DNA of 64,000 nucleotides, from assembly GCF_000969905.1 (NCBI RefSeq), contig NZ_CP009520.1, forward strand, positions 1,302,001 to 1,366,000, read 5' to 3'. Positions 1-64,000 of this stretch are shown here, piece by piece (positions within the stretch are counted from its first letter, which is position 1; each line of letters starts with the position of its first letter). The DNA is from Methanosarcina vacuolata Z-761. GTDB lineage: Archaea; Halobacteriota; Methanosarcinia; Methanosarcinales; Methanosarcinaceae. A model generated the notes under the pieces. The model was not told the DNA's origin. It worked only from the letters and a program-made list of their open reading frames with translations, and made no database searches. A program made the position numbers and the translations under genes.

Positions 1-595
1 TGCAGTGCTGGTTTCTGGAAGGGGTTCGAATCTCCAGGCGGTTATGGACAGCATTGATAAGGGTTACATAAAGAATGCTACTATTAATGTGGTTATTTCC
101 AATAAGGCAAATGCTTACGCGCTCGAACGTGCAAGAAATCACGGAATAAACGCAGTTTTCCTTGATCCGGGCGAGTATGGCCGGGATGAATATGATAAGG
201 CTATCCTGAATGTCTTAAGCCAGTATGATACGGATCTTCTTTTGCTTGCAGGCTACTTCCGGATTTTAGGAAATGAGATAATTAAGGCCTACAGGAACAG
301 GATTATGAACATCCATCCTTCTCTTCTTCCAGCCTTCAAAGGGCTTCACGCCCAGAAGCAGGCTTTCGAATACGGGGTAAAAGTTGCAGGTTGTACAGTG
401 CATTTTGTTGACGAAGGGCTTGACTCAGGGCCAATAATCCTCCAGAAGTGCGTGCCTGTGCTTACCGGGGATACAGAAGAAACCCTTACTGCCAGAATTC
501 TGGAGCAGGAACATGTTATTTACCCTGAAGCAATCAGGCTTTTTACCGAGGGTAAACTTAAAATTGAGGGTAGAAACGTAGTAACCGGTACTTGA
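1..595 (+). CDS. purN: Phosphoribosylglycinamide formyltransferase, 5' end outside window
   Basis: PurN transfers a formyl group from 10-formyl-tetrahydrofolate to GAR in cytosolic purine synthesis. The visible frame opens with AVLVSGRGSNLQ, the N-terminal nucleotide-binding loop of the family; a GTG at 5 is inside this conserved strand, so the true start lies before base 1. The catalytic segment MNIHPSLLPAFKG (about residues 101-113 of the visible part) carries the family Asn and His, and the Asp of VDEGLDSGP follows. The length, about 200 residues, is normal. It stands upstream of glyA and folD, matching the purN-folD-glyA tetrahydrofolate gene set described in Methanosarcina, which is unusual because methanogens mainly use tetrahydrosarcinapterin. 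Confidence 0.95.
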   Translation, partial: AVLVSGRGSNLQAVMDSIDKGYIKNATINVVISNKANAYALERARNHGINAVFLDPGEYGRDEYDKAILNVLSQYDTDLLLLAGYFRILGNEIIKAYRNRIMNIHPSLLPAFKGLHAQKQAFEYGVKVAGCTVHFVDEGLDSGPIILQKCVPVLTGDTEETLTARILEQEHVIYPEAIRLFTEGKLKIEGRNVVTGT

Positions 596-1006
596 GCAAA
601 TGCTTAAGATCATATAAAACCGGAACAGATTTTACCGATTAATAACTTCTTTAATCCCTGATAGTTATAAATATTCCAACCTTATAGGTATTCCACGAAA
701 CCATATAGACCATAAGGGCTTTTCAGGTTTCGAAATCTCCTATCTTCAAGATATTCAGGAGCTTTTTGCCGAAAGTTTTGAAACTTCAGAACGAAAAACC
801 CATCAGGAAGGTTATAGAGTCTGTTTAATTACACTCCCAATTATTCGGCGGTTTTATCGCTGAACGCCGGCCTCTTGAGTAAGTATCCAATCTGGAAGGT
901 AGCTCCTGTATACACGCACATGTTAGCATTAATCAACCCATCAATCCAAGCCACAAAAACTCTTGATTTTGAAAGATTTTAAAGGAATAGGTTACAGGTG
1001 ACAGTA
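596..1006. other. Intergenic stretch between purN and glyA
   Basis: About 410 bases with no convincing gene. A TATA-like sequence (gttataaatattcc, about 664-677) lies in it, so glyA may have its own promoter and a long leader. No strong hairpin or repeat was found. Confidence 0.4.
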
Positions 1007-2245
1007 ATGTCTTATATTGAAAAAATTGATCCAGAATTGTTCGAGGCTATAAAGAAAGAAGCTGAGCGCCAGGAATATAAACTGAACCTTATCGCATCTG
1101 AAAATTATGCGAGTAAAGCCGTTATGGAAGCTCAGGGATCTATTCTGACCAATAAATATGCCGAAGGATATTCCGGCAAACGGTACTATGGCGGCTGCGA
1201 TTTCGTGGACATTGCCGAGGACCTCGCAATTGCCAGGGCAAAGAAAATCTTTAATGCAAATTACGTAAACGTCCAGCCTCACTCAGGTTCTGGAGCTAAT
1301 ATGGCTGTCTATTTCTCGGTTTTGCATCCCGGAGACACCATCATGTCCATGGATCTCTCTCACGGCGGACATCTTTCTCACGGCAGTCCTGTGAGTTTTT
1401 CCGGAAAGCTCTTTAATATTGTGCCTTACGGAGTCAGTAAAAAGACTGAGATGCTGGACTATTCCGAACTTCTGAAAAAAGCAAAGGAAAACAAACCGCA
1501 AATGATTGTTTGCGGGGCTTCAGCCTATCCTCGTGAAATCGATTTCAAGCAATTCCGCGAAATTGCTGACGAGGTCGGAGCCTATCTGCTTGCAGATATC
1601 GCTCACATTGCAGGGCTTGTAGTTGCAGGTGTGCACCAGAGTCCTGTACCTTATGCGGACTTCGTTACCAGCACAACTCACAAAACCCTCCGGGGTCCAA
1701 GAGGCGGAATTATTATTTCCAGGACAGAAGAACTTTCGACCGGAATTAACAAAGCGGTTTTCCCCGGCCTTCAGGGTGGACCTCTCATGCACATTATAGC
1801 TGGAAAAGCAGTAGCATTTAAAGAGGCAATGAGTGAGAAGTTCAAACAGGATCAGATTCAGACCGTAAAGAACGCAAAAACCCTCTGTAAATGCCTGAAA
1901 GAGAAGGGTTTTGATATGGTCTCTGGCGACACGGATAATCATCTTATGCTTGTCAATCTCAATAATATGAATATAACAGGTAAGGATGCAGAAGCCGCCC
2001 TGAGCAAATCCGGGATTATTGCAAACAAAAACACGGTGCCCTTTGAGACCCGCAGTCCCTTTATCACAAGCGGTGTAAGGCTTGGAACCCCTGCCTGTAC
2101 CACAAGGGGTATGAAGGAAACGGAAATGGAATTAATTGCCGATTATATTGAGACCGCAATCACAAACTCAGAAAACGAGAAGATCCTGTCGGAAACAAGT
2201 GATAAGGTCAGAGAACTCTGTTCAAGGTTCCCGGTTTATTGTTAA
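1007..2245 (+). CDS. glyA: Serine hydroxymethyltransferase
   Basis: GlyA interconverts serine plus tetrahydrofolate with glycine plus methylene-tetrahydrofolate. It is a PLP enzyme of fold type I; the PLP lysine is K226 in [13 protein letters not shown], and the N-terminal [10 protein letters not shown] signature and [13 protein letters not shown] are present. Length is 412 residues, normal for the family. I chose the ATG at 1007 because AGGTGA at 996-1001 precedes it by 5 bases; the upstream in-frame GTG at 998 is part of that Shine-Dalgarno sequence. It is followed by folD after 24 bases, so the two are probably co-transcribed. The M. barkeri homologue has been shown to be specific for tetrahydrofolate; the same specificity here is inferred. 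Confidence 0.96.
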
Positions 2246-2269
2246 TCGAAGAAGTGGGATGTTTTACCA

Positions 2270-3133
2270 ATGTTAGATGAAGGGTATGAATCACGAATCA
2301 TAGATGGGAAAGTTCTTGCAAAGCAAATTGAAGCTGAAGTGGCATCTGGAGTTGAAGCTCTTGTAAGTGGCCGGGGAGTTACGCCTGGACTTGCTACCGT
2401 CCTTGTTGGCGACGACCCTGCTTCCAAAATGTATGTCCGCCTGAAGCACAGAGCCTGTGAACGTGTGGGCATTCGAGCAGAAGACCACTTTCTTCCGGCA
2501 GAAACCAGTCAGGAGGAACTTATCTCCTTGATCAATACCCTTAACAAAGATAAGAATGTTCACGGAATTCTGCTTCAACTTCCACTTCCGAGACACCTCT
2601 TCCCTCAGGAAGCAATGGAAGCCATAGCCCCTGAGAAAGATGCTGATGGCTTTCATCCCTACAACATGGGAAAGCTAATGATCGGTGATGAAGGGCTTGT
2701 TCCCTGTACTCCGCATGGAGTTATCCGGGCGCTTGAAGAGTATAATGTGCCTATCAAGGGTAAAAACGTGGTTATTGTCGGGCACAGCAATGTTGTCGGA
2801 AAACCATTGGCAGCAATGTTTCTTAACCGGAATGCAACAGTTTCGGTTTGCCATGTATTTACAGATGACCTTAACAAATACACTCTTGATGCAGATATTC
2901 TGGTGGTTGCGACTGGAGTCAAACACCTTATTAAAGCCGACATGGTAAAGGAAGGAGTAGTAATCTTTGACGTGGGTATTACCAAGGAAAAAGATGGCGT
3001 ATATGGAGATGTAGACTTCGAAAATGTGGTCAAGAAGGCATCCCTCATTACTCCTGTCCCTGGAGGCGTAGGACCTCTTACAATTGCCATGCTTATGAAG
3101 CACGTACTTAGATGTGCAGAAACAAATTTTTGA
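2270..3133 (+). CDS. folD: Methylene-tetrahydrofolate dehydrogenase / methenyl-tetrahydrofolate cyclohydrolase
   Basis: Bifunctional FolD oxidises methylene-tetrahydrofolate to the methenyl form and hydrolyses it to 10-formyl-tetrahydrofolate, the substrate of PurN. The sequence shows the N-terminal catalytic domain with [14 protein letters not shown] (catalytic Lys and nearby Tyr), the [10 protein letters not shown] and KDADGFHP motifs, and the Rossmann motif [12 protein letters not shown], ending in the family signature [15 protein letters not shown]. Length of 287 residues is standard. Together glyA, folD and purN form a serine-to-purine C1 route. A hairpin followed by T-rich sequence ends the unit. 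No metF or metV is visible downstream; the other side of purN is outside the window. Confidence 0.96.
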
Positions 3134-3145
3134 AATTTCTTTAGT

Positions 3146-3176
3146 AAGGCCTTTTTATCGGGCCTTTTAATCTTTT
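3146..3176 (+). terminator. Hairpin and T-rich terminator after folD
   Basis: AAGGCC at 3146-3151 pairs with GGGCCTT at 3160-3166, followed by TTTAATCTTTT. It lies 13 bases after the folD stop. Confidence 0.6.
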
Positions 3177-3257
3177 ATGAAATTTTTGTTTTTGTGAAAT
3201 TTTTGTTTTCTGGTACGGTTTCTAGTGATATTTTTGTATTATTTTTGTATCCTTGTT

Positions 3258-3450
3258 CATGCGTTTTCGGTTAAGTGAAAAATCATGATAATTGTTTCAA
3301 TTGAGTCAATTTCTATAGCACTTATTAAATATATTAACAGACTGTGCGCTGGGACAAGGTATCGATTTCATGTAAACAGGCCAAAATTTAAGGCCGGTTT
3401 CTAATGTAAAATCGATAGTTTTCAGGCAAGAAAATTCCTTAACCGATGAC
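3258..3450 (-). repeat. Dispersed repeat family 1, copy A (MITE-like)
   Basis: This copy is inverted relative to copies at 45521-45730 and 61472-61652. Shared blocks on the minus strand include GGAATTTTCTTGCCTGA, ACCGGCCTTAAATTT, ATGAAATCGAT and CACTTAACCGAA. Both ends carry CGGTTAAG / CTTAACCG, so it resembles a small non-autonomous element. It fills most of the gap between folD and the MarC gene. Confidence 0.65.
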
Positions 3451-3560
3451 AAATGAATAACTTTTAGAGTTCCTGCTCAATAACCTGGAGATACAACCGG
3501 AAATAGTATAAAAGAAAAAATTATATAAACAAATTACATGAAAACGCGCAGGGGAAATAA

Positions 3561-4199
3561 GTGATAACCGAAAACTTCGGGTTTTTAATTCACGTTTTCA
3601 CAATTATCTTCGTTGTTGTCAATCCTATAAGCGGAGTGGTAACTTTCATCTCTTTGACCAGTAAGGTGATGGATGAGGAAAAAAACGAAATCGCAAAAAA
3701 GTCAGTCATACTTGCGTGCGTAATTGCCCTCTTTTTTGCAATTGCAGGAAATATCATACTTAACCTGTTCAGCATTAGCGTGGATTCGCTGCGGGTTGCA
3801 GGAGGAATCCTGCTTTTCAGCATTGCTTTTGATATGATGCATGCTAAAATCTCAAAGGGGAGGATTACTGAAGAAGAGATTTCTCGCTCTCAGGAAAGAG
3901 AAGATATCTGGATATTCCCGATAAGCCTTCCACTCCTGACAGGACCCGGTACGATCAGTACAGTGATTGTCCTGATGGGAGGAACAGAAGCAATTGTGCA
4001 AAAAGTAATAATTCTTGTATCAATCATACTGACGTTCATTATCTGCTATTACATCTTCCATTTCTCAAGGGGTATTCACAAGCTTATAGGATATAATGGG
4101 ATGCTGGTCTTTACAAGGCTGATGGGACTTTTGCTTGCTGCTCTTGCAGTGGATTTAACTGTTAAAGGTATAATAAATATATACCAGTTAACAACTTGA
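3561..4199 (+). CDS. MarC family integral membrane protein
   Basis: A 212-residue protein of the MarC (UPF0056) family, whose function is not settled; the original link to antibiotic resistance in bacteria was withdrawn. Hydrophobic segments are seen at about residues 8-28, 44-68, 70-90, 115-140, 145-165 and 185-208, giving six membrane passes. The family's VVNPISGVVTFISLT and FPISLPLLTGPGTIST motifs are present. The start is GTG at 3561 with GGGGA seven bases upstream. It stands alone between folD and the secretion ATPase; a hairpin terminator follows directly. Confidence 0.88.
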   Translation: MITENFGFLIHVFTIIFVVVNPISGVVTFISLTSKVMDEEKNEIAKKSVILACVIALFFAIAGNIILNLFSISVDSLRVAGGILLFSIAFDMMHAKISKGRITEEEISRSQEREDIWIFPISLPLLTGPGTISTVIVLMGGTEAIVQKVIILVSIILTFIICYYIFHFSRGIHKLIGYNGMLVFTRLMGLLLAALAVDLTVKGIINIYQLTT

Positions 4200-4226
4200 G
4201 ACAGTCGGTTTTTCGGACTGTCTTAA
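4200..4226 (+). terminator. Hairpin terminator after the MarC gene
   Basis: GACAGTC at 4200-4206 pairs perfectly with GACTGTC at 4216-4222 around a T-rich loop, followed by TTAAT. It begins at the stop codon. Confidence 0.55.
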
Positions 4227-4337
4227 TACTCAATCTATTTTCTAAACCTTTAATCTCTCATAATTGTCCGGTTTCCTAACTTTTACAATATTATTAAAAC
4301 ACAGATCTCCGGGTAAGGTATTTATTGTGAATGAAAA

Positions 4338-4433
4338 TCCAAATCATAGTTTTCCCAAATCATATTCTTCCCAAATCATAGTTTCTCCAAATCATATTCT
4401 CCCCAAATCATATTCTCCCCAAATCATAATCTC
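4338..4433. repeat. Tandem repeat, about 16-17 bp unit, six copies
   Basis: Imperfect copies of CCCAAATCATATTCTC upstream of the secretion ATPase gene. No coding role is apparent. Confidence 0.8.
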
Positions 4434-4545
4434 TGCTCGAGTACAACTTCGCCAATAAATTAATAGCCCTATTTTCCGATCTGTCGAAAAAACTTAATAC
4501 ACTTAAAGATAAATTAAGAAGTTGATAGGGAAACGGGGGTTTGAT

Positions 4546-7302
4546 TTGAATATAAAGGCAAAACTTCAGGATGCTGTCAATGCCCTTAATTATGGCAGTC
4601 TTTCTGTACCGGATAAAAAAGACGAAGAAACCTGCTCTTACCGGATAAAGCAGACTAAAAACCGGAAAACCATCATTATCAATTGCAGGGAATGTGATTC
4701 GGGGTCTTCCCTTAACGATATACACTGCAGAAAAAATATTCTCAGCATCCTGCAAAAAGAGGTTAAAGCTGACTGTCTGGTACTCTCAAGGCTATATGAG
4801 CGAGACTACGAAGGAGAAGCCCTGTTTTTACTTTATACTCTTGCAGGTTTTGAGGAGATCGTAACAGCGTATGAAAGCGCGGAAAAAGTACCTGGAGACT
4901 GTACTTTGTCCGAAAAGAAAGCCTGCGAGCTGGAAAGAAAAGAGATAATTGCTTCTTTTGCTAAAACCGTAGAAAACGATCCCTTAAAAGCCAGGCTGGA
5001 AATGAAGCGATTTATTCAGGGAAAAATGCTGAATAAAACTTCAAACAGGGATACAAGGAAAGTTACAGGAAAAGTTACAGGAAAAGTTACAGGAAAAACC
5101 CTTAATAAAATTTCAGAAAAAATTCCAGTAAAGGGTTCGGAAACCCTTCCAATTTGCAAAGCTTGCTCCGAGCGTTTTTATCATATGCTTTATGAAATTG
5201 AAGAAAAACTATCCGGCTTTCCTGAAGTTCCTGTTATTAAAAAATCCGAAATTAGAGGGACGGTAGAAAATTCCGAAAAAGGAATTGGGAAGACGATTGA
5301 AAATACACTCGAAAAAATGGAAGGGAACCTTATAAAGGACACGTCGGGAGAAGTAACCCTGGCAGAAATCTCCAGACATTTTCCGTTTCTGGCAAGGGCA
5401 ATCTGGAAGGAAAAAATGGAGAAAAGTGAATGCGCTGTAGGTGAACTTTTCGACTACGAAAGCAGCATTAAGCCCCATGTTCGACCCCCTTTTTCCAGCT
5501 CAAGAGTCTATGCAGACGCGCCTGAAAATACTGAATTCCTTGAGTGCTACGATATAGACGGCAGGGAAGGCAGGAGGCTTGAAGTTTCGATTTATCGTTA
5601 CATTGACAGGCCGGAAAAACTTTACATGATCAGGCCTCCAGAGTATAATCTCAGGGAGGAAGACCTCAGGCTACTTGAAAAAGTCCGAATGCGAATGATC
5701 CGGCACAGGCCAAAAGACCTTGCCTTTACAGATCCGGTCGTAGCAAGGGAATATTTCCGGCGCATGGCAAAAAAGCTTCTGGAAGAAGAACTGCTAGCAA
5801 GCGGGAAAGTCTGCAGTCCTGACGAACTGGAAAGCTATGCCGACCTGCTTGCAAGGTATACGAACGGGCTAGGGATAGTTGAAGACCTTCTTTCTGATGC
5901 CAGGATTACAGACGTGTATATCAATGCCCCTGCCGACAAAAATCCTGTCCACGTTGTGCTGGAGGGAGAGGAGTGTGTAAGTAATGTTTTTCTTTCGCAA
6001 GACGACCTCGATTCCCTGGTCTCCAGGTTCAGGATCATCAGTGGCAGGCCATTTGGAGAAGCTATTCCTGTGCTGGAGCTTAACCTTGAGGATTTTGGGG
6101 TAAGAGTTTCGGTAATCGGAGATCCACTCAGTGCAAGCGGGCTTGCCTACGCCTTCCGAAAACATTCCCTTTCACCCTGGACCCTGCCTAAACTGATCAA
6201 TACAGGTTCGGTTTCTCCATATGCAGCCGGGCTTTTAAGTTTCCTTATGGACGGGCAGGCTTCAGTCCTGGTCGCAGGAGAAGTCGGAGCCGGAAAAACC
6301 TCCCTGCTGTCTGCCATGCTGCTTGAGATTCCGCAGAAGTACAGGATTCTTACAATCGAAGATACCCATGAGCTCCCTATCGAGAAGCTTCAGGTCCTGG
6401 GCTGGAAGGTTCAGGGAATGAGTTCGCAGTCCTCGGTTTTGAAATCAGGTGCCGAGATGAGCCCTGAAACAGCACTTCGAGCAGCTCTGCGCCTTGGAAA
6501 TTCCGCCCTGGTGCTTGGAGAAGTCCGAGGGGAGGAAGTAAAAGTGCTCTACGAAGCCATGCAGGTTGGAAAGGCAGGAAACTCGGTTATTGGAACCATT
6601 CACGGCTCGTCCACGGAAAACGTATACGAGAGAATCGTGCATACACTTGGGGTTCCTCCGTCCTCTTTTAAAGCAACGGATGCCGTAATTATCTGCTCAG
6701 GCATAAGGCTTGAGGGCAGCATGAAAAAGCTAAAGCGAGTGAGCCGTATTGCAGAAACCACCAGTGCAGTAATCGAAAATCCCCAGCCCTCGGATATCTT
6801 TACGGATATAATGAAGTATGATGCATCTCAGGACTGCTTGCTCGCAGGAAAAGCTCTGGAGCAGGGACAGTCCGAACTTATAGAAAAGATTGCCAGGAAA
6901 TGGGGGATTTCCATAGACAGGGCCTTAAAAAGTATCGAGCTTCGGGCGAGGATAAAAGAAAAAATCGCAGTTGAAGGACTGAAGAAACCTTTCCTGCTGG
7001 AAGCCGAAGCCGTTAGCCAGGCAAACAACATGTTCTGGCTGCTTTCAAACTGTATGACGAAAAGTAGGTCGTTCGGGGATGAATACGCAAGTAATCCTGT
7101 AAATAATCCCGTGGGAAATTTTGCAAATAATTCTGCAGATAACCTTGTGAATAATTCTGTAAATAACTCTCTAAATAACAATACAAACAATCTTGCAGAT
7201 AATCTGGAGTCCGACTGCAGGGATGATCTGGATATGCTTTACAGGCAGTGGGAGATCTGGTTTGAGAATTTTGCCAGAAAAGGTCAGGGTATAGGAAAAT
7301 AA
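4546..7302 (+). CDS. Type II/IV secretion (pilus-type) ATPase, GspE/TadA superfamily
   Basis: A cytosolic hexameric-type ATPase that would power a type IV pilus-like or archaeal secretion machine. Residues about 576-585 hold Walker A (GEVGAGKTS); the Asp box TIEDTHELP, Walker B-like ALVLGEVRGEE and the His box GTIHGSS follow in family order. The N-terminal 350 residues are not recognised; they contain two Cys pairs (INCRECDSG, ICKACSE) that might bind a metal, and a short GKVT repeat. The C-terminus has an Asn-rich repeat tract of about 35 residues, so the protein (918 residues) is long for the family. TTG at 4546 is preferred because GGGGGT lies 6 bases upstream; TTG at 4522 is the alternative. 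The next gene is its membrane partner. Confidence 0.85.
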   Translation: MNIKAKLQDAVNALNYGSLSVPDKKDEETCSYRIKQTKNRKTIIINCRECDSGSSLNDIHCRKNILSILQKEVKADCLVLSRLYERDYEGEALFLLYTLAGFEEIVTAYESAEKVPGDCTLSEKKACELERKEIIASFAKTVENDPLKARLEMKRFIQGKMLNKTSNRDTRKVTGKVTGKVTGKTLNKISEKIPVKGSETLPICKACSERFYHMLYEIEEKLSGFPEVPVIKKSEIRGTVENSEKGIGKTIENTLEKMEGNLIKDTSGEVTLAEISRHFPFLARAIWKEKMEKSECAVGELFDYESSIKPHVRPPFSSSRVYADAPENTEFLECYDIDGREGRRLEVSIYRYIDRPEKLYMIRPPEYNLREEDLRLLEKVRMRMIRHRPKDLAFTDPVVAREYFRRMAKKLLEEELLASGKVCSPDELESYADLLARYTNGLGIVEDLLSDARITDVYINAPADKNPVHVVLEGEECVSNVFLSQDDLDSLVSRFRIISGRPFGEAIPVLELNLEDFGVRVSVIGDPLSASGLAYAFRKHSLSPWTLPKLINTGSVSPYAAGLLSFLMDGQASVLVAGEVGAGKTSLLSAMLLEIPQKYRILTIEDTHELPIEKLQVLGWKVQGMSSQSSVLKSGAEMSPETALRAALRLGNSALVLGEVRGEEVKVLYEAMQVGKAGNSVIGTIHGSSTENVYERIVHTLGVPPSSFKATDAVIICSGIRLEGSMKKLKRVSRIAETTSAVIENPQPSDIFTDIMKYDASQDCLLAGKALEQGQSELIEKIARKWGISIDRALKSIELRARIKEKIAVEGLKKPFLLEAEAVSQANNMFWLLSNCMTKSRSFGDEYASNPVNNPVGNFANNSADNLVNNSVNNSLNNNTNNLADNLESDCRDDLDMLYRQWEIWFENFARKGQGIGK

Positions 7303-7349
7303 TTGTCAGAGAGAAGTTGTTAGAGAGAAAAGTTGTCAGAGGGAGAAAT

Positions 7350-9290
7350 ATGGAAGAGGAGAGCAACTGGTATGTGCAAGCCTGTAAAATCACAGCAAGG
7401 CAATGGATATGGGTTGTCCCTGACCCTTCAGCCTTCCGAAGGCGCTGTGAAAAGAGTGTAAGCCGGGAGTACAGGGATGCCCTCAGGTTTACTGGTTATG
7501 ACCTTGAAGCCTTTGAAACTGTGCTCTTTTCTTATGTGGGAACCTTTGCAACTTTAATCCTGCTGGCAATGGTAGACCTTTTCTTGATTATGTCAAGAAG
7601 TTTTGATGTCAGAGTGCTTACTATAATGGGAATTCTTACTTTTATCATTCCCCTGCTTGCACTCTTTTACCTTAGCGAGTATGTGAAGCTCAGGGCAGGG
7701 TTTATGAAAATCTCGTCTCTTGGAGACATTCCTGAGATCCTGAGTTATATAGTCATGTCTATGAAACTTGTTCCTAACCTGGAACACGCCGTGCTTTTTG
7801 CAGCCAGGAATTCCGAGAGGCCGCTTGCAAAGGACCTTAGAAAATTGGCCTGGGACCTGAACCTCAGGATTTACAGCAGCATGGATGACGCTCTTCTTTC
7901 TTTTGCCGACCTGTGGGGAAGGAATAGTGAATACTTCAAGCGTTCCCTTCACCTTATAAAGAGTTCAACTGCCGAACCTGACGAAGCTCAGAGGGTTATA
8001 ACCCTGAACCGTTCCCTGGACATAAGTCTCGAAGGCACGGAAAGCCTTATGGACGCCTTTGCAGCAAAGCTGAAGACACCAAGTTATATTCTCTACTCGA
8101 TTTTCATCCTGATCCCGCTTGCCCTTGTAGCTCTCCTGCCTGCGGTTACAGTTGTAGGGATGAAACCTGAAATAATGGACCTAATCTTTCTCTACGACCT
8201 GATTTTTCCGGCTCTTGCTGCCCTATACTCCGAGTATATTCTTATGCAGAGGCCGGTTGCTTTTACTCTCAGGCAAATTCCGGATTCCCACCCTGACCTT
8301 GTAGATATCAAGCAAAAGAAACGCTTTGCTTTTACGCTCTCAGTCCTGGTATTCTGCCTTATAGCGCCTTTAGGATATCTCCTGCTGAGGTTAGGAAACC
8401 CGGGAGGAATAGTAGCAACCGCGCCCCTTGAAGGATATTTTTCACCTACACTCCCGTTAATTCTGGGCGGAACAGTCGGGATTTCTGTTTACCTTTATTT
8501 CTCGGCTGTTCCTTATAAGAAAATAAGAGATCGGATAAAAAAGATGGAACAAGAATTTTCAGATTCCCTTTTTGTGCTCGGGAGGAGAATCTCGGAAGGA
8601 AAGGCCCCGGAAGAAGCTTTTGCTCACACTGCCAGGACTATGGAAGGCTCAAAAATCGGGGAAGCTTTTCAGGAAATTTCAATGAACCTGCTCAGTATGC
8701 GGACAAATCTCAAAGCCGCAATTTTTGATGAAGATTTCGGAGCCTTCAGGCACGTATATTCAGAAAGAATCCGGAACACAATGCTCCTTTTTACGGAAAG
8801 TGTCCACAAAAACCATGAAGCTGCAGGCGCCTCGATTATAAAGCTTGCAGACCATCTCAAAGAGCTCGGGACAGTCGAAGAACGAATCCGGCGCTCCCTT
8901 TACGACGTCACTTCAACCATGCGCTCTACAGCTGTGATTTTTGCTCCACTTATTGCAGGAATTACCCTTGCCCTGTCTGAGGTTATTACGAAAATCCTTA
9001 GCCAGGTAGCCGAAAGAGTAAACCGAATTCCTGCCGATATGTCAGGAATGCCAGTAGAAATCGGGCAGGCTGCTTTTTCCCAGTCAATTCCTCCTGACCA
9101 TTTCCTGCTTGCAATAGGGGTTTACATTGTCCTGATCAGCTCTATCCTTACTCATTTTGCAGGTTCGGTGGAATATGGAGGAGACAGGACGCAGTTGAAA
9201 TACGACCTGGCCTGTATGCTCCCAATTTCAATTGCAATATTTGCGGTGTCTACCGCGACCTCAAGGATTATCTTCCGTGGGTTGGTGTGA
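7350..9290 (+). CDS. TadC/GspF-like secretion membrane protein
   Basis: A polytopic membrane protein of 646 residues that would form the inner-membrane platform for the ATPase encoded just upstream. It contains two type II secretion F-like halves: soluble helical parts at about 90-230 and 400-540, each followed by hydrophobic segments (about 250-300, 330-400 and 535-640). Archaeal homologues have the same double arrangement. The ATG at 7350 is chosen because GGGAG lies just upstream; an in-frame TTG at 7317 lacks a ribosome site. The gap from the ATPase gene is 47 bases, consistent with one operon. No prepilin gene is visible nearby, so the substrate is unknown. Confidence 0.85.
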   Translation: MEEESNWYVQACKITARQWIWVVPDPSAFRRRCEKSVSREYRDALRFTGYDLEAFETVLFSYVGTFATLILLAMVDLFLIMSRSFDVRVLTIMGILTFIIPLLALFYLSEYVKLRAGFMKISSLGDIPEILSYIVMSMKLVPNLEHAVLFAARNSERPLAKDLRKLAWDLNLRIYSSMDDALLSFADLWGRNSEYFKRSLHLIKSSTAEPDEAQRVITLNRSLDISLEGTESLMDAFAAKLKTPSYILYSIFILIPLALVALLPAVTVVGMKPEIMDLIFLYDLIFPALAALYSEYILMQRPVAFTLRQIPDSHPDLVDIKQKKRFAFTLSVLVFCLIAPLGYLLLRLGNPGGIVATAPLEGYFSPTLPLILGGTVGISVYLYFSAVPYKKIRDRIKKMEQEFSDSLFVLGRRISEGKAPEEAFAHTARTMEGSKIGEAFQEISMNLLSMRTNLKAAIFDEDFGAFRHVYSERIRNTMLLFTESVHKNHEAAGASIIKLADHLKELGTVEERIRRSLYDVTSTMRSTAVIFAPLIAGITLALSEVITKILSQVAERVNRIPADMSGMPVEIGQAAFSQSIPPDHFLLAIGVYIVLISSILTHFAGSVEYGGDRTQLKYDLACMLPISIAIFAVSTATSRIIFRGLV

Positions 9291-9317
9291 GTAAAGGAAA
9301 AGCCAGAAAATAATAAA

Positions 9318-9345
9318 AAGTCTCTTTTTTGAGACACAAAAAACA
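9318..9345 (+). terminator. Hairpin terminator after the secretion operon
   Basis: GTCTC and GAGAC form a short stem around a T6 loop, 30 bases after the stop codon, followed by an A-rich run. The tail is not T-rich on the plus strand, so this is tentative. Confidence 0.35.
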
Positions 9346-9435
9346 GGATTTGTATCGTCCAGGATTTGTATCGTCCAGGATTTGTATCGTCTAAGACTGG
9401 TATAATTAGGACTGGTATAATTAGGACTGGTATAG
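9345..9435. repeat. Two adjacent tandem repeats (16 bp x3, then 15 bp x3)
   Basis: AGGATTTGTATCGTCC occurs three times (9345-9392), then AGGACTGGTATAATT occurs about three times (9393-9435). They lie between the convergent secretion and kinase-like genes. Confidence 0.85.
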
Positions 9436-9439
9436 TCTA

Positions 9440-10066
9440 TTACACTAATTCAAGGTATTGCAAAATAAACTGCACGCAATTATCTACTCCTATTTTACTT
9501 GTATCTATTGAAAGATTATACTGCCTTGCATCAGTCCATTCCTTTCCTGTAAGCATATGGTGATAACGAGCCCTTTCGCTATCGCTTTTAGTAATCATTT
9601 TACTGGCCTCTTCTTGCGAGACATTGTATAACTTTTCAATACGCTTTTTACGGAAATCAATGTCCGCATGTAAAAATATGCTGGTATGATTAGGGTAGGC
9701 ATGTAAGATATGAGAGCCACATCTTCCTATAATTACCGCTGAACGTTCATTAACGACGTTTTTCATGATTTCTGCTTCAGTTTTAAAAAGCTCTCGATCT
9801 GTTGGAGTAAAAATAGGCGGTGGTATATACACAGAAGAGCTAATATATCCGCCTGATTGTAAAAACGATTCCCAAAAAGACAGTTTTCTTTCATCAAGGG
9901 ATTCCAATTCATCTTCTAATACTGAAAGTTTTTTAGCAGCCAGTCTAATGATTTCGCGATCCAAATAATAAATATCCAATTTTTTAGCGAGTTCCTGCCC
10001 GATGTACGCTCCCCCACTCCCTAGCTGGCGGCTAATTGTAATTACAATTTGTGAATTCTTTTTAAT
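9440..10066 (-). CDS. Cytidylate kinase-like P-loop protein with apparent ATT start
   Basis: A 208-residue protein of the cytidylate kinase-like family (nucleoside monophosphate kinase fold). The N-terminal P-loop variant SRQLGSGGAYIG, then LDIYYLDREII and VIIGRCGSHIL, are typical. The ATG/GTG/TTG-limited frame starts only at TTG 9979, which would delete the P-loop. The conserved N-terminus continues upstream without stops to an ATT at 10066, seven bases after a perfect AGGAGGT (10080-10074); an in-frame TAA lies just before it at 10072-10070. I therefore take ATT as the initiator. The substrate is not known; these proteins are common in anaerobes. A start-codon mutation or sequence error is the alternative. 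Confidence 0.75.
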   Translation of the reverse strand: MKKNSQIVITISRQLGSGGAYIGQELAKKLDIYYLDREIIRLAAKKLSVLEDELESLDERKLSFWESFLQSGGYISSSVYIPPPIFTPTDRELFKTEAEIMKNVVNERSAVIIGRCGSHILHAYPNHTSIFLHADIDFRKKRIEKLYNVSQEEASKMITKSDSERARYHHMLTGKEWTDARQYNLSIDTSKIGVDNCVQFILQYLELV

Positions 10067-10073
10067 TTTTTAT

Positions 10074-10080
10074 ACCTCCT
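10074..10080 (-). promoter_or_regulatory. Ribosome binding site that decides the ATT start
   Basis: AGGAGGT on the minus strand, a full match to the archaeal anti-Shine-Dalgarno, spaced 7 bases from the ATT at 10066. Confidence 0.7.
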
Positions 10081-10194
10081 TGATGACTCAGTTCCAAAAC
10101 TTTCTTTTGATGAAAATTGGTACTTCCATATTAATTAGTTGATATTTTAAAGGACCTATAATTTAACAATTCTGTTTATGTCCATTTACCCTTA

Positions 10195-11430
10195 GAGCCT
10201 GTCTTAAAATTCAAATCAATTATACAATTGGATTATAGATGGTTCTAATATCAGAATCCTACACCGTTAATTGTCTGAAAATATAGTATAGATTGACCTT
10301 CTGGTATGTATATGAAATAATACATACCAGAATTAGGAATACAACAGAATAACAGACAATTCTATTGATAAACCTTAAGTAATTAATTTTCAATATTTTT
10401 ACGATTAAAATGGTTTACAACAAATTATTCTATAAGTATAGAAGTCTTAAAGAAGGGAATAATAGTTCCACAATTATCAATCTAGCCAATAACCAATTAT
10501 ATTTTGATTATCCAAGTAATTTTAATGATCCGTTCGATTCTAGGATTTACTGCTTTTATGAAGGAACAAAGGAAGAGATCTACGAAAAAACTGGGATTAA
10601 TATTGATGAGATTAATAAAGAAATGTATGAAGAACATAATGGGATAATTAAAATCGATTATAGGAAATTATTTATTGAAGATGGGAAAAAAAATCTTCAT
10701 GGCGATGTACTTTATGTACTTTACCCAAAGATTTGTTGTTTTAGTGAAGTATGTGATGATATCCTGATGTGGAGTCATTATGCAGATTACCATAAAGGTA
10801 TTTGCCTATGTTTCAAGTCTGTAAAGGTGAATAATGAATATTGTTTACCAATTGGTACTCCAAATAGTCAGTTTGCCAACATTTATTTTCAAAGAGTAGG
10901 TTACCATAAAAATGTACCAGAGCCAATAAATTTGTTTGATGAAGATATGAAAATTAAAATGCATGAAGTTTTATTAGACAAACTATTATTTTGGAATTAT
11001 GAACAAGAGTTCAGAATTATCTTAGATCCAGACTCTGATAAAAGACTACTTTCTGAAGAGATGTTTGAAAAGGGAATTATAAAATATCAAAAAGAGAGCT
11101 TACAAGGGATTATTTTTGGCATGAAAATAAAATATGAAAATGCAGAACTTGTTTATAATACAGTTAAAGAGAATTATCTAGATAAAGGATATGTGGTAAA
11201 ATTCTATGAAGCAAAAGAAGTTCGTTATAAATACGAAGTAAAAGTTGACGAAATAAAGAATATTAATACATATCTTCTTGAACTTAAACATTCTGATGAA
11301 TTACATTCGCTTACATTGCGTGATTATATCTATTAATGTGGCCTTATTTTCTGAAAATTTATGACCTTATTCTAAGTTGAGGTTTCAATTGCCTACTTGT
11401 AGAATCAAATTGAATTTTAAGACATGCTCT
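10195..11430. mobile_element. Possible transposon-like segment bounded by inverted repeats around the DUF2971 gene
   Basis: AGAGCCTGTCTTAAAATTCA at 10195-10214 is matched in inverted orientation at 11411-11430 with one mismatch (AGAGCATGTC...). The 1236-bp interval has only the DUF2971 gene and no transposase, and no clear target duplication flanks it. The length is like a simple insertion sequence, so it may be a decayed or cargo-only element. Confidence 0.45.
10410..11336 (+). CDS. DUF2971 family protein
   Basis: A soluble protein of 308 residues with features of the DUF2971 family: KYRSLKEG near the N-terminus, the NFNDPFDSR motif (about 37-45) and CDDILMWSHYADYHKGICLCF (central). The family has no established function; members are scattered and often found in accessory DNA. 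The ATG at 10410 has no Shine-Dalgarno sequence, so the message may be leaderless or use another signal. The gene is visibly more A+T-rich than the neighbouring core genes and sits between inverted repeats, suggesting transfer. Its only neighbours are mobile-element remnants. Confidence 0.65.
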   Translation: MVYNKLFYKYRSLKEGNNSSTIINLANNQLYFDYPSNFNDPFDSRIYCFYEGTKEEIYEKTGINIDEINKEMYEEHNGIIKIDYRKLFIEDGKKNLHGDVLYVLYPKICCFSEVCDDILMWSHYADYHKGICLCFKSVKVNNEYCLPIGTPNSQFANIYFQRVGYHKNVPEPINLFDEDMKIKMHEVLLDKLLFWNYEQEFRIILDPDSDKRLLSEEMFEKGIIKYQKESLQGIIFGMKIKYENAELVYNTVKENYLDKGYVVKFYEAKEVRYKYEVKVDEIKNINTYLLELKHSDELHSLTLRDYIY

Positions 11431-11690
11431 TAGTAATTAATGAATTCACTTTTACAAAAATTATCAAATAAAGTACCTGTTCGATCATTGAACACTCTAC
11501 CACATTCAAGGCAGATATATTTGCCAACTCTCTTGTTCTTGATTTGATACGTATCGCTGCCAATGATGTCTCCTTTTCCAGTGATATAATAAAATTTACA
11601 ATTTTGATCAGGACAAGACACATCGTTGAGTTTTTTAGTCCTTGTTTTCCCATTGAATAATTATAGTAATTTCAATAGACAATACAAACT
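11430..11690 (-). pseudogene. N-terminal remnant of a zinc-finger transposase
   Basis: On the minus strand the frame reads KTRTKKLNDVSCPDQNC, then YICLECGRVFNDRTGT, i.e. two CxxC-type pairs followed by an RTGT motif, as in the N-terminal zinc finger of IS1-like and related archaeal transposases. The frame ends soon after (FCKSEFINY, stop at 11430); no DDE domain follows and the expected start codon is missing. It abuts the inverted repeat at 11411-11430, so another insertion or deletion probably removed the rest. Confidence 0.6.
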
Positions 11691-11769
11691 AAATAAAATT
11701 GCAGCAGCTATTTTTTACAAAGCCAGAAACTCAATATCAAGCCAATTTCAAAATATTTTCATCAAAACA

Positions 11770-11828
11770 CACATGAAATTCTTAGGATAACAGGCACAAA
11801 GAAATGAAAGTACTTGAAAGAATTTTCA
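11770..11828. repeat. Dispersed repeat family 3, copy A
   Basis: A segment of about 59 bases also found at 58141-58200: ATGAAATTCTT, a variable hexamer, then a 39-base identical block starting ACAGGCACAAAG and ending AGAATTTTCA. It lies 20 bases beyond the stop codon of the minus-strand secreted protein gene. Confidence 0.85.
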
Positions 11829-11847
11829 CCAAAAAAGGAAAGGGGCT

Positions 11848-12504
11848 TTAATTACCCCCAAAAAAATTAAAAGTTATATTCGACAAATTTGCATTCTTAA
11901 AATCAAACCAGTACTGTTCTATAGTGCCGATAATACCTTGATTATTCACAGTATTGGTAGATCCATTTACAATGTTTTGTGCTCCTGAGTCATTCTTCTC
12001 GACAGGCTGCGTACTTTCCGAATCTGGCGGTACAGGGTCGGTTGTCTGTTCAGATGTGTTCCCAAAGTAACTTTTCACAATGTTATAACTGGTAACCCCT
12101 GTAATTCCACAGTCAAACTTCCTGGTAGATCCCCAGTCTCTATACGACATGGTTTTATTCTTGTTATTAAAGGCTATTACTTCCTTCCTTTGGGGTCCGA
12201 ACCAGCCATAATATGCCTCATATCCTTTTTTATTATTGGCTGCTGGATAGAAGACATTGATATAAATAGGAGCATGTTTTGTGAAATTAAGTTCTCTGAT
12301 ATCACAGTTCCAACTATATTCTTCTGAAACATATTGACCGATTTCGCAGGCTAGTTGGTAGGAATTATTTTGGTTGCTGAGGTTGTAATCGAACATTGTC
12401 TGGGTGACTTGCTCTTTTGTGGGAGTTACATAATTTCCCGTAGCCGAAGCCAATGGAATTGTGAGCATAGCAACAAAAAGAATACTTAGCAGTTTCAGTT
12501 TCAT
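11848..12504 (-). CDS. Secreted protein of unknown function
   Basis: A 218-residue protein with a clear Sec signal peptide (MKLKLLSILFVAMLTIPLASA). The mature part has two Cys in the first half (YQLACEIG, SWNCDIRE), a third in KFDCGITG, and many N-x-S/T sites consistent with surface glycosylation. The central part YINVFYPAANNKKGYEAYYGWFGP looks folded; residues about 150-190 are Pro/Ser/Asn-rich and probably a linker. No family was recognised. The start ATG at 12504 has GGGAG upstream on its strand. It is isolated among mobile-element debris. Confidence 0.7.
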   Translation of the reverse strand: MKLKLLSILFVAMLTIPLASATGNYVTPTKEQVTQTMFDYNLSNQNNSYQLACEIGQYVSEEYSWNCDIRELNFTKHAPIYINVFYPAANNKKGYEAYYGWFGPQRKEVIAFNNKNKTMSYRDWGSTRKFDCGITGVTSYNIVKSYFGNTSEQTTDPVPPDSESTQPVEKNDSGAQNIVNGSTNTVNNQGIIGTIEQYWFDFKNANLSNITFNFFGGN

Positions 12505-12583
12505 AATCAGTTCTCCCTAATTTCATAAAAGTTATGCAGTTGGCTCCTAGCATATCATTTTTCTCAATTTTTAACTATATTTT

Positions 12584-13060
12584 TTAATTTGCAATGTTTA
12601 TAAGATTCTTTAAATATGCTGTCACTGCCACTCTTCTAATTTTCATATTATTTTCAAACCAGAATATTCCACTTTTGATTCTTTGTAATTCTATTATGAG
12701 GAAAGCTCTTAATGAGAACATTATATGTGCTCTTTGTAACTCTTCCTTTCATGCCTGGCATTTTTCCACACCACAAAACTGCTTTATCCCCCTATGATAT
12801 TCCTAAATTTTCCATGACTTTTTTTGCCAGGTTTTCACGTTTTGATTCATCCATCTCCTGTACATCTGTAACCCAGTGTTTCTTGTCTCCGCTTTTGGAA
12901 CCATCCGAAACACTTTTACGAATCCATATGCTTTGAGGTGAACCACACGTCCTTTTGGTGGAATATCTACTGTTTCAAGTGGTACATTTCCTTCGTTTTC
13001 AGGGCTCTTATCAAAGGGTTACTTTTTAACCTTGCAAGGAAATGCCATTTTTCTTCTTTA
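12584..13060 (-). pseudogene. Broken IS4-type DDE transposase
   Basis: Read across frames on the minus strand: KWHFLARLKSN, then ENEGNVPLETVDIPPKGR, VVHLKAYGFVKVF, KHWVTDVQEMDESKREN, then KKSWKI (stop) EYHRGIKQFCGVEKCQA (stop) KEELQRAHIM and FSLRAFLIIELQRI, ending INIAN and a stop at 12584. The order and the EYHRG...KQ...GVEKCQA segment match the C-terminal half of IS4-type transposases in Methanosarcina. At least two frameshifts and two stops are present, so it is dead. Confidence 0.75.
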
Positions 13061-13452
13061 TATATTCAGTGCAGCTAAAAACGTTAGAAGCCGCAATGAA
13101 AATATTAATGTAGTCAATGCCATTAACATTTAGGTGGGTTTATGTCCATAACTCCGTACGTTTTTAGAGAATCACAAAAATAGAATAAGATTTTTAATAA
13201 TATGAGGCTTTCGGTATTTCAACGGCATGAGCCCTATAAAGGATACAAAGGTTTCCAGATTTTTGTCCGGAATAAATATCATCTCTCGGTTTCCAATTGA
13301 ATTTGCCACAGTTGTCGAGTTTGCCGATGTGCAGCAGATACCTGTCTCGTCTTTTACGGCCGCCGAACTGTTTTCCTTTTGGCTTTAAGCTTTTTTATTT
13401 CTTCAATGATTAACTGATTTTCCAATCTCGTTTTGACAGATAGTCTCACTTT

Positions 13453-13508
13453 GATCTTATTTTGCTCAATCTCATTTTGCTCAAACTTATTTTGCTCAAT
13501 CTCATTTT
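13453..13508. repeat. Tandem repeat, about 15 bp unit, four copies
   Basis: Imperfect copies of TTATTTTGCTCAATC next to the truncated end of the cysteine desulfurase fragment. Confidence 0.75.
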
Positions 13509-13633
13509 AACCAGATAGAATAAGGGTTTCCTAAATTCTCGGTCAGGTAGTGAAGCATCTCTTCGACAACTTCTCTTCTTACAGGTGTTGTAGCAGAGTT
13601 GTCCATGTAAATGGTCTTGTTTTCAATGGTCAC
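13502..13633 (-). pseudogene. N-terminal fragment of a cysteine desulfurase (NifS/IscS)
   Basis: From GTG at 13633 the minus strand reads VTIENKTIYMDNSATTPV then RREVVEEMLHYLTENLGNP, the hallmark N-terminus of NifS/IscS cysteine desulfurases (DNSATTP and GNP motifs). After 43 codons it runs into a stop in a tandem repeat; the PLP lysine and active-site Cys parts are missing. It is a remnant. Its position beside an HTH regulator and cysK-cysE suggests that a sulfur-mobilising gene once stood in this cluster. Confidence 0.75.
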
Positions 13634-13908
13634 ACCCGCACCTTCTCAACTGTGAATATTTATAACAAGTGTGACGGTCTAAGTTTTATTGTAAAATCTT
13701 GCAGAAAAACTTAGAGATACATGCAGGAGAAATCTCAGAACTTTTGGAAATTTTACAAATTGTTATAAGTCAAGCCATTTTTTTGTAAGTTTTACTTCTT
13801 CAAGGACAGGCAGAGGATCTTATTATTATTTTTGTTACTGAAAATAATATATATGTACATAAAATATATTCTCTTTTAAGTGTAAAATCTCAAAAAGTGA
13901 TGGTAATT

Positions 13909-14289
13909 ATGGAAACTCCGTGTCAGAAGATTGTGTGGGATCTGGTCCCTGCAATAAGGGCCAGTCTCGCAATCGAACTTGTAAAAAAAGGACAGTCACA
14001 GGCAGCGTCTGCAAAGTTGCTGGGGATTGCCCCGTCGGCAGTTTCCCAGTACATTTCGGGAAAAAGAGGCTACAGGATTGAGTTTCAGGGCGAGACGAAA
14101 GAATTGATCGAAAAGCTTGCTCAGGACCTTATCGATAACAAAGTCAGCGATTTTGTAGCAAGAATCTGTGAGATCTGTGTAAGTGCCAGAGAAATTGAAA
14201 ATAAGTGTAATAGTGGATGTGTCAAGGAAGAGCAAGCCATTTATATAACAGAAGACAAAGCGGGCGATAATGAAAAATCTGAAGCATAA
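13909..14289 (+). CDS. HTH transcriptional regulator with C-terminal cysteine cluster
   Basis: A 126-residue DNA-binding protein. Residues about 15-55 form an XRE/lambda-repressor-type helix-turn-helix (GQSQAASAKLLGIAPSAVSQYISGKRG). The C-terminal part has ICEICVSAR followed by CNSGC, a set of four Cys able to hold a metal or Fe-S cluster; such proteins (COG2522-type) are common in archaea. ATG at 13909 is preferred: GTGAT at 13897-13901 acts as Shine-Dalgarno. GTG 13897 and ATG 13900 are alternatives. It lies upstream of cysK-cysE and a desulfurase remnant, so a role in sulfur or Fe-S control is plausible but inferred. Confidence 0.8.
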   Translation: METPCQKIVWDLVPAIRASLAIELVKKGQSQAASAKLLGIAPSAVSQYISGKRGYRIEFQGETKELIEKLAQDLIDNKVSDFVARICEICVSAREIENKCNSGCVKEEQAIYITEDKAGDNEKSEA

Positions 14290-14801
14290 AGCAGGATTTT
14301 ATCAATATATCTACTGCTTTCAGAGCTCTATTATTGTTTTTAGTCCTTCTACTGTTTTTTCAGTTTCTTAATTTTTTCAGTTTCTTAATTTTTTCAGTTT
14401 TTTCATTTCTTTCCAGTTTTTGAGTATTTTTTATATTCGGCTGCCGGATTCTTTTTTGTTCTTAAATACGGTTTTTCAGTATGGGAACTTCTCGATAACT
14501 ATATTAAACATAAAATTAATTTCACAATTGTGAATTTACTATGAATTGTCTGTATGTTGACGTATCTTGCTGTATATTGCAGCAGGACTGACCACTCAAA
14601 ATACCATCCAGGCTGATTGAAAAATCATCCGATAAACTGTAATGAGGCCTGAAAAGGTTTGAGTGTAAAAACATACGTTATTGGCAGCTTACAATACAAC
14701 CGAGTTAATATCATCTAATTAATATATTCTTATTAATATAATCTATACAAATTAAAATACATGAAACCTGAAAAAAGTAAGTTGCAGGAGACGGTAAAAG
14801 T
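14290..14801. other. Long cysK upstream region
   Basis: 512 bases with no gene. It holds a TTTTTTCAGTTTCTTAA tandem repeat (about 14355-14425), a perfect palindrome at 14521-14534 and an AT-rich promoter-like stretch at about 14715-14755. Confidence 0.5.
14521..14534. promoter_or_regulatory. Perfect 14-bp palindrome, possible operator upstream of cysK
   Basis: TTCACAATTGTGAA is fully self-complementary. It lies 268 bases before cysK and after the Cys-containing HTH gene, which is a candidate binder; no test of this is possible here. Confidence 0.4.
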
Positions 14802-15728
14802 ATGGGGCAAATATATTCCGACATAACCTGGACAATTGGTAATACTCCTCTTGTCAGGTTAAGCCGCATAACAGAAGGTCTACATGCGGATGTTTTAGTT
14901 AAAGTCGAATCCTTTAATCCTATGGGAAGTGTGAAGGACAGAATAGGGCTGGCGATGATTGAAAAAGCCGAACTTGAAGGGAAAATCAAAAAAGGTACCA
15001 CTGTTATTGAAGCAACCAGCGGCAACACCGGTATCGGACTCGCCTGCGTCTGCGCTGCCCGTGGATATAAGCTCATACTGGTTATGCCTGAAACAATGAC
15101 AGTAGAAAGAAGAAAACTGCTGAAAGCCCTGGGAGCAGAGCTGGTTCTAACCCCCGGAACGGAAGGAATGACAGGAGCAGTTAATAAAGCCGAACAGATG
15201 TCTGCTGACGATCCTTCACTTTACTTCATAGCCCAGCAATTCCAGAATCCTGCAAATCCAGCAATTCACAGACGGACAACAGCTGAAGAAATCTGGAAAG
15301 ATACTGATGGTAAAGCGGATGTTGTTGTAGCAGGCGTGGGAACAGGTGGAACTATCACAGGCATTGCCAGCGTAATAAAAAAACGGAAACCGTCTTTTAA
15401 GGCGATTGCAGTCGAACCTGCCGAATCTCCTGTGCTCAGCGGGGGAAGCCCTGGACCACATAAAATCCAGGGTATCGGTGCAGGTTTTATTCCTGATGTA
15501 CTCCGGCTTGATCTTGTTGATGAAGTGATCAAGGTAACCGGAGACAACGCCGCTGCCACGTCCCGGCGTCTGGCAAAGGAAGAGGGCATCCTTGCAGGCA
15601 TATCTTCAGGCGCTGCTACCTATGCTGCACTGCAGGTCGCAGCCAGGGACGACATGAGCGGGAAGACGATTGTTGTTATCTTGCCGGATACGGGAGAACG
15701 TTATTTGAGCACTGACCTCTTTGACTGA
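14802..15728 (+). CDS. cysK: Cysteine synthase (O-acetylserine sulfhydrylase)
   Basis: CysK makes cysteine from O-acetylserine and sulfide. It is a PLP fold type II enzyme: the PLP lysine is K45 in MGSVKDRIG, the Asn loop is [10 protein letters not shown], and the phosphate-binding loop is [10 protein letters not shown]. Length of 308 residues is standard, and the C-terminal [15 protein letters not shown] is typical of bacterial-type enzymes. Upstream CAGGAGACGG at about 14784 can serve as ribosome site, with a long spacing. cysE follows, giving the complete two-step serine-to-cysteine route; a cysK-cysE pair in M. barkeri was reported as likely acquired from bacteria. Confidence 0.95.
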
Positions 15729-15823
15729 TTGTCAGCAACTTTTGACCAATTTATCAGCAACAGTTTGACTGATTTCTCGGCAACAGTTTGACTGATTTCT
15801 CGGCAACAGTTTGACTGATTTGT
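15729..15823. repeat. Tandem repeat between cysK and cysE, about 26-27 bp unit
   Basis: GGCAACAGTTTGACTGATTT recurs with small changes about four times. It encroaches on the apparent N-terminal extension of cysE, supporting the downstream ATG as the real start. Confidence 0.8.
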
Positions 15824-15873
15824 CTGAGGCTGGCCGACCGATTGATTTGACAATTAATACCGGAAGATTTCGA

Positions 15874-16818
15874 ATGGGAATCAGGGAAGATATCAGGACT
15901 GTTTTTAAGAAAGACCCTGCAGCAAGGTCTACTCTTGAGGTAATCTGCTGCTATCCGGGCCTGCACGCTGTCTGGATACATCGGGTATCTCATTTTTTCT
16001 GGGAGAGACATTTTTATTTTCTGGCCCGTCTGCTCTCTCACATTTCCAGGATGTTAACAGGTATTGAAATCCATCCCGGGGCAAAGCTTGGAAGGCGAGT
16101 TTTCATAGACCACGGGTCCGGGGTTGTGATTGGAGAAACGGCTGAGGTAGGTGATGACGTTTTGATATATATGGGAGTTGTGTTAGGCGGGACAGCTCTG
16201 GAAAAGGTAAAGCGTCATCCAACTATTGAAAGTGATGTAGTTATCGGTTCAGGAGCATCTGTACTTGGCCCAATTACTGTTGGAAGGGGCGCTAAAATAG
16301 GCGCCGGCTCGGTTGTGATCCGGCCAGTTCCAGCCGGAGCTACTGTTGTGGGAGTCCCTGCAAGGATTGCAGAAACACATCCTTCGGTTTCTGCAGGTCA
16401 ACTTGACCATGATAAGCTGCCTGATCCCGGACTTATTGTAATAAGCCAGATACTTGACCGGCTGAGCAGGCTAGAAGACAAGTTCCAGGCGCATGAAGAG
16501 TTAGTTTCCGGACATGGAAAAACTCCACAAGGAGCAGCGCTTAAGGATGAACAAATTTATTCCCTGCTAAAAGACGTGGTCGACCCTGGGGTGGGGATGG
16601 ATATCGTCAAAATGGGACTGGTAAAGGAAGTAATAGTCGACGGACCAAATGTAGACGTAAACCTTGTATTGACAACAAGCGCCTGCCCTATGATCGAGTA
16701 TTTTAAGGAACAGATCCGGAGAAAAGTCCTGAGTGCGGAAGGGGTAGAAAAGGTTAATGTCAATATCCTTGATGAGCCCTGGAGCTGGGACCGAACCCAA
16801 AAAAAGGTCGTTCATTAA
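15874..16818 (+). CDS. cysE: Serine O-acetyltransferase fused to a MIP18/DUF59 domain
   Basis: The first 220 residues are a serine acetyltransferase: [29 protein letters not shown], and the left-handed beta-helix hexapeptides with [27 protein letters not shown] and [12 protein letters not shown]. It transfers acetyl from acetyl-CoA to serine for CysK. After a linker, residues about 225-305 form a MIP18 (DUF59) domain: [29 protein letters not shown], then TTSACPM with the conserved Cys and a C-terminal VNVNI strand. DUF59 proteins act in Fe-S cluster assembly. The fusion is in one open frame with no stop. ATG 15874 is preferred because upstream codons overlap the repeat. Operon with cysK. Confidence 0.9.
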
Positions 16819-17078
16819 AAGCAAAGGTCCGCTAAGAACTTTTTAACTCACCTCTGTATTTTTTTGTTTTCAAGGCCAGGACTTGGAGGAAAGCTCATCA
16901 GGTAATCCAGAGGATAGACCTGGACTCATGCCTGGATTGAAACAAAGTGATTTATGCTCTCTATTCTCGAAAACCAAAAAGGACTCTGTTCCTATATTTT
17001 AAAGAATTTTGAAGGGAAACCTATAAATTACATCTTTCTATACATAATAATACAGTTTGCCGGTAATTTTTAAATTTT

Positions 17079-17495
17079 ATGGGATACGGTCATATGTTAT
17101 CGATAAGTGTTAAAGACTCACCTGGAAAAGGTAGAGGTGTGTTTGCACAGCGGAATTTTAAAAAAGGAGAGGTAATAGAAACCTGTCCTGTCATAGTTTT
17201 ACCTGCTGAAGAGATAGACTCACTTGAGCTTACCCAGCTCTATAATTATTATTTCGCCTGGGGTCCTGACTCAAAAGATGCAGCTATCGCGCTGGGCTAT
17301 GGTTCTCTTTATAATCACTCATACAACCCGAATGCAAGGTATTACAAAGACTTCGATAACAGCCTTTTAAAATATGTTTGTATAAGAGATATTCAGGAAG
17401 ACGAAGAAATAACAATAAACTATAACTGCGACCCTGAAGACAAAAACCCTGTCTGGTTTGATCTTGCAGGCCAGGAAGATCTTGGAATTTTATGA
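17079..17495 (+). CDS. SET domain protein lysine methyltransferase
   Basis: A small SET protein of 138 residues. The sequence has the GKGRGVFAQRNFKKGEVI entry strand, the NHSYNPNA motif (cofactor and active-site Asn/His) and the terminal EEITINYN with the catalytic Tyr. It lacks a C-terminal post-SET cysteine zinc motif. The closest characterised relative I know is the SET protein of M. mazei Go1, reported to methylate the DNA-bound protein MC1-alpha; the same role here is inferred. The ATG at 17079 is used; ATG 17094 (MLSISVKD) is nearly as likely. It stands alone, with tandem repeats downstream. Confidence 0.88.
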   Translation: MGYGHMLSISVKDSPGKGRGVFAQRNFKKGEVIETCPVIVLPAEEIDSLELTQLYNYYFAWGPDSKDAAIALGYGSLYNHSYNPNARYYKDFDNSLLKYVCIRDIQEDEEITINYNCDPEDKNPVWFDLAGQEDLGIL

Positions 17496-17630
17496 AAAGG
17501 ATTATTGGATGTAGCCATTTACTGTTCCTGAAAAATAATGTATTTCACTCTTTCAAACTTCTTTCAGCTTTTTTTATTTTGTATGTGACTGGCGCGAAGT
17601 TTATATTTTCTTCAACCACTTTATTATAAA

Positions 17631-17806
17631 AAGCTAACCTATAGGCTAACCTGTAAGCTGACCTATAAGCTAACTTATAAGTTGACCTGTAAGCTGACCT
17701 ATAAGCTAACTTATAAGTTGACCTGTAAGCTGACCTATAAGCTAACTTATAAGCTGACCTGTAAGCTGACTTATAAGCTGATCTGTAAGCTGACCTGTAA
17801 GCTAAC
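17631..17806. repeat. 11-bp tandem repeat, about 16 copies
   Basis: Variants of AAGCTGACCTGT/AAGCTAACTTAT follow one another with an 11-base period. It fills half of the gap before the HELGH membrane protein gene. Confidence 0.9.
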
Positions 17807-17873
17807 TGTGAAATTCAATCCCAGGTCAATTCAAAGCCAAAACTTCTCCTGAAGTTATAAAAAGGAGTCCAAA

Positions 17874-18680
17874 ATGGAAAATACATTTCTTACTGTTTTT
17901 CGGGTAAGCCTGTTTGACACCTTCTATGTCACAGGCTCTCTGATTCTTGTCGGGATGATACTCGGCCTTCTTGAGAACCGGGCTAACTTTTACGTCCAGA
18001 GAGCTTTTGGCAGGAAAGGAATTCTGGTTACAGCCTGGATAGGCACTCCGATTCACGAACTTGGCCACCTGCTGATGTGCTATGTATTCAGGCACAAAAT
18101 AACTAAACTCAAGCTGTTTTCCCACAAGGAAAAGGACGGAACCCTTGGATACGTCAACCACAGCTGGAACCCGAAAAGCCTCTACCAGAATATAGGAAAC
18201 TTTTTCATAGGCATGGGCCCGATCTTCAGCGGGACCATAGCTCTTATCATCGGCATGAAACTGCTGCTGCCGGATTCTTTTACAAGGGTTGCCGATTATC
18301 TTACCCTTGTGCCCGCTCAGCCGGACCAGTATATTTTGACAAAAATCTTCGCCCTTACCGCAGGTCTCTTTCAAAGCATATTCTCGTTAGAAAACCTGTT
18401 TTCTCTCAACTTCTGGATTTATTTTGCCCTGGCAATCGCAATCTCTTCACATATGGCCCTGAGCAAAGAAGACCTTAAAGGAGCAGGCAGGGGTTTTGTA
18501 ACCATACTCTTTTTCATTTTGCTGATAAATCTGGTTGCTCTCTTTTTCAATGCTGACTTTTCCGGCCTTTTTGCTGAAATACTGGCTCTAAACGTATATC
18601 TTGTAGCCTTTTCAATGATTTCGATTGTTTTTTCTTTAATCAGGCTGGTTTTAAGTGCTTTTGCGTATCATCTGGTATAA
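17874..18680 (+). CDS. Multi-pass membrane protein with HELGH zincin motif
   Basis: A 268-residue membrane protein. Hydrophobic segments occur at about 15-32, 50-75, 105-127, 145-175, 180-195, 208-225 and 235-262. HELGH at residues 61-65 matches the zinc protease consensus HExxH and is followed by LLMCYVFRHKI, as in site-2-protease-like (M50-type) or DUF3267-like folds. The second metal-ligand motif (NxxPG or LDG) of S2P is not visible, so protease activity is uncertain. Start ATG 17874 has AAAGGAGT eight bases upstream. No operon partner is evident; the flavin-binding gene downstream is on the other strand. Confidence 0.75.
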   Translation: MENTFLTVFRVSLFDTFYVTGSLILVGMILGLLENRANFYVQRAFGRKGILVTAWIGTPIHELGHLLMCYVFRHKITKLKLFSHKEKDGTLGYVNHSWNPKSLYQNIGNFFIGMGPIFSGTIALIIGMKLLLPDSFTRVADYLTLVPAQPDQYILTKIFALTAGLFQSIFSLENLFSLNFWIYFALAIAISSHMALSKEDLKGAGRGFVTILFFILLINLVALFFNADFSGLFAEILALNVYLVAFSMISIVFSLIRLVLSAFAYHLV

Positions 18681-18744
18681 ATATTTCATAAATGTATTAA
18701 CTTGCTCATATAAATATTAAAAAATTTCAAATCCGAAAATATAG

Positions 18745-18800
18745 AAGCAGAAAATAAAAAGCAGAAAAATAGAAGCAGAAAAATAGAAGCAGAAATTGAA
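18745..18800. repeat. Short tandem repeat, AGAAGCAGAAAAAT type
   Basis: About four imperfect 14-16-bp copies between convergent genes. Confidence 0.65.
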
Positions 18801-18837
18801 GAACCGATTGATTTTTACAGAAATCTTGCTGTTTCAG

Positions 18838-19296
18838 TTAAAATCCATGCTGCTTTCCTGTCATCTCTTCAATCTCAATCTTAATTATACACAGCCTGTT
18901 AACTTTCCATTCTTCAAACTCAAAAGGCCCTTTTTTTCCGTAATGCTCGGAAAGGATAGTAAGCCCCTCTACTTTTTCATCATAGTCTTCAACAAACCGT
19001 GCCTGTCCGTTCCCTACAACACTCCTGTAACGGACATTATATTTGCAGATGTCTTCACTGGTGATGATTTCAGCTTCGGCATCGGCTTCGAAAGCGATTC
19101 TGGGGTTCCTGTTAAGGATATCGATCTTCTTTCCTTCGCGGGAACAGTGTAGATAAATTTTGTTATCTTTGTATCCAAAAGCCATTGGGATAATGTAAGG
19201 TTTGTCTGAGTCCGAGAGGGCTATACGAAGGAATTTTGCCTTTGAGAGAATCTCTTCTATCTGCTGATGATCCTGTATCAGGTCTTTACTTCCCAT
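18838..19296 (-). CDS. Pyridoxamine 5'-phosphate oxidase-like FMN-binding protein
   Basis: A 152-residue split-barrel protein. KAKFLRIALSDSDKPYIIPMAFGY followed by IYLHCSREGKKIDILNRNPRIAFEAD is typical of the NimA/PNPOx-like group that binds FMN and reduces small molecules. The substrate cannot be told. Start ATG 19296 has AAGGTGA seven bases upstream. It is divergent from marR1, with the MarR operator region between, so the regulator might also control it. Confidence 0.82.
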   Translation of the reverse strand: MGSKDLIQDHQQIEEILSKAKFLRIALSDSDKPYIIPMAFGYKDNKIYLHCSREGKKIDILNRNPRIAFEADAEAEIITSEDICKYNVRYRSVVGNGQARFVEDYDEKVEGLTILSEHYGKKGPFEFEEWKVNRLCIIKIEIEEMTGKQHGF

Positions 19297-19419
19297 TTTT
19301 TCACCTTAAAGAAATTCATTTGCTATAGAAAACCTGTAAATAAATATTTATTCTTGGGATAAAAGTTACTTCCCGTCTGAGTATATATACTAACACCAGT
19401 TATTTTGCATTTAATTTTA

Positions 19420-19433
19420 GTTTCATTCGGAAC
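19420..19433. promoter_or_regulatory. MarR-type operator site 1 (upstream of marR1)
   Basis: GTTTCATTCGGAAC, a near-palindrome sharing the GTnTCATnnGnAAC pattern with 19470, 31725 and 31774. It lies just before the TATA sequence at about 19436-19444. Confidence 0.6.
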
Positions 19434-19469
19434 TATTATATACCTCACAAGCCTATAGAGGTCGGATCA

Positions 19470-19483
19470 GTTTCATTTGTAAC
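19470..19483. promoter_or_regulatory. MarR-type operator site 2 (upstream of marR1)
   Basis: GTTTCATTTGTAAC, 50 bases after site 1 and on the other side of the TATA box, near the expected transcription start. Confidence 0.6.
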
Positions 19484-19546
19484 GATTTTCACAATGGTGT
19501 ATTAATAAACAAACCATCCAGCTCATAAAATGTGAAGGATAAAATT

Positions 19547-20035
19547 ATGGAAGACCCAGGAGACAGAAACTTAAGAGAAACAGACCCAAGAGAAATATTA
19601 GGCCCTATTGCCTACATTTATCGGAGCCATCTGGCTTACATGGTAAAGGAACTCGAAGCTTACAGGGTCGGAAGCGGACAGTTTGAGTTTTTACTGTTTT
19701 TGTATCACAAAGATGGAGTATCCCAGGAAACTCTTGCAAAGGAACTGAAAGTTAGCAAAGCAACAAGTGCCAGAGCAGTCCAGAATCTGGAAAAAGAAGG
19801 TTACGTTTACAGGGAAAGAGACGAAAGTGACCTTCGAGCTTACAGGGTTTACCTGACTGAAAAAGGAAAAGAAATGAGAAATATAATTTTTAAAAAGTTG
19901 ATGGCTTTTACAGAGATCCTCTTTTCGGATTTTACCTTTGAAGAAAAAGAAATCTTCAGGCTGCTCATTCATAAAGCTGCTATTAAACTTTTTGAGCCTG
20001 GATTCGAGCCTCCATCTGACAGGTCAGATGATTGA
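19547..20035 (+). CDS. MarR family regulator, copy 1
   Basis: A 162-residue winged-helix regulator. The DNA-binding part is SQETLAKELKVSKATSARAVQNLEKEGYVYRERDESDLRAYRVYLTEKGKE with the MarR wing (RDESDLRAY). ATG at 19547 is preceded by AAGGAT; GTG 19532 is part of the same leader. It is followed after 28 bases by a MATE exporter, a typical MarR-efflux arrangement, and is about 80 percent identical by eye to copy 2 at 31972. Two operator-like palindromes flank its TATA box, suggesting self-repression relieved by a ligand. Confidence 0.9.
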   Translation: MEDPGDRNLRETDPREILGPIAYIYRSHLAYMVKELEAYRVGSGQFEFLLFLYHKDGVSQETLAKELKVSKATSARAVQNLEKEGYVYRERDESDLRAYRVYLTEKGKEMRNIIFKKLMAFTEILFSDFTFEEKEIFRLLIHKAAIKLFEPGFEPPSDRSDD

Positions 20036-20063
20036 GGTGAAAAACGGTGGAGATAAAAAAAAT

Positions 20064-21470
20064 ATGGATGAAAAAAGTGAGTTTCTCGGCAAAGATAACA
20101 TAAAGAAGCTCCTGTTTAAGCTCTCAGCCCCCATTGTCATCGGAATGCTGGTCCAGGCTATTTATAACGTAGTGGACACCTTTTTCGTGGGAATGGCCTA
20201 TGGGGCAGATGACGTCCAGGCCATAGGCGGACTTTCGATAGCCTTTCCAATCCAGATGATGGTGATGGCTTTTGGAATTGTGCTTGGGACAGGAGGTTCT
20301 TCCATAATTTCACGTGCTCTTGGAGCCCGAGAAAATGAAAAAGCCGAAAGAGTACTTGGAAATGTTTTTTCCCTGAGTTTAATATTAAGTGTGCTTATAG
20401 CCATCCCAGGTCTTTATTATCTTGATCCGATCTTGAAGGTTTTCGGAGCAACTGCTGGTGTCATGCCCTATGCCAGAGAATATCTTAAATATATAATACT
20501 GGGAGGAACTGTCTTTGTCTTTGGAGTGGCTGTTCAGAATATTGTCCGGTCTGAAGGAAACGCCCGTTTTGCAATGAATGCTATGCTTGTAGGAGGCGGC
20601 CTCAATATCTTCCTTGACCCGCTTTTTATGCTTGGTTTTGGAATGGGTGTAAAAGGAGCTGCAATTGCAACTGTAATATCACAGGCAATAGCTTCGATCT
20701 GGCTTCTGCTGTACTACCTCAAAGGAAAAGGGGCAGTTCATTTCAGATCAGAAACCTTGAAACCCGATTTGGAAATTGATAAGGAAATTGGGGCTATTGG
20801 TATTGGGTCTTTTGTAATGCAATGCTCGAACAGTGTCATGATGATCTTTGTGTTCAATGCACTTGCAACTTATGGAGGAGATAGCGCAATTGCCGTTTTT
20901 GGTGTAATAATAAAGGTCAACTCCTTCATTTTCATGTCTCTTCTGGGTATGGGCTTTGGCCTGCAACCGGTTGTCGGGTTCAATTACGGAGCAAAAAAAT
21001 ATGAAAGGATAGCCGAAGCTGTGAAATTATCGCTCGCAGCGACAACAACTATTGGAATTTTTGGCCTTCTGATCATTTTACTCTTAAAAGAACAAATTCT
21101 CGGCTTATTCAGTGCAGACCCGCAATATCTGGAGATCGGAAAAAAAGCTATGACTATCATGCTTCTGGGGATGCCTCTGGTAGGCATGAATGTGATCACA
21201 TCAATCCTGTTCCAGGCCCTGGGAAAAGCAAAACCTGCGTTCCTTCTTTCCATTAGTCGGCAGCTTCTCTTTCTGATCCCTCTTGTTACCCTCCTTCCCC
21301 GGTTCTATCAACTGAATGGAGTCTGGGCAGCTTTCCCGGCAGCGGACTTTCTGGCATTTCTGCTTTCCGGGTTCCTGCTTCTCAGGGTCTATAAAATTTT
21401 CAAGGAAAATAAAGAGTTTTCAAAAACAGCATCAGGATCAGAAATTACAGATAAAATGTCTAATCTATAA
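20064..21470 (+). CDS. MATE family efflux pump, copy 1
   Basis: A 468-residue multidrug and toxin extrusion transporter with about twelve membrane segments. Start of the family fold is FKLSAPIVIGMLVQAIYNVVDTFFVG, with GLSIAFPIQM, GTGGSSIISRALGA and the second-half GLQPVVGFNYGAKKY. Such pumps use Na+ or H+ gradients. ATG 20064 is chosen by comparison with copy 2, where MDEKSEFLGKDNI is also the N-terminus; GGTGGAGAT lies upstream. Probably co-transcribed with marR1. Long nucleotide stretches match copy 2. Confidence 0.92.
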   Translation: MDEKSEFLGKDNIKKLLFKLSAPIVIGMLVQAIYNVVDTFFVGMAYGADDVQAIGGLSIAFPIQMMVMAFGIVLGTGGSSIISRALGARENEKAERVLGNVFSLSLILSVLIAIPGLYYLDPILKVFGATAGVMPYAREYLKYIILGGTVFVFGVAVQNIVRSEGNARFAMNAMLVGGGLNIFLDPLFMLGFGMGVKGAAIATVISQAIASIWLLLYYLKGKGAVHFRSETLKPDLEIDKEIGAIGIGSFVMQCSNSVMMIFVFNALATYGGDSAIAVFGVIIKVNSFIFMSLLGMGFGLQPVVGFNYGAKKYERIAEAVKLSLAATTTIGIFGLLIILLLKEQILGLFSADPQYLEIGKKAMTIMLLGMPLVGMNVITSILFQALGKAKPAFLLSISRQLLFLIPLVTLLPRFYQLNGVWAAFPAADFLAFLLSGFLLLRVYKIFKENKEFSKTASGSEITDKMSNL

Positions 21471-21637
21471 CAGTTCACTAGGACTATACGCACTTGAGAA
21501 ACAGAATCAATTACAGCAGAGACTGTGGATTAAGGTTCTGTTTTAAACAGTTAACGGTTTGCTGCGGTTGATTTTTCAGTTCAACTGCGTAAGCCCTAAT
21601 CTATAACAGTTCAAAAAAGAGTTTTCGTTTCATATCA

Positions 21638-21800
21638 AAAAAGTCTTCATGCCTGGTCACAAAAGTCTTCATGTCCGGTAACAAAAGTCTTCATGTCCGG
21701 TAACAAAAGTCTTCATGTTCGGTAACAAAAGTCTTCATGTCCGGTAACAAAAGTCTTCATGTTCGGTAACAAAAGTCTTCATGTCCGGTAACAAAAAGAG
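21638..21800. repeat. 22-bp tandem repeat, about seven copies
   Basis: AAAAGTCTTCATGTCCGGTA with AC between copies; the T/C variant GTTCGG alternates in some copies. It lies between MATE1 and the first ABC operon. Confidence 0.9.
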
Positions 21801-21943
21801 TCTTCAGTTATGGTCATAAGAAAGGGTCTTCAGATCATCATAAAATAATTTATGGAATAACGTATATTATAAAAAAAGAAAATCCAATTCAGGTTCTTTG
21901 AAAAAATTCAGTTCAGAGGCAACTAACTTTTTAGGGGATATGT

Positions 21944-22903
21944 ATGACGCTTACTGAAATAATAGATTCTTTCAAATCAAAACTGAATGTCTCAAAACTT
22001 GTTGATTCGCTAGAAAGAAAGGCAAGTTTCTATGAAGAATCCGAGAATGGTGCTGATGAGAATGGCTCAGTTGGGGATTTAAAATACAATCCATACTTTA
22101 ATTCCGGAAACAGTGATGCTAATAATTCCAATGGGGGAAAGATCTCTCAAAACAAAGATGAGCCTCTTATCAAACTAATCAATGTGTGGAAAATTTATCA
22201 GATGGGGGAGGTTGAGTTTGCAGCCCTTAAAGGAATAAATCTTGAAATTTACGAAGGTGAATTTCTGATCATTCTTGGGCCCAGTGGAAGTGGAAAAAGT
22301 ACGATGATGAATCTGCTGGGCTGTCTGGACATGCCATCAAAAGGCACAGTTTGCCTGAATTCTAAAGATATCTCAGAACTTGATGAATCCGAACTCGCCA
22401 TTATCCGAGGAAAAATGATTGGCTTCATATTCCAGAGTTTCAATCTTCTTCCAACCCTCAATACTGAAGAAAACGTGCTTTTACCTATGGAATTTCAGGA
22501 AGAGGATAGAAAAATAGCCCGAGAAAAAGCCTCATATCTGCTTGACATTGTCGGACTCTCAAATAAGAAAGGAAACCTCCCTTCCCAGCTTTCAGGCGGA
22601 CAGAGGCAGAGAGTTGCAATAGCTCGTTCCCTGGCTGTAAACCCGCCTATAATTCTGGCAGATGAGCCTACAGGAAACCTGGACAGCAAAACTGGTGATT
22701 ATATTCTGGATTTTCTGGATGGGCTTCACCAAAGAGACGGTAAGACGATTATTATTGTTACTCATGACGTCGAACTTTTAAGATATGCAACAAGGGTTGT
22801 GTACATAAGAGACGGTGAGATTGAAAAAATCGAGACCCGTCCTAAAAACGAACCAGATATGAAAAACGAACGAGGTACGAAAAATGAAGAAAATCGGAGT
22901 TGA
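21944..22903 (+). CDS. MacB/LolD-type ABC transporter ATPase, copy 1
   Basis: A 319-residue ATPase for the permease encoded two genes downstream. A non-conserved 75-residue N-terminal extension ([19 protein letters not shown]...) precedes the ABC core: Walker [11 protein letters not shown]-loop [11 protein letters not shown], signature LSGGQRQR, Walker [12 protein letters not shown] and H-loop VTHD. The set is the exporter-type MacB/LolD/FtsE group. The short C-terminal tail has [15 protein letters not shown], an early form of the repeat expanded in copy 2. The ATPase gene is 9 bases from the secreted protein gene, giving a tight operon. Confidence 0.92.
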
Positions 22904-22912
22904 GGAATTAAA

Positions 22913-24250
22913 ATGAAAAAGTTCTCTTTGCTAAAAATTATACTGTTGTTTTCAGTATTCATATGCCTCGGATCTGGAACAGCACTTGCTTCTAATGGTG
23001 ATATAAAATCTGCATATTTGGAGGTAAACCTGACAAATCAAAACCCTGATGCTGCCCGTCCGGGAGAACCTGTTGAACTCACTGTTAGCGTGCAAAACGC
23101 AGGAAACGCTGACCTGAAAGATATTGCTGTCACGGTTAACCCTGAATATCCTTTCAGTAAGGTTTCCGGAGAAGACCTCACAAAAAAGGTCTCTTACCTG
23201 AATGCACGGCAGGATGATGACGATGCAGCAGTCCTTAAGTTCAAGCTTATGACAGATGCCAATGCTTCAGAAGGCACATATGATATCGATATTACTACTA
23301 CTGCTAAAGAAAGTGGCTCCTCGTCAAACACGATTACCACTACAAAAACCATTCATCTCGAGGTAAGGGGCAAGGAATACGCTCAGATTGTTACCATAAA
23401 TAAGGCAAGTATTGACATTGCAAAAGAAGAGCCTCTGGAATTCATAATAACAAATACCGGAAATTCACCTTTGAAAAACATGGTGGTTTCCTGGAAAGAC
23501 CCAAAAGGGGTAATTTTGCCAGTATATTCGGATAACACAAAGTACATCAAATATCTGGCTGCAGGAGACTCTGTAACAGTTGCTTACTCGGTAATGGCAG
23601 ATGTAAATGCAGACCCTGGACTCTATACTCTGGACGTAAACCTCAGTTTTGAAGACTATAATTCAAATGAAAAAAGTATACAGACTACAGCAGGGCTTTT
23701 CGTTGGTGGAGAAACCGACTTTGATGTTTCTTTTTCGGAAAGTGACCAGGGAGAAATTTCTCTTTCAGTTGCAAATGTAGGAAACAACATGGCGTATTCC
23801 GTTAAAGTCTCGATCCCTGACCAGGATGGGTACCGGATTTCAGGAAGTTCCTCAACAATTGTAGGAAACCTTGAGAAAGGAGACTATACAATTGCATCTT
23901 TTAACATTGCAAGTACACAGCAGGATGCTATGAATGCGGAATCCTCATCCGACAATATAAAGTCCAGCGATGAAGGCGAAAATGTAACTTCTACTTCCAT
24001 GGATTCTAATCCTCTGAAAGTCCAGATTGAATATACGGATGCAAAAGGAGAACGAATAAAGGTTGATAAAGAAGTAAAGCTCGAAATGGATTCCGGGAAC
24101 ATGACTGCGCAGGGATCAGGAGGGTCAGGCAATAAGAGTAGTGGATTTGGGTCATACTTATCCTATATTGTGATAATAGCTCTTGCAGGAGGAGCATTCG
24201 TATACAGGAAGAAAATCAAGGAAAAACTGCAGGGCAGAAAAAATAAGTAA
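22913..24250 (+). CDS. Membrane-anchored extracellular CARDB/COG1361-like protein, copy 1
   Basis: A 445-residue exported protein: signal peptide at 1-26 (LLKIILLFSVFICLGSGTALA), a series of Ig-like repeats with the COG1361 signature NPDAARPGEPVELTVSVQNAG (twice more as EEPLEFIITNTGNSPLKN and ISLSVANVGNN), a Ser/Gly-rich linker at about 340-410 and a C-terminal membrane helix (YLSYIVIIALAGGAFVYRKKI). It would sit outside the cell, held in the membrane. Placed between ATPase and permease genes, it is a candidate extracellular partner of the transporter, in the position that MacA-type adaptors hold in bacteria; this role is inferred. Confidence 0.82.
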   Translation: MKKFSLLKIILLFSVFICLGSGTALASNGDIKSAYLEVNLTNQNPDAARPGEPVELTVSVQNAGNADLKDIAVTVNPEYPFSKVSGEDLTKKVSYLNARQDDDDAAVLKFKLMTDANASEGTYDIDITTTAKESGSSSNTITTTKTIHLEVRGKEYAQIVTINKASIDIAKEEPLEFIITNTGNSPLKNMVVSWKDPKGVILPVYSDNTKYIKYLAAGDSVTVAYSVMADVNADPGLYTLDVNLSFEDYNSNEKSIQTTAGLFVGGETDFDVSFSESDQGEISLSVANVGNNMAYSVKVSIPDQDGYRISGSSSTIVGNLEKGDYTIASFNIASTQQDAMNAESSSDNIKSSDEGENVTSTSMDSNPLKVQIEYTDAKGERIKVDKEVKLEMDSGNMTAQGSGGSGNKSSGFGSYLSYIVIIALAGGAFVYRKKIKEKLQGRKNK

Positions 24251-24327
24251 TCCGGAAAAAAACCCCTGAGACTCCTAAAGTCTGAATAAGCAGCATCACA
24301 GAAGATATCATCATTAACAAATACAGG

Positions 24328-24408
24328 ACATGGGATTAGAAACACATGGGATTAGAAACACATGGGATTAGAAACACATGGGATTAGAAACACATGGGAT
24401 TAGAAACA
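24328..24408. repeat. 16-bp tandem repeat, five copies
   Basis: ACATGGGATTAGAAAC repeated perfectly five times between the secreted protein and permease genes of operon 1. Confidence 0.95.
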
Positions 24409-24414
24409 CAAGCC

Positions 24415-24615
24415 TTCTCAAAAAGGGTTGATCGAAAACCCGAAAAACATTTGAATTTTATGAACTTATCCCCAAACCCTATCGGCGTTATCAACCGGCG
24501 CAACGGTTGTGGCACAATCATTTTCAAAAAAGGGTTGATCGAAAACCCCAAGAACCGTTTGAGTTTTATGAATATCCCCAAGCCCTATCGGCGTTATCAA
24601 CCGGCGCAACGGTTG
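24415..24615. repeat. Dispersed repeat family 2, two tandem copies
   Basis: Two copies of about 96 bases (24415-24510, 24520-24615): AAAAAGGGTTGATCGAAAAC, a variable middle, CCCTATCGGCGTTATC and the hairpin AACCGGCGCAACGGTT. Related copies lie at 61151-61400. The second copy separates the permease gene from the gene before it and ends 27 bases before its start. Confidence 0.9.
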
Positions 24616-24641
24616 AGAGCCAAACAAAGGAAGAATGCAGA

Positions 24642-25877
24642 ATGAGAAACTCAACCTACCTGAAAATGGGTCTGAACATGCTTGTGCATAGCAAGCTCCG
24701 AAGTTGGTTGACCATTATCGGGATAGTTATAGGAGTCGGATCTGTTGTTGGCATTGTCTCTTTAGGGGACGCCATGCAAGAGCAGGTTCAGAGCAGGCTT
24801 GCCGAGATGGATCTGACAAAAATTACAATAAGCCCGGGGTATACCAAGGCATCATCCAATGTAAATGGTGGTCCTCCTGGTATGAGAAGTGTTTCATCGA
24901 TAGATTCCGAATTGACGGACGATGACATTGATGCACTCCAGGGTCTGGATAGTATACAGTATATATCCGGAGAAATTTCCGGCAGTGAAGAGGTTAAATA
25001 TGCAGGAGAAACTGCAATCCTCCCGATTAAAGGTGTTGACCCTCAGGTCTGGAAGTATACGACTACTATGAAAACACAATCCGGAAGATTGCTTGAACCG
25101 GCTGATAAGTATGTTGCAGTCATAGGAAGCAGTGTTGCCAGTGAAACTTATGACCACGACATTGGAGTCAATCAGGTAATAACAGTGAACAACAAATCCG
25201 TTCGAGTTGTCGGAATCCTGGAAGAAGAAGGCATGGGAGATGACTCAAGGATCTACATGCCAATCGATGGAGCAGTAGATCTTATTGAGGATGCCGAAGA
25301 CGATGTTTATGATAGCATCACGGTAAAAGCCAAGAATGAAGATCTTGTGGACGAACTAACGGATGATATTGAAAAAAAGCTCATGGTCTCAAGGCACATT
25401 ATCCAGAAAGATGACCAGGACTTTTCCGTGACAGCTTCAAAGTCCATGGCTGAGTCTGTTACCGAAATGATGAGTTCAATGACGCTTTTCCTGGGAGCCA
25501 TTGCAGCTGTTTCCCTGCTTGTGGGAGCCGTAGGCATTGCCAATACCATGTTTACCTCTGTCCTTGAAAAAACAAAGGAAATAGGGACTATGAAAGCCAT
25601 TGGGGCAAAAAACCGGGATATCCTTATGATTTTCCTTTTTAATTCCGCAATGGTAGGCCTTGTTGGTGGTATCCTTGGAGTTGTTCTGGGATCCTTTGTT
25701 TCATCTGGGCTCCAGATGATGATGGGGGGCGATATGACTGGAGGGGGTAGCGGAGTAAGCTTTTCTTTGATGCTTGAAGGCCTGACTCTTGCAGTTTTGA
25801 TAGGAGTCATCTCTGGAGTAGTACCAGCGTACAGGGCCTCGAAATTAAAGCCTGTGGATGCATTAAGGTACGAGTAA
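24642..25877 (+). CDS. MacB/FtsX-type ABC permease, copy 1
   Basis: A 411-residue permease: first membrane helix about residues 20-42 (LRSWLTIIGIVIGVGSVVGIVSLG), a MacB-type extracellular domain at about 45-280, then the FtsX domain with three helices (about 285-400) including VSLLVGAVGIANTMFTSVLEKTKEIGTMKAIGA. Such permeases work by mechanotransmission, moving substrates on the outer side of the membrane. ATG 24642 is chosen because it gives the conserved N-terminus (MRNSTYLKMGLNML) and has AGGAAG upstream; the open frame upstream is made of repeat family 2. Pairs with the ATPase at 21944. Confidence 0.92.
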   Translation: MRNSTYLKMGLNMLVHSKLRSWLTIIGIVIGVGSVVGIVSLGDAMQEQVQSRLAEMDLTKITISPGYTKASSNVNGGPPGMRSVSSIDSELTDDDIDALQGLDSIQYISGEISGSEEVKYAGETAILPIKGVDPQVWKYTTTMKTQSGRLLEPADKYVAVIGSSVASETYDHDIGVNQVITVNNKSVRVVGILEEEGMGDDSRIYMPIDGAVDLIEDAEDDVYDSITVKAKNEDLVDELTDDIEKKLMVSRHIIQKDDQDFSVTASKSMAESVTEMMSSMTLFLGAIAAVSLLVGAVGIANTMFTSVLEKTKEIGTMKAIGAKNRDILMIFLFNSAMVGLVGGILGVVLGSFVSSGLQMMMGGDMTGGGSGVSFSLMLEGLTLAVLIGVISGVVPAYRASKLKPVDALRYE

Positions 25878-25900
25878 ATGGAAACAGAAGGAATAACAGT

Positions 25901-26028
25901 AAAGGAAGGACTAAACAGAAAAGGAAGGATTAAACAGAAAAGGAAGGACTAAACAGAAAAGGAAGGACTAAACAGAAAAGGAAGGATTAAACAGAAAAGG
26001 AAGGACTAAACAGAAAAGGAAGGGCTGA
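25901..26028. repeat. 19-bp tandem repeat, six to seven copies
   Basis: AAAGGAAGGACTAAACAGA with C/T variation, directly after permease copy 1. Confidence 0.9.
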
Positions 26029-26502
26029 TTCCCTTTCTCATTATTTGCTTTACTGGAATCAGTGGATTTCTGCTAGCAAGGAAAAAAGGTTGTGGTATAG
26101 GTTGTTAAAAGTCATAACCTTTGGAAGTTCTTTTATATTTTTTTTAAAAAAACAGGCAAAGGTGCTCGTTTTTCATAATTGATCCGTGACTCATGTATAC
26201 GACCTCTTTATCCCGCAATTGAGACCTGACGCGACACTGGAATGAGTCCTGAGATTTTAATTTCAGGGACATTTCTCTTTGTTTTTGAGCAGCCATTCGG
26301 AATATTTGTCAGGGTCAAAAGAAATGTCTCTTATTTTAGGCCTTAAGCTCCTTTTGAAAAAAAATTTCCCACGAATAATACTTTATTGAGAATTTATTTA
26401 ACGTTTAACGGAGAATTAAAGATTAAATTAACAAAATACCTCTTAGAAAAGCTTCATTGATAAATTAATTCTCTAGATTTCCCTGTTTTTAGCTAAGTAT
26501 GC
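26029..26502. other. Intergenic stretch between the two ABC operons
   Basis: No gene seen. It has one hairpin-capable pair, GGGACATTTC at about 26267 and GAAATGTC at about 26320. A-T-rich sequence leads into the TATA box of the RNA candidate. Confidence 0.4.
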
Positions 26503-26510
26503 TTATATTA
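26503..26510 (+). promoter_or_regulatory. TATA box preceding the RNA candidate
   Basis: TTATATTA at 26503-26510, which would place transcription start at about 26531-26535, close to the first paired element of the structured region. Confidence 0.4.
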
Positions 26511-26522
26511 TTAAACGCCAAT

Positions 26523-26900
26523 GAGGGGATCGGTTGCCTCCAATCCTGTTGAGCGGCTGGAAAATAAAATGTCCTATATAAGACAGGTGTTTTGCCCATC
26601 TCAGACACCTATCTCAGATAGGTTTTCAACCCCATGTAAGAGTTGCTCAATTTAGTTAATTACAGTGGAAAAGTAAAAACTGAAACGGAACACCCAAAAA
26701 CAGGACCTCGCCACAAGGGACATCAAGTCTATCACTTGAAAACCAGGTGTTCCTCATTGTAATAACGAAAGGAGGCAGCCAGCAAAAAGCCTACACTCCA
26801 GAAAATGAGGTACTATTCATTTCGATGGTGCCTCAAAAACGAATCAAGCCACAGGTCTAATTGGATCATATAGGTGATCTGATTAGACCCGATTATACCC
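26523..26900 (+). ncRNA. Candidate structured RNA, five or more stems
   Basis: Non-coding stretch with many local pairings: ACCTATCT/AGATAGGT (26607-26614, 26616-26623) competing with AGGTGT/ACACCT (26585, 26605); GGAACACC/GGTGTTCC (26687-26694, 26746-26753) enclosing TCAAGT/ACTTGA; GAGGTAC/GTGCCTC (about 26807, 26827); and a hairpin of two blocks, GGTCTAAT/ATTAGACC plus GGATCA/TGATCT (26854-26889). The competing stems could switch. It may be an independent small RNA or the leader of the second ABC operon. It does not match RNase P, SRP or tRNA consensus that I can recognise. Confidence 0.4.
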
Positions 26901-27125
26901 ACTAGGCAGATAGGCCGTAGCATAACTCATAAAAATAACTCCTAAAATGGACATTTAATATCAACCTGAAAATAGAATTTCAGTCTTTAAAATTTACCAA
27001 AAAACTTTTCGACTGCATCATAAAATCAGTCACGGAAACGATGGAAATCATGCATCAGAAAAATAAAAACTCAAGCTACTTTGAAAAGGTCAAGCTCAAA
27101 TATGACTAACTTTTAGAGGTTTTGT

Positions 27126-28214
27126 ATGACACTCACTGGAATAATAGATTCTCTTAAAACGATATTGAATCCCTCAAAAATTATAAACTCGCTTGAAGAA
27201 GCAGCGAGTTTTACTGGTTCATCTGAGAGTGATTCCGAAGAGGATCTAAAAATCAATCCTTACTTTGATTCCGAAAACGGTGCTACTAGCAGTTCCAAAG
27301 CGGCAAGGATATCTCAAAACAAAGATGAACCTCTTATCAAACTGACCAATGTCTGGAAAATTTATCAGATGGGGGAAGTTGAATTTGCAGCCCTTAAAGG
27401 AATAAATCTTGAAATTTACGAAGGTGAATTTCTGATCATTCTTGGTCCCAGTGGAAGTGGAAAAAGTACGATGATGAATCTGCTGGGCTGCCTGGATATA
27501 CCATCAAAAGGCACTGTTTGCCTGAATTCTAAAGATATCTCAGAACTTGACGAATCCGAACTCGCCATTATCCGAGGACAGATGATTGGTTTCATATTCC
27601 AGAGCTTTAACCTCCTCTCCACACTCAGTACAGAAGAAAACGTGCTCTTACCGATGGAATTTCAGGAAGATGATCGACAAATGGCCCGACAAAAAGCCTC
27701 ATATCTGCTTGACATTGTCGGACTCTCAAATAAGAAAGGAAACCTCCCTTCCCAGCTTTCAGGCGGACAGAAGCAGAGAGTTGCAATAGCCCGTTCCCTG
27801 GCTGTAAACCCGCCTATAATCCTGGCAGATGAGCCTACAGGAAACCTGGACAGTAAGACTGGTGATTATATTCTGGATTTTCTGGATGGGCTTCACCAAA
27901 GAGACGGTAAGACGATTATTATTGTTACTCATGACATCGAACTTGTAAGATATGCAACAAGGGTTGTGTACATAAGAGACGGTGAGATTGAAAAAATCGA
28001 GACCCGTTCTAAAAACGAACCTGATATGAAAAACGAACCTGATACGAAAAACGAACCTGATACGAAAAACGAACCTGATACGAAAAACGAACCTGATACG
28101 AAAAACGAACTTGATACGAAAAATGAACCTAATACGAAAAACGAACTTGATACGAAAAACGAACTAAATACAGAAAATGAACCAAGTATAAAAAAAGAAC
28201 CAGATCTGGAGTGA
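27126..28214 (+). CDS. MacB/LolD-type ABC transporter ATPase, copy 2
   Basis: A 362-residue paralogue of the gene at 21944 with the same ABC core ([32 protein letters not shown]) and diverged N-terminal 70 residues. The core DNA is almost identical to copy 1 over several hundred bases. The C-terminus carries about ten copies of a hydrophilic hexapeptide, consensus KNEPDT, encoded by an 18-bp tandem repeat at about 28011-28180; copy 1 has only two. The tail is highly charged and probably disordered. Nine bases separate it from the next gene. Confidence 0.92.
28011..28180 (+). repeat. 18-bp coding tandem repeat (KNEPDT)n
   Basis: GAACCTGATACGAAAAAC repeated in frame about nine to ten times within the ATPase copy 2 gene; the last copies have diverged ([12 protein letters not shown]). 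Confidence 0.92.
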
Positions 28215-28223
28215 GGAATAAAA

Positions 28224-29621
28224 ATGAGAAAATTTTCTTTGCTAACATTTTTACTACTGCTTTCAACGTTCCTATGCCTGGGAGCAGGCACAGCGTTGGG
28301 AGCATCAAACGGTAACATAAACTCTGCCGCTGTGCAGGTAAATGTAACTAATCAAAACCCTGATACTGCCAGGCCTGGAGAGCCTGTTGAACTTACTCTC
28401 AGCGTGCAGAATATAGGAAACAATAACCTCAAAGACATTAAGGTTACACTCAATCCGGAATATCCTTTCAGTAAACTTTCCGGAGAAGACCTTGAAAAAA
28501 GTATCTCTTATCTAAATGCAAGACAGGAAGATGATGATGCTGGAGTTCTTAAATTCAAACTCATGACCGATTCCAACGCATCTGAAGGCACGTATGATCT
28601 TGATATAGTCACCACTTATACGAGTGGATCAGGGTCTGATGAAAAGACTTACACTACTACAAAAACAGTTCAGTTAGAAGTTCAGGGTAAAGAATATGCT
28701 CAGGTTGTGACCGTAAGTAAGGCTGATATTGATATAGCAAAGGAAGAACCTCTAGAGTTTATTGTTACGAACACAGGGACTTCACCTTTGAAAAACCTGG
28801 TTTTCTCCTGGACTGATCCTAAAGGCGTGGTTTTGCCTGTATACTCTGATAACACAAAACACATCAAATATCTGGAAGCAGGTCAATCAGTAACCGTTTC
28901 TTACTCGGTAATGGCAGATGTGAATGCTGATCCGGGACTTTATACCTTGAATGTGAATCTTTCGTATGAAGATGCTGACTCTAATTCGAAGAATATTCAG
29001 ACCACAGCAGGACTTTTTGTAGGAGGAACAACGGATTTCGATGTTTCATTCTCGGAAACTAGTGCGGGAGAGACTTCCTTTTCAGTTGCAAATGTAGGTA
29101 ATAACATAGCATATGCTGTGAAAGTATCCATTCCAGATCAAGATGGGTACAAAGTTTCAGGAAGTTCGTCAACAATTGTAGGAAATCTGGAGAAAGGAGA
29201 TTACACAATTGCTTCATTTGATGTTTCGAATTCACAGAGTGGTGCAGGAGGAAATACAACCGAAAATGGCCCAGGAACACCTTCAGATTCTTCACAAGAT
29301 AGTGCTAACGGTGCAAGCTCAACCTCTATGAGTTCCTCCGATCCACTGAAGGTCCAGATTGAGTATACGGATGCAAAAGGGGAAAGGGAAACTGTTACTA
29401 AAGAAGTTAATCTCGAGACTACAACATCAGGAAATATGACTGCAGCAGGAGGCCCGGGAGGCCCAGGTAGTAGCGCTGGAATTAGTTCTTACCTGCCATA
29501 CATCGGCCTGCTTGTCCTTGCAGGTGGAGTATTCGTTTATCGCAGGAAGATACACGAAAAGATACAGGCAATGAAAGCAAAAAAAGCCGGGTACAAAAAG
29601 CCTGAAGACCAGAAGATCTAA
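28224..29621 (+). CDS. Membrane-anchored extracellular CARDB/COG1361-like protein, copy 2
   Basis: A 465-residue paralogue of the protein at 22913: signal peptide (LLTFLLLLSTFLCLGAGTALG), the same Ig-like series (NPDTARPGEPVELTLSVQNIG, KEEPLEFIVTNTGTSPLKN, SFSVANVGNN), a longer Gly/Ser/Thr linker and a C-terminal helix (YLPYIGLLVLAGGVFVYRRKI) ending in a Lys-rich cytosolic tail. Its DNA is clearly more diverged from copy 1 than the ATPase cores are, which could mean that the two transporters have different substrates. The gene sits in the same position between ATPase and permease. Confidence 0.82.
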   Translation: MRKFSLLTFLLLLSTFLCLGAGTALGASNGNINSAAVQVNVTNQNPDTARPGEPVELTLSVQNIGNNNLKDIKVTLNPEYPFSKLSGEDLEKSISYLNARQEDDDAGVLKFKLMTDSNASEGTYDLDIVTTYTSGSGSDEKTYTTTKTVQLEVQGKEYAQVVTVSKADIDIAKEEPLEFIVTNTGTSPLKNLVFSWTDPKGVVLPVYSDNTKHIKYLEAGQSVTVSYSVMADVNADPGLYTLNVNLSYEDADSNSKNIQTTAGLFVGGTTDFDVSFSETSAGETSFSVANVGNNIAYAVKVSIPDQDGYKVSGSSSTIVGNLEKGDYTIASFDVSNSQSGAGGNTTENGPGTPSDSSQDSANGASSTSMSSSDPLKVQIEYTDAKGERETVTKEVNLETTTSGNMTAAGGPGGPGSSAGISSYLPYIGLLVLAGGVFVYRRKIHEKIQAMKAKKAGYKKPEDQKI

Positions 29622-29655
29622 AAAACAGTATCACTAGCAAATGGAAGGATGCAAG

Positions 29656-30891
29656 ATGAGACAATCAACCTACCTGAAAATGGGTCTGAACATGCTAGTA
29701 CACAGTAAGCTCCGAAGTTGGCTGACCATTATCGGGATAGTTATAGGGATCGGATCTGTTGTTGGCATCCTCTCCCTCGGGGACGCTATGCAAGAGCAGG
29801 TTCAGAGCAGGCTTTCCGAGATGGATCTGACAAAAATTACAATAAGCCCGGGTTATACCAAAGCATCCTCGAATATGCCTGGGCCCGGAGGAATGGGAGG
29901 TACGACAACAGATGTTGAATTAACTGATACGGATATTGCGGCACTTCGAGGGTTGAATAATATATCATATATAGAAGGAGAGATTAGCGGCAGTGTGCCA
30001 GTGATATATGCAGCGCAAAATGCAACCCTTTCAATCACAGGTGTAGACCCACAGGTCTGGCAATATATGACCACTTTAACGACACAGTCCGGAAGATTGC
30101 TCGAGCCATCTGACAAGTATGTCGCAGTCATCGGAAGTGGCGTTGCAAGTGGAATTTATGATCAGGACATCGGAGTTAACCAGGTAATAACTATAAATGG
30201 TAAAGCAGTGCGTGTTGTTGGGATTCTGTCAGAAGAAGGTGAAGGTGACAGAAGTATCTACATGCCTATCGATGGAGCAGTAACCCTGATCGATGATGCA
30301 GAAAATGGTGTTTATGATTCCATTTCTATAAAAGCTAAGAGTGAAGATGCAGTAGACAGCCTGACCGAAGATATTGTGGATAAGCTCATGATCTCAAGGC
30401 ACATTGTCAGTGATGATGATAGAGACTTTTCGGTTTCAGCTTCTAAATCTATGGCAGAGTCTGTCACTGAAATGACGAGTTCAATGACGCTTTTCCTTAG
30501 TGCCATTGCAGCTGTGTCCCTGCTTGTGGGAGCTGTCGGGATTGCCAATACCATGTTTACCTCTGTCCTGGAAAAGACAAAGGAAATAGGGACTATGAAA
30601 GCCATTGGGGCAAAAAACAGGGATATCCTCATGATTTTCATCTTTAATTCCGCAATGGTGGGTCTTGTTGGCGGTATCCTTGGAGATGTTCTTGGAGCTT
30701 GTGTCTCAACTCTCTTCCCTATGCTGGGTTTGCAGATGATGGGAGGAGGAGGGAGTTCAAGCATATACTTTGCTCCTGACCTAATGGCTATGGGGCTTGG
30801 CCTGGCAGTTTTAATTGGTGTGATCTCAGGAGTAGTCCCTGCATACAGGGCTTCAAAGTTAAAACCAGTAGATGCACTAAGATATGAATAA
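29656..30891 (+). CDS. MacB/FtsX-type ABC permease, copy 2
   Basis: A 411-residue paralogue of the permease at 24642 with identical architecture. The first 65 codons and the FtsX helix region (VSLLVGAVGIANTMFTSVLEKTKE) match copy 1 closely, while the extracellular domain (about 70-260) and the last loop are diverged. ATG 29656 gives the shared N-terminus MRQSTYLKMGLNML and has AAGGAT upstream; ATG 29641 is the alternative. It completes the second tripartite operon and is followed by a small membrane protein gene. Confidence 0.92.
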   Translation: MRQSTYLKMGLNMLVHSKLRSWLTIIGIVIGIGSVVGILSLGDAMQEQVQSRLSEMDLTKITISPGYTKASSNMPGPGGMGGTTTDVELTDTDIAALRGLNNISYIEGEISGSVPVIYAAQNATLSITGVDPQVWQYMTTLTTQSGRLLEPSDKYVAVIGSGVASGIYDQDIGVNQVITINGKAVRVVGILSEEGEGDRSIYMPIDGAVTLIDDAENGVYDSISIKAKSEDAVDSLTEDIVDKLMISRHIVSDDDRDFSVSASKSMAESVTEMTSSMTLFLSAIAAVSLLVGAVGIANTMFTSVLEKTKEIGTMKAIGAKNRDILMIFIFNSAMVGLVGGILGDVLGACVSTLFPMLGLQMMGGGGSSSIYFAPDLMAMGLGLAVLIGVISGVVPAYRASKLKPVDALRYE

Positions 30892-31074
30892 ACGGAAAAG
30901 AAATTAAAATGGAATAGAAAGGAAATGGAATAGAAAGGAAATGGAAAAAAGGGTCAGTTTCCTTTCTTAATTCCCTATTTTTTTGTATCGAGATTTTGTG
31001 AAAACTAATTTTATTGCCTTGATCCTATTTGAAAACTGGCTTATTTTAAAGATGGATAACTGGAGAGAAAGCAG

Positions 31075-31245
31075 TTGAGTAAAAGGACCCAAATTTTGCT
31101 GTTATTGGGAGTTATATTAGTGATCATAGGTGCACTCCTGAAAATTGCCATAAATCCGTTTTTTTGGGGTACCTGGGCTGTAACTGCATTATTCGTGATT
31201 TTGCTTTTCATAATAGATCCTCTAAATCCAGGAGGTAAAGATTAA
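31075..31245 (+). CDS. Small two-helix membrane protein, 56 residues
   Basis: TTG at 31075 with GGAGAG seven bases upstream opens a frame of 56 codons: MSKRTQILLLLGVILVIIGA, then a short polar loop (KIAINPFFWGT) and a second helix (WAVTALFVILLFIIDPL), ending NPGGKD. Two membrane helices with a positive N-terminus fit a real small protein. It lies 183 bases after permease copy 2 on the same strand; no such gene follows copy 1. Function unknown; an accessory subunit of the transporter is one possibility. Confidence 0.6.
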   Translation: MSKRTQILLLLGVILVIIGALLKIAINPFFWGTWAVTALFVILLFIIDPLNPGGKD

Positions 31246-31376
31246 ATGAAATCTTGAATAACCCTGGACATATAGTTAATTTTTACGGGCAAAGCAGGCT
31301 TTGTGTGTTTTTAGTATCGTGTGTTTTTTAGTATCGTGTGTTTTTTACTATAATTTCATCATTTAGTATTTTTACT

Positions 31377-31412
31377 AATTCCGGAAGATTGCTTTAACCG
31401 GTTGATAAATTT
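31377..31412 (+). pseudogene. Short remnant of a third MacB-like permease
   Basis: TTCCGGAAGATTGCTT, AACCGG and TGATAA at 31380-31407 match permease copy 1 at 25079-25108 with few changes (codons for SGRLLEPADKY). Nothing else of the gene remains. It indicates a further, lost copy of the operon between permease 2 and marR2. Confidence 0.5.
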
Positions 31413-31724
31413 GTAAATTGATATCTTTAATTTGGTTTCTTAAGCAACTGATATATGTTTTTGTAATCTATGAAAATTGGATTAATTTCTATATTATGCT
31501 ATATGCACAAATGTAAAATTTTATTGATTTTATTCATTGTTTTTTTGTGAGGTACTATCACTTAAACCACCATTATCTAAGGCTAAAGATGTTGTTTTTA
31601 ATGTTCTTTCCCTCTAGTTTACAATTAGTCTCAATTAATGCAAACTCTTCAAAAATACTAACTTTATTGTTTATTCTTGTTTAGATATTTTATCTAAAAA
31701 GTAATTATTTATCGTTTTAATTTC

Positions 31725-31738
31725 GTCTCATACGAAAC
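31725..31738. promoter_or_regulatory. MarR-type operator site 1 (upstream of marR2)
   Basis: GTCTCATACGAAAC, matching the motif at 19420 and 19470; just before the TATA sequence (ATTATATACTC, 31739-31750). Confidence 0.6.
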
Positions 31739-31773
31739 TATTATATACTCATAAATCTATTAAGCCTCTGATA

Positions 31774-31787
31774 GTGTCATATGGAAC
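31774..31787. promoter_or_regulatory. MarR-type operator site 2 (upstream of marR2)
   Basis: GTGTCATATGGAAC, 49 bases after site 1 and downstream of the TATA box, the same spacing as at marR1. Confidence 0.6.
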
Positions 31788-31971
31788 GATTTAACGCATA
31801 TATATCATATCCGTACAAAATGTCCAGACTCATAAAAAGTGAAGTACGGGCTATACAAGATCAAAAAATAAACTCTTCCAGGCAATAAATCTGTTTTATA
31901 TGCAACTATCACTTCAATACCTTCAATTTCGACACCAATCACTCAGTTCCTAAAATGTGAAGGATAAATTT

Positions 31972-32466
31972 ATGGAAAATTTTAGAGAAATTAACTTAAA
32001 GGAAATAGACCCTAGAGAAATATTAGGTCCAATTGCCCACACCTACCGGAGCAATCTGGCATACATGGCAAAGGAACTCGAAGCTTACAGGGTCGGAAGC
32101 GGACAGTTTGAGTTTTTACTGTTTTTGTACCACAAAGATGGAGTATCACAGGAAACCATTGCAAAAACCCTGAAAGTGAGCAAAGCAACAATTGCCAGAG
32201 CGATCCATAATCTGGAAAAAGAAGGTTACGTTTACAGAGAAAGGGACGAAAAAGACCTTCGAGCTTACAAGGTTTACCTGACTGATAAAGGCAAGGAAAT
32301 GAGATCTATAATTTTTAAAAAGCAGGCTTCTTTCATGGATCTTCTCTTTTCGGATTTTACCTTTGAAGAAAAAAAAATTTTCAGGCTACTCATTCATAAA
32401 GCTGTGATTAAACTTTTTGAGCCTGGGGTCGAGACTCCATCGGACAGGCCTGATGGCATGAAATAA
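31972..32466 (+). CDS. MarR family regulator, copy 2
   Basis: A 164-residue paralogue of the regulator at 19547, with the same helix-turn-helix and wing (SQETIAKTLKVSKATIARAIHNLEKEGYVYRERDEKDLRAYKVYLTDKGKE). ATG 31972 follows AAGGAT. The MATE copy 2 gene follows after a repeat-filled gap. Differences in the recognition helix (KATSARAVQ versus KATIARAIH) are small, in line with the shared operator motif; cross-regulation of both loci is likely. Confidence 0.9.
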   Translation: MENFREINLKEIDPREILGPIAHTYRSNLAYMAKELEAYRVGSGQFEFLLFLYHKDGVSQETIAKTLKVSKATIARAIHNLEKEGYVYRERDEKDLRAYKVYLTDKGKEMRSIIFKKQASFMDLLFSDFTFEEKKIFRLLIHKAVIKLFEPGVETPSDRPDGMK

Positions 32467-32606
32467 AAAACGGTAGAGATGAAAAATAAGGATAAAAAAC
32501 GGTTGAGATGAAAAATAAGGATAAAAAACGGTTGAGATGAAAAATATGGATGAAAAACGGTTGAGATGAAAAACGGTTGAGATGAAAAACGGTTGAGATG
32601 AAAAAT
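32467..32606 (+). repeat. Tandem repeat of the MATE2 translation-start region
   Basis: Five to six copies of AAAAACGGTTGAGATG with variable AAAAATATGGATG between. Several copies recreate ATG GAT GAA, the true N-terminus of the MATE gene, but run into TGA after about ten codons. Confidence 0.85.
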
Positions 32607-34013
32607 ATGGATGAAAAAAGTGAGTTTCTTGGCAAAGATAACATAAGAAAGCTTCTGTTTAAGCTTTCAATTCCTATTGTCATCGGATTGCTGGTGCAGG
32701 CTATCTATAATGTTGTGGACACTTTTTTCGTGGGAATGGCCTATGGAGCAGACAGTGTCCAGGCTATAGGCGGGCTTTCGATAGCTTTTCCAATTCAGAT
32801 GATAATCATGGCTTTTGGGATTGTGCTCGGGACAGGTGGTTCTTCCATAATCTCGCGTGCCCTTGGAGCCCAGGAAAATGAAAAAGCCGAAAGAGTTCTT
32901 GGAAATGTTTTTTCCCTGAGTTTAATATTAAGTGTGCTTATAGCCGTTCCCTGCCTTTATTATCTTGATCCTATTTTGAAGGTTTTTGGAGCAACTCCTG
33001 GAGTTCTGCCCTATGCCAGAGAATATCTTAAATATATAATACTGGGAGGAACTGTCTTTGTCTTTGGAGTGGCTACTCAGAATATTGTCCGGTCTGAAGG
33101 AAATGCCCGTCTTGCAATGAATGCTATGCTTGTAGGAGGCGGCCTCAATATTTTCCTTGACCCAGTTTTCATGTTTGGTTTCGGGATGGGTGTTGAAGGC
33201 GCTGCAATTGCAACCGTAATATCACAGACAATAGCTTCGATCTGGCTCTTGCTATACTATATTAAAGGAAAAGGGGCTGTACGCTTCAAGTCCAAAACCT
33301 TGAAACCAGACCTGAAAATCATTAAGGAAATTGGGGCTATTGGTACTGGATCTTTTGTAATGGAATGCTCAAACAGTGTCATGATGATTTTCGTGTATAA
33401 TGCACTTGCAGTTTACGGAGGAGACGTTGCAATTGCCGTTTTTGGTGTGGTAATGAAGATTAATTCCTTCATTTTCATGACCCTCCTGGGTATGGCCTTT
33501 GGCCTGCAACCGGTTGTCGGGTTCAATTACGGAGCAAAAAAATATGAAAGGATAGCCGAAGCTGTAAAATTATCGCTCTCAGCGACAACGACCATTGGGC
33601 TCCTTGGATTGATTAGTATTTACTTCTTAAAAGAGCAACTTCTCGGGTTATTCAGTACAGATCCGGAATATCTGGAGCTTGGGAAAAATGCTATAATGAT
33701 TATGGTGCTCGGAACGCCTTTGATAGGTATGAATGTAATTACTTCAACCCTGTATCAGGCCCTGGGAAAAGCAAAACCCGCTTTCCTTCTTTCCATTAGC
33801 CGACAGCTCCTCTTTCTGATCCCTGCTGTTGTTCTCCTTCCCCGTTTATACCAACTGGATGGAGTCTGGGCAGCTTTTCCGGCAGCGGACTTTCTGGCAT
33901 TTATGCTGTCCGGGTTCCTGCTTCTAAGGATCTATAAAATCTTCAAAGAAAGTAAATATTCTTCAAAAAAAGGTGCGGGGTCAGAAACTGCAGATAAAAT
34001 GTCACCTATCTGA
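32607..34013 (+). CDS. MATE family efflux pump, copy 2
   Basis: A 468-residue paralogue of the MATE pump at 20064, with the same motifs (FKLSIPIVIGLLVQAIYNVVD, GTGGSSIISRALGA, GLQPVVGFNYGAKKY) and about twelve membrane segments. ATG 32607 matches the start of copy 1; ATG 32598 is possible. The last of the tandem start-region repeats supplies its leader. Probably co-transcribed with marR2. Identical DNA tracts with copy 1 alternate with diverged ones. Confidence 0.92.
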   Translation: MDEKSEFLGKDNIRKLLFKLSIPIVIGLLVQAIYNVVDTFFVGMAYGADSVQAIGGLSIAFPIQMIIMAFGIVLGTGGSSIISRALGAQENEKAERVLGNVFSLSLILSVLIAVPCLYYLDPILKVFGATPGVLPYAREYLKYIILGGTVFVFGVATQNIVRSEGNARLAMNAMLVGGGLNIFLDPVFMFGFGMGVEGAAIATVISQTIASIWLLLYYIKGKGAVRFKSKTLKPDLKIIKEIGAIGTGSFVMECSNSVMMIFVYNALAVYGGDVAIAVFGVVMKINSFIFMTLLGMAFGLQPVVGFNYGAKKYERIAEAVKLSLSATTTIGLLGLISIYFLKEQLLGLFSTDPEYLELGKNAIMIMVLGTPLIGMNVITSTLYQALGKAKPAFLLSISRQLLFLIPAVVLLPRLYQLDGVWAAFPAADFLAFMLSGFLLLRIYKIFKESKYSSKKGAGSETADKMSPI

Positions 34014-34059
34014 TATTTCATTGCGGAACTAATGTTGGAAATTAAATCGAAAAGAAAGA

Positions 34060-34150
34060 GTTCTCAACCCTTTCTTAATTAACCTTTTCTTCTTAACCTT
34101 TTTCTTAATCTTTTTCTTAATCTTTTCTTCTTAACCTTTTCTTCGTAATT
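34060..34150. repeat. T-rich imperfect repeat CTTTTTCTTAAT
   Basis: About seven imperfect 12-15-bp copies after MATE2. Confidence 0.7.
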
Positions 34151-34158
34151 ATTTCTTA

Positions 34159-34276
34159 GTAATCTTGGCTCTTCGTTGTTTTGTGTGGGTATCCGCATAA
34201 CGTCCTCATAAAAACCAATGCGATCTTGAATTGAAAATCATCTTACCCATAGAGAATAGCGAAGAGCCGTAATCTT
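34159..34276. mobile_element. MITE-like element with 8-bp target duplication
   Basis: A 102-bp element (34167-34268) ends in inverted repeats starting GGCTCTTCG and ending CGAAGAGCC, with further partial pairing to GGGTA/TACCC. It is flanked on both sides by the identical octamer GTAATCTT (34159-34166, 34269-34276). No coding capacity; it must have been moved by a transposase elsewhere. It lies 12 bases beyond the viaA-like stop codon. Confidence 0.85.
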
Positions 34277-34279
34277 TTC

Positions 34280-35968
34280 TTAACTTCTTGCTTTATTGGA
34301 ATCTGTAGCTTTCGTGTTTTTCTCTTCTGTAAATTTGATTAGTCTCACAAACTCACTGCTGCCCTCAGAATCCATTTCCATTTCTACAAAATAAATATAA
34401 TCCGAGATTTCAGATAGCCCTCCTGCTCCGCTGCTGCCTACGATCAGCGAATAGACCTTTGCGTTATACTTCTTTTTTGCTTCTTCCCAGTGGGCCAGGA
34501 CCAGTTCGTCAGAAACTTCGGACTTGCCATCGGTTATAAAGAGCAGGTCTGCACCCTGAAAATCCTTTTCTTTCAGGGACTTAAGGCCTGAAGCAAGGGC
34601 GGTATTGAAGTCAGTTCCTCCGCCGAAGGTATAGAGAAGGAAATTCAGGAACTTTTCGGACATTTTTTTCCTGCTGCTGAGTTCGATTTCCAGGTGCTGG
34701 CTTGTCGAGGCAAAAAGGATAACTTTCATGTCCCTCTGCTGAGAAAGCATCCTTTTTGCCATAGCCAGCACAGCAGACTTAGCTAAAGTTTGGGGAGCTC
34801 CGTGCATCGACCCGGAGGTATCCACAAGCACGATCATCGGGCCTCTGGGTTTTATACGGGGAGGGCCTGTGTAGTGCTTTCCGAGGAGCTGGTAGCTCAG
34901 GAGTTTTCCTTCAAGCATGTCCGCATAGAACTTCTTTTTCAGGGAGGGATTCAGGAGTTTTGCGGCTTCCATGGGCAGCAGGTTATTGATAGAGTCAGAA
35001 AAGCGCACGGTCTGAATCCGATTTTTTCCGAAAGGCGAAATGCGTATGCGGTCCGAGGGCGGATCAAATTCCCGCCTGCCTATGAAATCTATGATTTTTT
35101 TCAGGTCAGGGCTTTTTTCGAAGAAGGCCGAATAGTTTTTAAGCATTTTAAGCTGCACATAGAATGGCTCTTTTTTAAGCTCTTTTACGGAATAACTCCA
35201 GTTACGCTGGGGAAAAAGCAGGGCAAGGGTATCAAATAGCTCCAGGTTTTCTTCCATTTCCGTAACGAATTCGTTCATTCTACGGTATAGCCCTTCCATA
35301 ACTCTTTCCAGAAACTCCTGGTACCCGCCTTTCTGCATGAATGCTAAAACAGCATCAACAAGGACAAATTCTCCGGAATTTCTAATTGCCCAGTCTTTCC
35401 TGCCTGAAAACTCCGTAGATCCCGAATTCCCCCACATGAGGAGGGTTTCTTTAAGGATTTCTTCAAATTGCCTCAGGATCTCAGCCATTCCGGCATCAAG
35501 TTCCTTAAGATATCCTGAACCTGAAATGCTGTTTGATTCTGAAACGCGTTCAATGATCTCATAAATCAGAGGCAGGAGGATTTTCAAGCCTGCAATTCCG
35601 GCTCCTCTGCTTTTTTTTGCAATTTTTCGGAGTTTAGGCCAGGGTTTTGAGTTTCTCAGAGTAAGAAGGATTGGGTAAAAAGCTCCGAAAGTCTCAATAA
35701 ACCTTTCAGGGTCCTTAATCTCATAAGGCTGGCCAAAGAGAATCTCAAGGGTTATGATTTCAGCTATTTTTTCTCGCATTGGGCGGGGGATAGTTCGAGG
35801 AAAGGCTATTGTGCTCCTGAGATCACGTTCCAGCACGGTCGCAGTATGATTCTGGAGCAGAAGCAAATCCCGCAAGCCTTTGTTTCCTGAGGCTTTATTT
35901 TCTGAAAAGGAGTAAGTTTCATATGAGGCTGCACCTGGATTATTTGGGAAATCCTTAGAGCCTTCCAT
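34280..35968 (-). CDS. VWA domain protein, ViaA-like
   Basis: A 562-residue protein with a C-terminal von Willebrand A domain: MIDAS motif DTSGSMHG (about residues 390-397), GGGTDFNTAL and LLFITDGKSEV. The long helical N-terminal part resembles ViaA/CoxE-type proteins. In bacteria ViaA works with the MoxR ATPase RavA in assembly or protection of respiratory complexes; in Methanosarcina the clients are unknown. The start ATG 35968 has GAGGT six bases upstream. It is encoded after the RavA-like ATPase with a 96-base gap, so the pair is an operon. No membrane segment, so cytosolic. Confidence 0.88.
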   Translation of the reverse strand: MEGSKDFPNNPGAASYETYSFSENKASGNKGLRDLLLLQNHTATVLERDLRSTIAFPRTIPRPMREKIAEIITLEILFGQPYEIKDPERFIETFGAFYPILLTLRNSKPWPKLRKIAKKSRGAGIAGLKILLPLIYEIIERVSESNSISGSGYLKELDAGMAEILRQFEEILKETLLMWGNSGSTEFSGRKDWAIRNSGEFVLVDAVLAFMQKGGYQEFLERVMEGLYRRMNEFVTEMEENLELFDTLALLFPQRNWSYSVKELKKEPFYVQLKMLKNYSAFFEKSPDLKKIIDFIGRREFDPPSDRIRISPFGKNRIQTVRFSDSINNLLPMEAAKLLNPSLKKKFYADMLEGKLLSYQLLGKHYTGPPRIKPRGPMIVLVDTSGSMHGAPQTLAKSAVLAMAKRMLSQQRDMKVILFASTSQHLEIELSSRKKMSEKFLNFLLYTFGGGTDFNTALASGLKSLKEKDFQGADLLFITDGKSEVSDELVLAHWEEAKKKYNAKVYSLIVGSSGAGGLSEISDYIYFVEMEMDSEGSSEFVRLIKFTEEKNTKATDSNKARS

Positions 35969-36064
35969 ATCAAAACCTCATTTTGATTGTCTGATTTTAG
36001 GTTTTCTTGTTTAAAGATGCCTGGTTTAAAGATACCTGGTTTTAAGCTATCTAGTCCGGGTTTT

Positions 36065-37597
36065 TTATCTGAACTTAAATCGGGAGCCAATTCCTTTCAT
36101 GAAACTATTGACACCGCTGCCCGAATCGGATACGGAAATTTTTTCCATTTCTCTTTTTCCTGCTTCTTTTGCAGGCTGAAGTTCAGACTGGGGTTCAGGT
36201 TGTGCTTGCCTACTATGAATTCCGAGCATTAACCGGCTTTTTGAGATAAGATCATTGAGCTCGGATAGTTCGGTACTTCGGGTATCGTGCAGGAGCAGAG
36301 CTTCGTTTCTATCAAGCGTCGAGAGCCATATATTTGCATCCATCAAGTTTTTGAGAAGTTCCCGCTCTGCTTCAAGCCTGTGTTTTATACGTTCCACACG
36401 ATCGGACAGGGATTTCAATTCAGTTTCAAAAACTTCTTTCTGAGCCTGGGACAGTGTGTTCGTTTTTCCAGCGGCTTCCTGGAGCGAATCAATTTCTTTC
36501 ACAAGGTTGTCATAGGGATAGATCCTTGAAGGACCTTCCATTTTAAGAGTATAGCTGTGATTCGGGTGGGAAATATGGTGGGTTTCGATTTCCTGCCTCA
36601 GCCGGAATTCTTCTCCGCAACTGTCGCAGATGATTTTTACAGGGAGTTCGTTTTTCAGGGCGATGCTGATCGCAGCCTGAAGGTCTTCGGCTTCCTGGCG
36701 AAGTTTTTCCGTGCTAATTCCACCTGAAATTGCGAACTCAAAGACGATTTTTCTTATGGTTTCCCGCTCTTCGGGCAAATTCCAGAGCATATGCTGAAGC
36801 AGGAGCACCATTGTCCTGTCCACTGTCGGGCATCCGCTGCTGCAGGCTGCAACCTTCAAGACCTGAATAACTTTTTTCCAGCGCCGGTCCGAAATTTCAA
36901 TTTCCTGGAGCTGAAGGCTCTTTCTAAGTTCAGTTATAATGACCTCAACGTCAGGGTCAACAGGCATATCCTTTGCACGTGCTCGGAGTTCGTATATTGC
37001 GGAAACCCTGAGGCTTGCAGCAGGTTCGAATTCGTCAGGGCTCCTGAAAAGGAGGTCCCGGAAATTTTCATCATCCTGAATGTAGGAGAGCCTGTACCTG
37101 AATAAAAAGCGGTCATAAAGGGCTTCAAGGCTTTCGTTTTCGTCAGGAAGCTCATTAGATGCCCCGAAAACCGAAAGCAGAGGCACGTCTACAAGTTCTC
37201 TGCCGTTATGGTATTTGTGCTCATTGAGGATTGTCAGGAGGCTGTTCAGGATCGCACTGCTTGCTTTGAAAATCTCGTCCAGCAAAGCAATATGCGCAGT
37301 TGGGAGACAGCCATCGATTTTCCGGCGGAACTCGTCTTCTTCCAGGGCTTTTAAGGAGAGTGGGCCAAATAGCTCTTCAGGGGTGGAAAAACTCGTCAGG
37401 AGATAATTGAAGAAATTTCCGCTTTCGATTGACTGGCAGATATTTTTTGCAAGCTGGGTTTTTGCCGTTCCAGGCGGCCCGAGAAAAAGGAGGTTTTCCC
37501 CGGACAGCACAGCAAGAAGAGAGCCATTGATCTCGGTTTCTCGCTCTTTAAAATAGGCCATAAATGCGGATTTGATCTCAAGAAGCTTTTCTTTCAG
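36065..37597 (-). CDS. MoxR-family AAA+ ATPase, RavA-like, with apparent CTG start
   Basis: A 510-residue AAA+ protein. Walker A is GPPGTAKT, then the RavA hallmark FSTPEELFGPLSLKAL, Walker B ALLDEIFKA, LNSLLTILNE and sensor ASNELPDENESLEALYDRF. Residues about 350-372 form a possible C2H2 zinc finger (CDSCGEEFRLRQEIETHH), an addition to RavA. The only ATG (37561) leaves out the conserved opening helix; the frame continues upstream as LKEKLLEIKSAF to CTG at 37597, six bases after TGGAGGT (37610-37604). I take CTG as start; ATG 37561 is the fallback. Forms an operon with the VWA gene. Confidence 0.85.
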   Translation of the reverse strand: MKEKLLEIKSAFMAYFKERETEINGSLLAVLSGENLLFLGPPGTAKTQLAKNICQSIESGNFFNYLLTSFSTPEELFGPLSLKALEEDEFRRKIDGCLPTAHIALLDEIFKASSAILNSLLTILNEHKYHNGRELVDVPLLSVFGASNELPDENESLEALYDRFLFRYRLSYIQDDENFRDLLFRSPDEFEPAASLRVSAIYELRARAKDMPVDPDVEVIITELRKSLQLQEIEISDRRWKKVIQVLKVAACSSGCPTVDRTMVLLLQHMLWNLPEERETIRKIVFEFAISGGISTEKLRQEAEDLQAAISIALKNELPVKIICDSCGEEFRLRQEIETHHISHPNHSYTLKMEGPSRIYPYDNLVKEIDSLQEAAGKTNTLSQAQKEVFETELKSLSDRVERIKHRLEAERELLKNLMDANIWLSTLDRNEALLLHDTRSTELSELNDLISKSRLMLGIHSRQAQPEPQSELQPAKEAGKREMEKISVSDSGSGVNSFMKGIGSRFKFR

Positions 37598-37603
37598 GGC
37601 CAG

Positions 37604-37610
37604 ACCTCCA
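37604..37610 (-). promoter_or_regulatory. Ribosome binding site that decides the CTG start of ravA-like gene
   Basis: TGGAGGT on the minus strand, spaced 6 bases from CTG 37597 and 42 bases from ATG 37561, so it cannot serve the ATG. Confidence 0.6.
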
Positions 37611-37770
37611 GTTAAAGGGTGATAGTGGGGCAGATCAGGATAAAATCAATTTGCAGCCAGGTTTTAAGTCTTTAGTCTGATTATATTTTAAACCTTTTAA
37701 TTGTATTTGGCCTTCTGAAAAATTAGTTTCTAGTGCATCGATTCCAAATTATGTCAGAAACGAATTTTTT

Positions 37771-37850
37771 GAAAACCACTGAAAGCACGGAAGACACGGA
37801 AATCAGTAGTAAAGGCGTGTTTCTTCCGTGCTTTCCGTGTTTTCCATGGT
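37771..37850. repeat. Long inverted repeat / hairpin
   Basis: GAAAGCACGGAAGA (37781-37794) is perfectly complementary to TCTTCCGTGCTTTC (37822-37835), with more CACGGAA-type units on both sides. The repeated CACGGAA units suggest it grew by short duplication. Confidence 0.8.
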
Positions 37851-37985
37851 TGTAATATCCAGATCGAATCACTCTGCGACCGGCTGCGTTTTCCGTGTTA
37901 CAAAATTCCATGTGACTTTAAAATAATATTTGCGTCATAAACTGTATTTATTTTCTTATTGTGTGTATATTTGAGAATCGATATA

Positions 37986-38073
37986 CTAGTGTCGAGTCAA
38001 TCCTCAAGGATTCAATAATTCCGAATAATTGCAATCGATTTTATACGACATTTTGCGGTTGACCCGACACTAG
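37986..38073. mobile_element. Second MITE-like element, 88 bp
   Basis: Terminal inverted repeats of 15 bases, CTAGTGTCGAGTCAA at the left and its complement with one mismatch at 38059-38073. No coding capacity. A target duplication was not evident. Confidence 0.65.
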
Positions 38074-38265
38074 AAATATAACTTCTTATTTTGTGTTTTA
38101 AAAGATTTCTGTAACTTTTTCTTCCAATTGACTCTTTGTTAATGAGTTTTTTGAGTTCAAAGGAACATAAAATTAGATTTTTCACAAAACAAAGAATCAG
38201 TTTTGTACCTTATACATTTTTTGTGTGTATGTAAACCGTGAAGCTTAAATATGTTCATGATATTG

Positions 38266-38323
38266 TTGATTTATCAACTATTGATTTTTCAATTATTTAA
38301 TTTCGTATAATTGAAAAATCAAT
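38266..38323. promoter_or_regulatory. Palindromic operator region upstream of marR3
   Basis: GTTGATTTATCAAC (38266-38279) is a perfect palindrome. Next to it, a 17-base arm starting ATTGATTTTTCAATTAT (38280-38296) pairs exactly with 38307-38323. The TTGAT/ATCAA half-sites recur, typical for a dimeric winged-helix regulator. Confidence 0.6.
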
Positions 38324-38402
38324 ATTATTATAATTCATTATATTCGGAAATTACTCCCTGAGAATATGCTTTTGATTGCAAAATCAGGTGTAAAAAGGAA
38401 CA

Positions 38403-38867
38403 GTGAATAAAATGGATGAAGCAACCCTGAAGAAAATAATTCTTCTGATGATGGAAAGAGATGCTCTTGACAATTTTATTTTTGAACAAACTTTTCAGAA
38501 GAAAATCATTAGCAAATTCAAAAATTTAAGCAAGAATCAGCCCGTGGTAATCAAGATCATAGGTATGGAAGGTGAAATCATGCCCTCAACCATAGGGAGG
38601 TATACAGGTATGGATAAAAGCAGCCTCACTCGAATGGTTGATGATCTGGAGAAAAAAGGGTTGGTATTTCGAAAAACTGACCCTGAAGACCGAAGGAAAG
38701 TGCTTGTTTCTCTGACTGAAAAGGGATTAGAGTGTTATAATTATTCTAATCAGATCGTCGATGAGCTGCTTAAGCTTGTAGATGAAAAGGATATAGAGGA
38801 CTATGTTCTGAGTCTCGAGACAATGGTGAGGATTTTAAGAAAGGCGGTTAGTCAACAAATTAAATAA
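38403..38867 (+). CDS. MarR family regulator (third)
   Basis: A 154-residue winged-helix protein, distinct from the two duplicated MarR copies. The DNA-binding region is STIGRYTGMDKSSLTRMVDDLEKKGLVFRKTDPEDRRKVLVSLTEKG, with the typical DPEDRR wing. Start is GTG 38403 or ATG 38412; AAAAGGA lies at 38395-38400 and fits either. Strong palindromes upstream suggest autoregulation. A TrmB-like gene follows after 36 bases, so two regulators may be in one transcript. Confidence 0.88.
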   Translation: MNKMDEATLKKIILLMMERDALDNFIFEQTFQKKIISKFKNLSKNQPVVIKIIGMEGEIMPSTIGRYTGMDKSSLTRMVDDLEKKGLVFRKTDPEDRRKVLVSLTEKGLECYNYSNQIVDELLKLVDEKDIEDYVLSLETMVRILRKAVSQQIK

Positions 38868-38903
38868 ATCTAATTATAAGGTCGATGAAAGGAGGAGGAG
38901 GAA

Positions 38904-39263
38904 GTGACTCGTAAAATTATAGAAAATCTTCAAAAGCTGGGTTTTACCAGAAATGAAGCTAAAATCTACGCAGTACTTGTCTGCCTTAAACAAGCGCGAG
39001 CCAGTGAAATTGCAGAAAGTTCCGGAGTCCCCAGATCTAAAGTTTATGGAACGCTCAGAGGAATGGAGAAGAAGGGGTATGTCCGGATAATCGAGGGTGA
39101 ACCAACACTTTTTTGCTGCGTAGAGCCTGAAGAGCTCATTTTCAGGATAAGGACTGACTTTATGCTTTCTCTAAGCGAGACTGCAAATGAACTTAACGCC
39201 TTGAGTCCTGCAACAAATGGATTTTCAGTGGGAAGTTTTCGCAAATTAAAAGTACGGGTCTAA
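38904..39263 (+). CDS. TrmB-like HTH regulator, short form
   Basis: A 119-residue protein whose first 75 residues are the TrmB winged helix (LQKLGFTRNEAKIYAVLVCL, ASEIAESSGVPRSKVYGTLRGMEKKGYVRIIEGEPTLF). The remainder ends soon, so the C-terminal sugar-sensing domain of full TrmB proteins (about 250 residues) is missing; it may be a natural short form or a truncated gene. GTG 38904 with GGAGGAGGA just upstream is a strong start. In line with marR3. Confidence 0.82.
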   Translation: MTRKIIENLQKLGFTRNEAKIYAVLVCLKQARASEIAESSGVPRSKVYGTLRGMEKKGYVRIIEGEPTLFCCVEPEELIFRIRTDFMLSLSETANELNALSPATNGFSVGSFRKLKVRV

Positions 39264-39682
39264 GAAATATAAGCAAGAAAATGTATGAGACTTTAAAAAA
39301 GATTTAATGTAACCTGAGGTATTATTTAATTTAACCTGTTTTTAATTATTATAAAATTGACACTATATTCCAGAATTACAGGTACTGGTTTAATTCTAAG
39401 TTCTCCAATCTCGTGAACTACCTCTCCCTTAATTCTTCGCCTTTTGGGTCAGTTTTAAGGGAGCAGCTTTCCTGGTTCTCTAATCGCCTTGCAGTGACAG
39501 TATAGTATATATAATAGTGGTTGAATGACATGGTGAGATGAGATAACTAAGTTTACAGATAACGAAAATTGGTACAGATAATGCTGAGATAATGCTGTAT
39601 CCACCATTAAAACATGTGGAATTTTATATTTAACTCTCATAAAATTTGTAATTTTACAGAACTCGGCACATTGCCTGAAAGT
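39264..39682. other. Intergenic stretch between convergent regulator genes
   Basis: No gene or strong structure seen; a GTATATATAATAG sequence at about 39503 could be a TATA box without a downstream gene. Confidence 0.4.
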
Positions 39683-40156
39683 TTACTTTAAACATTTGAG
39701 AACGGGCAGGTAACCCGAAGCAGTCCTGAATTTTTCTGAATCACTTTGAGGCTTTTGCGAGTTTTCTTTCACATCCTTTTCCTCTAACCTGCACCGCGAA
39801 AGAACGATATCAATGCTTTTTTCCAGATCTTTTTCATCAAAAGGTTTCACAATACATCCAGACCCCACATTCCAGATCTGTTCGAGAAGCTGGCGGTCCG
39901 AACAGGCAGTAAGGTAAACAACTGGAATACCGAACCTGGTAATTATCTCCTTTGATGCTTCTATGCCATTCAGGTTACCTTTTAACATAATATCCATAAG
40001 CACAAGATCAGGTCGGGTGCTTTCAGCTTTGCTAATAGCTTCCTCTCCGGATGAAACTACACCCGTAACAGTATGTCCCAGATTCTTCAGCATTATCCGT
40101 ATTCCCATTGCAACGATATGATCGTCCTCAACAACCAGAATTCTTCCTTCTACCAT
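39683..40156 (-). CDS. Response regulator receiver protein, stand-alone
   Basis: A CheY-like receiver of 157 residues: acidic pair VVEDDH, phospho-acceptor Asp in LVLMDIMLKG, Thr in VVYLTACS and Lys in IVKPFDEKD. After the receiver (about residue 120) is a 35-residue polar tail without a known output domain. Strongly similar to the receiver at 40809 (same VAMGI, SSGEEAISKAEST and DIMLKGN segments), suggesting duplication. Its kinase is probably the one at 41246 or another in the cell. ATG 40156 is used. Confidence 0.9.
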   Translation of the reverse strand: MVEGRILVVEDDHIVAMGIRIMLKNLGHTVTGVVSSGEEAISKAESTRPDLVLMDIMLKGNLNGIEASKEIITRFGIPVVYLTACSDRQLLEQIWNVGSGCIVKPFDEKDLEKSIDIVLSRCRLEEKDVKENSQKPQSDSEKFRTASGYLPVLKCLK

Positions 40157-40808
40157 ATTACTGTTACACCTTTATTCAGCTTCAGAGAACTGGGTTTGAA
40201 ACAGGTCTCCTAACTATTTAAGGCTTAAATCCTCCAATCTGTCAATGAAATTATAGGCCGGAACAGAAGCATTCGAACACATTCGATTTCTAAGTTATGA
40301 AAGCAATTCAAAAATTTCAATAATTACGATTTCAATAATTATTCACAAAGCTGGGAAAGAAGGCAAACTTCTCTATTGCTTCCTGCATTGAATCCTATAT
40401 AAATTAAGGTATATAACCCACCCCGTATGGTACTTACAAAAGAATAGGAACTTTAAGCTGGCCCTGTCCATGTCGAAGGGGAAGAACTTTGTCCGGGGGC
40501 AAGGGATATTTTGATCCTATTAAAAATTTCAATAGTACTGTCTGGTAAAATTCAAAGAGATCTCGGGAAAAAGGTGCCGGAAGAATAGGAGGGCGCCTTT
40601 GCTTTTAAAGAAAAAGAAGTAAACTTTGGCGGTCCGGAAGATTTCAGGATTTCTTAAATAACCCGGGAAAACAGTTTTCTGCCAGATACGAGATTTTTCC
40701 TGGGCATCTGGCTTTCTTATTTCTTTGCTGTTGGCCATTCAAGCTGTTTTTTCATTCTGTATTTCTCTTTCCCGGAATATCTTTCATTCTGCTCTATCTC
40801 GTCCTGAA
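40157..40808. other. Gap between the two receiver genes
   Basis: No convincing gene. A hairpin AAGGTGCC / GGCGCCTT (40571-40578, 40592-40599) followed by TTGCTTTT lies in it and may act as a terminator. A 69-codon minus-strand frame at 40529-40738 lacks a ribosome site. Confidence 0.4.
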
Positions 40809-41222
40809 TCATTCTGTTTTTTCTTTTTCCTTCCTGTGCCTGTGCAGGGCTATCTCAATGCTGCTGTGCAGATCTTTCTCATCAAAAGGTTTTACTATAT
40901 AACCGAAAGGTTCAGTTTTCTTAGCCCTTTCCAGAATCTTATTATCAGAATAAGCAGTCAGGTAAACAACCGGTACATCAAACCTTTCCCTGATTTCACC
41001 TGCAGCTTCTACGCCGTCCATATTACCTTTTAACATGATATCCATGAGCACGACATCAGGGAAAGTACTCTCAGCCTTGCTAATGGCATCTTCTCCGGAC
41101 GAGGCTACACCGGTAACCGTGTATCCCAAACTCTTTACCATTTTTTTTATTCCCATTGCAACGATATGCTCGTCCTCAACGATCAGAATTCTTCCTTCCG
41201 CCTTTTTTCTTTCTTCTGCCAT
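40809..41222 (-). CDS. Response regulator receiver protein, partner of the adjacent kinase
   Basis: A 137-residue receiver: IVEDEHIVAMGIKK, phospho-acceptor Asp in VVLMDIMLKGNMDG, VVYLTAYSD and IVKPFDEKD, then a Lys/Glu tail; no output domain. The ATG at 41222 has GGAAGG eight bases upstream, better than TTG 41240. It begins 23 bases after the stop of the histidine kinase gene on the same strand, so the two form a two-component operon. With no DNA-binding part, output must go through protein contact. Confidence 0.92.
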   Translation of the reverse strand: MAEERKKAEGRILIVEDEHIVAMGIKKMVKSLGYTVTGVASSGEDAISKAESTFPDVVLMDIMLKGNMDGVEAAGEIRERFDVPVVYLTAYSDNKILERAKKTEPFGYIVKPFDEKDLHSSIEIALHRHRKEKEKTE

Positions 41223-41245
41223 TTTTTTTCCTTCCGACAATCACA

Positions 41246-43852
41246 CTATTTAGAATTCATCTCCTTAAAAAAACTAATCTCGAAACCTGTTCCCCTGCTC
41301 CGGTCGAGTCTAATATCCCCTTCAATCTGATCTACAAGCGTTGTTACCAGTTGCAGTCCCAGGGAAGTTGTATTCCGGAAGTCCAGTTTCTCAGGGAATC
41401 CCCTGCCGTTATCTCTAACTATAAGGGTTAACTTCTCCTCCCTGTCCTCTGTTACGCCGTTAAGGCCAGTCTGTTCATTATTCTGCGGCATGGCTTTTGT
41501 GTTTCCGGAGTTATCATAATTCTTTTCCTGCAAGGTAGAGTTTTCTCTATTTCTGTGTAACTCAATATATATCTCTCCTTCTTTCTCTCCGGCAAAAGCA
41601 TGTTTCAGGGAATTCGAGACCAGCTCATTGACAATTATTCCCAGGGGAACAGCCGTATCCATTCCCAGAAAAACCTTTTCGACATCCAGCTTCAAACTCA
41701 CTTTCCTGCTGTCCAGGGAGTATGACTGGAACAGGTAATCTACAAGATTCTTAATATAATCCGCAAAGTCCACACTTACCATATCCTCGGACTGGTACAG
41801 TTTTTCGTGGACAAGAGCCATTGATTTGACCCTGTTCTGGCTGTCCCTGAAAGCCTCGATCACATCCCTGTCCGTAAAATTTCCGGACTCAAGATATAAA
41901 AGCATGGAAATCACCTGCAAATTATTCTTGATGCGGTGATGGATTTCTTTTTTGCGAATTTCCTCCATCTGGAGAAGTGCATCCTCGGCTTTCTTATGCT
42001 CGGTTATGTCCAGAATAATGCCCTGAAGATGGACTTCGCCGTCCTTGCTGCGCTGGATAACTGTCCTTTCGTCAACCCAGCGGACCTCCCCGGATTTTGT
42101 GAGAATCCGATATTCTGAGGTATAGTCCGTGCAGCCGGCTTCAACGTTCATCTCAAGTTCGACAGCCATCTTTTCCAGGTCTTCGGGATGCACAATATCT
42201 CCATAAAGAAGCCTGTTCGAGGTAAAATCCTCCACCTCATAACCCAGCCGAGTAATATTTTCCGAAACAAACTCTGCAGGCCACATGGGTTCATACTTCC
42301 ATAGAAACACGATTACAGGACTTGTATTAACAACCCTTTCCAGATCCTCTTTAAGCTTGTTGGAACGCTCAAGTTCTTTCGCATAGTCCAGAAGGGCTTT
42401 TTCCGCTTCTATGCGTTGGGTTGTAATCATATCAAGAGCCTGGCGGGTTTCTTCGATCCCGTCAGTAAGTAGCTTGAAATCTCCCTTCCCGTGGATACTG
42501 ATGGGTCGCTTAAAATCATTCTGCTGGAATGCAGTAAGGACTGCATTTGAATCATCGATAATACTGTTCAATGTTTCGGAGAATTTATCAAGTGTATTTC
42601 CGAGTTCTCTGAACTCTCCCTGCACATCTAAATTGACCCTTTCTTTTAATTCTCCTTCTGCAAGAGCATTGGTCACTCTTATACTCTCTCTGACTGGAAC
42701 AATTACAGCTTTAAGAATTTCATTCAGGCCCATAGGGATTTCCCTGATGTCTCTCTCCACATCCGTATCTGCCCTGACATCAAGCTTTCCTTTAACTGCG
42801 TCCTGTGCGATACTCTTGAAATCCTGAACAATTTCATCTATCGGCTTTGTGATAGAAAGGGCAATCATATAAGAAAGGGCAGCCATGAAGAGAATTGAAA
42901 TCGCAGAAATAACCAGAAGCCTGTTCCGAAGATCAACAACACCTGCAAGCATTTCTTCTTTTGGAATTACAAGCACAAAGGCGAGATCACCGGTTCGCAC
43001 AGGCTCGTAGAACATTACAACAGGTTTGCCTGTAGTAGAGTCCACGGTCTCAATATATCCGCCAGTTCCATTTTTTATGTCATCTGCGGCTCTGGCTATT
43101 TCTTTCGAATTAAAATCATAAAGACTCTTTTTCCCGATCCATTCCTTGTGTGTAGGGTAAGAGAGCAGGACACCTGTGTTACTTACCATGAAGGCATATC
43201 CCGTATCAAATGCCTTGACCTTACTCACCACCTCGTCCATATATTTCAGAGGGACATCCGCCCCCGCTATCCCCACGAACTTTCCATCCTTGAAAATCGG
43301 GGAAACATGGCTGACCATGAATATGCCTTCATAAAAGTACGGTTCTGTAAGGACATCCTCTCCTCTGGCTTTGGGAAGCTGGTAATAATCAGAAGAATCA
43401 TAATTAACAAGAGGCGCTACCGTAAGATTGCCTTTAATCTTATTACAATAGGGGACAAACCTGCCTGTTGCATCGTGTCCTGGGGCGTTAATATATTCTG
43501 CATCTTTGCCATCAAAAGCGTTTGGCTCATATCCCACATAAACCCCAATCAGATTCGGATTTTTTTCAAGGATATTCTTAAGGATGCCAATTACCTCAGT
43601 CCTGTTGGAAGCCTTGTAATTTTCCATTGTAAGGGCAACCGTATTTGCAACTGCGCTGTTAGCTTTCATGTCGGCGTCGAACTGGTTTGCATAACTGCTT
43701 GCCATTTCGATTGATTTCTGATAAGCCAGCTTTTCTTCCTGGGAAGTGACCGTACTGATGATCACAGCCGTAGAGACTGCAAGAACAAGAAAAACCCCGA
43801 CAACAATATAGATAACTAGCTTTGATTTCAGGGGGAAATTATTAAATCTCAT
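41246..43852 (-). CDS. Cache-HAMP-PAS sensor histidine kinase
   Basis: An 868-residue membrane kinase. Order: helix at about 10-32, extracellular dCache domain about 35-285 (GVYVGYEPNAFDGKD, YFYEGIFMVSHVSPIFKDGKFVGIAGADV), second helix about 300-325, HAMP (about 325-380) with a second HAMP-like stretch, PAS domain about 510-625, then a HisKA_2-type dimerisation part with His in EIHHRIKNNLQVISMLL, and HATPase with NELVSNSLKHAF and DNGRGFPEK. Cache domains usually sense small organic ligands. ATG 43852 has GGAG eight bases upstream; TTG 43858 is less likely. It forms an operon with the receiver at 40809. Confidence 0.93.
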   Translation of the reverse strand: MRFNNFPLKSKLVIYIVVGVFLVLAVSTAVIISTVTSQEEKLAYQKSIEMASSYANQFDADMKANSAVANTVALTMENYKASNRTEVIGILKNILEKNPNLIGVYVGYEPNAFDGKDAEYINAPGHDATGRFVPYCNKIKGNLTVAPLVNYDSSDYYQLPKARGEDVLTEPYFYEGIFMVSHVSPIFKDGKFVGIAGADVPLKYMDEVVSKVKAFDTGYAFMVSNTGVLLSYPTHKEWIGKKSLYDFNSKEIARAADDIKNGTGGYIETVDSTTGKPVVMFYEPVRTGDLAFVLVIPKEEMLAGVVDLRNRLLVISAISILFMAALSYMIALSITKPIDEIVQDFKSIAQDAVKGKLDVRADTDVERDIREIPMGLNEILKAVIVPVRESIRVTNALAEGELKERVNLDVQGEFRELGNTLDKFSETLNSIIDDSNAVLTAFQQNDFKRPISIHGKGDFKLLTDGIEETRQALDMITTQRIEAEKALLDYAKELERSNKLKEDLERVVNTSPVIVFLWKYEPMWPAEFVSENITRLGYEVEDFTSNRLLYGDIVHPEDLEKMAVELEMNVEAGCTDYTSEYRILTKSGEVRWVDERTVIQRSKDGEVHLQGIILDITEHKKAEDALLQMEEIRKKEIHHRIKNNLQVISMLLYLESGNFTDRDVIEAFRDSQNRVKSMALVHEKLYQSEDMVSVDFADYIKNLVDYLFQSYSLDSRKVSLKLDVEKVFLGMDTAVPLGIIVNELVSNSLKHAFAGEKEGEIYIELHRNRENSTLQEKNYDNSGNTKAMPQNNEQTGLNGVTEDREEKLTLIVRDNGRGFPEKLDFRNTTSLGLQLVTTLVDQIEGDIRLDRSRGTGFEISFFKEMNSK

Positions 43853-43927
43853 AGTCAAAACTCCAGCCAGTTATGAAAGAAAGGTGAAAGGCCTGTTTCT
43901 GTCTTACCTGTAAAGACCAGGCATGCT

Positions 43928-44713
43928 TCAGATTTCGATTACTTTTTGAGACAATTCATTATAATGTATGAAAAGCTCCCTTCCCCAGCGAAGAGCGCTT
44001 GCATCGAAACTCATCACTTTTCTGTGGTCGTATTTTCCCTGCTTGTCGAAGAGGCAGATATACATGAATTTTTCAGTAACAGCAATTGTCGGAAGCTTCA
44101 GGTTTTCCTCGCAGACTTTAACAACCGTATTCTCGGAGTCGAGCAGGGTTTCCAGCTCGTCTCTGCAGTCATTTTTTAGCCTTTCAAGTACGGCTTTTGT
44201 AAGCACTATTTCCATTTCAGCTCCGCTTTTTGCAAGCCTGGAATAAAGCGACGAATAAAGAGGATGATAATAAGAAAGCGAACTCATGATGCATCTGGAT
44301 TTTATAAGATTTTCAGTAAATTCCCTTGGAAGGTCAAAAAGATGGTTAAGATCAGGTTCGATTACCATGCACTCCCCCAGTTCTCCAAGCCGCATAAATT
44401 GCTCCTGGGGTATGACACTTGTATCCCGGCTTGTCCAGTATTCCTTGTTTTCCTCGAGGACCTCAAGTGTATTAAGGAGAGGGAGCATGTTTCCTACGAC
44501 AAGTTTTCCAATCTCCGAGAGCATATAAGTGTTCTCTTTCTGAAGGACCAGGCCCTGTTTTTTAAGGATCTTAATCTGGGGCATCATCGCCTTTGAGGTC
44601 ACGTTGAGAGAGGTTTTTATTTGCTCAATGTCCCTGGGACCTTCCATAAGCAGTAAAAGGAGATTTTTTCTTTTTTCAGAAAGCCAGATAGTATCACACA
44701 AAGATGAGCTCAT
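43928..44713 (-). CDS. Winged-helix regulator with FilR1/methanogenesis-type C-terminal domain
   Basis: A 261-residue protein: ArsR-like winged helix at about 10-75 (SEKRKNLLLLLMEGPRDIEQIKTSLNVTSKAMMPQIKILKKQGLV) and a C-terminal domain at about 95-255 with LGELGECMVIEPDLNHLFDLP and a late AVTEKFMYICLFDKQGKYDHRKVMSF. This architecture is that of the Methanosarcina regulators of methyltransferase genes (MsrA-G/MreA-like); the target here is unknown. ATG 44713 has no Shine-Dalgarno, so a leaderless message is likely. It lies upstream of the kinase gene on the same strand (75 bases). Confidence 0.85.
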   Translation of the reverse strand: MSSSLCDTIWLSEKRKNLLLLLMEGPRDIEQIKTSLNVTSKAMMPQIKILKKQGLVLQKENTYMLSEIGKLVVGNMLPLLNTLEVLEENKEYWTSRDTSVIPQEQFMRLGELGECMVIEPDLNHLFDLPREFTENLIKSRCIMSSLSYYHPLYSSLYSRLAKSGAEMEIVLTKAVLERLKNDCRDELETLLDSENTVVKVCEENLKLPTIAVTEKFMYICLFDKQGKYDHRKVMSFDASALRWGRELFIHYNELSQKVIEI

Positions 44714-45520
44714 TGTTAACTCATATTTATAGAAAGTACTTTTATTAAAAGATTATGTTATATCCAATTTATATTTAAAAATTTTTGAGTTTGAACACAT
44801 TCTGAAATAGATTTTAAAAGAGTTTCTAAAAGGATTCATGAGCCTTGATAAATTCGATTGAAAATTTTAATGCCATTAAAAAATCACTCTACCTTAGGAC
44901 CTGCATGTAGCTCTTTCTTTTTCCCGAAACTTTTGCAAGAGCAACGCGGATCGGGCTATATATTATTGAAACCATAGATAAGTCACTTGCCAGTTAACAA
45001 GAACAAATCCAACAAAAAAGAATTGCCTGAAAGAACAATGAATACTTCCGAAAGGGCAAGTAATAAATTAAAAATGGCGTTAAAAACGGGATAAGTGATC
45101 ACGTAATAACCAAATATGGCAAGAAAAATCGGATAAAGTGACCACTAAAATAATTAAAAAATTATACGAAAAAACGGGATAAAATTACCACCAATAATAA
45201 AAACGGTGAAATAAAAAACGACATAAAAATGAACTAAAAATGGCACATTAAAAACGGATTAAAATACAAACATTAAAAAACGCTAGAAATTGTTTCATCC
45301 TTTTGAGATGAAATTACAGAGTACTGCTGGATTCATGCAGAATCTATGTGAATATCTGGCTGAAACTCACGGTACTTCTGGAAAACTAAAAAAGAAAATT
45401 TCAGGCTTAACCGAAATATTCTTTACTCCAAACTCCAGCAAATGCATTAAAAATGTACCAGAACTGTGGTATGTGGGAATGCCATAGCTTCTGGGTACCT
45501 CCGTATTGAATTTTTTCTCA
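44714..45520. other. Gene-poor region with degenerate A-rich repeats
   Basis: Roughly 45050-45290 holds imperfect repeats around AAAAACGG(A)TAAA. A 65-codon frame at 45290-45487 has no ribosome site and is not called. The rest has no visible feature. Confidence 0.45.
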
Positions 45521-45730
45521 TTGGTCATGGATTAAAGAATTTTCTTGCCCGATAGCTGTCGATTTTGCGCCTGATAACTGTCGATTTTGCATTAGAAGCC
45601 GGCCTTAAATTTTTGCCTCTTTACATGAAATCACTATTTTGTTCCAGCTCATAATTTAGTAACATATTTAAAAAATGTTGAGAAAATTGATGCAATTTGT
45701 CACGATTCTTCACTTAATTGAAGACGCATG
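45521..45730 (+). repeat. Dispersed repeat family 1, copy B
   Basis: Same blocks as copies A and C: GAATTTTCTTGCCCGATAGC, GCCGGCCTTAAATTT, ATGAAATC and TTTGTCACGATTCTTCACTT, ending GAAGACGCATG. Inside, the unit GATAACTGTCGATTTTGC is doubled. Confidence 0.75.
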
Positions 45731-46132
45731 AAGCAAAGTTATAATCTCAGGAAAACTTCCTTTAGCTAAATTATTCACTAATCGCTTCAGTATTTTGAAG
45801 GGTATGAGTGCATCTTTTTACGCAACTTCTTATTTTGTTTTATACGATTTTAGTGTCTAATATGTACTCTTTGTTAATTCTAATTTTATTTGAAAAGATC
45901 AACTGAGGGCTGTTTCCAATTTATTTCTGGCAATTTCTTTTTTTTTCGAGCCGTAATAGAGAACTTGTCCGTTTAAATCTTTTTTCTTTATAACTTGACA
46001 TTATATATAGAACTGAAATTGTTATATAGAAAGGAGAACGATAAAGATTTAGAATCTTTGTTACCTACAAAAAGATATGCTTTAATATTTTTAAAGTGTA
46101 ACTACTTGCAAAGATTATTTATAAACTACCGT

Positions 46133-46139
46133 GGGGGAG
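46133..46139 (+). promoter_or_regulatory. Ribosome binding site before the ATT start
   Basis: GGGGGAG, 5 bases before ATT 46145; no ATG, GTG or TTG lies at a usable distance in the coding frame. Confidence 0.55.
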
Positions 46140-46144
46140 TCAGT

Positions 46145-46372
46145 ATTAAGAGAAGGAGCAGGACTGATATCGCAGTAGATATTTTAAGAGTCGCAATGAA
46201 CGGGGCCAAGAAAACTCATATTGTATATGAGGTAAATCTGAACTTCAATATCGCCCAGAAATACCTTGAAATGTTAAAAGAAAAAGAGCTTATCAGACAT
46301 GAAAATGGGCTTTTCATCACTACTGACAAAGGAAAAGTCTTTCAGGAAATGGCTAAGGAACTCAAGCTCTAA
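46145..46372 (+). CDS. Winged-helix DNA-binding protein (HTH_45 type) with apparent ATT start
   Basis: A compact archaeal winged helix of 75 residues: KRRSRTDIAVDILRVAMNGA, KKTHIVYEVNLNFNIAQKYLEML and KELIRHENGLFITTDKGKVFQEM. Homologues usually begin M-K-R-R-S. Here the codon before KRRSRT is ATT (46145), five bases after GGGGGAG (46133-46139). No ATG or GTG is in frame nearby; a TTG at about 46106 and the 125-codon frame from 45995 would add an unlike N-terminus. I take ATT as the initiator. It stands alone. Confidence 0.72.
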   Translation: MKRRSRTDIAVDILRVAMNGAKKTHIVYEVNLNFNIAQKYLEMLKEKELIRHENGLFITTDKGKVFQEMAKELKL

Positions 46373-46584
46373 AAGATTTTTATCTTTTTACTTTCTATTA
46401 AATTTTCCCATCTTTTTTATTTTCAATTTTTCATTTTTACTATCTTAAAATTACACTTGAAATCGACTTTTTCCGTGTCCATCTTTTTTCTTGAGTTACT
46501 CTTATGTAACTCAGCCCAAAGATCAGGTGAGGATAAGCGCCTGGTGAGTAATTCGAAATAGCATTTCTAAATTATAATGCGCCC

Positions 46585-46594
46585 TCATATAAAT
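46585..46594 (+). promoter_or_regulatory. TATA box for a near-leaderless transcript
   Basis: CATATAAATA lies about 27-36 bases before the ATG at 46621, and no Shine-Dalgarno separates them, so transcription probably starts at or near the start codon. Confidence 0.5.
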
Positions 46595-46620
46595 AAAAGC
46601 AGTTTGGAAACATATATACT

Positions 46621-47271
46621 ATGGTGATTAAGGCACTTTTTTTAAACTGCACTCTGAAAAAATCGCCTCGGGTATCAAATACTCGCGCTCTTGTTGACAA
46701 GGCAGTAGCTATCTTCGATGAACTTGGTGTTGAAAGTGAAGTGATAAGGGTTGTGGATCATAACGTGGCTTTTGGGATTTCCTCAGATGAAGGAGGAGGC
46801 GATGAATGGCCCTTGATCCTTGAGAAGATAAAAGCCTGTAATATTCTTGTTATAGCAACTCCCATCTGGTTTGGAGTTCTCTCATCTGTGGCAAAGATGG
46901 TAATTGAGAGGCTGGATGGAACTTATATGGAAGGGGATCCCAAAACCGGTCAGTATCCTCTTTATGGAAAGGCTGCAGGAGTCATAGTTACAGGAAACGA
47001 GGATGGGGCACACGATGTCTGTTCAACTATACTCTTTAGCCTTACTCATCTGGGCTGCACTGTCCCTCCAAATGCAGACTGTTATTGGGTTGGTGATGCC
47101 GGTCCGGGTCCAAGTTACATAGAAGCTGGAGGAGATAAGCATCTCTATACAAATCGGACAGCCAGATATATGGTACACAATCTGGCATATTTTGCAAAGC
47201 TGCTCAAAGAAAACCCTATCCCTACCAATTTAAAGAAACTTGATGAGGAGGCAAAAAAGGTAAGCGACTGA
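46621..47271 (+). CDS. Flavodoxin-like NAD(P)H-dependent FMN reductase
   Basis: A 216-residue flavodoxin-fold protein: LNCTLKKSPRVSNTRALVDKA (phosphate loop), ILVIATPIWFGVLSSVAKMVIERLDG (flavin loop), AAGVIVTGNEDGAH and LGCTVPPNADCYWVG. Related to iron-sulfur-free WrbA/NADPH-dependent FMN reductase proteins; the electron acceptor is unknown. ATG 46621 has no ribosome site but a well placed TATA box, suggesting a leaderless message. The CDC48 pseudogene lies downstream. Confidence 0.87.
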   Translation: MVIKALFLNCTLKKSPRVSNTRALVDKAVAIFDELGVESEVIRVVDHNVAFGISSDEGGGDEWPLILEKIKACNILVIATPIWFGVLSSVAKMVIERLDGTYMEGDPKTGQYPLYGKAAGVIVTGNEDGAHDVCSTILFSLTHLGCTVPPNADCYWVGDAGPGPSYIEAGGDKHLYTNRTARYMVHNLAYFAKLLKENPIPTNLKKLDEEAKKVSD

Positions 47272-47348
47272 TGCTGACCTATCCGAGGGCTGTTGATCTT
47301 TTCACAAAGTCCTGACACTTTTACTGCTAGATGGGGGTATTATTTGGT

Positions 47349-47957
47349 CGATAGCGATAAAAAGACGATAAAATTGAAAGTTGCAGAAGCCGATCAAAGG
47401 GATGTTGGAAAAGGCATTAACCGAATAGGCGATAGTTGAGGTCTTTTACACGGGCAAGGCAGGGCGCTCTTTAAATAATTTTTTGGAGGAACTTGACTCA
47501 CTTGCGCCCACTCGCAGGGTTTCTATAATTGAGCTTCAGGTTACGGCAAGAATCCTTAATCAGCTTCTCTCAGAAATAGATGGGTTTGAAGAACTCAGGG
47601 CTGAGTAGTAATTGGTGCAGCCAATCGCCCTGACGTCATTGATCCTGCACTTATCCTGCCAGGACATTTTGATGAACTGATCTTTTTTCCGACCTCTTAT
47701 GAGGGAGCTTGCAGGGAGATCTTCAAAGTCCATACCGAAAAATGGAGCCTGTAGAGGATATTGATATCGAAAAGCTCGTTTCTATGAACAATCAGTATAC
47801 AGGTGCAGACATTGCAGCCGTATGTAAAAAGGTGAGAAGGTTTGTTCTGAAGGCTTGTTCTGGTGAGGATCTTCATACAAAAAATGTTAAGCAGAAACAC
47901 TTCCTTAAAGCAATAAAAGAAACTGGATCTTCAGTCACAACTTATTTAATTTTTTAA
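47349..47957 (+). pseudogene. CDC48/VAT-type AAA ATPase pseudogene with internal deletion
   Basis: The start reads VDSDKKTIKLKVAEADQRDVGKGINRI, the N-domain of archaeal CDC48 (VAT), then stops. After a jump it reads FLEELDSLAPTRR (Walker B region), VTARILNQLLSEIDGFEEL, then in another frame VIGAANRPDVIDPALILPG and IFFPTSYEGACREIFKVHTEK, and again shifted EDIDIEKLVSMNNQYTGADIAAVCKKVRR. These are consecutive pieces of the D2 ATPase module. Most of the gene including Walker A is missing, and stops and frameshifts are present. The C-terminal 82-codon frame at 47709-47957 is not a real gene. Confidence 0.85.
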
Positions 47958-48185
47958 ATACAGTGTTTGCATTATCTGTTTTTAAACTGAATATTTTTAA
48001 CTTCCATTTTTACCCAGTTATGTCATAGAGTTTTTTCGAGAAAAATCCTCTTAATTTAATATCACCTGTTATGTTGTGGAGTTTTTCCGAGAATAATTCT
48101 CTGAATTTAATATCAACTATTTTTTAACTTCACAAATTATGTTAACCAATGATATTAAATATAATAATTACTATCGGTAATATAC

Positions 48186-48746
48186 ATGCAGCTTCCAACA
48201 CCCGAAGATCTTAAAAAAAGAAGAAATGAACTCGGGCTTACCCAGAGCGATCTGGCTAAAAGGGCAGGAGTAAGTCAGCCCCTTATAGCTCGTATAGAAT
48301 CGGGAGACGTAGATCCCAGGCTTTCGACTGTCAGGAAAATCCTTGACGCTTTTGAGGAAGTTGAAAAGGAACAGCAGATTATTATAATAGATCTTATGCA
48401 TTCCCCTGTAATTCATGTTTCTCCAGGCGATTCTGTGGAAGAAGTAGTAAACTTGATGCAGAAGCATGGTTTTTCACAGGTCCCTGTACTTGATGGTGGC
48501 ATTCCGGTTGGAAGTGTTTCCGAAGACATGATAGTGAAATTGATGGCCGAAAGTAAGAAAAAATCAATTTCCCAGATGAAAGTCTCTGAGATAATGGGAG
48601 AGGCCTTCCCAACAGTGTCTCCAGGTATCTCTATCTCAGTCGTGTCGCACATGCTGGAAGGAAATCCTGCCGTACTGGTCGTAGAAAAAGGGGCAGTTAT
48701 CGGCGTTGTGACAAAACATGATGTAATGACGCTTCTCCAGGGCTGA
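48186..48746 (+). CDS. HTH-CBS regulator
   Basis: A 186-residue protein: XRE-type helix-turn-helix at residues about 5-60 (LKKRRNELGLTQSDLAKRAGVSQPLIARIESGDVDPRLSTVRKIL) and two CBS domains at about 70-185 (MHSPVIHVSPGDSVEEVVNLMQKHGFSQVPVLD, MGEAFPTVSPGISISVVSHML). CBS pairs bind adenine nucleotides or S-adenosylmethionine-like ligands, so it may sense energy or methyl status. ATG 48186 lacks a Shine-Dalgarno; an AAATATAATAATT box about 30 bases upstream fits a leaderless transcript. Stand-alone. Confidence 0.9.
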   Translation: MQLPTPEDLKKRRNELGLTQSDLAKRAGVSQPLIARIESGDVDPRLSTVRKILDAFEEVEKEQQIIIIDLMHSPVIHVSPGDSVEEVVNLMQKHGFSQVPVLDGGIPVGSVSEDMIVKLMAESKKKSISQMKVSEIMGEAFPTVSPGISISVVSHMLEGNPAVLVVEKGAVIGVVTKHDVMTLLQG

Positions 48747-49104
48747 TTGGCAAAATCCGTTCTCCTTATAGAGCGGTATTCGGGATCAGGGTTTGAAAAG
48801 CACATAATTATATACTAGAATCCAATTAAACCTGATCTCTAACTCGGAATAATGCTTAACCATGCAAAATAACTTAACTGATATAGTCCTGTGACAAACT
48901 ACTTGAATAAGATACTGCAGGGCCTTTTAAGTATACCGTATCACAACGATATTACTCTGAATTATTTCAAATTTGCAGTATTTTACTACTGTAAGTGTAA
49001 TACAAACTCTTTAAACAGATATAAACGGAAATATTAAAACACTTTATAACTACAATCTAATATTATATTAACTCAAAAATAATTTGAATTAGATTTAAGG
49101 ACAA

Positions 49105-49205
49105 ATATTAAATTCTATTAAAAAATAAACTCGGATTAATTTAATCAAAAAATAAACTTGGATTAAATCAAAAAATAAACTCGGATTAATTAAATCAAAT
49201 ATTAA
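49105..49205. repeat. Tandem repeat, about 27 bp, three copies
   Basis: AAAAAATAAACTCGGATTAA with TTAAATC spacers, within the 510-base gap that follows the HTH-CBS gene; the rest of that gap shows nothing. Confidence 0.8.
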
Positions 49206-49255
49206 AATTTAATTATATACTAAATTAAATTTTTAAAAAATGTGGAGCATGATAT

Positions 49256-49832
49256 ATGGATCTGGAAGATACCCTTCTCATGATGCCTGGCCCCGTAACT
49301 GTTACACCCAGAGTCCTTAGAGCTGTGTCAAAACCGATGAGCAACCATCGAAGTGCGGAGTTTGCCGGAATCTATACAGATTGCGGGGAAATTCTTTCCA
49401 GCGTTTTCCAGACAAAGAATGATATTTTCGTGCTAAGCGATTCGGGAACGGCGGGAATGAAAGCTGCTGTAGGTTCTCTGGATGGGAGCGGAGACAAAGT
49501 TATTCCCATAGAAAACGGAAAGTTCGGAGAGCGGTTTAAAGATATTGCAGCTATTTATGCGGACGTTGTCCCAGTTGTATTCTATGAAGGCTCCCACAAG
49601 TGTTAATGGTGAGGATATAAAGAGGGATATGAAGGCAAGAGGAGTAATTATTGCAGGCGGGAAGGAACGTCTTAAAAACAAGATTTTCAGAATAGGCTGC
49701 ATGGGTAATGCAACCGGAAGAGATGTGCTTTCGACCACCCCGCAGCTGGAGATCGTGCTGAATAAGCGTGGTTACGTTGATCTCCTGGGAGCAGGTACAG
49801 AAGCTGCAACCAGGGTTCTTGACAGAGCCTGA
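49256..49832 (+). pseudogene. Class V aminotransferase pseudogene with internal deletion
   Basis: The first frame (49256-49606) has the N-terminus of an alanine/serine-glyoxylate-type aminotransferase: MMPGPVTVTPRVLRAVSKPM, SNHRSAEFAGIY and LSDSGTAGMKAAVGSL. After VVFYEGSHKC it stops. A second frame (49545-49832) resumes near the C-terminus: GVIIAGGKERLKNKIFRIGC, MGNATGRDVL, then AGTEAATRVLDRA. About 190 middle residues, including the PLP lysine, are absent, so no activity is expected. It is placed 99 bases upstream of ribC. Confidence 0.85.
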
Positions 49833-49901
49833 AAAGGATAATTATGGATTTGATACAGGTAGAACAATATCTACCAGCTCTTTTCAGGAAAACCCTTATA
49901 A

Positions 49902-50390
<489 letters not shown>

Positions 50391-50434
50391 ACGTGAATCA
50401 ATTTATGTAAAAACAAGACTGGAGACCTTATCAG

Positions 50435-50839
50435 ATGACTATCAGCCTAGGATTTGTTGTAGCTGAATTTAACAGGGATCTGACCTATCAGATGGAACTG
50501 CTTGGAAGAGAACATGCGGAGTTCCTGGGGGCAACAGTTAAAGAGACTATTCTTGTCCCAGGAGTCTTTGACATGCCCCTTGCGATCAAGAAGCTTTGCC
50601 AGAGGGAAGACATCGATGCCGTGGTTACTATAGGATCTGTAATCGAAGGTGATACCGACCATGACCAGGTGGTTATGCAGCACGCTGCAAGGAAGATCAT
50701 GGATCTTTCTCTTGAGTTCAATAAGCCTGTAACTCTTGGAATTCCTGGCCCAGGTATGACCCGCATGGCGGCTCATGAACGTGTGGACTATGCAAAGAGG
50801 GCCGTTGAAGCTGCAGTAAAGCTGGTGCGGCGGCTGTGA
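50435..50839 (+). CDS. ribH: 6,7-dimethyl-8-ribityllumazine synthase
   Basis: RibH condenses ribityl-amino-uracil with dihydroxybutanone phosphate. Motifs: [46 protein letters not shown] (phosphate site and catalytic His region) and [12 protein letters not shown]. 134 residues, typical of archaeal forms that build a capsid-like shell. GGAG lies about 10 bases before ATG 50435. Its product feeds RibC encoded just upstream. Confidence 0.94.
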
Positions 50840-50891
50840 ATGTTATATTATCTAAATAAACTAGCAAATGTAATAAACCAGGACCATCCCT

Positions 50892-52034
50892 ATGTCATCC
50901 GCAAGGCTCAAGCGTGTAGAAGAATCCGCAACGATAAGGATCTCCAATATTGCAACCAGAATGATTAAAGAGGGTACAGACGTAATCAATTTCAGCCTTG
51001 GTGAACCTGATTTCAATACCCCTAAGAATATCTGCGATGCTGCGGCAAAGGCTATGTATGAGGGAAAAACCCACTATGCCCCTTCTGGAGGTATTCCTGA
51101 ATTAAGGGCCGCCATTGCCGAAAAATTGAGAACGGAAAATAACCTCGATGTAACCGAAGCAGGTGTACTTGTCACCCCCGGAGCAAAACAGGGAATTTTT
51201 GAGGTAATGATGGGCGTTCTCGATGATGGGGACCAGGCTCTATTGTTTAATCCTTCATGGGTAACTTATGACGCATGCATACGTTTTGCAGGGGCGGAAA
51301 CAGTCTGGGTTCCGACAGTCCCTGAAAAAGGTTTCATCCCTGACAATTTTGAAGAATACATCACTGATAAAACCAAGCTCATTGTTGTAAATAGTCCGGG
51401 AAATCCAACAGGTGGAGTTTTCGGGAAAAAGACTTTGCACTGTATCGCGGATCTTGCAATTGACCATGATCTCATAGTAGTTTCAGATGAGATTTATGAG
51501 AAAATTATCTATGACAGGGAGCATATCAGCATTGGTAGCCTTGATGGAATGCAGGAAAGAACTATCACCGTAAATGGTTTTTCCAAGGCATATGCCATGA
51601 CAGGCTGGAGACTCGGCTATCTGACTGCTCCTCCTGAAATTCTCAAACTTCTACTTAAAATTCAGTCTCATTCGGTAAGTAGTGCGACTACGTTTGTTCA
51701 GTACGGTGGACTTGAAGCCCTTCAGGGCCCTCAGGACAGCGTTAAAGCAATGGTTGACCGTTTTAAGGTACGCCGCGATGTCCTTATCGACGGCCTGAAT
51801 AAGATGGGGTTTGAATGTAAAAAGCCCGATGGAGCTTTCTATGCTTTTGCTAATGTCAGCGAGTATGGAAACGGGACTCAGGTTGCAGAACGTCTCCTGA
51901 AAGAAGCTCAGGTGGCAGTTACTCCTGGAATTGCTTTTGGTTCGTCTGGTGAGGATTTCGTCAGGATTTCCTATGCAACATCGATTGACCGAATCAGGGA
52001 AGCTCTTGAAAGACTTGAAAAGGTATTTTCCTGA
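50892..52034 (+). CDS. Aspartate aminotransferase family protein (class I/II)
   Basis: A PLP-dependent aminotransferase of 380 residues, subgroup I-gamma. The PLP lysine is K232 in NGFSKAYAMTGWRLGYL; GEPDFNTPKNI, YAPSGGIPELRAAIAEKL and NSPGNPTGGVF are present. It most likely interconverts aspartate and oxaloacetate. ATG 50892 follows CAGGACCATCC. The riboflavin genes precede it by 52 bases and the DUF39/ferredoxin homocysteine pair lies 0.9 kb downstream; as that pathway starts from aspartate semialdehyde, a link is possible. Confidence 0.9.
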   Translation: MSSARLKRVEESATIRISNIATRMIKEGTDVINFSLGEPDFNTPKNICDAAAKAMYEGKTHYAPSGGIPELRAAIAEKLRTENNLDVTEAGVLVTPGAKQGIFEVMMGVLDDGDQALLFNPSWVTYDACIRFAGAETVWVPTVPEKGFIPDNFEEYITDKTKLIVVNSPGNPTGGVFGKKTLHCIADLAIDHDLIVVSDEIYEKIIYDREHISIGSLDGMQERTITVNGFSKAYAMTGWRLGYLTAPPEILKLLLKIQSHSVSSATTFVQYGGLEALQGPQDSVKAMVDRFKVRRDVLIDGLNKMGFECKKPDGAFYAFANVSEYGNGTQVAERLLKEAQVAVTPGIAFGSSGEDFVRISYATSIDRIREALERLEKVFS

Positions 52035-52083
52035 ATTAAATCCAGTAAATTATCTTTCTGAAAAAAGGTATGAGTAAAGGATA

Positions 52084-52163
52084 ACAGGTGCAATCAAATC
52101 GAGAAACGGTAGGGGGCAAATTTATCCATACCGTTTAAGCACCTCTTTTATGATTGCACCTGT
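52084..52163. terminator. Large hairpin at convergent gene ends (inverted partial copy of ribL 3' end)
   Basis: ACAGGTGCAATCA (52084-52096) is exactly complementary to TGATTGCACCTGT (52151-52163), and inside AAACGGTA pairs with TACCGTTT. The right arm is the last part of the ribL coding sequence. It would work as a two-way terminator between the aminotransferase and ribL. Confidence 0.65.
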
Positions 52164-52541
52164 ACTGCAAAGTGGGCATTCTTTTGAAAGTGGAATTCTT
52201 ACCACATTTGCAGGAAGCCCTCTTTTAGCAAGTTCTTTTTCCAGAAGTTCGGCGTCAAAACGCTGGTCGTAACCCAGGGCAATTATATCCGGTCTGATCT
52301 GCTTCAGGGGTTCAAACATATCTTTTTCGCTTCCAAGAAGCGCTTTATCTACTATTCCTAATGCACTTACCATCTCCAGCCGCTGCTCCTCGGGCACAAT
52401 TGGTTTTGGCTTGTGAGTTACATTTGAGTCTCTCGCAACAATAACGAAAAGCTCATCTCCAAGAGCTCGGGCCTGGGTCAGAAAATAAATATGTCCGGGA
52501 TGGAGAAGGTCAAAAGTCCCGGTAGCAAGTATACGTGTCAA
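52122..52541 (-). CDS. ribL: FAD synthetase (FMN adenylyltransferase), archaeal RibL
   Basis: RibL adenylylates FMN to FAD. It is a small nucleotidyltransferase of 139 residues with the GTFDLLHPGHIYFL signature and an ISSLS-like C-terminal segment replaced by CSTGAIIKEVL. The cysteine pair ECPLCS is also found in the characterised M. jannaschii enzyme, which is known to depend on reduced cysteines. The start is TTG 52541 with AGGTGAT four bases upstream. It is convergent with the aminotransferase gene. Together with ribC and ribH it makes this a flavin cluster. Confidence 0.92.
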   Translation of the reverse strand: MTRILATGTFDLLHPGHIYFLTQARALGDELFVIVARDSNVTHKPKPIVPEEQRLEMVSALGIVDKALLGSEKDMFEPLKQIRPDIIALGYDQRFDAELLEKELAKRGLPANVVRIPLSKECPLCSTGAIIKEVLKRYG

Positions 52542-52696
52542 CAGATCACCTGGCCTCGGGTATATCCTTTAAGCATAAGAAACTTACTGAAATTAACCTT
52601 CATGGAGTATGAGAAGAACTACTGATTGTTCAAACTGTTTGCCACATGAACTGTTATATCATTTATAGTTTGACTTTATAGTAAGAGAATTTCCAA

Positions 52697-52716
52697 ATTA
52701 TCGCAAGTAATATATA
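52697..52716 (+). promoter_or_regulatory. Promoter-like direct repeat, copy 1
   Basis: ATTATCGCAAGTAATATATA, nearly identical to 52832-52851 upstream of the DUF39 gene; the AATATATA end resembles a TATA box. Confidence 0.5.
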
Positions 52717-52831
52717 TGGCTCATAATTATGAATATTATTTATTGAGCTCAGGATATAAACTTGAAAACCTGATAATAAATCAAATTCAGGCACAGCTTT
52801 TTACGTCTTCCGACAGGGCTGTTACCTTTAC

Positions 52832-52851
52832 ATTATCACAAGTAATATATA
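52832..52851 (+). promoter_or_regulatory. Promoter-like direct repeat, copy 2
   Basis: ATTATCACAAGTAATATATA, 52 bases before the DUF39 start codon, so it is probably the active promoter; it would give a leader of about 25 bases. Confidence 0.55.
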
Positions 52852-52903
52852 ATTATAATAAATATTACAATTCATATAAATCTGCAAAAAGAGGAGACCC
52901 CCA

Positions 52904-54406
52904 ATGGTTAAAAAATCGGTTCATGAGATTAATAGAAAAATTGAAGATGGAAGCGTCAATGTAGTGACAGCTGAGGAAATGGTCACAATTGTTGAGGAGC
53001 TTGGCGCTGAAGGGGCTGCAAAAGAAGTAGATGTGGTTACTACAGGCACATTCGGAGCTATGTGTTCATCCGGCTTAATGCTTAACCTGGGTCATTCCGA
53101 GCCTCCCATAAAAATACAGAAGATCTGGTTCAACAATGTGGAAGCATACAGCGGACTGGCAGCTGTAGACGCTTACCTGGGGGCTGCCCAGATATCAGAT
53201 ACACGAGGAATTCAGTATGGTGGAGCTCATGTTATTGAAGACCTCCTCAGGGGCAAAGAGATAGATGTTCATGCGACTTCATATGGGACGGACTGTTATC
53301 CAAGGAAAGTGCTTGATACGATAGTCTCTCTTGAAGACCTTAATGAAGCCATTCTTCTTAACCCCAGGAACGCTTATCAGAAATATGCAGCAGCAACCAA
53401 CAGTTCCAAAAGGATTCTAAATACTTATATGGGTGAGCTTCTGCCTAATTTTGGAAATGTAACTTATTCGGGGGCAGGCGTACTCTCTCCTCTCTCAAAT
53501 GACCCGAGCTATGAAACTATAGGCATGGGAACAAGGATTTTCATGGGAGGAGCCCAGGGCTATGTTATAGGGAATGGAACTCAGCATTCTCCTTCTTCAG
53601 GTTTTGGAACTCTTATGCTTAAAGGTAACCTGAAAGAGATGAACCCTGACTATTTGAGGGCTGCTTCCTTTACCGGATACGGTGCCACTCTTTACATGGG
53701 AATCGGGATTCCCATCCCTATCCTTAACGAAAAAATTGCTGCTGCTACTGCAGTTCGTGATGAAGATATTGTTACCACCATCCAGGACTATGCTGTGGGA
53801 AGCCGGGACAAACCGATTGTCAGAGAGGTAAATTATGCTGAGCTCAGGTCAGGCTCGGTGCAGATTGACGGAAAAGACGTGCCCACATCTTCCCTTTCCA
53901 GTTTCAAGAATGCGAGAAAGATTGCAAATGAGTTAAAGCAGTGGGTTAAGCACGGGAAATTCTTTGTCAGTATGCCCGTGGAAAGACTATGTGCTGAAGG
54001 GTCTGCTAAACCCATGAAAGAAACTCAGGCAGTACCTCTCGTAAAAGATGTAATGTCCAGTTTTTTTGTGACCATCAAAAGAGATCAAACTGTCCAGGAC
54101 GCTGCAAAGAAAATCTGGGAGAATTCTTTCAATCATCTGACTGTGATTTCAGATGCCGGGGAACTGGTTGGGATCCTGACTGCCTGGGATATCTCAAAAG
54201 CCGTTGCAGAGAATTGCTTTGATTCGGTAGAGAGCGTTATGACGAAAAAGGTGCTTACCTGTGCTCCGAACGAGCCTGTAGATCTTGCAGCCAGGCGGCT
54301 GGACCGTTACGGGGTATCTGCAATGCCGGTGATCGATGCGCAGAGACGGGTTCTTGGAATAATAACAAGTGACAATATCAGCAAACTTCTTGCCAGGAGG
54401 TACTGA
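52904..54406 (+). CDS. Homocysteine biosynthesis protein (DUF39) with two CBS domains
   Basis: A 500-residue protein. Residues about 5-370 are the COG1900/DUF39 domain (VVTTGTFGAMCSSGLMLNLGH, KIWFNNVEAYSG, YGGAHVIEDLL, GTQHSPSSGFGTLML), and 380-500 are a CBS pair. The homologue MA1821 of M. acetivorans, with the ferredoxin MA1822, was shown to be needed for making homocysteine from aspartate semialdehyde and sulfide without O-acyl intermediates. Cys residues in FGAMCSSG and TDCYPRK are candidates for sulfur transfer. GAGGAG lies 8 bases before ATG 52904. The ferredoxin gene follows after 2 bases. Confidence 0.93.
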   Translation: MVKKSVHEINRKIEDGSVNVVTAEEMVTIVEELGAEGAAKEVDVVTTGTFGAMCSSGLMLNLGHSEPPIKIQKIWFNNVEAYSGLAAVDAYLGAAQISDTRGIQYGGAHVIEDLLRGKEIDVHATSYGTDCYPRKVLDTIVSLEDLNEAILLNPRNAYQKYAAATNSSKRILNTYMGELLPNFGNVTYSGAGVLSPLSNDPSYETIGMGTRIFMGGAQGYVIGNGTQHSPSSGFGTLMLKGNLKEMNPDYLRAASFTGYGATLYMGIGIPIPILNEKIAAATAVRDEDIVTTIQDYAVGSRDKPIVREVNYAELRSGSVQIDGKDVPTSSLSSFKNARKIANELKQWVKHGKFFVSMPVERLCAEGSAKPMKETQAVPLVKDVMSSFFVTIKRDQTVQDAAKKIWENSFNHLTVISDAGELVGILTAWDISKAVAENCFDSVESVMTKKVLTCAPNEPVDLAARRLDRYGVSAMPVIDAQRRVLGIITSDNISKLLARRY

Positions 54407-54408
54407 AC

Positions 54409-54795
54409 ATGAAAATCAAGATCACCATTCCTACCGAAAGAATCCATAACCCCATTATTTCCGAGTCCATAGTCGAAACCGGAATCCTGATTAATATAAT
54501 GGTTGCAAATATCGACTCAACCTATGGGGAATTGATAGCCGACGTAAACGATCTCAAGTTCGATAGAATCAAAAATGCCCTGGAATCGAGAGGAGCTATC
54601 GTTTCCATCCTGGACAGGCCTATTCACAGGGACGAGGAAGAATGTATCGAGTGCGGAGCATGTATTTCGGTCTGCCCTATGAATGTGTATTCTTTTGACA
54701 ATTCCTGGAGTGTCCTGGTAGATGAAAAGAAATGCATCCAGTGCGGTGTGTGCATCAAGATGTGCCCTCATGGGGCTTTGAAACTGGGAGAATGA
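54409..54795 (+). CDS. NIL-domain ferredoxin, partner in homocysteine synthesis
   Basis: A 128-residue protein with an N-terminal NIL domain (about 1-70; ligand-binding fold also found in methionine importers) and two 4Fe-4S motifs: CIECGACISVCPMNVY and CIQCGVCIKMCPHGAL. It would give electrons for reductive sulfur insertion by the DUF39 protein. Two bases separate the genes, so translation is likely coupled. It matches MA1822 in layout and context. Confidence 0.93.
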   Translation: MKIKITIPTERIHNPIISESIVETGILINIMVANIDSTYGELIADVNDLKFDRIKNALESRGAIVSILDRPIHRDEEECIECGACISVCPMNVYSFDNSWSVLVDEKKCIQCGVCIKMCPHGALKLGE

Positions 54796-54990
54796 AGAAA
54801 GGAAAGACCGAATGACTATCCTTTCCTTGGCAATCTGTTTATTTCTCTTTCTTCTTTCCCTTTTCCTTTCCTTTTTTCTTTCCTTTTTTCTTTCCTTTTT
54901 TCCCTTTTTCTTTCCTTTTTCTTTCCTTTTTCTCTCTCTTTTTCTTTCCTTTTTTCTTTCCCTTTTTCTTTCCCTTTTTCTTTCCCTGTA
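54796..54990 (+). terminator. Hairpin followed by a long polypyrimidine tract
   Basis: AAGGAAAG at about 54800 can pair with CCTTTCCTT at about 54821, and from about 54842 to 54985 the plus strand has only C and T, mostly in CTTTCCTTTTT units. This should end transcription of the DUF39 operon. Confidence 0.65.
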
Positions 54991-55291
54991 ACTGTATATC
55001 GAGATTTAGATATGGATACTGATTTCTATTTCGAAACTCCTGCTATTTATACATTGAAACAAATAATAATATATCATACAAAAATTACATAGAAAATCGG
55101 ATAGACATTAAAGGAGAAGGTACCAGAACTGAACATTAACAGCTTCTCAACCAATTTTCCAAAAGTCTATTCGCTGATTTCGTTTCCCTATTATTTCTTT
55201 TCCAGGGGGAAAAGTAATTCGGATTTCTATCTACAATGAAATGAAAAGACGCAAACATAATTCTTACAGTCTTTAAAAATAGGGGTAAATT

Positions 55292-56098
55292 ATGAAGATC
55301 CTCGTACTATACTCAGGCGAACTTGGTAAAAAAGTTATCCAGAACCTCATCAATCCTGGAAATTTCTGCGTGTCCTGCGGAGAACTCTGCAACCACTGCA
55401 GGCAGGCCAGGAAGTCGTATGCTAACCTGATTGTAGGAATTCATGAATTTCCTCAAGACCTGCCCACGTTTATAGAAGATCCCGAGCAGTATATGCCTCA
55501 AAAACTTCCGGAATGCGATCTGATACTTGCTATTGGCATCCACCCAGACCTTCTTATAGCCCTTCCTGACGTTGTGAAGAAAACAAAAGCAAAAGCCGTA
55601 ATCGCGCCTTCCGAAGACTCAAAGAAAACTCCTGCAGGAGTTCTTGAACAGCTTAAAAAAGAGCTTGAAGCTATTGGAGTTGAGTTTGAAGGTCCAAAGC
55701 CTTTCTGCGCCCTTGAAAAAACCGGAAAACCTGTAATAGATGCTTTTGTTGACCTTGGTTTCGGGAAGCCTGTGCTCAGAATTGAAATGAGCCCTGATGG
55801 GAAGATGTTTATCGGAGCAGGCGTTCTCAGGGATGCCCCCTGCGGTTCCACCTGGTTTGTGGCAAAAAAGCTCGGCTGGACTGATACGGTTGAATATAAG
55901 GAAACCATCTCAGGTGCTCATCATTCCTATCCCTGTACCGCCAGCATGGACAAAGATCCTCAGCTTGGGGATACTATCCTTCACAAGGCCGGGTATATCA
56001 TCAGGGAAGCTGTTGAAGACGCAATGGAATGTGCAAAAAAGGAAAAAGCCCGATTGTCCGCAGTTTGTGGGGATGAAATCTCAAGTTCGAGCTTCTGA
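55292..56098 (+). CDS. DUF166 family protein
   Basis: A 268-residue archaeal protein of the DUF166 family, sometimes labelled thymidylate synthase-like without evidence. It has a Cys-rich N-terminal segment (CVSCGELCNHC, residues about 28-38) and later YPCTASMD; these Cys could bind an Fe-S cluster. Other conserved parts are LAIGIHPDLL, APSEDSKKTPAGV and LRDAPCGSTWFVAKKL. The function is unknown. It is downstream of the homocysteine pair but separated by the polypyrimidine tract and has its own leader (AATAGGGGTAA before ATG 55292). Confidence 0.87.
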   Translation: MKILVLYSGELGKKVIQNLINPGNFCVSCGELCNHCRQARKSYANLIVGIHEFPQDLPTFIEDPEQYMPQKLPECDLILAIGIHPDLLIALPDVVKKTKAKAVIAPSEDSKKTPAGVLEQLKKELEAIGVEFEGPKPFCALEKTGKPVIDAFVDLGFGKPVLRIEMSPDGKMFIGAGVLRDAPCGSTWFVAKKLGWTDTVEYKETISGAHHSYPCTASMDKDPQLGDTILHKAGYIIREAVEDAMECAKKEKARLSAVCGDEISSSSF

Positions 56099-56353
56099 AA
56101 AGTGCTATCTGAAAAGCTTCCTAAAAATATTCTTATTAAAAACCAAAATCTAAAAAACCAAAATTCATTAATCTGAGCCCAACAAAAAAAAATAAGCATA
56201 AACTTCGCGTTTTGGCAAAATTAAGGCCGAAACAGGATACTGACAAGCATTAAGGGATTTGGGGTTAAATCCCTGGAAGTTAAAACTTCCTTATCCCTTT
56301 ATGCGTTTAGTTCAAATAAATGCACCTACTGGAGCAAGTACCTAATAAGTACT

Positions 56354-56767
56354 TTAGCAGGTGGGGCATTTGAGTTTCAGGGTAACCTTTGCACAATCGG
56401 TTTTTCCATCCTTACCTTTTATCTTGTATGTGAAGGTGTCAGTGCAAGTACAACATTTTTTGGAGCAACATGCTGCTGATGCTTTATAGCAGAATTTACC
56501 ATCACTATAAACTGTCACTTTTCCGCCCAGTGTGGTCTTGTAAGTTCCGGTAGTCGTAACTTTAAGGTTGCATCCTTTATCATTATTAAGTAAAGTAGTA
56601 TATTTAAAGCAATAAACAGTATTTGGACATGATTTAAGGCTAATACTATAAGAATCATTTATTGCATCTGTTTTACAATTGTTATTGCATGCTGCTGCTC
56701 CTGTCATTGACAGGACAAAAAAGACTAATGTGAAAATACAGATTGTTTTAAGCATAATTTTTCGCAT
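56354..56767 (-). CDS. Cysteine-rich secreted protein with cadherin-like module
   Basis: A 137-residue protein with a signal peptide (LKTICIFTLVFFVLSMTGAAA). The mature part has about 15 Cys, in a pattern including ACCSKKCCTC. The spacing of NDSYSISLKSCP, GTYKTTLGGKVTVYSDGKFCY and DTFTYKIKGKDGKTDCAKVTLKL is that of a single Ig/cadherin-like repeat (as in Cadherin_5-type modules) in which many positions are changed to Cys. It may be disulfide- or metal-bonded at the cell surface. ATG 56767 or 56755 can start it. Stand-alone. Confidence 0.7.
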   Translation of the reverse strand: MRKIMLKTICIFTLVFFVLSMTGAAACNNNCKTDAINDSYSISLKSCPNTVYCFKYTTLLNNDKGCNLKVTTTGTYKTTLGGKVTVYSDGKFCYKASAACCSKKCCTCTDTFTYKIKGKDGKTDCAKVTLKLKCPTC

Positions 56768-57606
56768 TACTTTTCCTCCGTATTATCCTATTATATTTTA
56801 TTTTCTCGGAAGCGGTCTCTTTTGATCCGAGAACACCTATTATCGAAACCAACTGGGAAATATTATCATATAAACATACTTATTTTTTTATCTGTGAATA
56901 AAAATAGAAAAATGAATTTAAAACTTGATAATACTTTATCTTAAAGATCAGAAGATCATCATACTATTAATGTCTGTAACTGCACTTATTAAAGATTAGA
57001 ATAAAAATATAAAGCTCTTGATGAGTTTGTGTCATATAATTTCTATTGTTAAGTCTTCATGTGGAAAAATACTAATGAATACAATTTTTTTTCTTTAAAA
57101 ACAGGATATTGGAGTCTTTTATGCTTCTAAAATAGCGGATTTATTCTATTTATTTAAAATCAGGCCTGTTATTCGTAATTAAGATATGTTATTTGTTCAC
57201 ATTGTCACACTTTTCTATCCGGGGATTTTTTGAATTCCAAAATTCCGCACTTATTCGTCCTTGCAAAATGATGCATATAGGGTTACATTTTTGTTATCTG
57301 ATAACTCGTCTACCTGCTTACCATTGAACTTAAAAGTTGGCAGGATAATCTTTAACTGCTTATGGCAGATTTTGATCATAGTGCCTAATGTACCTGATTT
57401 CATTCTTCAAATATGTAGAGCCCTTCTCAAGTATATTATTTTATCAGATTGCCCTGTAAGAGTCAGAAGTATATGAATGGTTATATTCAGACATGCTTAT
57501 GGCTTGAAAATTTAATATTCAGGGCATATCTGTTAATTATATGAAGCATGTACAACTATTATAAAATAGAAAATCTTGTTTTCAGTTTCAATTTAAGAGG
57601 TGAACC
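56768..57606. other. AT-rich gap without recognised genes
   Basis: About 840 bases between divergent genes. A 71-codon frame at 57261-57476 has no ribosome site and no recognisable product. No repeat or strong hairpin was seen. Confidence 0.45.
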
Positions 57607-57969
57607 ATGAAGCCAAAGATTGATTCCACGAGTTTTGGTTCTATTACTGTAAACGGAGAGACCTTTAAATATGACATACTTATTCGCCTTAATGGACAGG
57701 TCGAAAAAAGAGAAAAAGGATTGTCAAAGGAGCTCTACGGGACTTCCCATAAAATCTCGCTTGAGGAAGCAAAGCACATTTATGAGGAAGGGACTGAAAA
57801 AATCCTTATCGGAACCGGGCAGACAGGTTTCGTTAAACTTTCTGAGGAAGCTGAAAATTTTTTTGCAGAAAAAAAGTGTGGAGTAGAACTTTTTCCAACA
57901 CCGTGGGCAATTGAACGCTGGAACGAGCTTGAAGGAAATATCACTGCCATGTTCCATATAACATGTTAA
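57607..57969 (+). CDS. Mth938-like domain protein (DUF498)
   Basis: A 120-residue protein of the Mth938/NDUFAF3-like family: FGSITVNGETFKYDILI, then EGTEKILIGTGQTGFVKLSEE and ELFPTPWAIERWNEL. The fold is known for archaeal members, and a eukaryotic relative helps assemble complex I, but the archaeal role is not established. AGAGGTGA lies 5 bases before ATG 57607. It is followed at once by a tandem repeat. Confidence 0.88.
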   Translation: MKPKIDSTSFGSITVNGETFKYDILIRLNGQVEKREKGLSKELYGTSHKISLEEAKHIYEEGTEKILIGTGQTGFVKLSEEAENFFAEKKCGVELFPTPWAIERWNELEGNITAMFHITC

Positions 57970-58125
57970 GTCCATAAACTAAGTCCATGTACTATGTTAA
58001 GTCCATAAACTAAGTCCATGTACTATGTTAAGTCCATAAACTAAGTCCATGTACTATGTTAAGTCCATAAACTAAGTCCATGTACTATGTTAAGTCCATG
58101 TACTATGTTAAGTCCATATAACTTG
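57966..58125. repeat. 31-bp tandem repeat, four to five copies
   Basis: TAAGTCCATAAAC and TAAGTCCATGTACTATGT alternate with a 31-base period; the first copy overlaps the stop codon of the Mth938-like gene. Confidence 0.92.
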
Positions 58126-58140
58126 TCAAGTGTAAAAAAC

Positions 58141-58200
58141 GCGCATGAAATTCTTCTAATTACAGGCACAAAGAAATGAAAGTACTTGAAAGAATTTTCA
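58141..58200. repeat. Dispersed repeat family 3, copy B
   Basis: Matches 11770-11828, with a 39-base identical block. Here it lies 62 bases beyond the stop codon of the minus-strand MscS gene, a position comparable to that of copy A. Confidence 0.85.
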
Positions 58201-58262
58201 TGCCAAGAGATATGACGGCCAGGGAAGTATAGACCGGTTTTCAAAAGAAAGACTGGTTTTGC

Positions 58263-59177
58263 TTAATATAGTCCTTCCACGTTGTGTCCCTCTTCAAGTA
58301 CAATTCTTTCTTCCTGTACCGTTATATTCTGTCCTGTGGTGTGTTTTCCACCTTCTTTTGGTTCCATTTTTTTTATATTTATATCCATCTGGGGGAACGG
58401 AATCTCAATTCCTTCTTTCGTATAAGCGTCAAATATTCCTGCAACAAGGTCATTCTTTACGATTCCCATTTCTCCGGTTTTTGCCCAGGCCCGTAGCTGC
58501 AAATTTATTGAGGAATTGGCAAGCTCAGTGGTTACTACTGCGGGTTCGGGTTCTTTAAGGACAAGAGGGTGTGTTTTCATTAGATTGAGTGCTATCTCTG
58601 TAGCTTTTTCGAGGTTTGAGGAGTAACTTATTCCTACATCAACCGATACTCTTCTTGTAGGCATCCGTGTCATATTAACAATAGAGCTTCCCCAGACAAG
58701 CTTATTCGGGATTGTTATGAGCTGGTTGTCAAGAGTCAGGAGTTCGGTTGACATAATACCTACAGATTTCACTTTTCCGGTCTGTCCGTTCACGGTTACA
58801 ATTTCTCCCGTGTCAATAGGCCTGATTGCGGCAACACATACTCCGGCAGTCAGGTTTGTAAAGGTATCCTGCAGGCCAAGTCCAAGAACAATGCCTATTG
58901 CTGCAGAAACTCCTACTATATAACTGTCCACGTCAAAATTGAGACTCTTCAAGAAAATAAGAATAATAATTACATAAAGGAGGATACTTAAAAAACGAGT
59001 GAGAAATTGAACGGTAAGGTCCGGAATCTTTGTTTTCTGTATTCCCCTTCTGAAAACACGAATAATATACTTTGATAAAACGAACCCCATAACCAGCACC
59101 ATTGCTGCAAAAATCAGCCTGGATATCGTGATGTCCGTATATGGAATTACCTGCTTCATTACTGTCTCAAAGCTCAT
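58263..59177 (-). CDS. Small-conductance mechanosensitive channel (MscS family)
   Basis: A 304-residue channel: helices at about 18-38 and 60-80, the pore helix 85-125 (VGVSAAIGIVLGLGLQDTFTNLTAGVCVAAIRPI) and a beta domain with DTGEIVTVNGQTGKVKSVGIMSTEL and the NKLVWGSSIVNMTR cap, then the alpha/beta C-terminal domain to about 270. It relieves osmotic pressure. The last 30 residues are charged and unlike the family. ATG 59177; AAGGCAGG upstream on the minus strand is a weak ribosome site. Confidence 0.93.
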   Translation of the reverse strand: MSFETVMKQVIPYTDITISRLIFAAMVLVMGFVLSKYIIRVFRRGIQKTKIPDLTVQFLTRFLSILLYVIIILIFLKSLNFDVDSYIVGVSAAIGIVLGLGLQDTFTNLTAGVCVAAIRPIDTGEIVTVNGQTGKVKSVGIMSTELLTLDNQLITIPNKLVWGSSIVNMTRMPTRRVSVDVGISYSSNLEKATEIALNLMKTHPLVLKEPEPAVVTTELANSSINLQLRAWAKTGEMGIVKNDLVAGIFDAYTKEGIEIPFPQMDINIKKMEPKEGGKHTTGQNITVQEERIVLEEGHNVEGLY

Positions 59178-59284
59178 TTTTACCTGCCTTCTTTCTTCTC
59201 TTCGTGGAGAAGCAAAAGATTCTCATGTAGCTTATCCGGTATAACTTATTAACAGTACCACTTATTAAAAATATTCGCTATTAA

Positions 59285-59470
59285 ATGTAGAACTTACGAA
59301 AAATAGGACTTATGAAAAGTAGAACTTATAAAGAATAGAACTTATGAAGAGTAGGACTTATGAAAAGTAGGACTTATGAAAAGTAGGACTTATGAAAAGT
59401 AGGATCTATGAAAAGTAGAACTTATGAAAAGTAATTTATGAAAAGTAGGACTTATAAAGAGTAAACTTCT
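59285..59470. repeat. 15-16-bp tandem repeat, about eleven copies
   Basis: Variants of ATGAAAAGTAGGACTT upstream of the MscS gene (divergent side). Confidence 0.88.
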
Positions 59471-59672
59471 GAAGTAAAGTGCAGGATTATACTAATCCTC
59501 TGGCTATCAGTTTAAAAAGCATTTAATCTCTATATGTCATAGATTCTATCTTTCTTTTATTCTGTCTTTTTAGTCCAAAAACGTCTTTTACAGAATAATT
59601 ATTTCACATAACAAGTTTCAAAAATATACAGAACTAAAAAAATAAGTTAAATAATTTTATCAAACTCAGGGA

Positions 59673-60971
59673 ATGTCAAGGTTGAAGTGGATTAAAAAGC
59701 TCTTTGGAAAAAAAGAAGGTTCCAGTGTGGAGACTGATCTCAAGGAGATTAATTTTGAAGACCTGCCAGCATGGCTGGATACAAGATCTCAAAAAATCTC
59801 TTCCAGGGTGGAAAAGGATGTATCCAACCTTTTGAGAGAACTTGAAGCTTCGCTTCTGGCACTCAAGGAAAGTAACTCAATGCTTGCGGAGGCTAAAGTC
59901 GAAGGAGACTTTGATATTAGGGCTGTAAAGCGAGCGAAGAGCAACAGAGAAAATGTGACAAAGCAGGTCACAATGTTGATAGATAAAATCAGAGTGAAGG
60001 AAAATAAGGATTTCAGGGCTCTTGAAAGGTTTTATGGGGCAGCTACGCAGAGCATCAATACCTGTCTGGAGCATATGAATCAGAGTTTCAGGTATACAAG
60101 AGGCGTTTTTCCTGACGAATCTAAAGAAGTTAGTGACAACCTTGCCAGTCTGGGTAAGATTTTTAACGAGCTCGGAGAGGTAATTCAGGTAAATAAGAAG
60201 GAAATGGACACTATAGAAGCAGCTCACTCGGACATCAATAAAATACAGGAACTTTTTGCTTCAATATCTGCCGAAGAGCTGGAATTTGAATCCAGAAACC
60301 AAAAAATTCAGGCTTTAAAGGCTGAAACTTCCGAAGCCAGCCAGGCTCTCGAAGACTTCAGAAATGGCTCCGTCTGGCAGAGTTTACAGAACCTTCAGGC
60401 AGAATCCATTGCCGCCAGGGAAAAACTCAGGAAAGCCGAAACAGGCTTGAGTTCTCTTGTTCTCCCGCTTTCAGGACATTTCTCAAGGATTAAGAAACTT
60501 CATGAAAGTGGCAGGTATACCTTAAAGCCAGAAGTAAAGAAACAGCTCGATATTTGCCTTGAAGCTCCTGTACACGTAAATCCTTCTTTTTTCCCGGAAC
60601 TCCAAAAAATATTCGAGGATAATGCACTGGATATGCAGGCCCAGAAAAAAGAAAAAGCTCTTTTACAGGTCAAAGCTGCAATCTCAAACTTTCCAGAGCG
60701 GAAAAAAGAGTATCTTGAAGCCCTGAAAGAGTTTGAGGCAAAGAAAGCTGAACTAGAAAGCTCGGATACCGGAAAGCTGGTTGAACTCGAACATAAGGAA
60801 GCTGAACTTCTGAGCAGGACTCGCTCGCTTGAAGAGGACATTGTGGATTCTGAAAAGAAGCTGGCTGCTTTAAAGGAAGAGCTGGAACACCAAAAGAAAA
60901 ACCTTCTTTCCAGTCTCAGTTTAATCAATAGCGATTTGCATGTGACCTTCCCGAGTCCTATTTCGGGATAA
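59673..60971 (+). CDS. Coiled-coil protein of unknown function
   Basis: A 432-residue hydrophilic protein with long heptad-like regions at about 40-110, 150-250 and 320-415 (for example LVELEHKEAELLSRTRSLEE). No signal peptide or membrane helix; a basic N-terminus (RLKWIKKLFGKKEG) could contact a membrane. Its family is unknown to me; similar proteins occur in Methanosarcina. The last codons (TFPSPISG, stop) coincide with a dispersed hairpin repeat also found at 61004 and 62647. ATG 59673 with weak CAGGGA just before it. It stands alone between the MscS and AIM24 genes. Confidence 0.75.
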   Translation: MSRLKWIKKLFGKKEGSSVETDLKEINFEDLPAWLDTRSQKISSRVEKDVSNLLRELEASLLALKESNSMLAEAKVEGDFDIRAVKRAKSNRENVTKQVTMLIDKIRVKENKDFRALERFYGAATQSINTCLEHMNQSFRYTRGVFPDESKEVSDNLASLGKIFNELGEVIQVNKKEMDTIEAAHSDINKIQELFASISAEELEFESRNQKIQALKAETSEASQALEDFRNGSVWQSLQNLQAESIAAREKLRKAETGLSSLVLPLSGHFSRIKKLHESGRYTLKPEVKKQLDICLEAPVHVNPSFFPELQKIFEDNALDMQAQKKEKALLQVKAAISNFPERKKEYLEALKEFEAKKAELESSDTGKLVELEHKEAELLSRTRSLEEDIVDSEKKLAALKEELEHQKKNLLSSLSLINSDLHVTFPSPISG

Positions 60972-61068
60972 CGGCATGAACTCAGTTAAGGCAAGGTTGC
61001 AACTCCCGAGTCCCGTCTCGGGAGGACGGTGCCCTTTTCGCTCACTTCGCTCGCTCAAGAGGACTGAA
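60949..61068 (+). repeat. Dispersed hairpin repeat family 4, two copies
   Basis: CCCGAGTCCTATTTCGGGA (60951-60969) and CTCCCGAGTCCCGTCTCGGGA (about 61003-61023) fold as short stems, each followed by a related ACGG tail; a third copy is at 62647-62695. Confidence 0.75.
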
Positions 61069-61150
61069 TTAGGGGTAGGAAAGGCCATATTTTCAACTCA
61101 CTCAGGCGGTTGATTTACTTATTTCAGTTTTGGTTCTCAAATGGGATGAT

Positions 61151-61400
61151 CACAACCTTTTTCAAAAAAGGCTTGACCGCAACCCTTTTCAAAAAAGGCT
61201 TGACCGAAAACCCAGCAAACGTTTGAATTTGATGAACTTAGCCCCAAACCCTATAGGCGTGATCACAACTCTTTTCAAAAAAGGCTTGACCGAAAACCCG
61301 ATAAAAGTTTGAGTTTGAGAATCTTATCCCCAAACCCTATCGGCGTGATAAACCGGCGCAACGGTTTGTGATCAGCCGGCGCAACGGTTTCGGGTCAACG
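61151..61400 (+). repeat. Dispersed repeat family 2, further copies
   Basis: Three 5' ends (CTTTTCAAAAAAGGCTTGAC) and two near-complete units with CCCAAACCCTATCGGCGTGA and AACCGGCGCAACGGTT, related to 24415-24615. Confidence 0.88.
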
Positions 61401-61471
61401 GTTGCGCTCAAGAAGGCTGAATTATAATGATAATCGTGAGCGTATAGGAGGAATTAGAGTGAAGTTCATTT

Positions 61472-61652
61472 GGCATCGGTTAAGGAATTTTCTTGCCTGA
61501 AAGCTATCTTTTTCACTAGAAACCGGCCTTAAATTTGGACTATTTATATGAAATCGATGCCTGTTTCCAGCTTTTAATTTATTAAAATATTTGAGGGGGG
61601 TTGAGGAAATTAACGCAATTTGTCACGATTTCTCACTTAACCGAAGACGCAT
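61472..61652 (+). repeat. Dispersed repeat family 1, copy C
   Basis: CGGTTAAGGAATTTTCTTGC at the left and CTCACTTAACCGAAGACGCA at the right, with ACCGGCCTTAAATTT inside. The right end is partly repeated at 61711-61740 (AACCGACGGCGCATGG). Confidence 0.78.
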
Positions 61653-61852
61653 GGAGTGAAATTACTGAATCCACCAATCGTCGTTCATCCCGTAGTCACC
61701 ATCGGGAAATATAACCGACGGCGCATGGGGTGAAGTTACTTAGCCAACAGGGACAATTTTATGAACTACAACTTTCTCATGGCTGTTGTTCTGTCCTGGA
61801 TTGTCGGATAGTAATTGGGTAAATGCAGACATTTACATCCAAAACGGCATTT

Positions 61853-62545
61853 TCAGGTCTGCGTCTGGAAATAAACTTCTTCGTAAGGCTGGACCACTAC
61901 AAATCCCTCTCCTTTGAAAGCCATCTGGAATGACTCCCCACTGCTTCTTCCAACCAGGGTTTTCAGGGAAATGTCAGTTTTTATTTCAGGTTCCAGGTTT
62001 CCTGACCAGGCAACTGTAGCATTGGGGTCGGTAAAGACCGGGTGACCTGGGCTTACCTGGAGAGTCAGGGGGTCCTGGTGAGTTGTAATGGCAGCCATAC
62101 CGGTTCCTTCCAGTTTTATGTTGAAAAGCCCTCCTGCCATCATTCCTGAAACACTTTTCATCATTTTTATGTTCCAGTTTAGCGAGGTCTCAAAGGCAAG
62201 TAGATCGTTTCCATTTACAAAAATGGAATCGTTATCAAGTTTCAGGACTGATACCTTTTTTCCTTCATCTGCGAGGTAGAGCTTTCCTTTGCCTTCGGCT
62301 TTTGTGAGGCTGACTCCCTCACCTGTAAGCGCCTTCTTCACAAAGGTGCCGATTCCGTGTTCGAAAACTCCTTCCCTCGTAAAAACGATATCTCCTGTGT
62401 ACGCGACCATTGAACCTCTTTTTGTCCAGACAATTCCTTCAAGGTTAACTTCAAGAAGTCGGTCTCGTTCCAATTCAAAAATTCCCTGATTAAGGTCTTT
62501 TTCTTCTGTACTTTGAATGAAATCCTCTATTGAATAGCGTCCCAA
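61853..62545 (-). CDS. AIM24 family protein
   Basis: A 230-residue beta-prism protein of the AIM24 (TIGR00266-like) family: [59 protein letters not shown], and the C-terminal [24 protein letters not shown]. It is cytosolic; bacterial and archaeal members have no fixed role, and the yeast relative acts in mitochondrial inner-membrane organisation. TTG 62545 is the only start that keeps the N-terminus, with a GAGATGAGAGT leader. Stand-alone. Confidence 0.88.
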
Positions 62546-62646
62546 ACTCTCATCTCTTTTTATGTTCTATTTTCTTAATTGTTTAATAATTCAATTATCT
62601 ATACAGTTATAAAGTATTTATCTCAAACTGTATTATCACGTTGACA

Positions 62647-62695
62647 AGCCCGAGTTCCGTATCGGAAGGACGAGTCCGTTTCGCTTGAGTTGAAT
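62647..62695 (+). repeat. Dispersed hairpin repeat family 4, third copy
   Basis: CCCGAGTTCCGTATCGGAAG followed by ACGAGTCCGTTTCGCTTGAG, related to 60949-61068. Confidence 0.6.
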
Positions 62696-62859
62696 TTTCA
62701 ATAATTATAAGTGGTTGAAATAGGTTTTTCCATTGTTACTGACTTATGACTCCTGGAGAATCAGATTGGTAAGGCTGGATTTTTACTCAAAACTGCATAG
62801 TTTATGTACTCTGACAGTTTTTATCTCCTTTTATTAAGTTTAAGAAAAGAGGTTTGGCA

Positions 62860-63591
62860 ATGACAGAGGCGCTTTACTTCCTTGATTGTTATCTGAAAGA
62901 ATTCGAAGCAACTGTCGAAAAAGTTACAGATAATCGATTTGTGGTTCTTGACCGTACTGCCTTTTATCCCGAAAGCGGGGGACAGCCCAGCGATGCCGGA
63001 AAGTTGGTTCGTGAATCCGATGGGGCTGAGTTTAATGTCCTTTATGTGGGTAAGTTCAATGGAGATATCAGTCACGAGATAGATGGTGAAAATGTTTCTA
63101 ACGGATTAAAAGCAGGGGACAAAGTAAAAGGATTCATAGACTGGGATCGACGTTACAGGCATATGCGTATGCATACGGCGACTCACGTAATAGCAAACGT
63201 AATTGAAAAGGAGGCAGGGGCTCAGATAACCGGAAACCAGCTTGGTCTTGACCAGAGTAGGGTGGATTTCAGTCTTGAGGTCTTTGACAGGGATAAATTT
63301 GCTGAATATGAGAAAATTGCCAATGACATTATATCCCGGAAAAATCCTGTTAATTTCTACCTTGTAAGCCGCAAAGAAGCCGAAGAAAAGCTCTCACGGT
63401 TAACCACGCTGGCAAAAGGCTTTTCCGACGAAATAAAAGAAGTGCGCATTGTTGAAATCGAAGGAGTCACGATTGAAGCCTGTGGAGGGACCCATGTTAA
63501 AAATACTGACGAAATAAAAGGCATAAAAATCATAAAACTTCAGAATAAAGGGAAGAGCAACAGGAGAATGTATTTTACACTCGTGGATTAA
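62860..63591 (+). CDS. alaX: Alanyl-tRNA editing protein AlaX-M
   Basis: AlaX removes serine (or glycine) wrongly attached to tRNA-Ala, as a free-standing relative of the AlaRS editing domain. The N-terminal TAFYPESGGQPSD segment marks the medium/long AlaX type. Zinc and catalytic motifs are HTATHV (His pair) and CGGTHV. Length 243 residues. ATG 62860 has AGAGGT upstream; TTG 62854 lies inside that leader. It stands alone on the plus strand. Confidence 0.93.
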   Translation: MTEALYFLDCYLKEFEATVEKVTDNRFVVLDRTAFYPESGGQPSDAGKLVRESDGAEFNVLYVGKFNGDISHEIDGENVSNGLKAGDKVKGFIDWDRRYRHMRMHTATHVIANVIEKEAGAQITGNQLGLDQSRVDFSLEVFDRDKFAEYEKIANDIISRKNPVNFYLVSRKEAEEKLSRLTTLAKGFSDEIKEVRIVEIEGVTIEACGGTHVKNTDEIKGIKIIKLQNKGKSNRRMYFTLVD

Positions 63592-63718
63592 TCTCAAGAA
63601 CAAACCTGAGCTTTTCCTTCATTTTTATTTTCTTTTTATGACCTTAAAAAGTTTGGAATTTTTTGTAAAAAAAGCAGAAATTTAAGCCTGAATCTTTTTT
63701 TCGGGAGATTTCAGTTTT

Positions 63719-63799
63719 CGACTTTTCCTATACTTTTCCTATACTTTTCCTATACTTTTCCTATACTTTTCCTATACTTTTCCTATACTTTTCCATACT
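63719..63799. repeat. 11-bp tandem repeat, seven copies
   Basis: CTATACTTTTC repeated with an 11-base period between convergent alaX and the exchanger-like gene. Confidence 0.93.
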
Positions 63800-63802
63800 T
63801 AT

Positions 63803-64000
63803 TTAGCCCATCCTGAGCAGTACTATTAAAAAAGATGCATAAAAGGCTACTAAAGTCATTCCTTCCCACCTTTTTATTTCCCAGTCTGTGCTGATAAACA
63901 CAAGGAGTATTATACTTATCAAAATCATAGCCGGAGTCGTAAATAATAGACTTATCTGTTCAATGGCTACCGGATAGATCAACCCGGAAAATCCTAATAT
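63803..64000 (-). CDS. C-terminal end of an exchanger-like membrane protein
   Basis: Minus-strand frame of 65 residues running off the window end and stopping at 63803: ILGFSGLIYPVAIEQISLLF, then a helix PAMILISIILLVFIS, DWEIKRWEGM and a final helix VAFYASFLIVLLRMG. The pattern of two closing helices joined by a charged W-x(4-5)-R-W-E-G loop is like the C-terminus of sodium/calcium exchangers (CaCA family). Only the end is visible, so this is tentative. Confidence 0.55.
   Translation of the reverse strand: MLGFSGLIYPVAIEQISLLFTTPAMILISIILLVFISTDWEIKRWEGMTLVAFYASFLIVLLRMG

Follow-up and report, generated by a model that had tools for sequence, protein, structure and literature searches.

The window analyzed here, 64,000 nucleotides of the Methanosarcina vacuolata Z-761 genome (NZ_CP009520.1, positions 1,302,001 to 1,366,000), carries on its minus strand a gene for a cytidylate kinase-like protein whose P-loop is encoded 5' of every canonical start codon in its frame, together with two further genes that begin with non-canonical codons (Table 1). 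The perfect Shine-Dalgarno (SD) sequence, the ATT at 10066 and the closing TAA at 10072 that a first-pass annotation had described can be read directly on the minus strand as AGGAGGT (10080-10074), ATAAAAA (10073-10067) and ATT (10066-10064), followed by AAA AAG AAT TCA CAA, with the stop two codons 5' of the ATT. The position of the P-loop was also as that annotation had it, the first canonical start being the TTG at 9979, codon 30, for which we looked for an SD at a usable distance and found none; further in-frame ATT codons 5' of the P-loop lie at 10048, 10042 and 10036. The product is a full-length PF13189 protein (profile positions 1-176 of 176, 174 bits vs a curated cut-off of 28, E=3e-51), and since profile position 1 aligns to residue 9 of the frame, where the match begins, the P-loop belongs to the true N-terminus of the kinase. 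The motif AGGAGGT is by itself not rare, with 8 copies in the 64-kb window vs 7.2 expected; by simple arithmetic, a given codon would have it within the ~6-position spacing range with a probability of ~3e-4. The N-terminal peptide predicted from ATT 10066 is (M)KKNSQIVITISR.

Table 1. Positions of the kinase, winged-helix and MoxR-type genes and of their start signals in the window.
Feature	Position	Strand	Remarks
Cytidylate_kin2 (PF13189) kinase gene	9440..10066	-	208 residues from ATT; range includes stop codon
Putative kinase start ATT; ancestral ATG/GTG	10064..10066	-	ATG/GTG in all homologues; ungapped SD-to-start alignment with G024
SD AGGAGGT, 7-nt spacer to ATT	10074..10080	-	GGAGGT in G024; GGAGG-type in L014-L017
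In-frame TAA closing kinase frame	10070..10072	-	Window sequence
P-loop segment SRQLGSGGAYIG, codons 12-23	9998..10033	-	5' of every canonical start; conserved in homologues
TTG, first canonical start in kinase frame, codon 30	9977..9979	-	No SD; P-loop lost if used
Winged-helix (HTH_45, PF14947) gene, ATT start	46145..46372	+	ATT 15, ATA 2, TTG 10, ATG 1 of 28 species
SD-like GGGGGAG of winged-helix gene	46133..46139	+	GGGGGAGGAG in most relatives
MoxR/RavA-type AAA ATPase gene, CTG start at 37597	36065..37597	-	CTG in 28/28 species
SD GGAGGT of MoxR-type gene, 6 nt before CTG	37604..37609	-	Window sequence

The kinase gene has no same-strand neighbor directly upstream, the adjoining gene there (10410-11336) being on the opposite strand, and across its start region we found no stable RNA structure beyond chance (z=0.01). 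A 13-codon open reading frame, MEVPIFIKRKFWN, lies at 10129-10088 on the minus strand, in the kinase frame, and ends 21 nt 5' of the ATT; no conservation of this uORF was found in G024 or bog_70.

Orthologues of the kinase were found in just 3 of the 31 genomes of the genus, and homologues outside it came from Syntrophaceae/Deltaproteobacteria and Paludibacter MAGs, a patchy distribution that suggests lateral transfer. The distinct homologues compared comprised two from Methanosarcina, three from Syntrophaceae/Deltaproteobacteria and one from Paludibacter. When their N-termini were aligned with that of the window kinase, a comparison that the first-pass annotation had proposed as a way of looking for ATG at the ATT codon, the codon at this position was ATG in bog_70 (G011), G024, L014 and L017 and GTG in L015 and L016, which upholds the placement of the start at 10066. 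From the SD through codon 5, the ungapped alignment of G024 with the window reads GGAGGTATATAAA-ATG-AAA vs GGAGGTATAAAAA-ATT-AAA. With ATG or GTG at this position in every homologue and a gapless G024 alignment, the kinase ATT is a derived third-base change of a canonical start; it occurs in this one genome alone, with no conservation among relatives. An ATG in close strains had been named in the annotation as grounds for rejecting the ATT: ATG is present in other species, and it marks the ATT as derived without disproving it. In the G024 orthologue itself (L006, within 911-1531), a conserved Trp codon is replaced by TGA (GKE*TD), which may represent a pseudogene, recoding or an assembly error.

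The coding sequence that follows the ATT shows protein-level constraint. Relative to its congeners the window kinase has no stops, frameshifts or indels over 208 codons, and it retains 82 of the 87 residues that are invariant in the six other kinase proteins. The triangulated window branch has a dN of 0.078 and a dS of 0.250, giving a dN/dS of ~0.31 that does not date the ATT change and may reflect selection before it; the pairwise values against two congeners are 0.33 and 0.39. These rates indicate that the gene has been under purifying selection over most of its branch, and a search of the kinase frame for signs of a pseudogene (stops, frameshifts, relaxed selection) found none. Because of this purifying selection, the absence of a stop and the genus-wide use of comparable starts presented below, low-level AUU initiation appears likelier than a dead kinase gene.

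The first-pass annotation had grouped the kinase with two other genes of the window that have similar non-standard starts, at 37597 and 46145. Both starts are real and conserved across the genus; the one at 46145 is an ATT, but the one at 37597 is a CTG and so not an ATH codon. The winged-helix gene starts behind a conserved GGGGAGGAG, and its TTG and ATT forms are one base apart (GTATTGAAG / GTATTAAG); an in-frame TTG at 46106, upstream of the ATT, is without an SD and is not conserved. In this genome and in G028, the winged-helix leader (window 46130-46145) is missing 3 nt of GGGGGAGGAG, which leaves a weaker SD before the ATT. The downstream ATG at 37561 of the MoxR-type gene is not conserved: many species have ACG, ACA, GCA or GGA there. 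In the segment compared, 17 of 18 four-fold sites vary, so the CTG has been held while its surroundings changed.

Additional genes of this kind came from surveys beyond the window. When 133 orthologue pairs, covering part of the window genome and of G015, were screened for conservation first, 18 genes were flagged, four of which were convincing by inspection: the MoxR CTG, a CooC-type ATA, a HepT-like ATT and a NosD-like ATA. This census replaced an earlier one in which both orthologues had to have an SD and which was noisy, picking codons beside true ATG starts; a second secreted ATA protein derives from that earlier census, and an HPS/RraA-type ATA from a codon survey. Codon log-odds over 1.66 Mb of the genome gave no enrichment of ATT after SDs (2 seen vs 2.4 expected), and a CTG excess in the SD survey was traced to a tandem LSDET repeat near 656 kb and rejected as artefactual. 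This pentapeptide repeat (G000:C2 ~656087-656282, minus strand) is without a canonical start and mimics a CTG-start signal.

The most uniform of these starts is that of a CooC-type P-loop ATPase (G000:C2:1473946, minus strand; loci L228-L257), which is ATA in all 30 Methanosarcina genomes compared; in one, at L242, a stop codon directly precedes it. In a DNA pattern search, the CooC N-terminal pattern was found with ATA in 16 genomes from three genera and with ATG in 0 of 76 family genomes, the pattern being a strict one that leaves the start codons of non-matching genera unread. An HPS/RraA-type (hexulose-6-phosphate synthase) gene (G000:C2:94565, minus strand; L128-L157) starts behind GAGGTGAT; among 30 genomes, its start is ATA in 16 (one clade), ATC in 12 (the other clade), ATG in one and, in one more, a codon deletion that leaves ATT. 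For a HepT/DUF86-like gene (G000:C2:878185, plus strand; L258-L275, L281, L282), ATT was found in 17 and ATC in 3 of 20 copies and ATG never, with a stop codon immediately 5' of the start in L268; divergent HepT paralogues in the genus start with ATG. The HepT-like gene lies directly 3' of another gene's stop. Its weak start may set its dose against that of the upstream partner gene. Two secreted NosD/S-layer-like proteins (G000:C2:1655385 and 1661396, minus strand) have signal peptides whose first codon is ATA in G000 as well as in G015, and in G000 a TAA immediately precedes the ATA of the first (1655385).

In the MoxR, winged-helix, CooC, HPS and HepT families, SDs are conserved, and each family has an in-frame stop close upstream in at least some genomes; such stops fall within a few codons in many species, with MoxR and the winged helix having the fewest. 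Since these stops are close and the SD fills the intervening space, the codons in question are unlikely to be Ile or Leu codons inside longer frames. All of the SD-spaced start codons are single-mismatch relatives of AUG. Within families, the start drifts among ATT, ATA and ATC and is hardly ever ATG, though ATG is one transition from ATA, and this near exclusion of ATG suggests that the CooC, HPS and HepT genes have been selected for weak starts.

We conclude that the kinase is probably translated at a reduced level from the SD-positioned AUU at 10066 by initiator Met-tRNA, and that this codon derives from a canonical start and has been tolerated. Held by the strong SD, the 30S subunit would have the initiator anticodon placed on AUU with a third-position mismatch, and initiation by the ordinary initiator Met-tRNA would then be slow but real, with the kinase still starting with Met. 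A substitution at the third base of a canonical start, with ATG as the simplest precursor, would have given rise to the ATT in this species' lineage, and the new codon might have been tolerated because near-cognate starts (AUU, AUA, AUC, CUG) with a good SD ~7 nt upstream were already in use in several conserved genes. The anatomy of the kinase start, its homologous position, its derived state and the constraint on the protein are established, as is the fact that five other gene families conserve non-canonical starts; the use of AUU 10066, the weakness of initiation there and the insertion of Met are what we infer from them. Since the kinase ATT is not conserved, the other families support it by analogy only. 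The in-frame TGA of G024 counts against this explanation, as it means that Methanosarcina may be able to do without the gene, and so does the lack of ATT enrichment after SDs in the genome.

Start codons of this type have precedents in bacteria. Like the kinase, E. coli infC has an AUU start behind an SD, but infC encodes the fidelity factor (IF3) itself and is autoregulated, whereas the kinase is no initiation factor. A non-canonical start also sets protein dose in Streptomyces sigR (PMC5472188), where, in contrast to the species-specific kinase start known from its sequence, the codon is GTC, the gene is bacterial and the effect has been experimentally shown. In Listeria, rsbW mutants provide the same single-base ATG-to-ATT change, with translation lowered and not abolished; expression fell in the order ATG > ATA > ATT, the ATT form being lowest and detectable only by Western blot (PMC13068326). 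Unlike the kinase, which has no canonical start so near, these mutants came from laboratory selection and have a secondary start 6 bp downstream. Within the genus, the available part of a Ribo-seq study of M. mazei gives 5% CTG, ~20% TTG and ~20% GTG starts among unannotated sORFs; it concerns small ORFs only, unlike the kinase, and that part reports no ATT or ATA starts (PMC11456600). A survey of start switches in prokaryotes has AUG-to-AUU on record, very rarely (1 of 61,358), and considered annotated starts only, so that unannotated AUA or AUU starts would be missed (PMC5622118).

This rarity of AUG-to-AUU switches also fits a damaged kinase gene, and the main competitor of reduced translation from AUU is that a recent third-base change silenced the kinase, leaving an incipient pseudogene with negligible translation. 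Loss of a start codon is a plausible opening step of decay, the change is derived and confined to a single species, and the gene is sparse in the genus and broken in G024. Silencing is nevertheless unlikely, if worth serious consideration, given 208 codons free of stops and frameshifts, a branch dN/dS not above that of the other copies, an SD that is still perfect and conserved ATT and ATA starts elsewhere in the genus that point to real use. Those starts recur across many independent assemblies, which also weighs against a sequencing or assembly error that hides a true ATG; a single base in a single genome with A-rich surroundings invites this suspicion, but the change is a substitution and not a homopolymer length error, and the assembly, in 2 contigs, is 99.99% complete, making an error very improbable.

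Initiation elsewhere in the frame is the least probable of the alternatives. TTG is a usual start codon, and three more in-frame ATT codons precede the P-loop, yet none of these has an SD at a working distance, and a start at TTG 9979 would delete a nucleotide-binding loop that is conserved in the homologues, none of which starts at that position. An active role for the AUU, coupling kinase synthesis to initiation fidelity (with aIF1 taking the role of IF3) or to termination at the uORF, and hence to the state of translation, is improbable as well, if slightly less so. In its favor, infC (ATT) and Streptomyces sigR (GTC) are IF3-repressed (PMC5472188), Sulfolobus aIF1 disfavors non-canonical starts according to work cited in PMC6237735, and ATG is nearly excluded from the CooC, HPS and HepT genes, where weak starts seem to be selected. 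Against it, neither the kinase ATT nor the uORF is conserved. The analogy to infC and IF3 drawn in the first-pass annotation is not supported for this organism: we are aware of no archaeal IF3, and its only aIF1 (SUI1) gene, located elsewhere in the genome, has an ATG start preceded by GGAGG, which leaves no infC-like feedback loop.

The conserved set of AUA, AUU, AUC and CUG starts in Methanosarcina is a stronger and more surprising result than the kinase ATT. Prokaryotic starts other than AUG, GUG and UUG are regarded as curiosities; to judge from these genes, starting weakly seems to be an ordinary trait of these archaea that has been overlooked. The available portion of a review of archaeal initiation names no starts but AUG, GUG and UUG (PMC7531240), and in the open literature that we searched we found no description of conserved Methanosarcina genes that start with AUU, AUA or CUG. 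A tentative proposal, which we place somewhat short of probable, is that in Methanosarcina and neighboring genera such starts are held by selection as translational attenuators (of the CooC-type ATPase, HPS, the MoxR-type ATPase, the HTH_45 regulator, the HepT-like protein and the secreted NosD-like proteins), probably via start discrimination that depends on aIF1, the archaeal factor reported to select against non-canonical starts (work cited in PMC6237735), with the kinase as a recent recruit. If this is true, an AUA present in 30 of 30 species, in one with a stop directly upstream, would make near-cognate initiation a stable, selected setting of protein dose in archaea, of which the kinase would provide a species-level example of the ATG-to-ATT step. 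Annotation restricted to ATG, GTG and TTG would then mis-start these genes, gene starts could be corrected in a genetically tractable genus of methanogens, and CooC, HPS, HepT and MoxR would be direct targets for the study of aIF1 start discrimination in vivo.

Two further observations concern the kinase gene and its surroundings. The genome contains a second, divergent Cytidylate_kin2 paralogue (G000:C2:1081614-1082084, minus strand; L002; 92 bits), and short tandem direct repeats, TTATACCAGTCCTAA and GACGATACAAATCCTG, occupy window positions 9366-9440, immediately 3' of the kinase stop codon.
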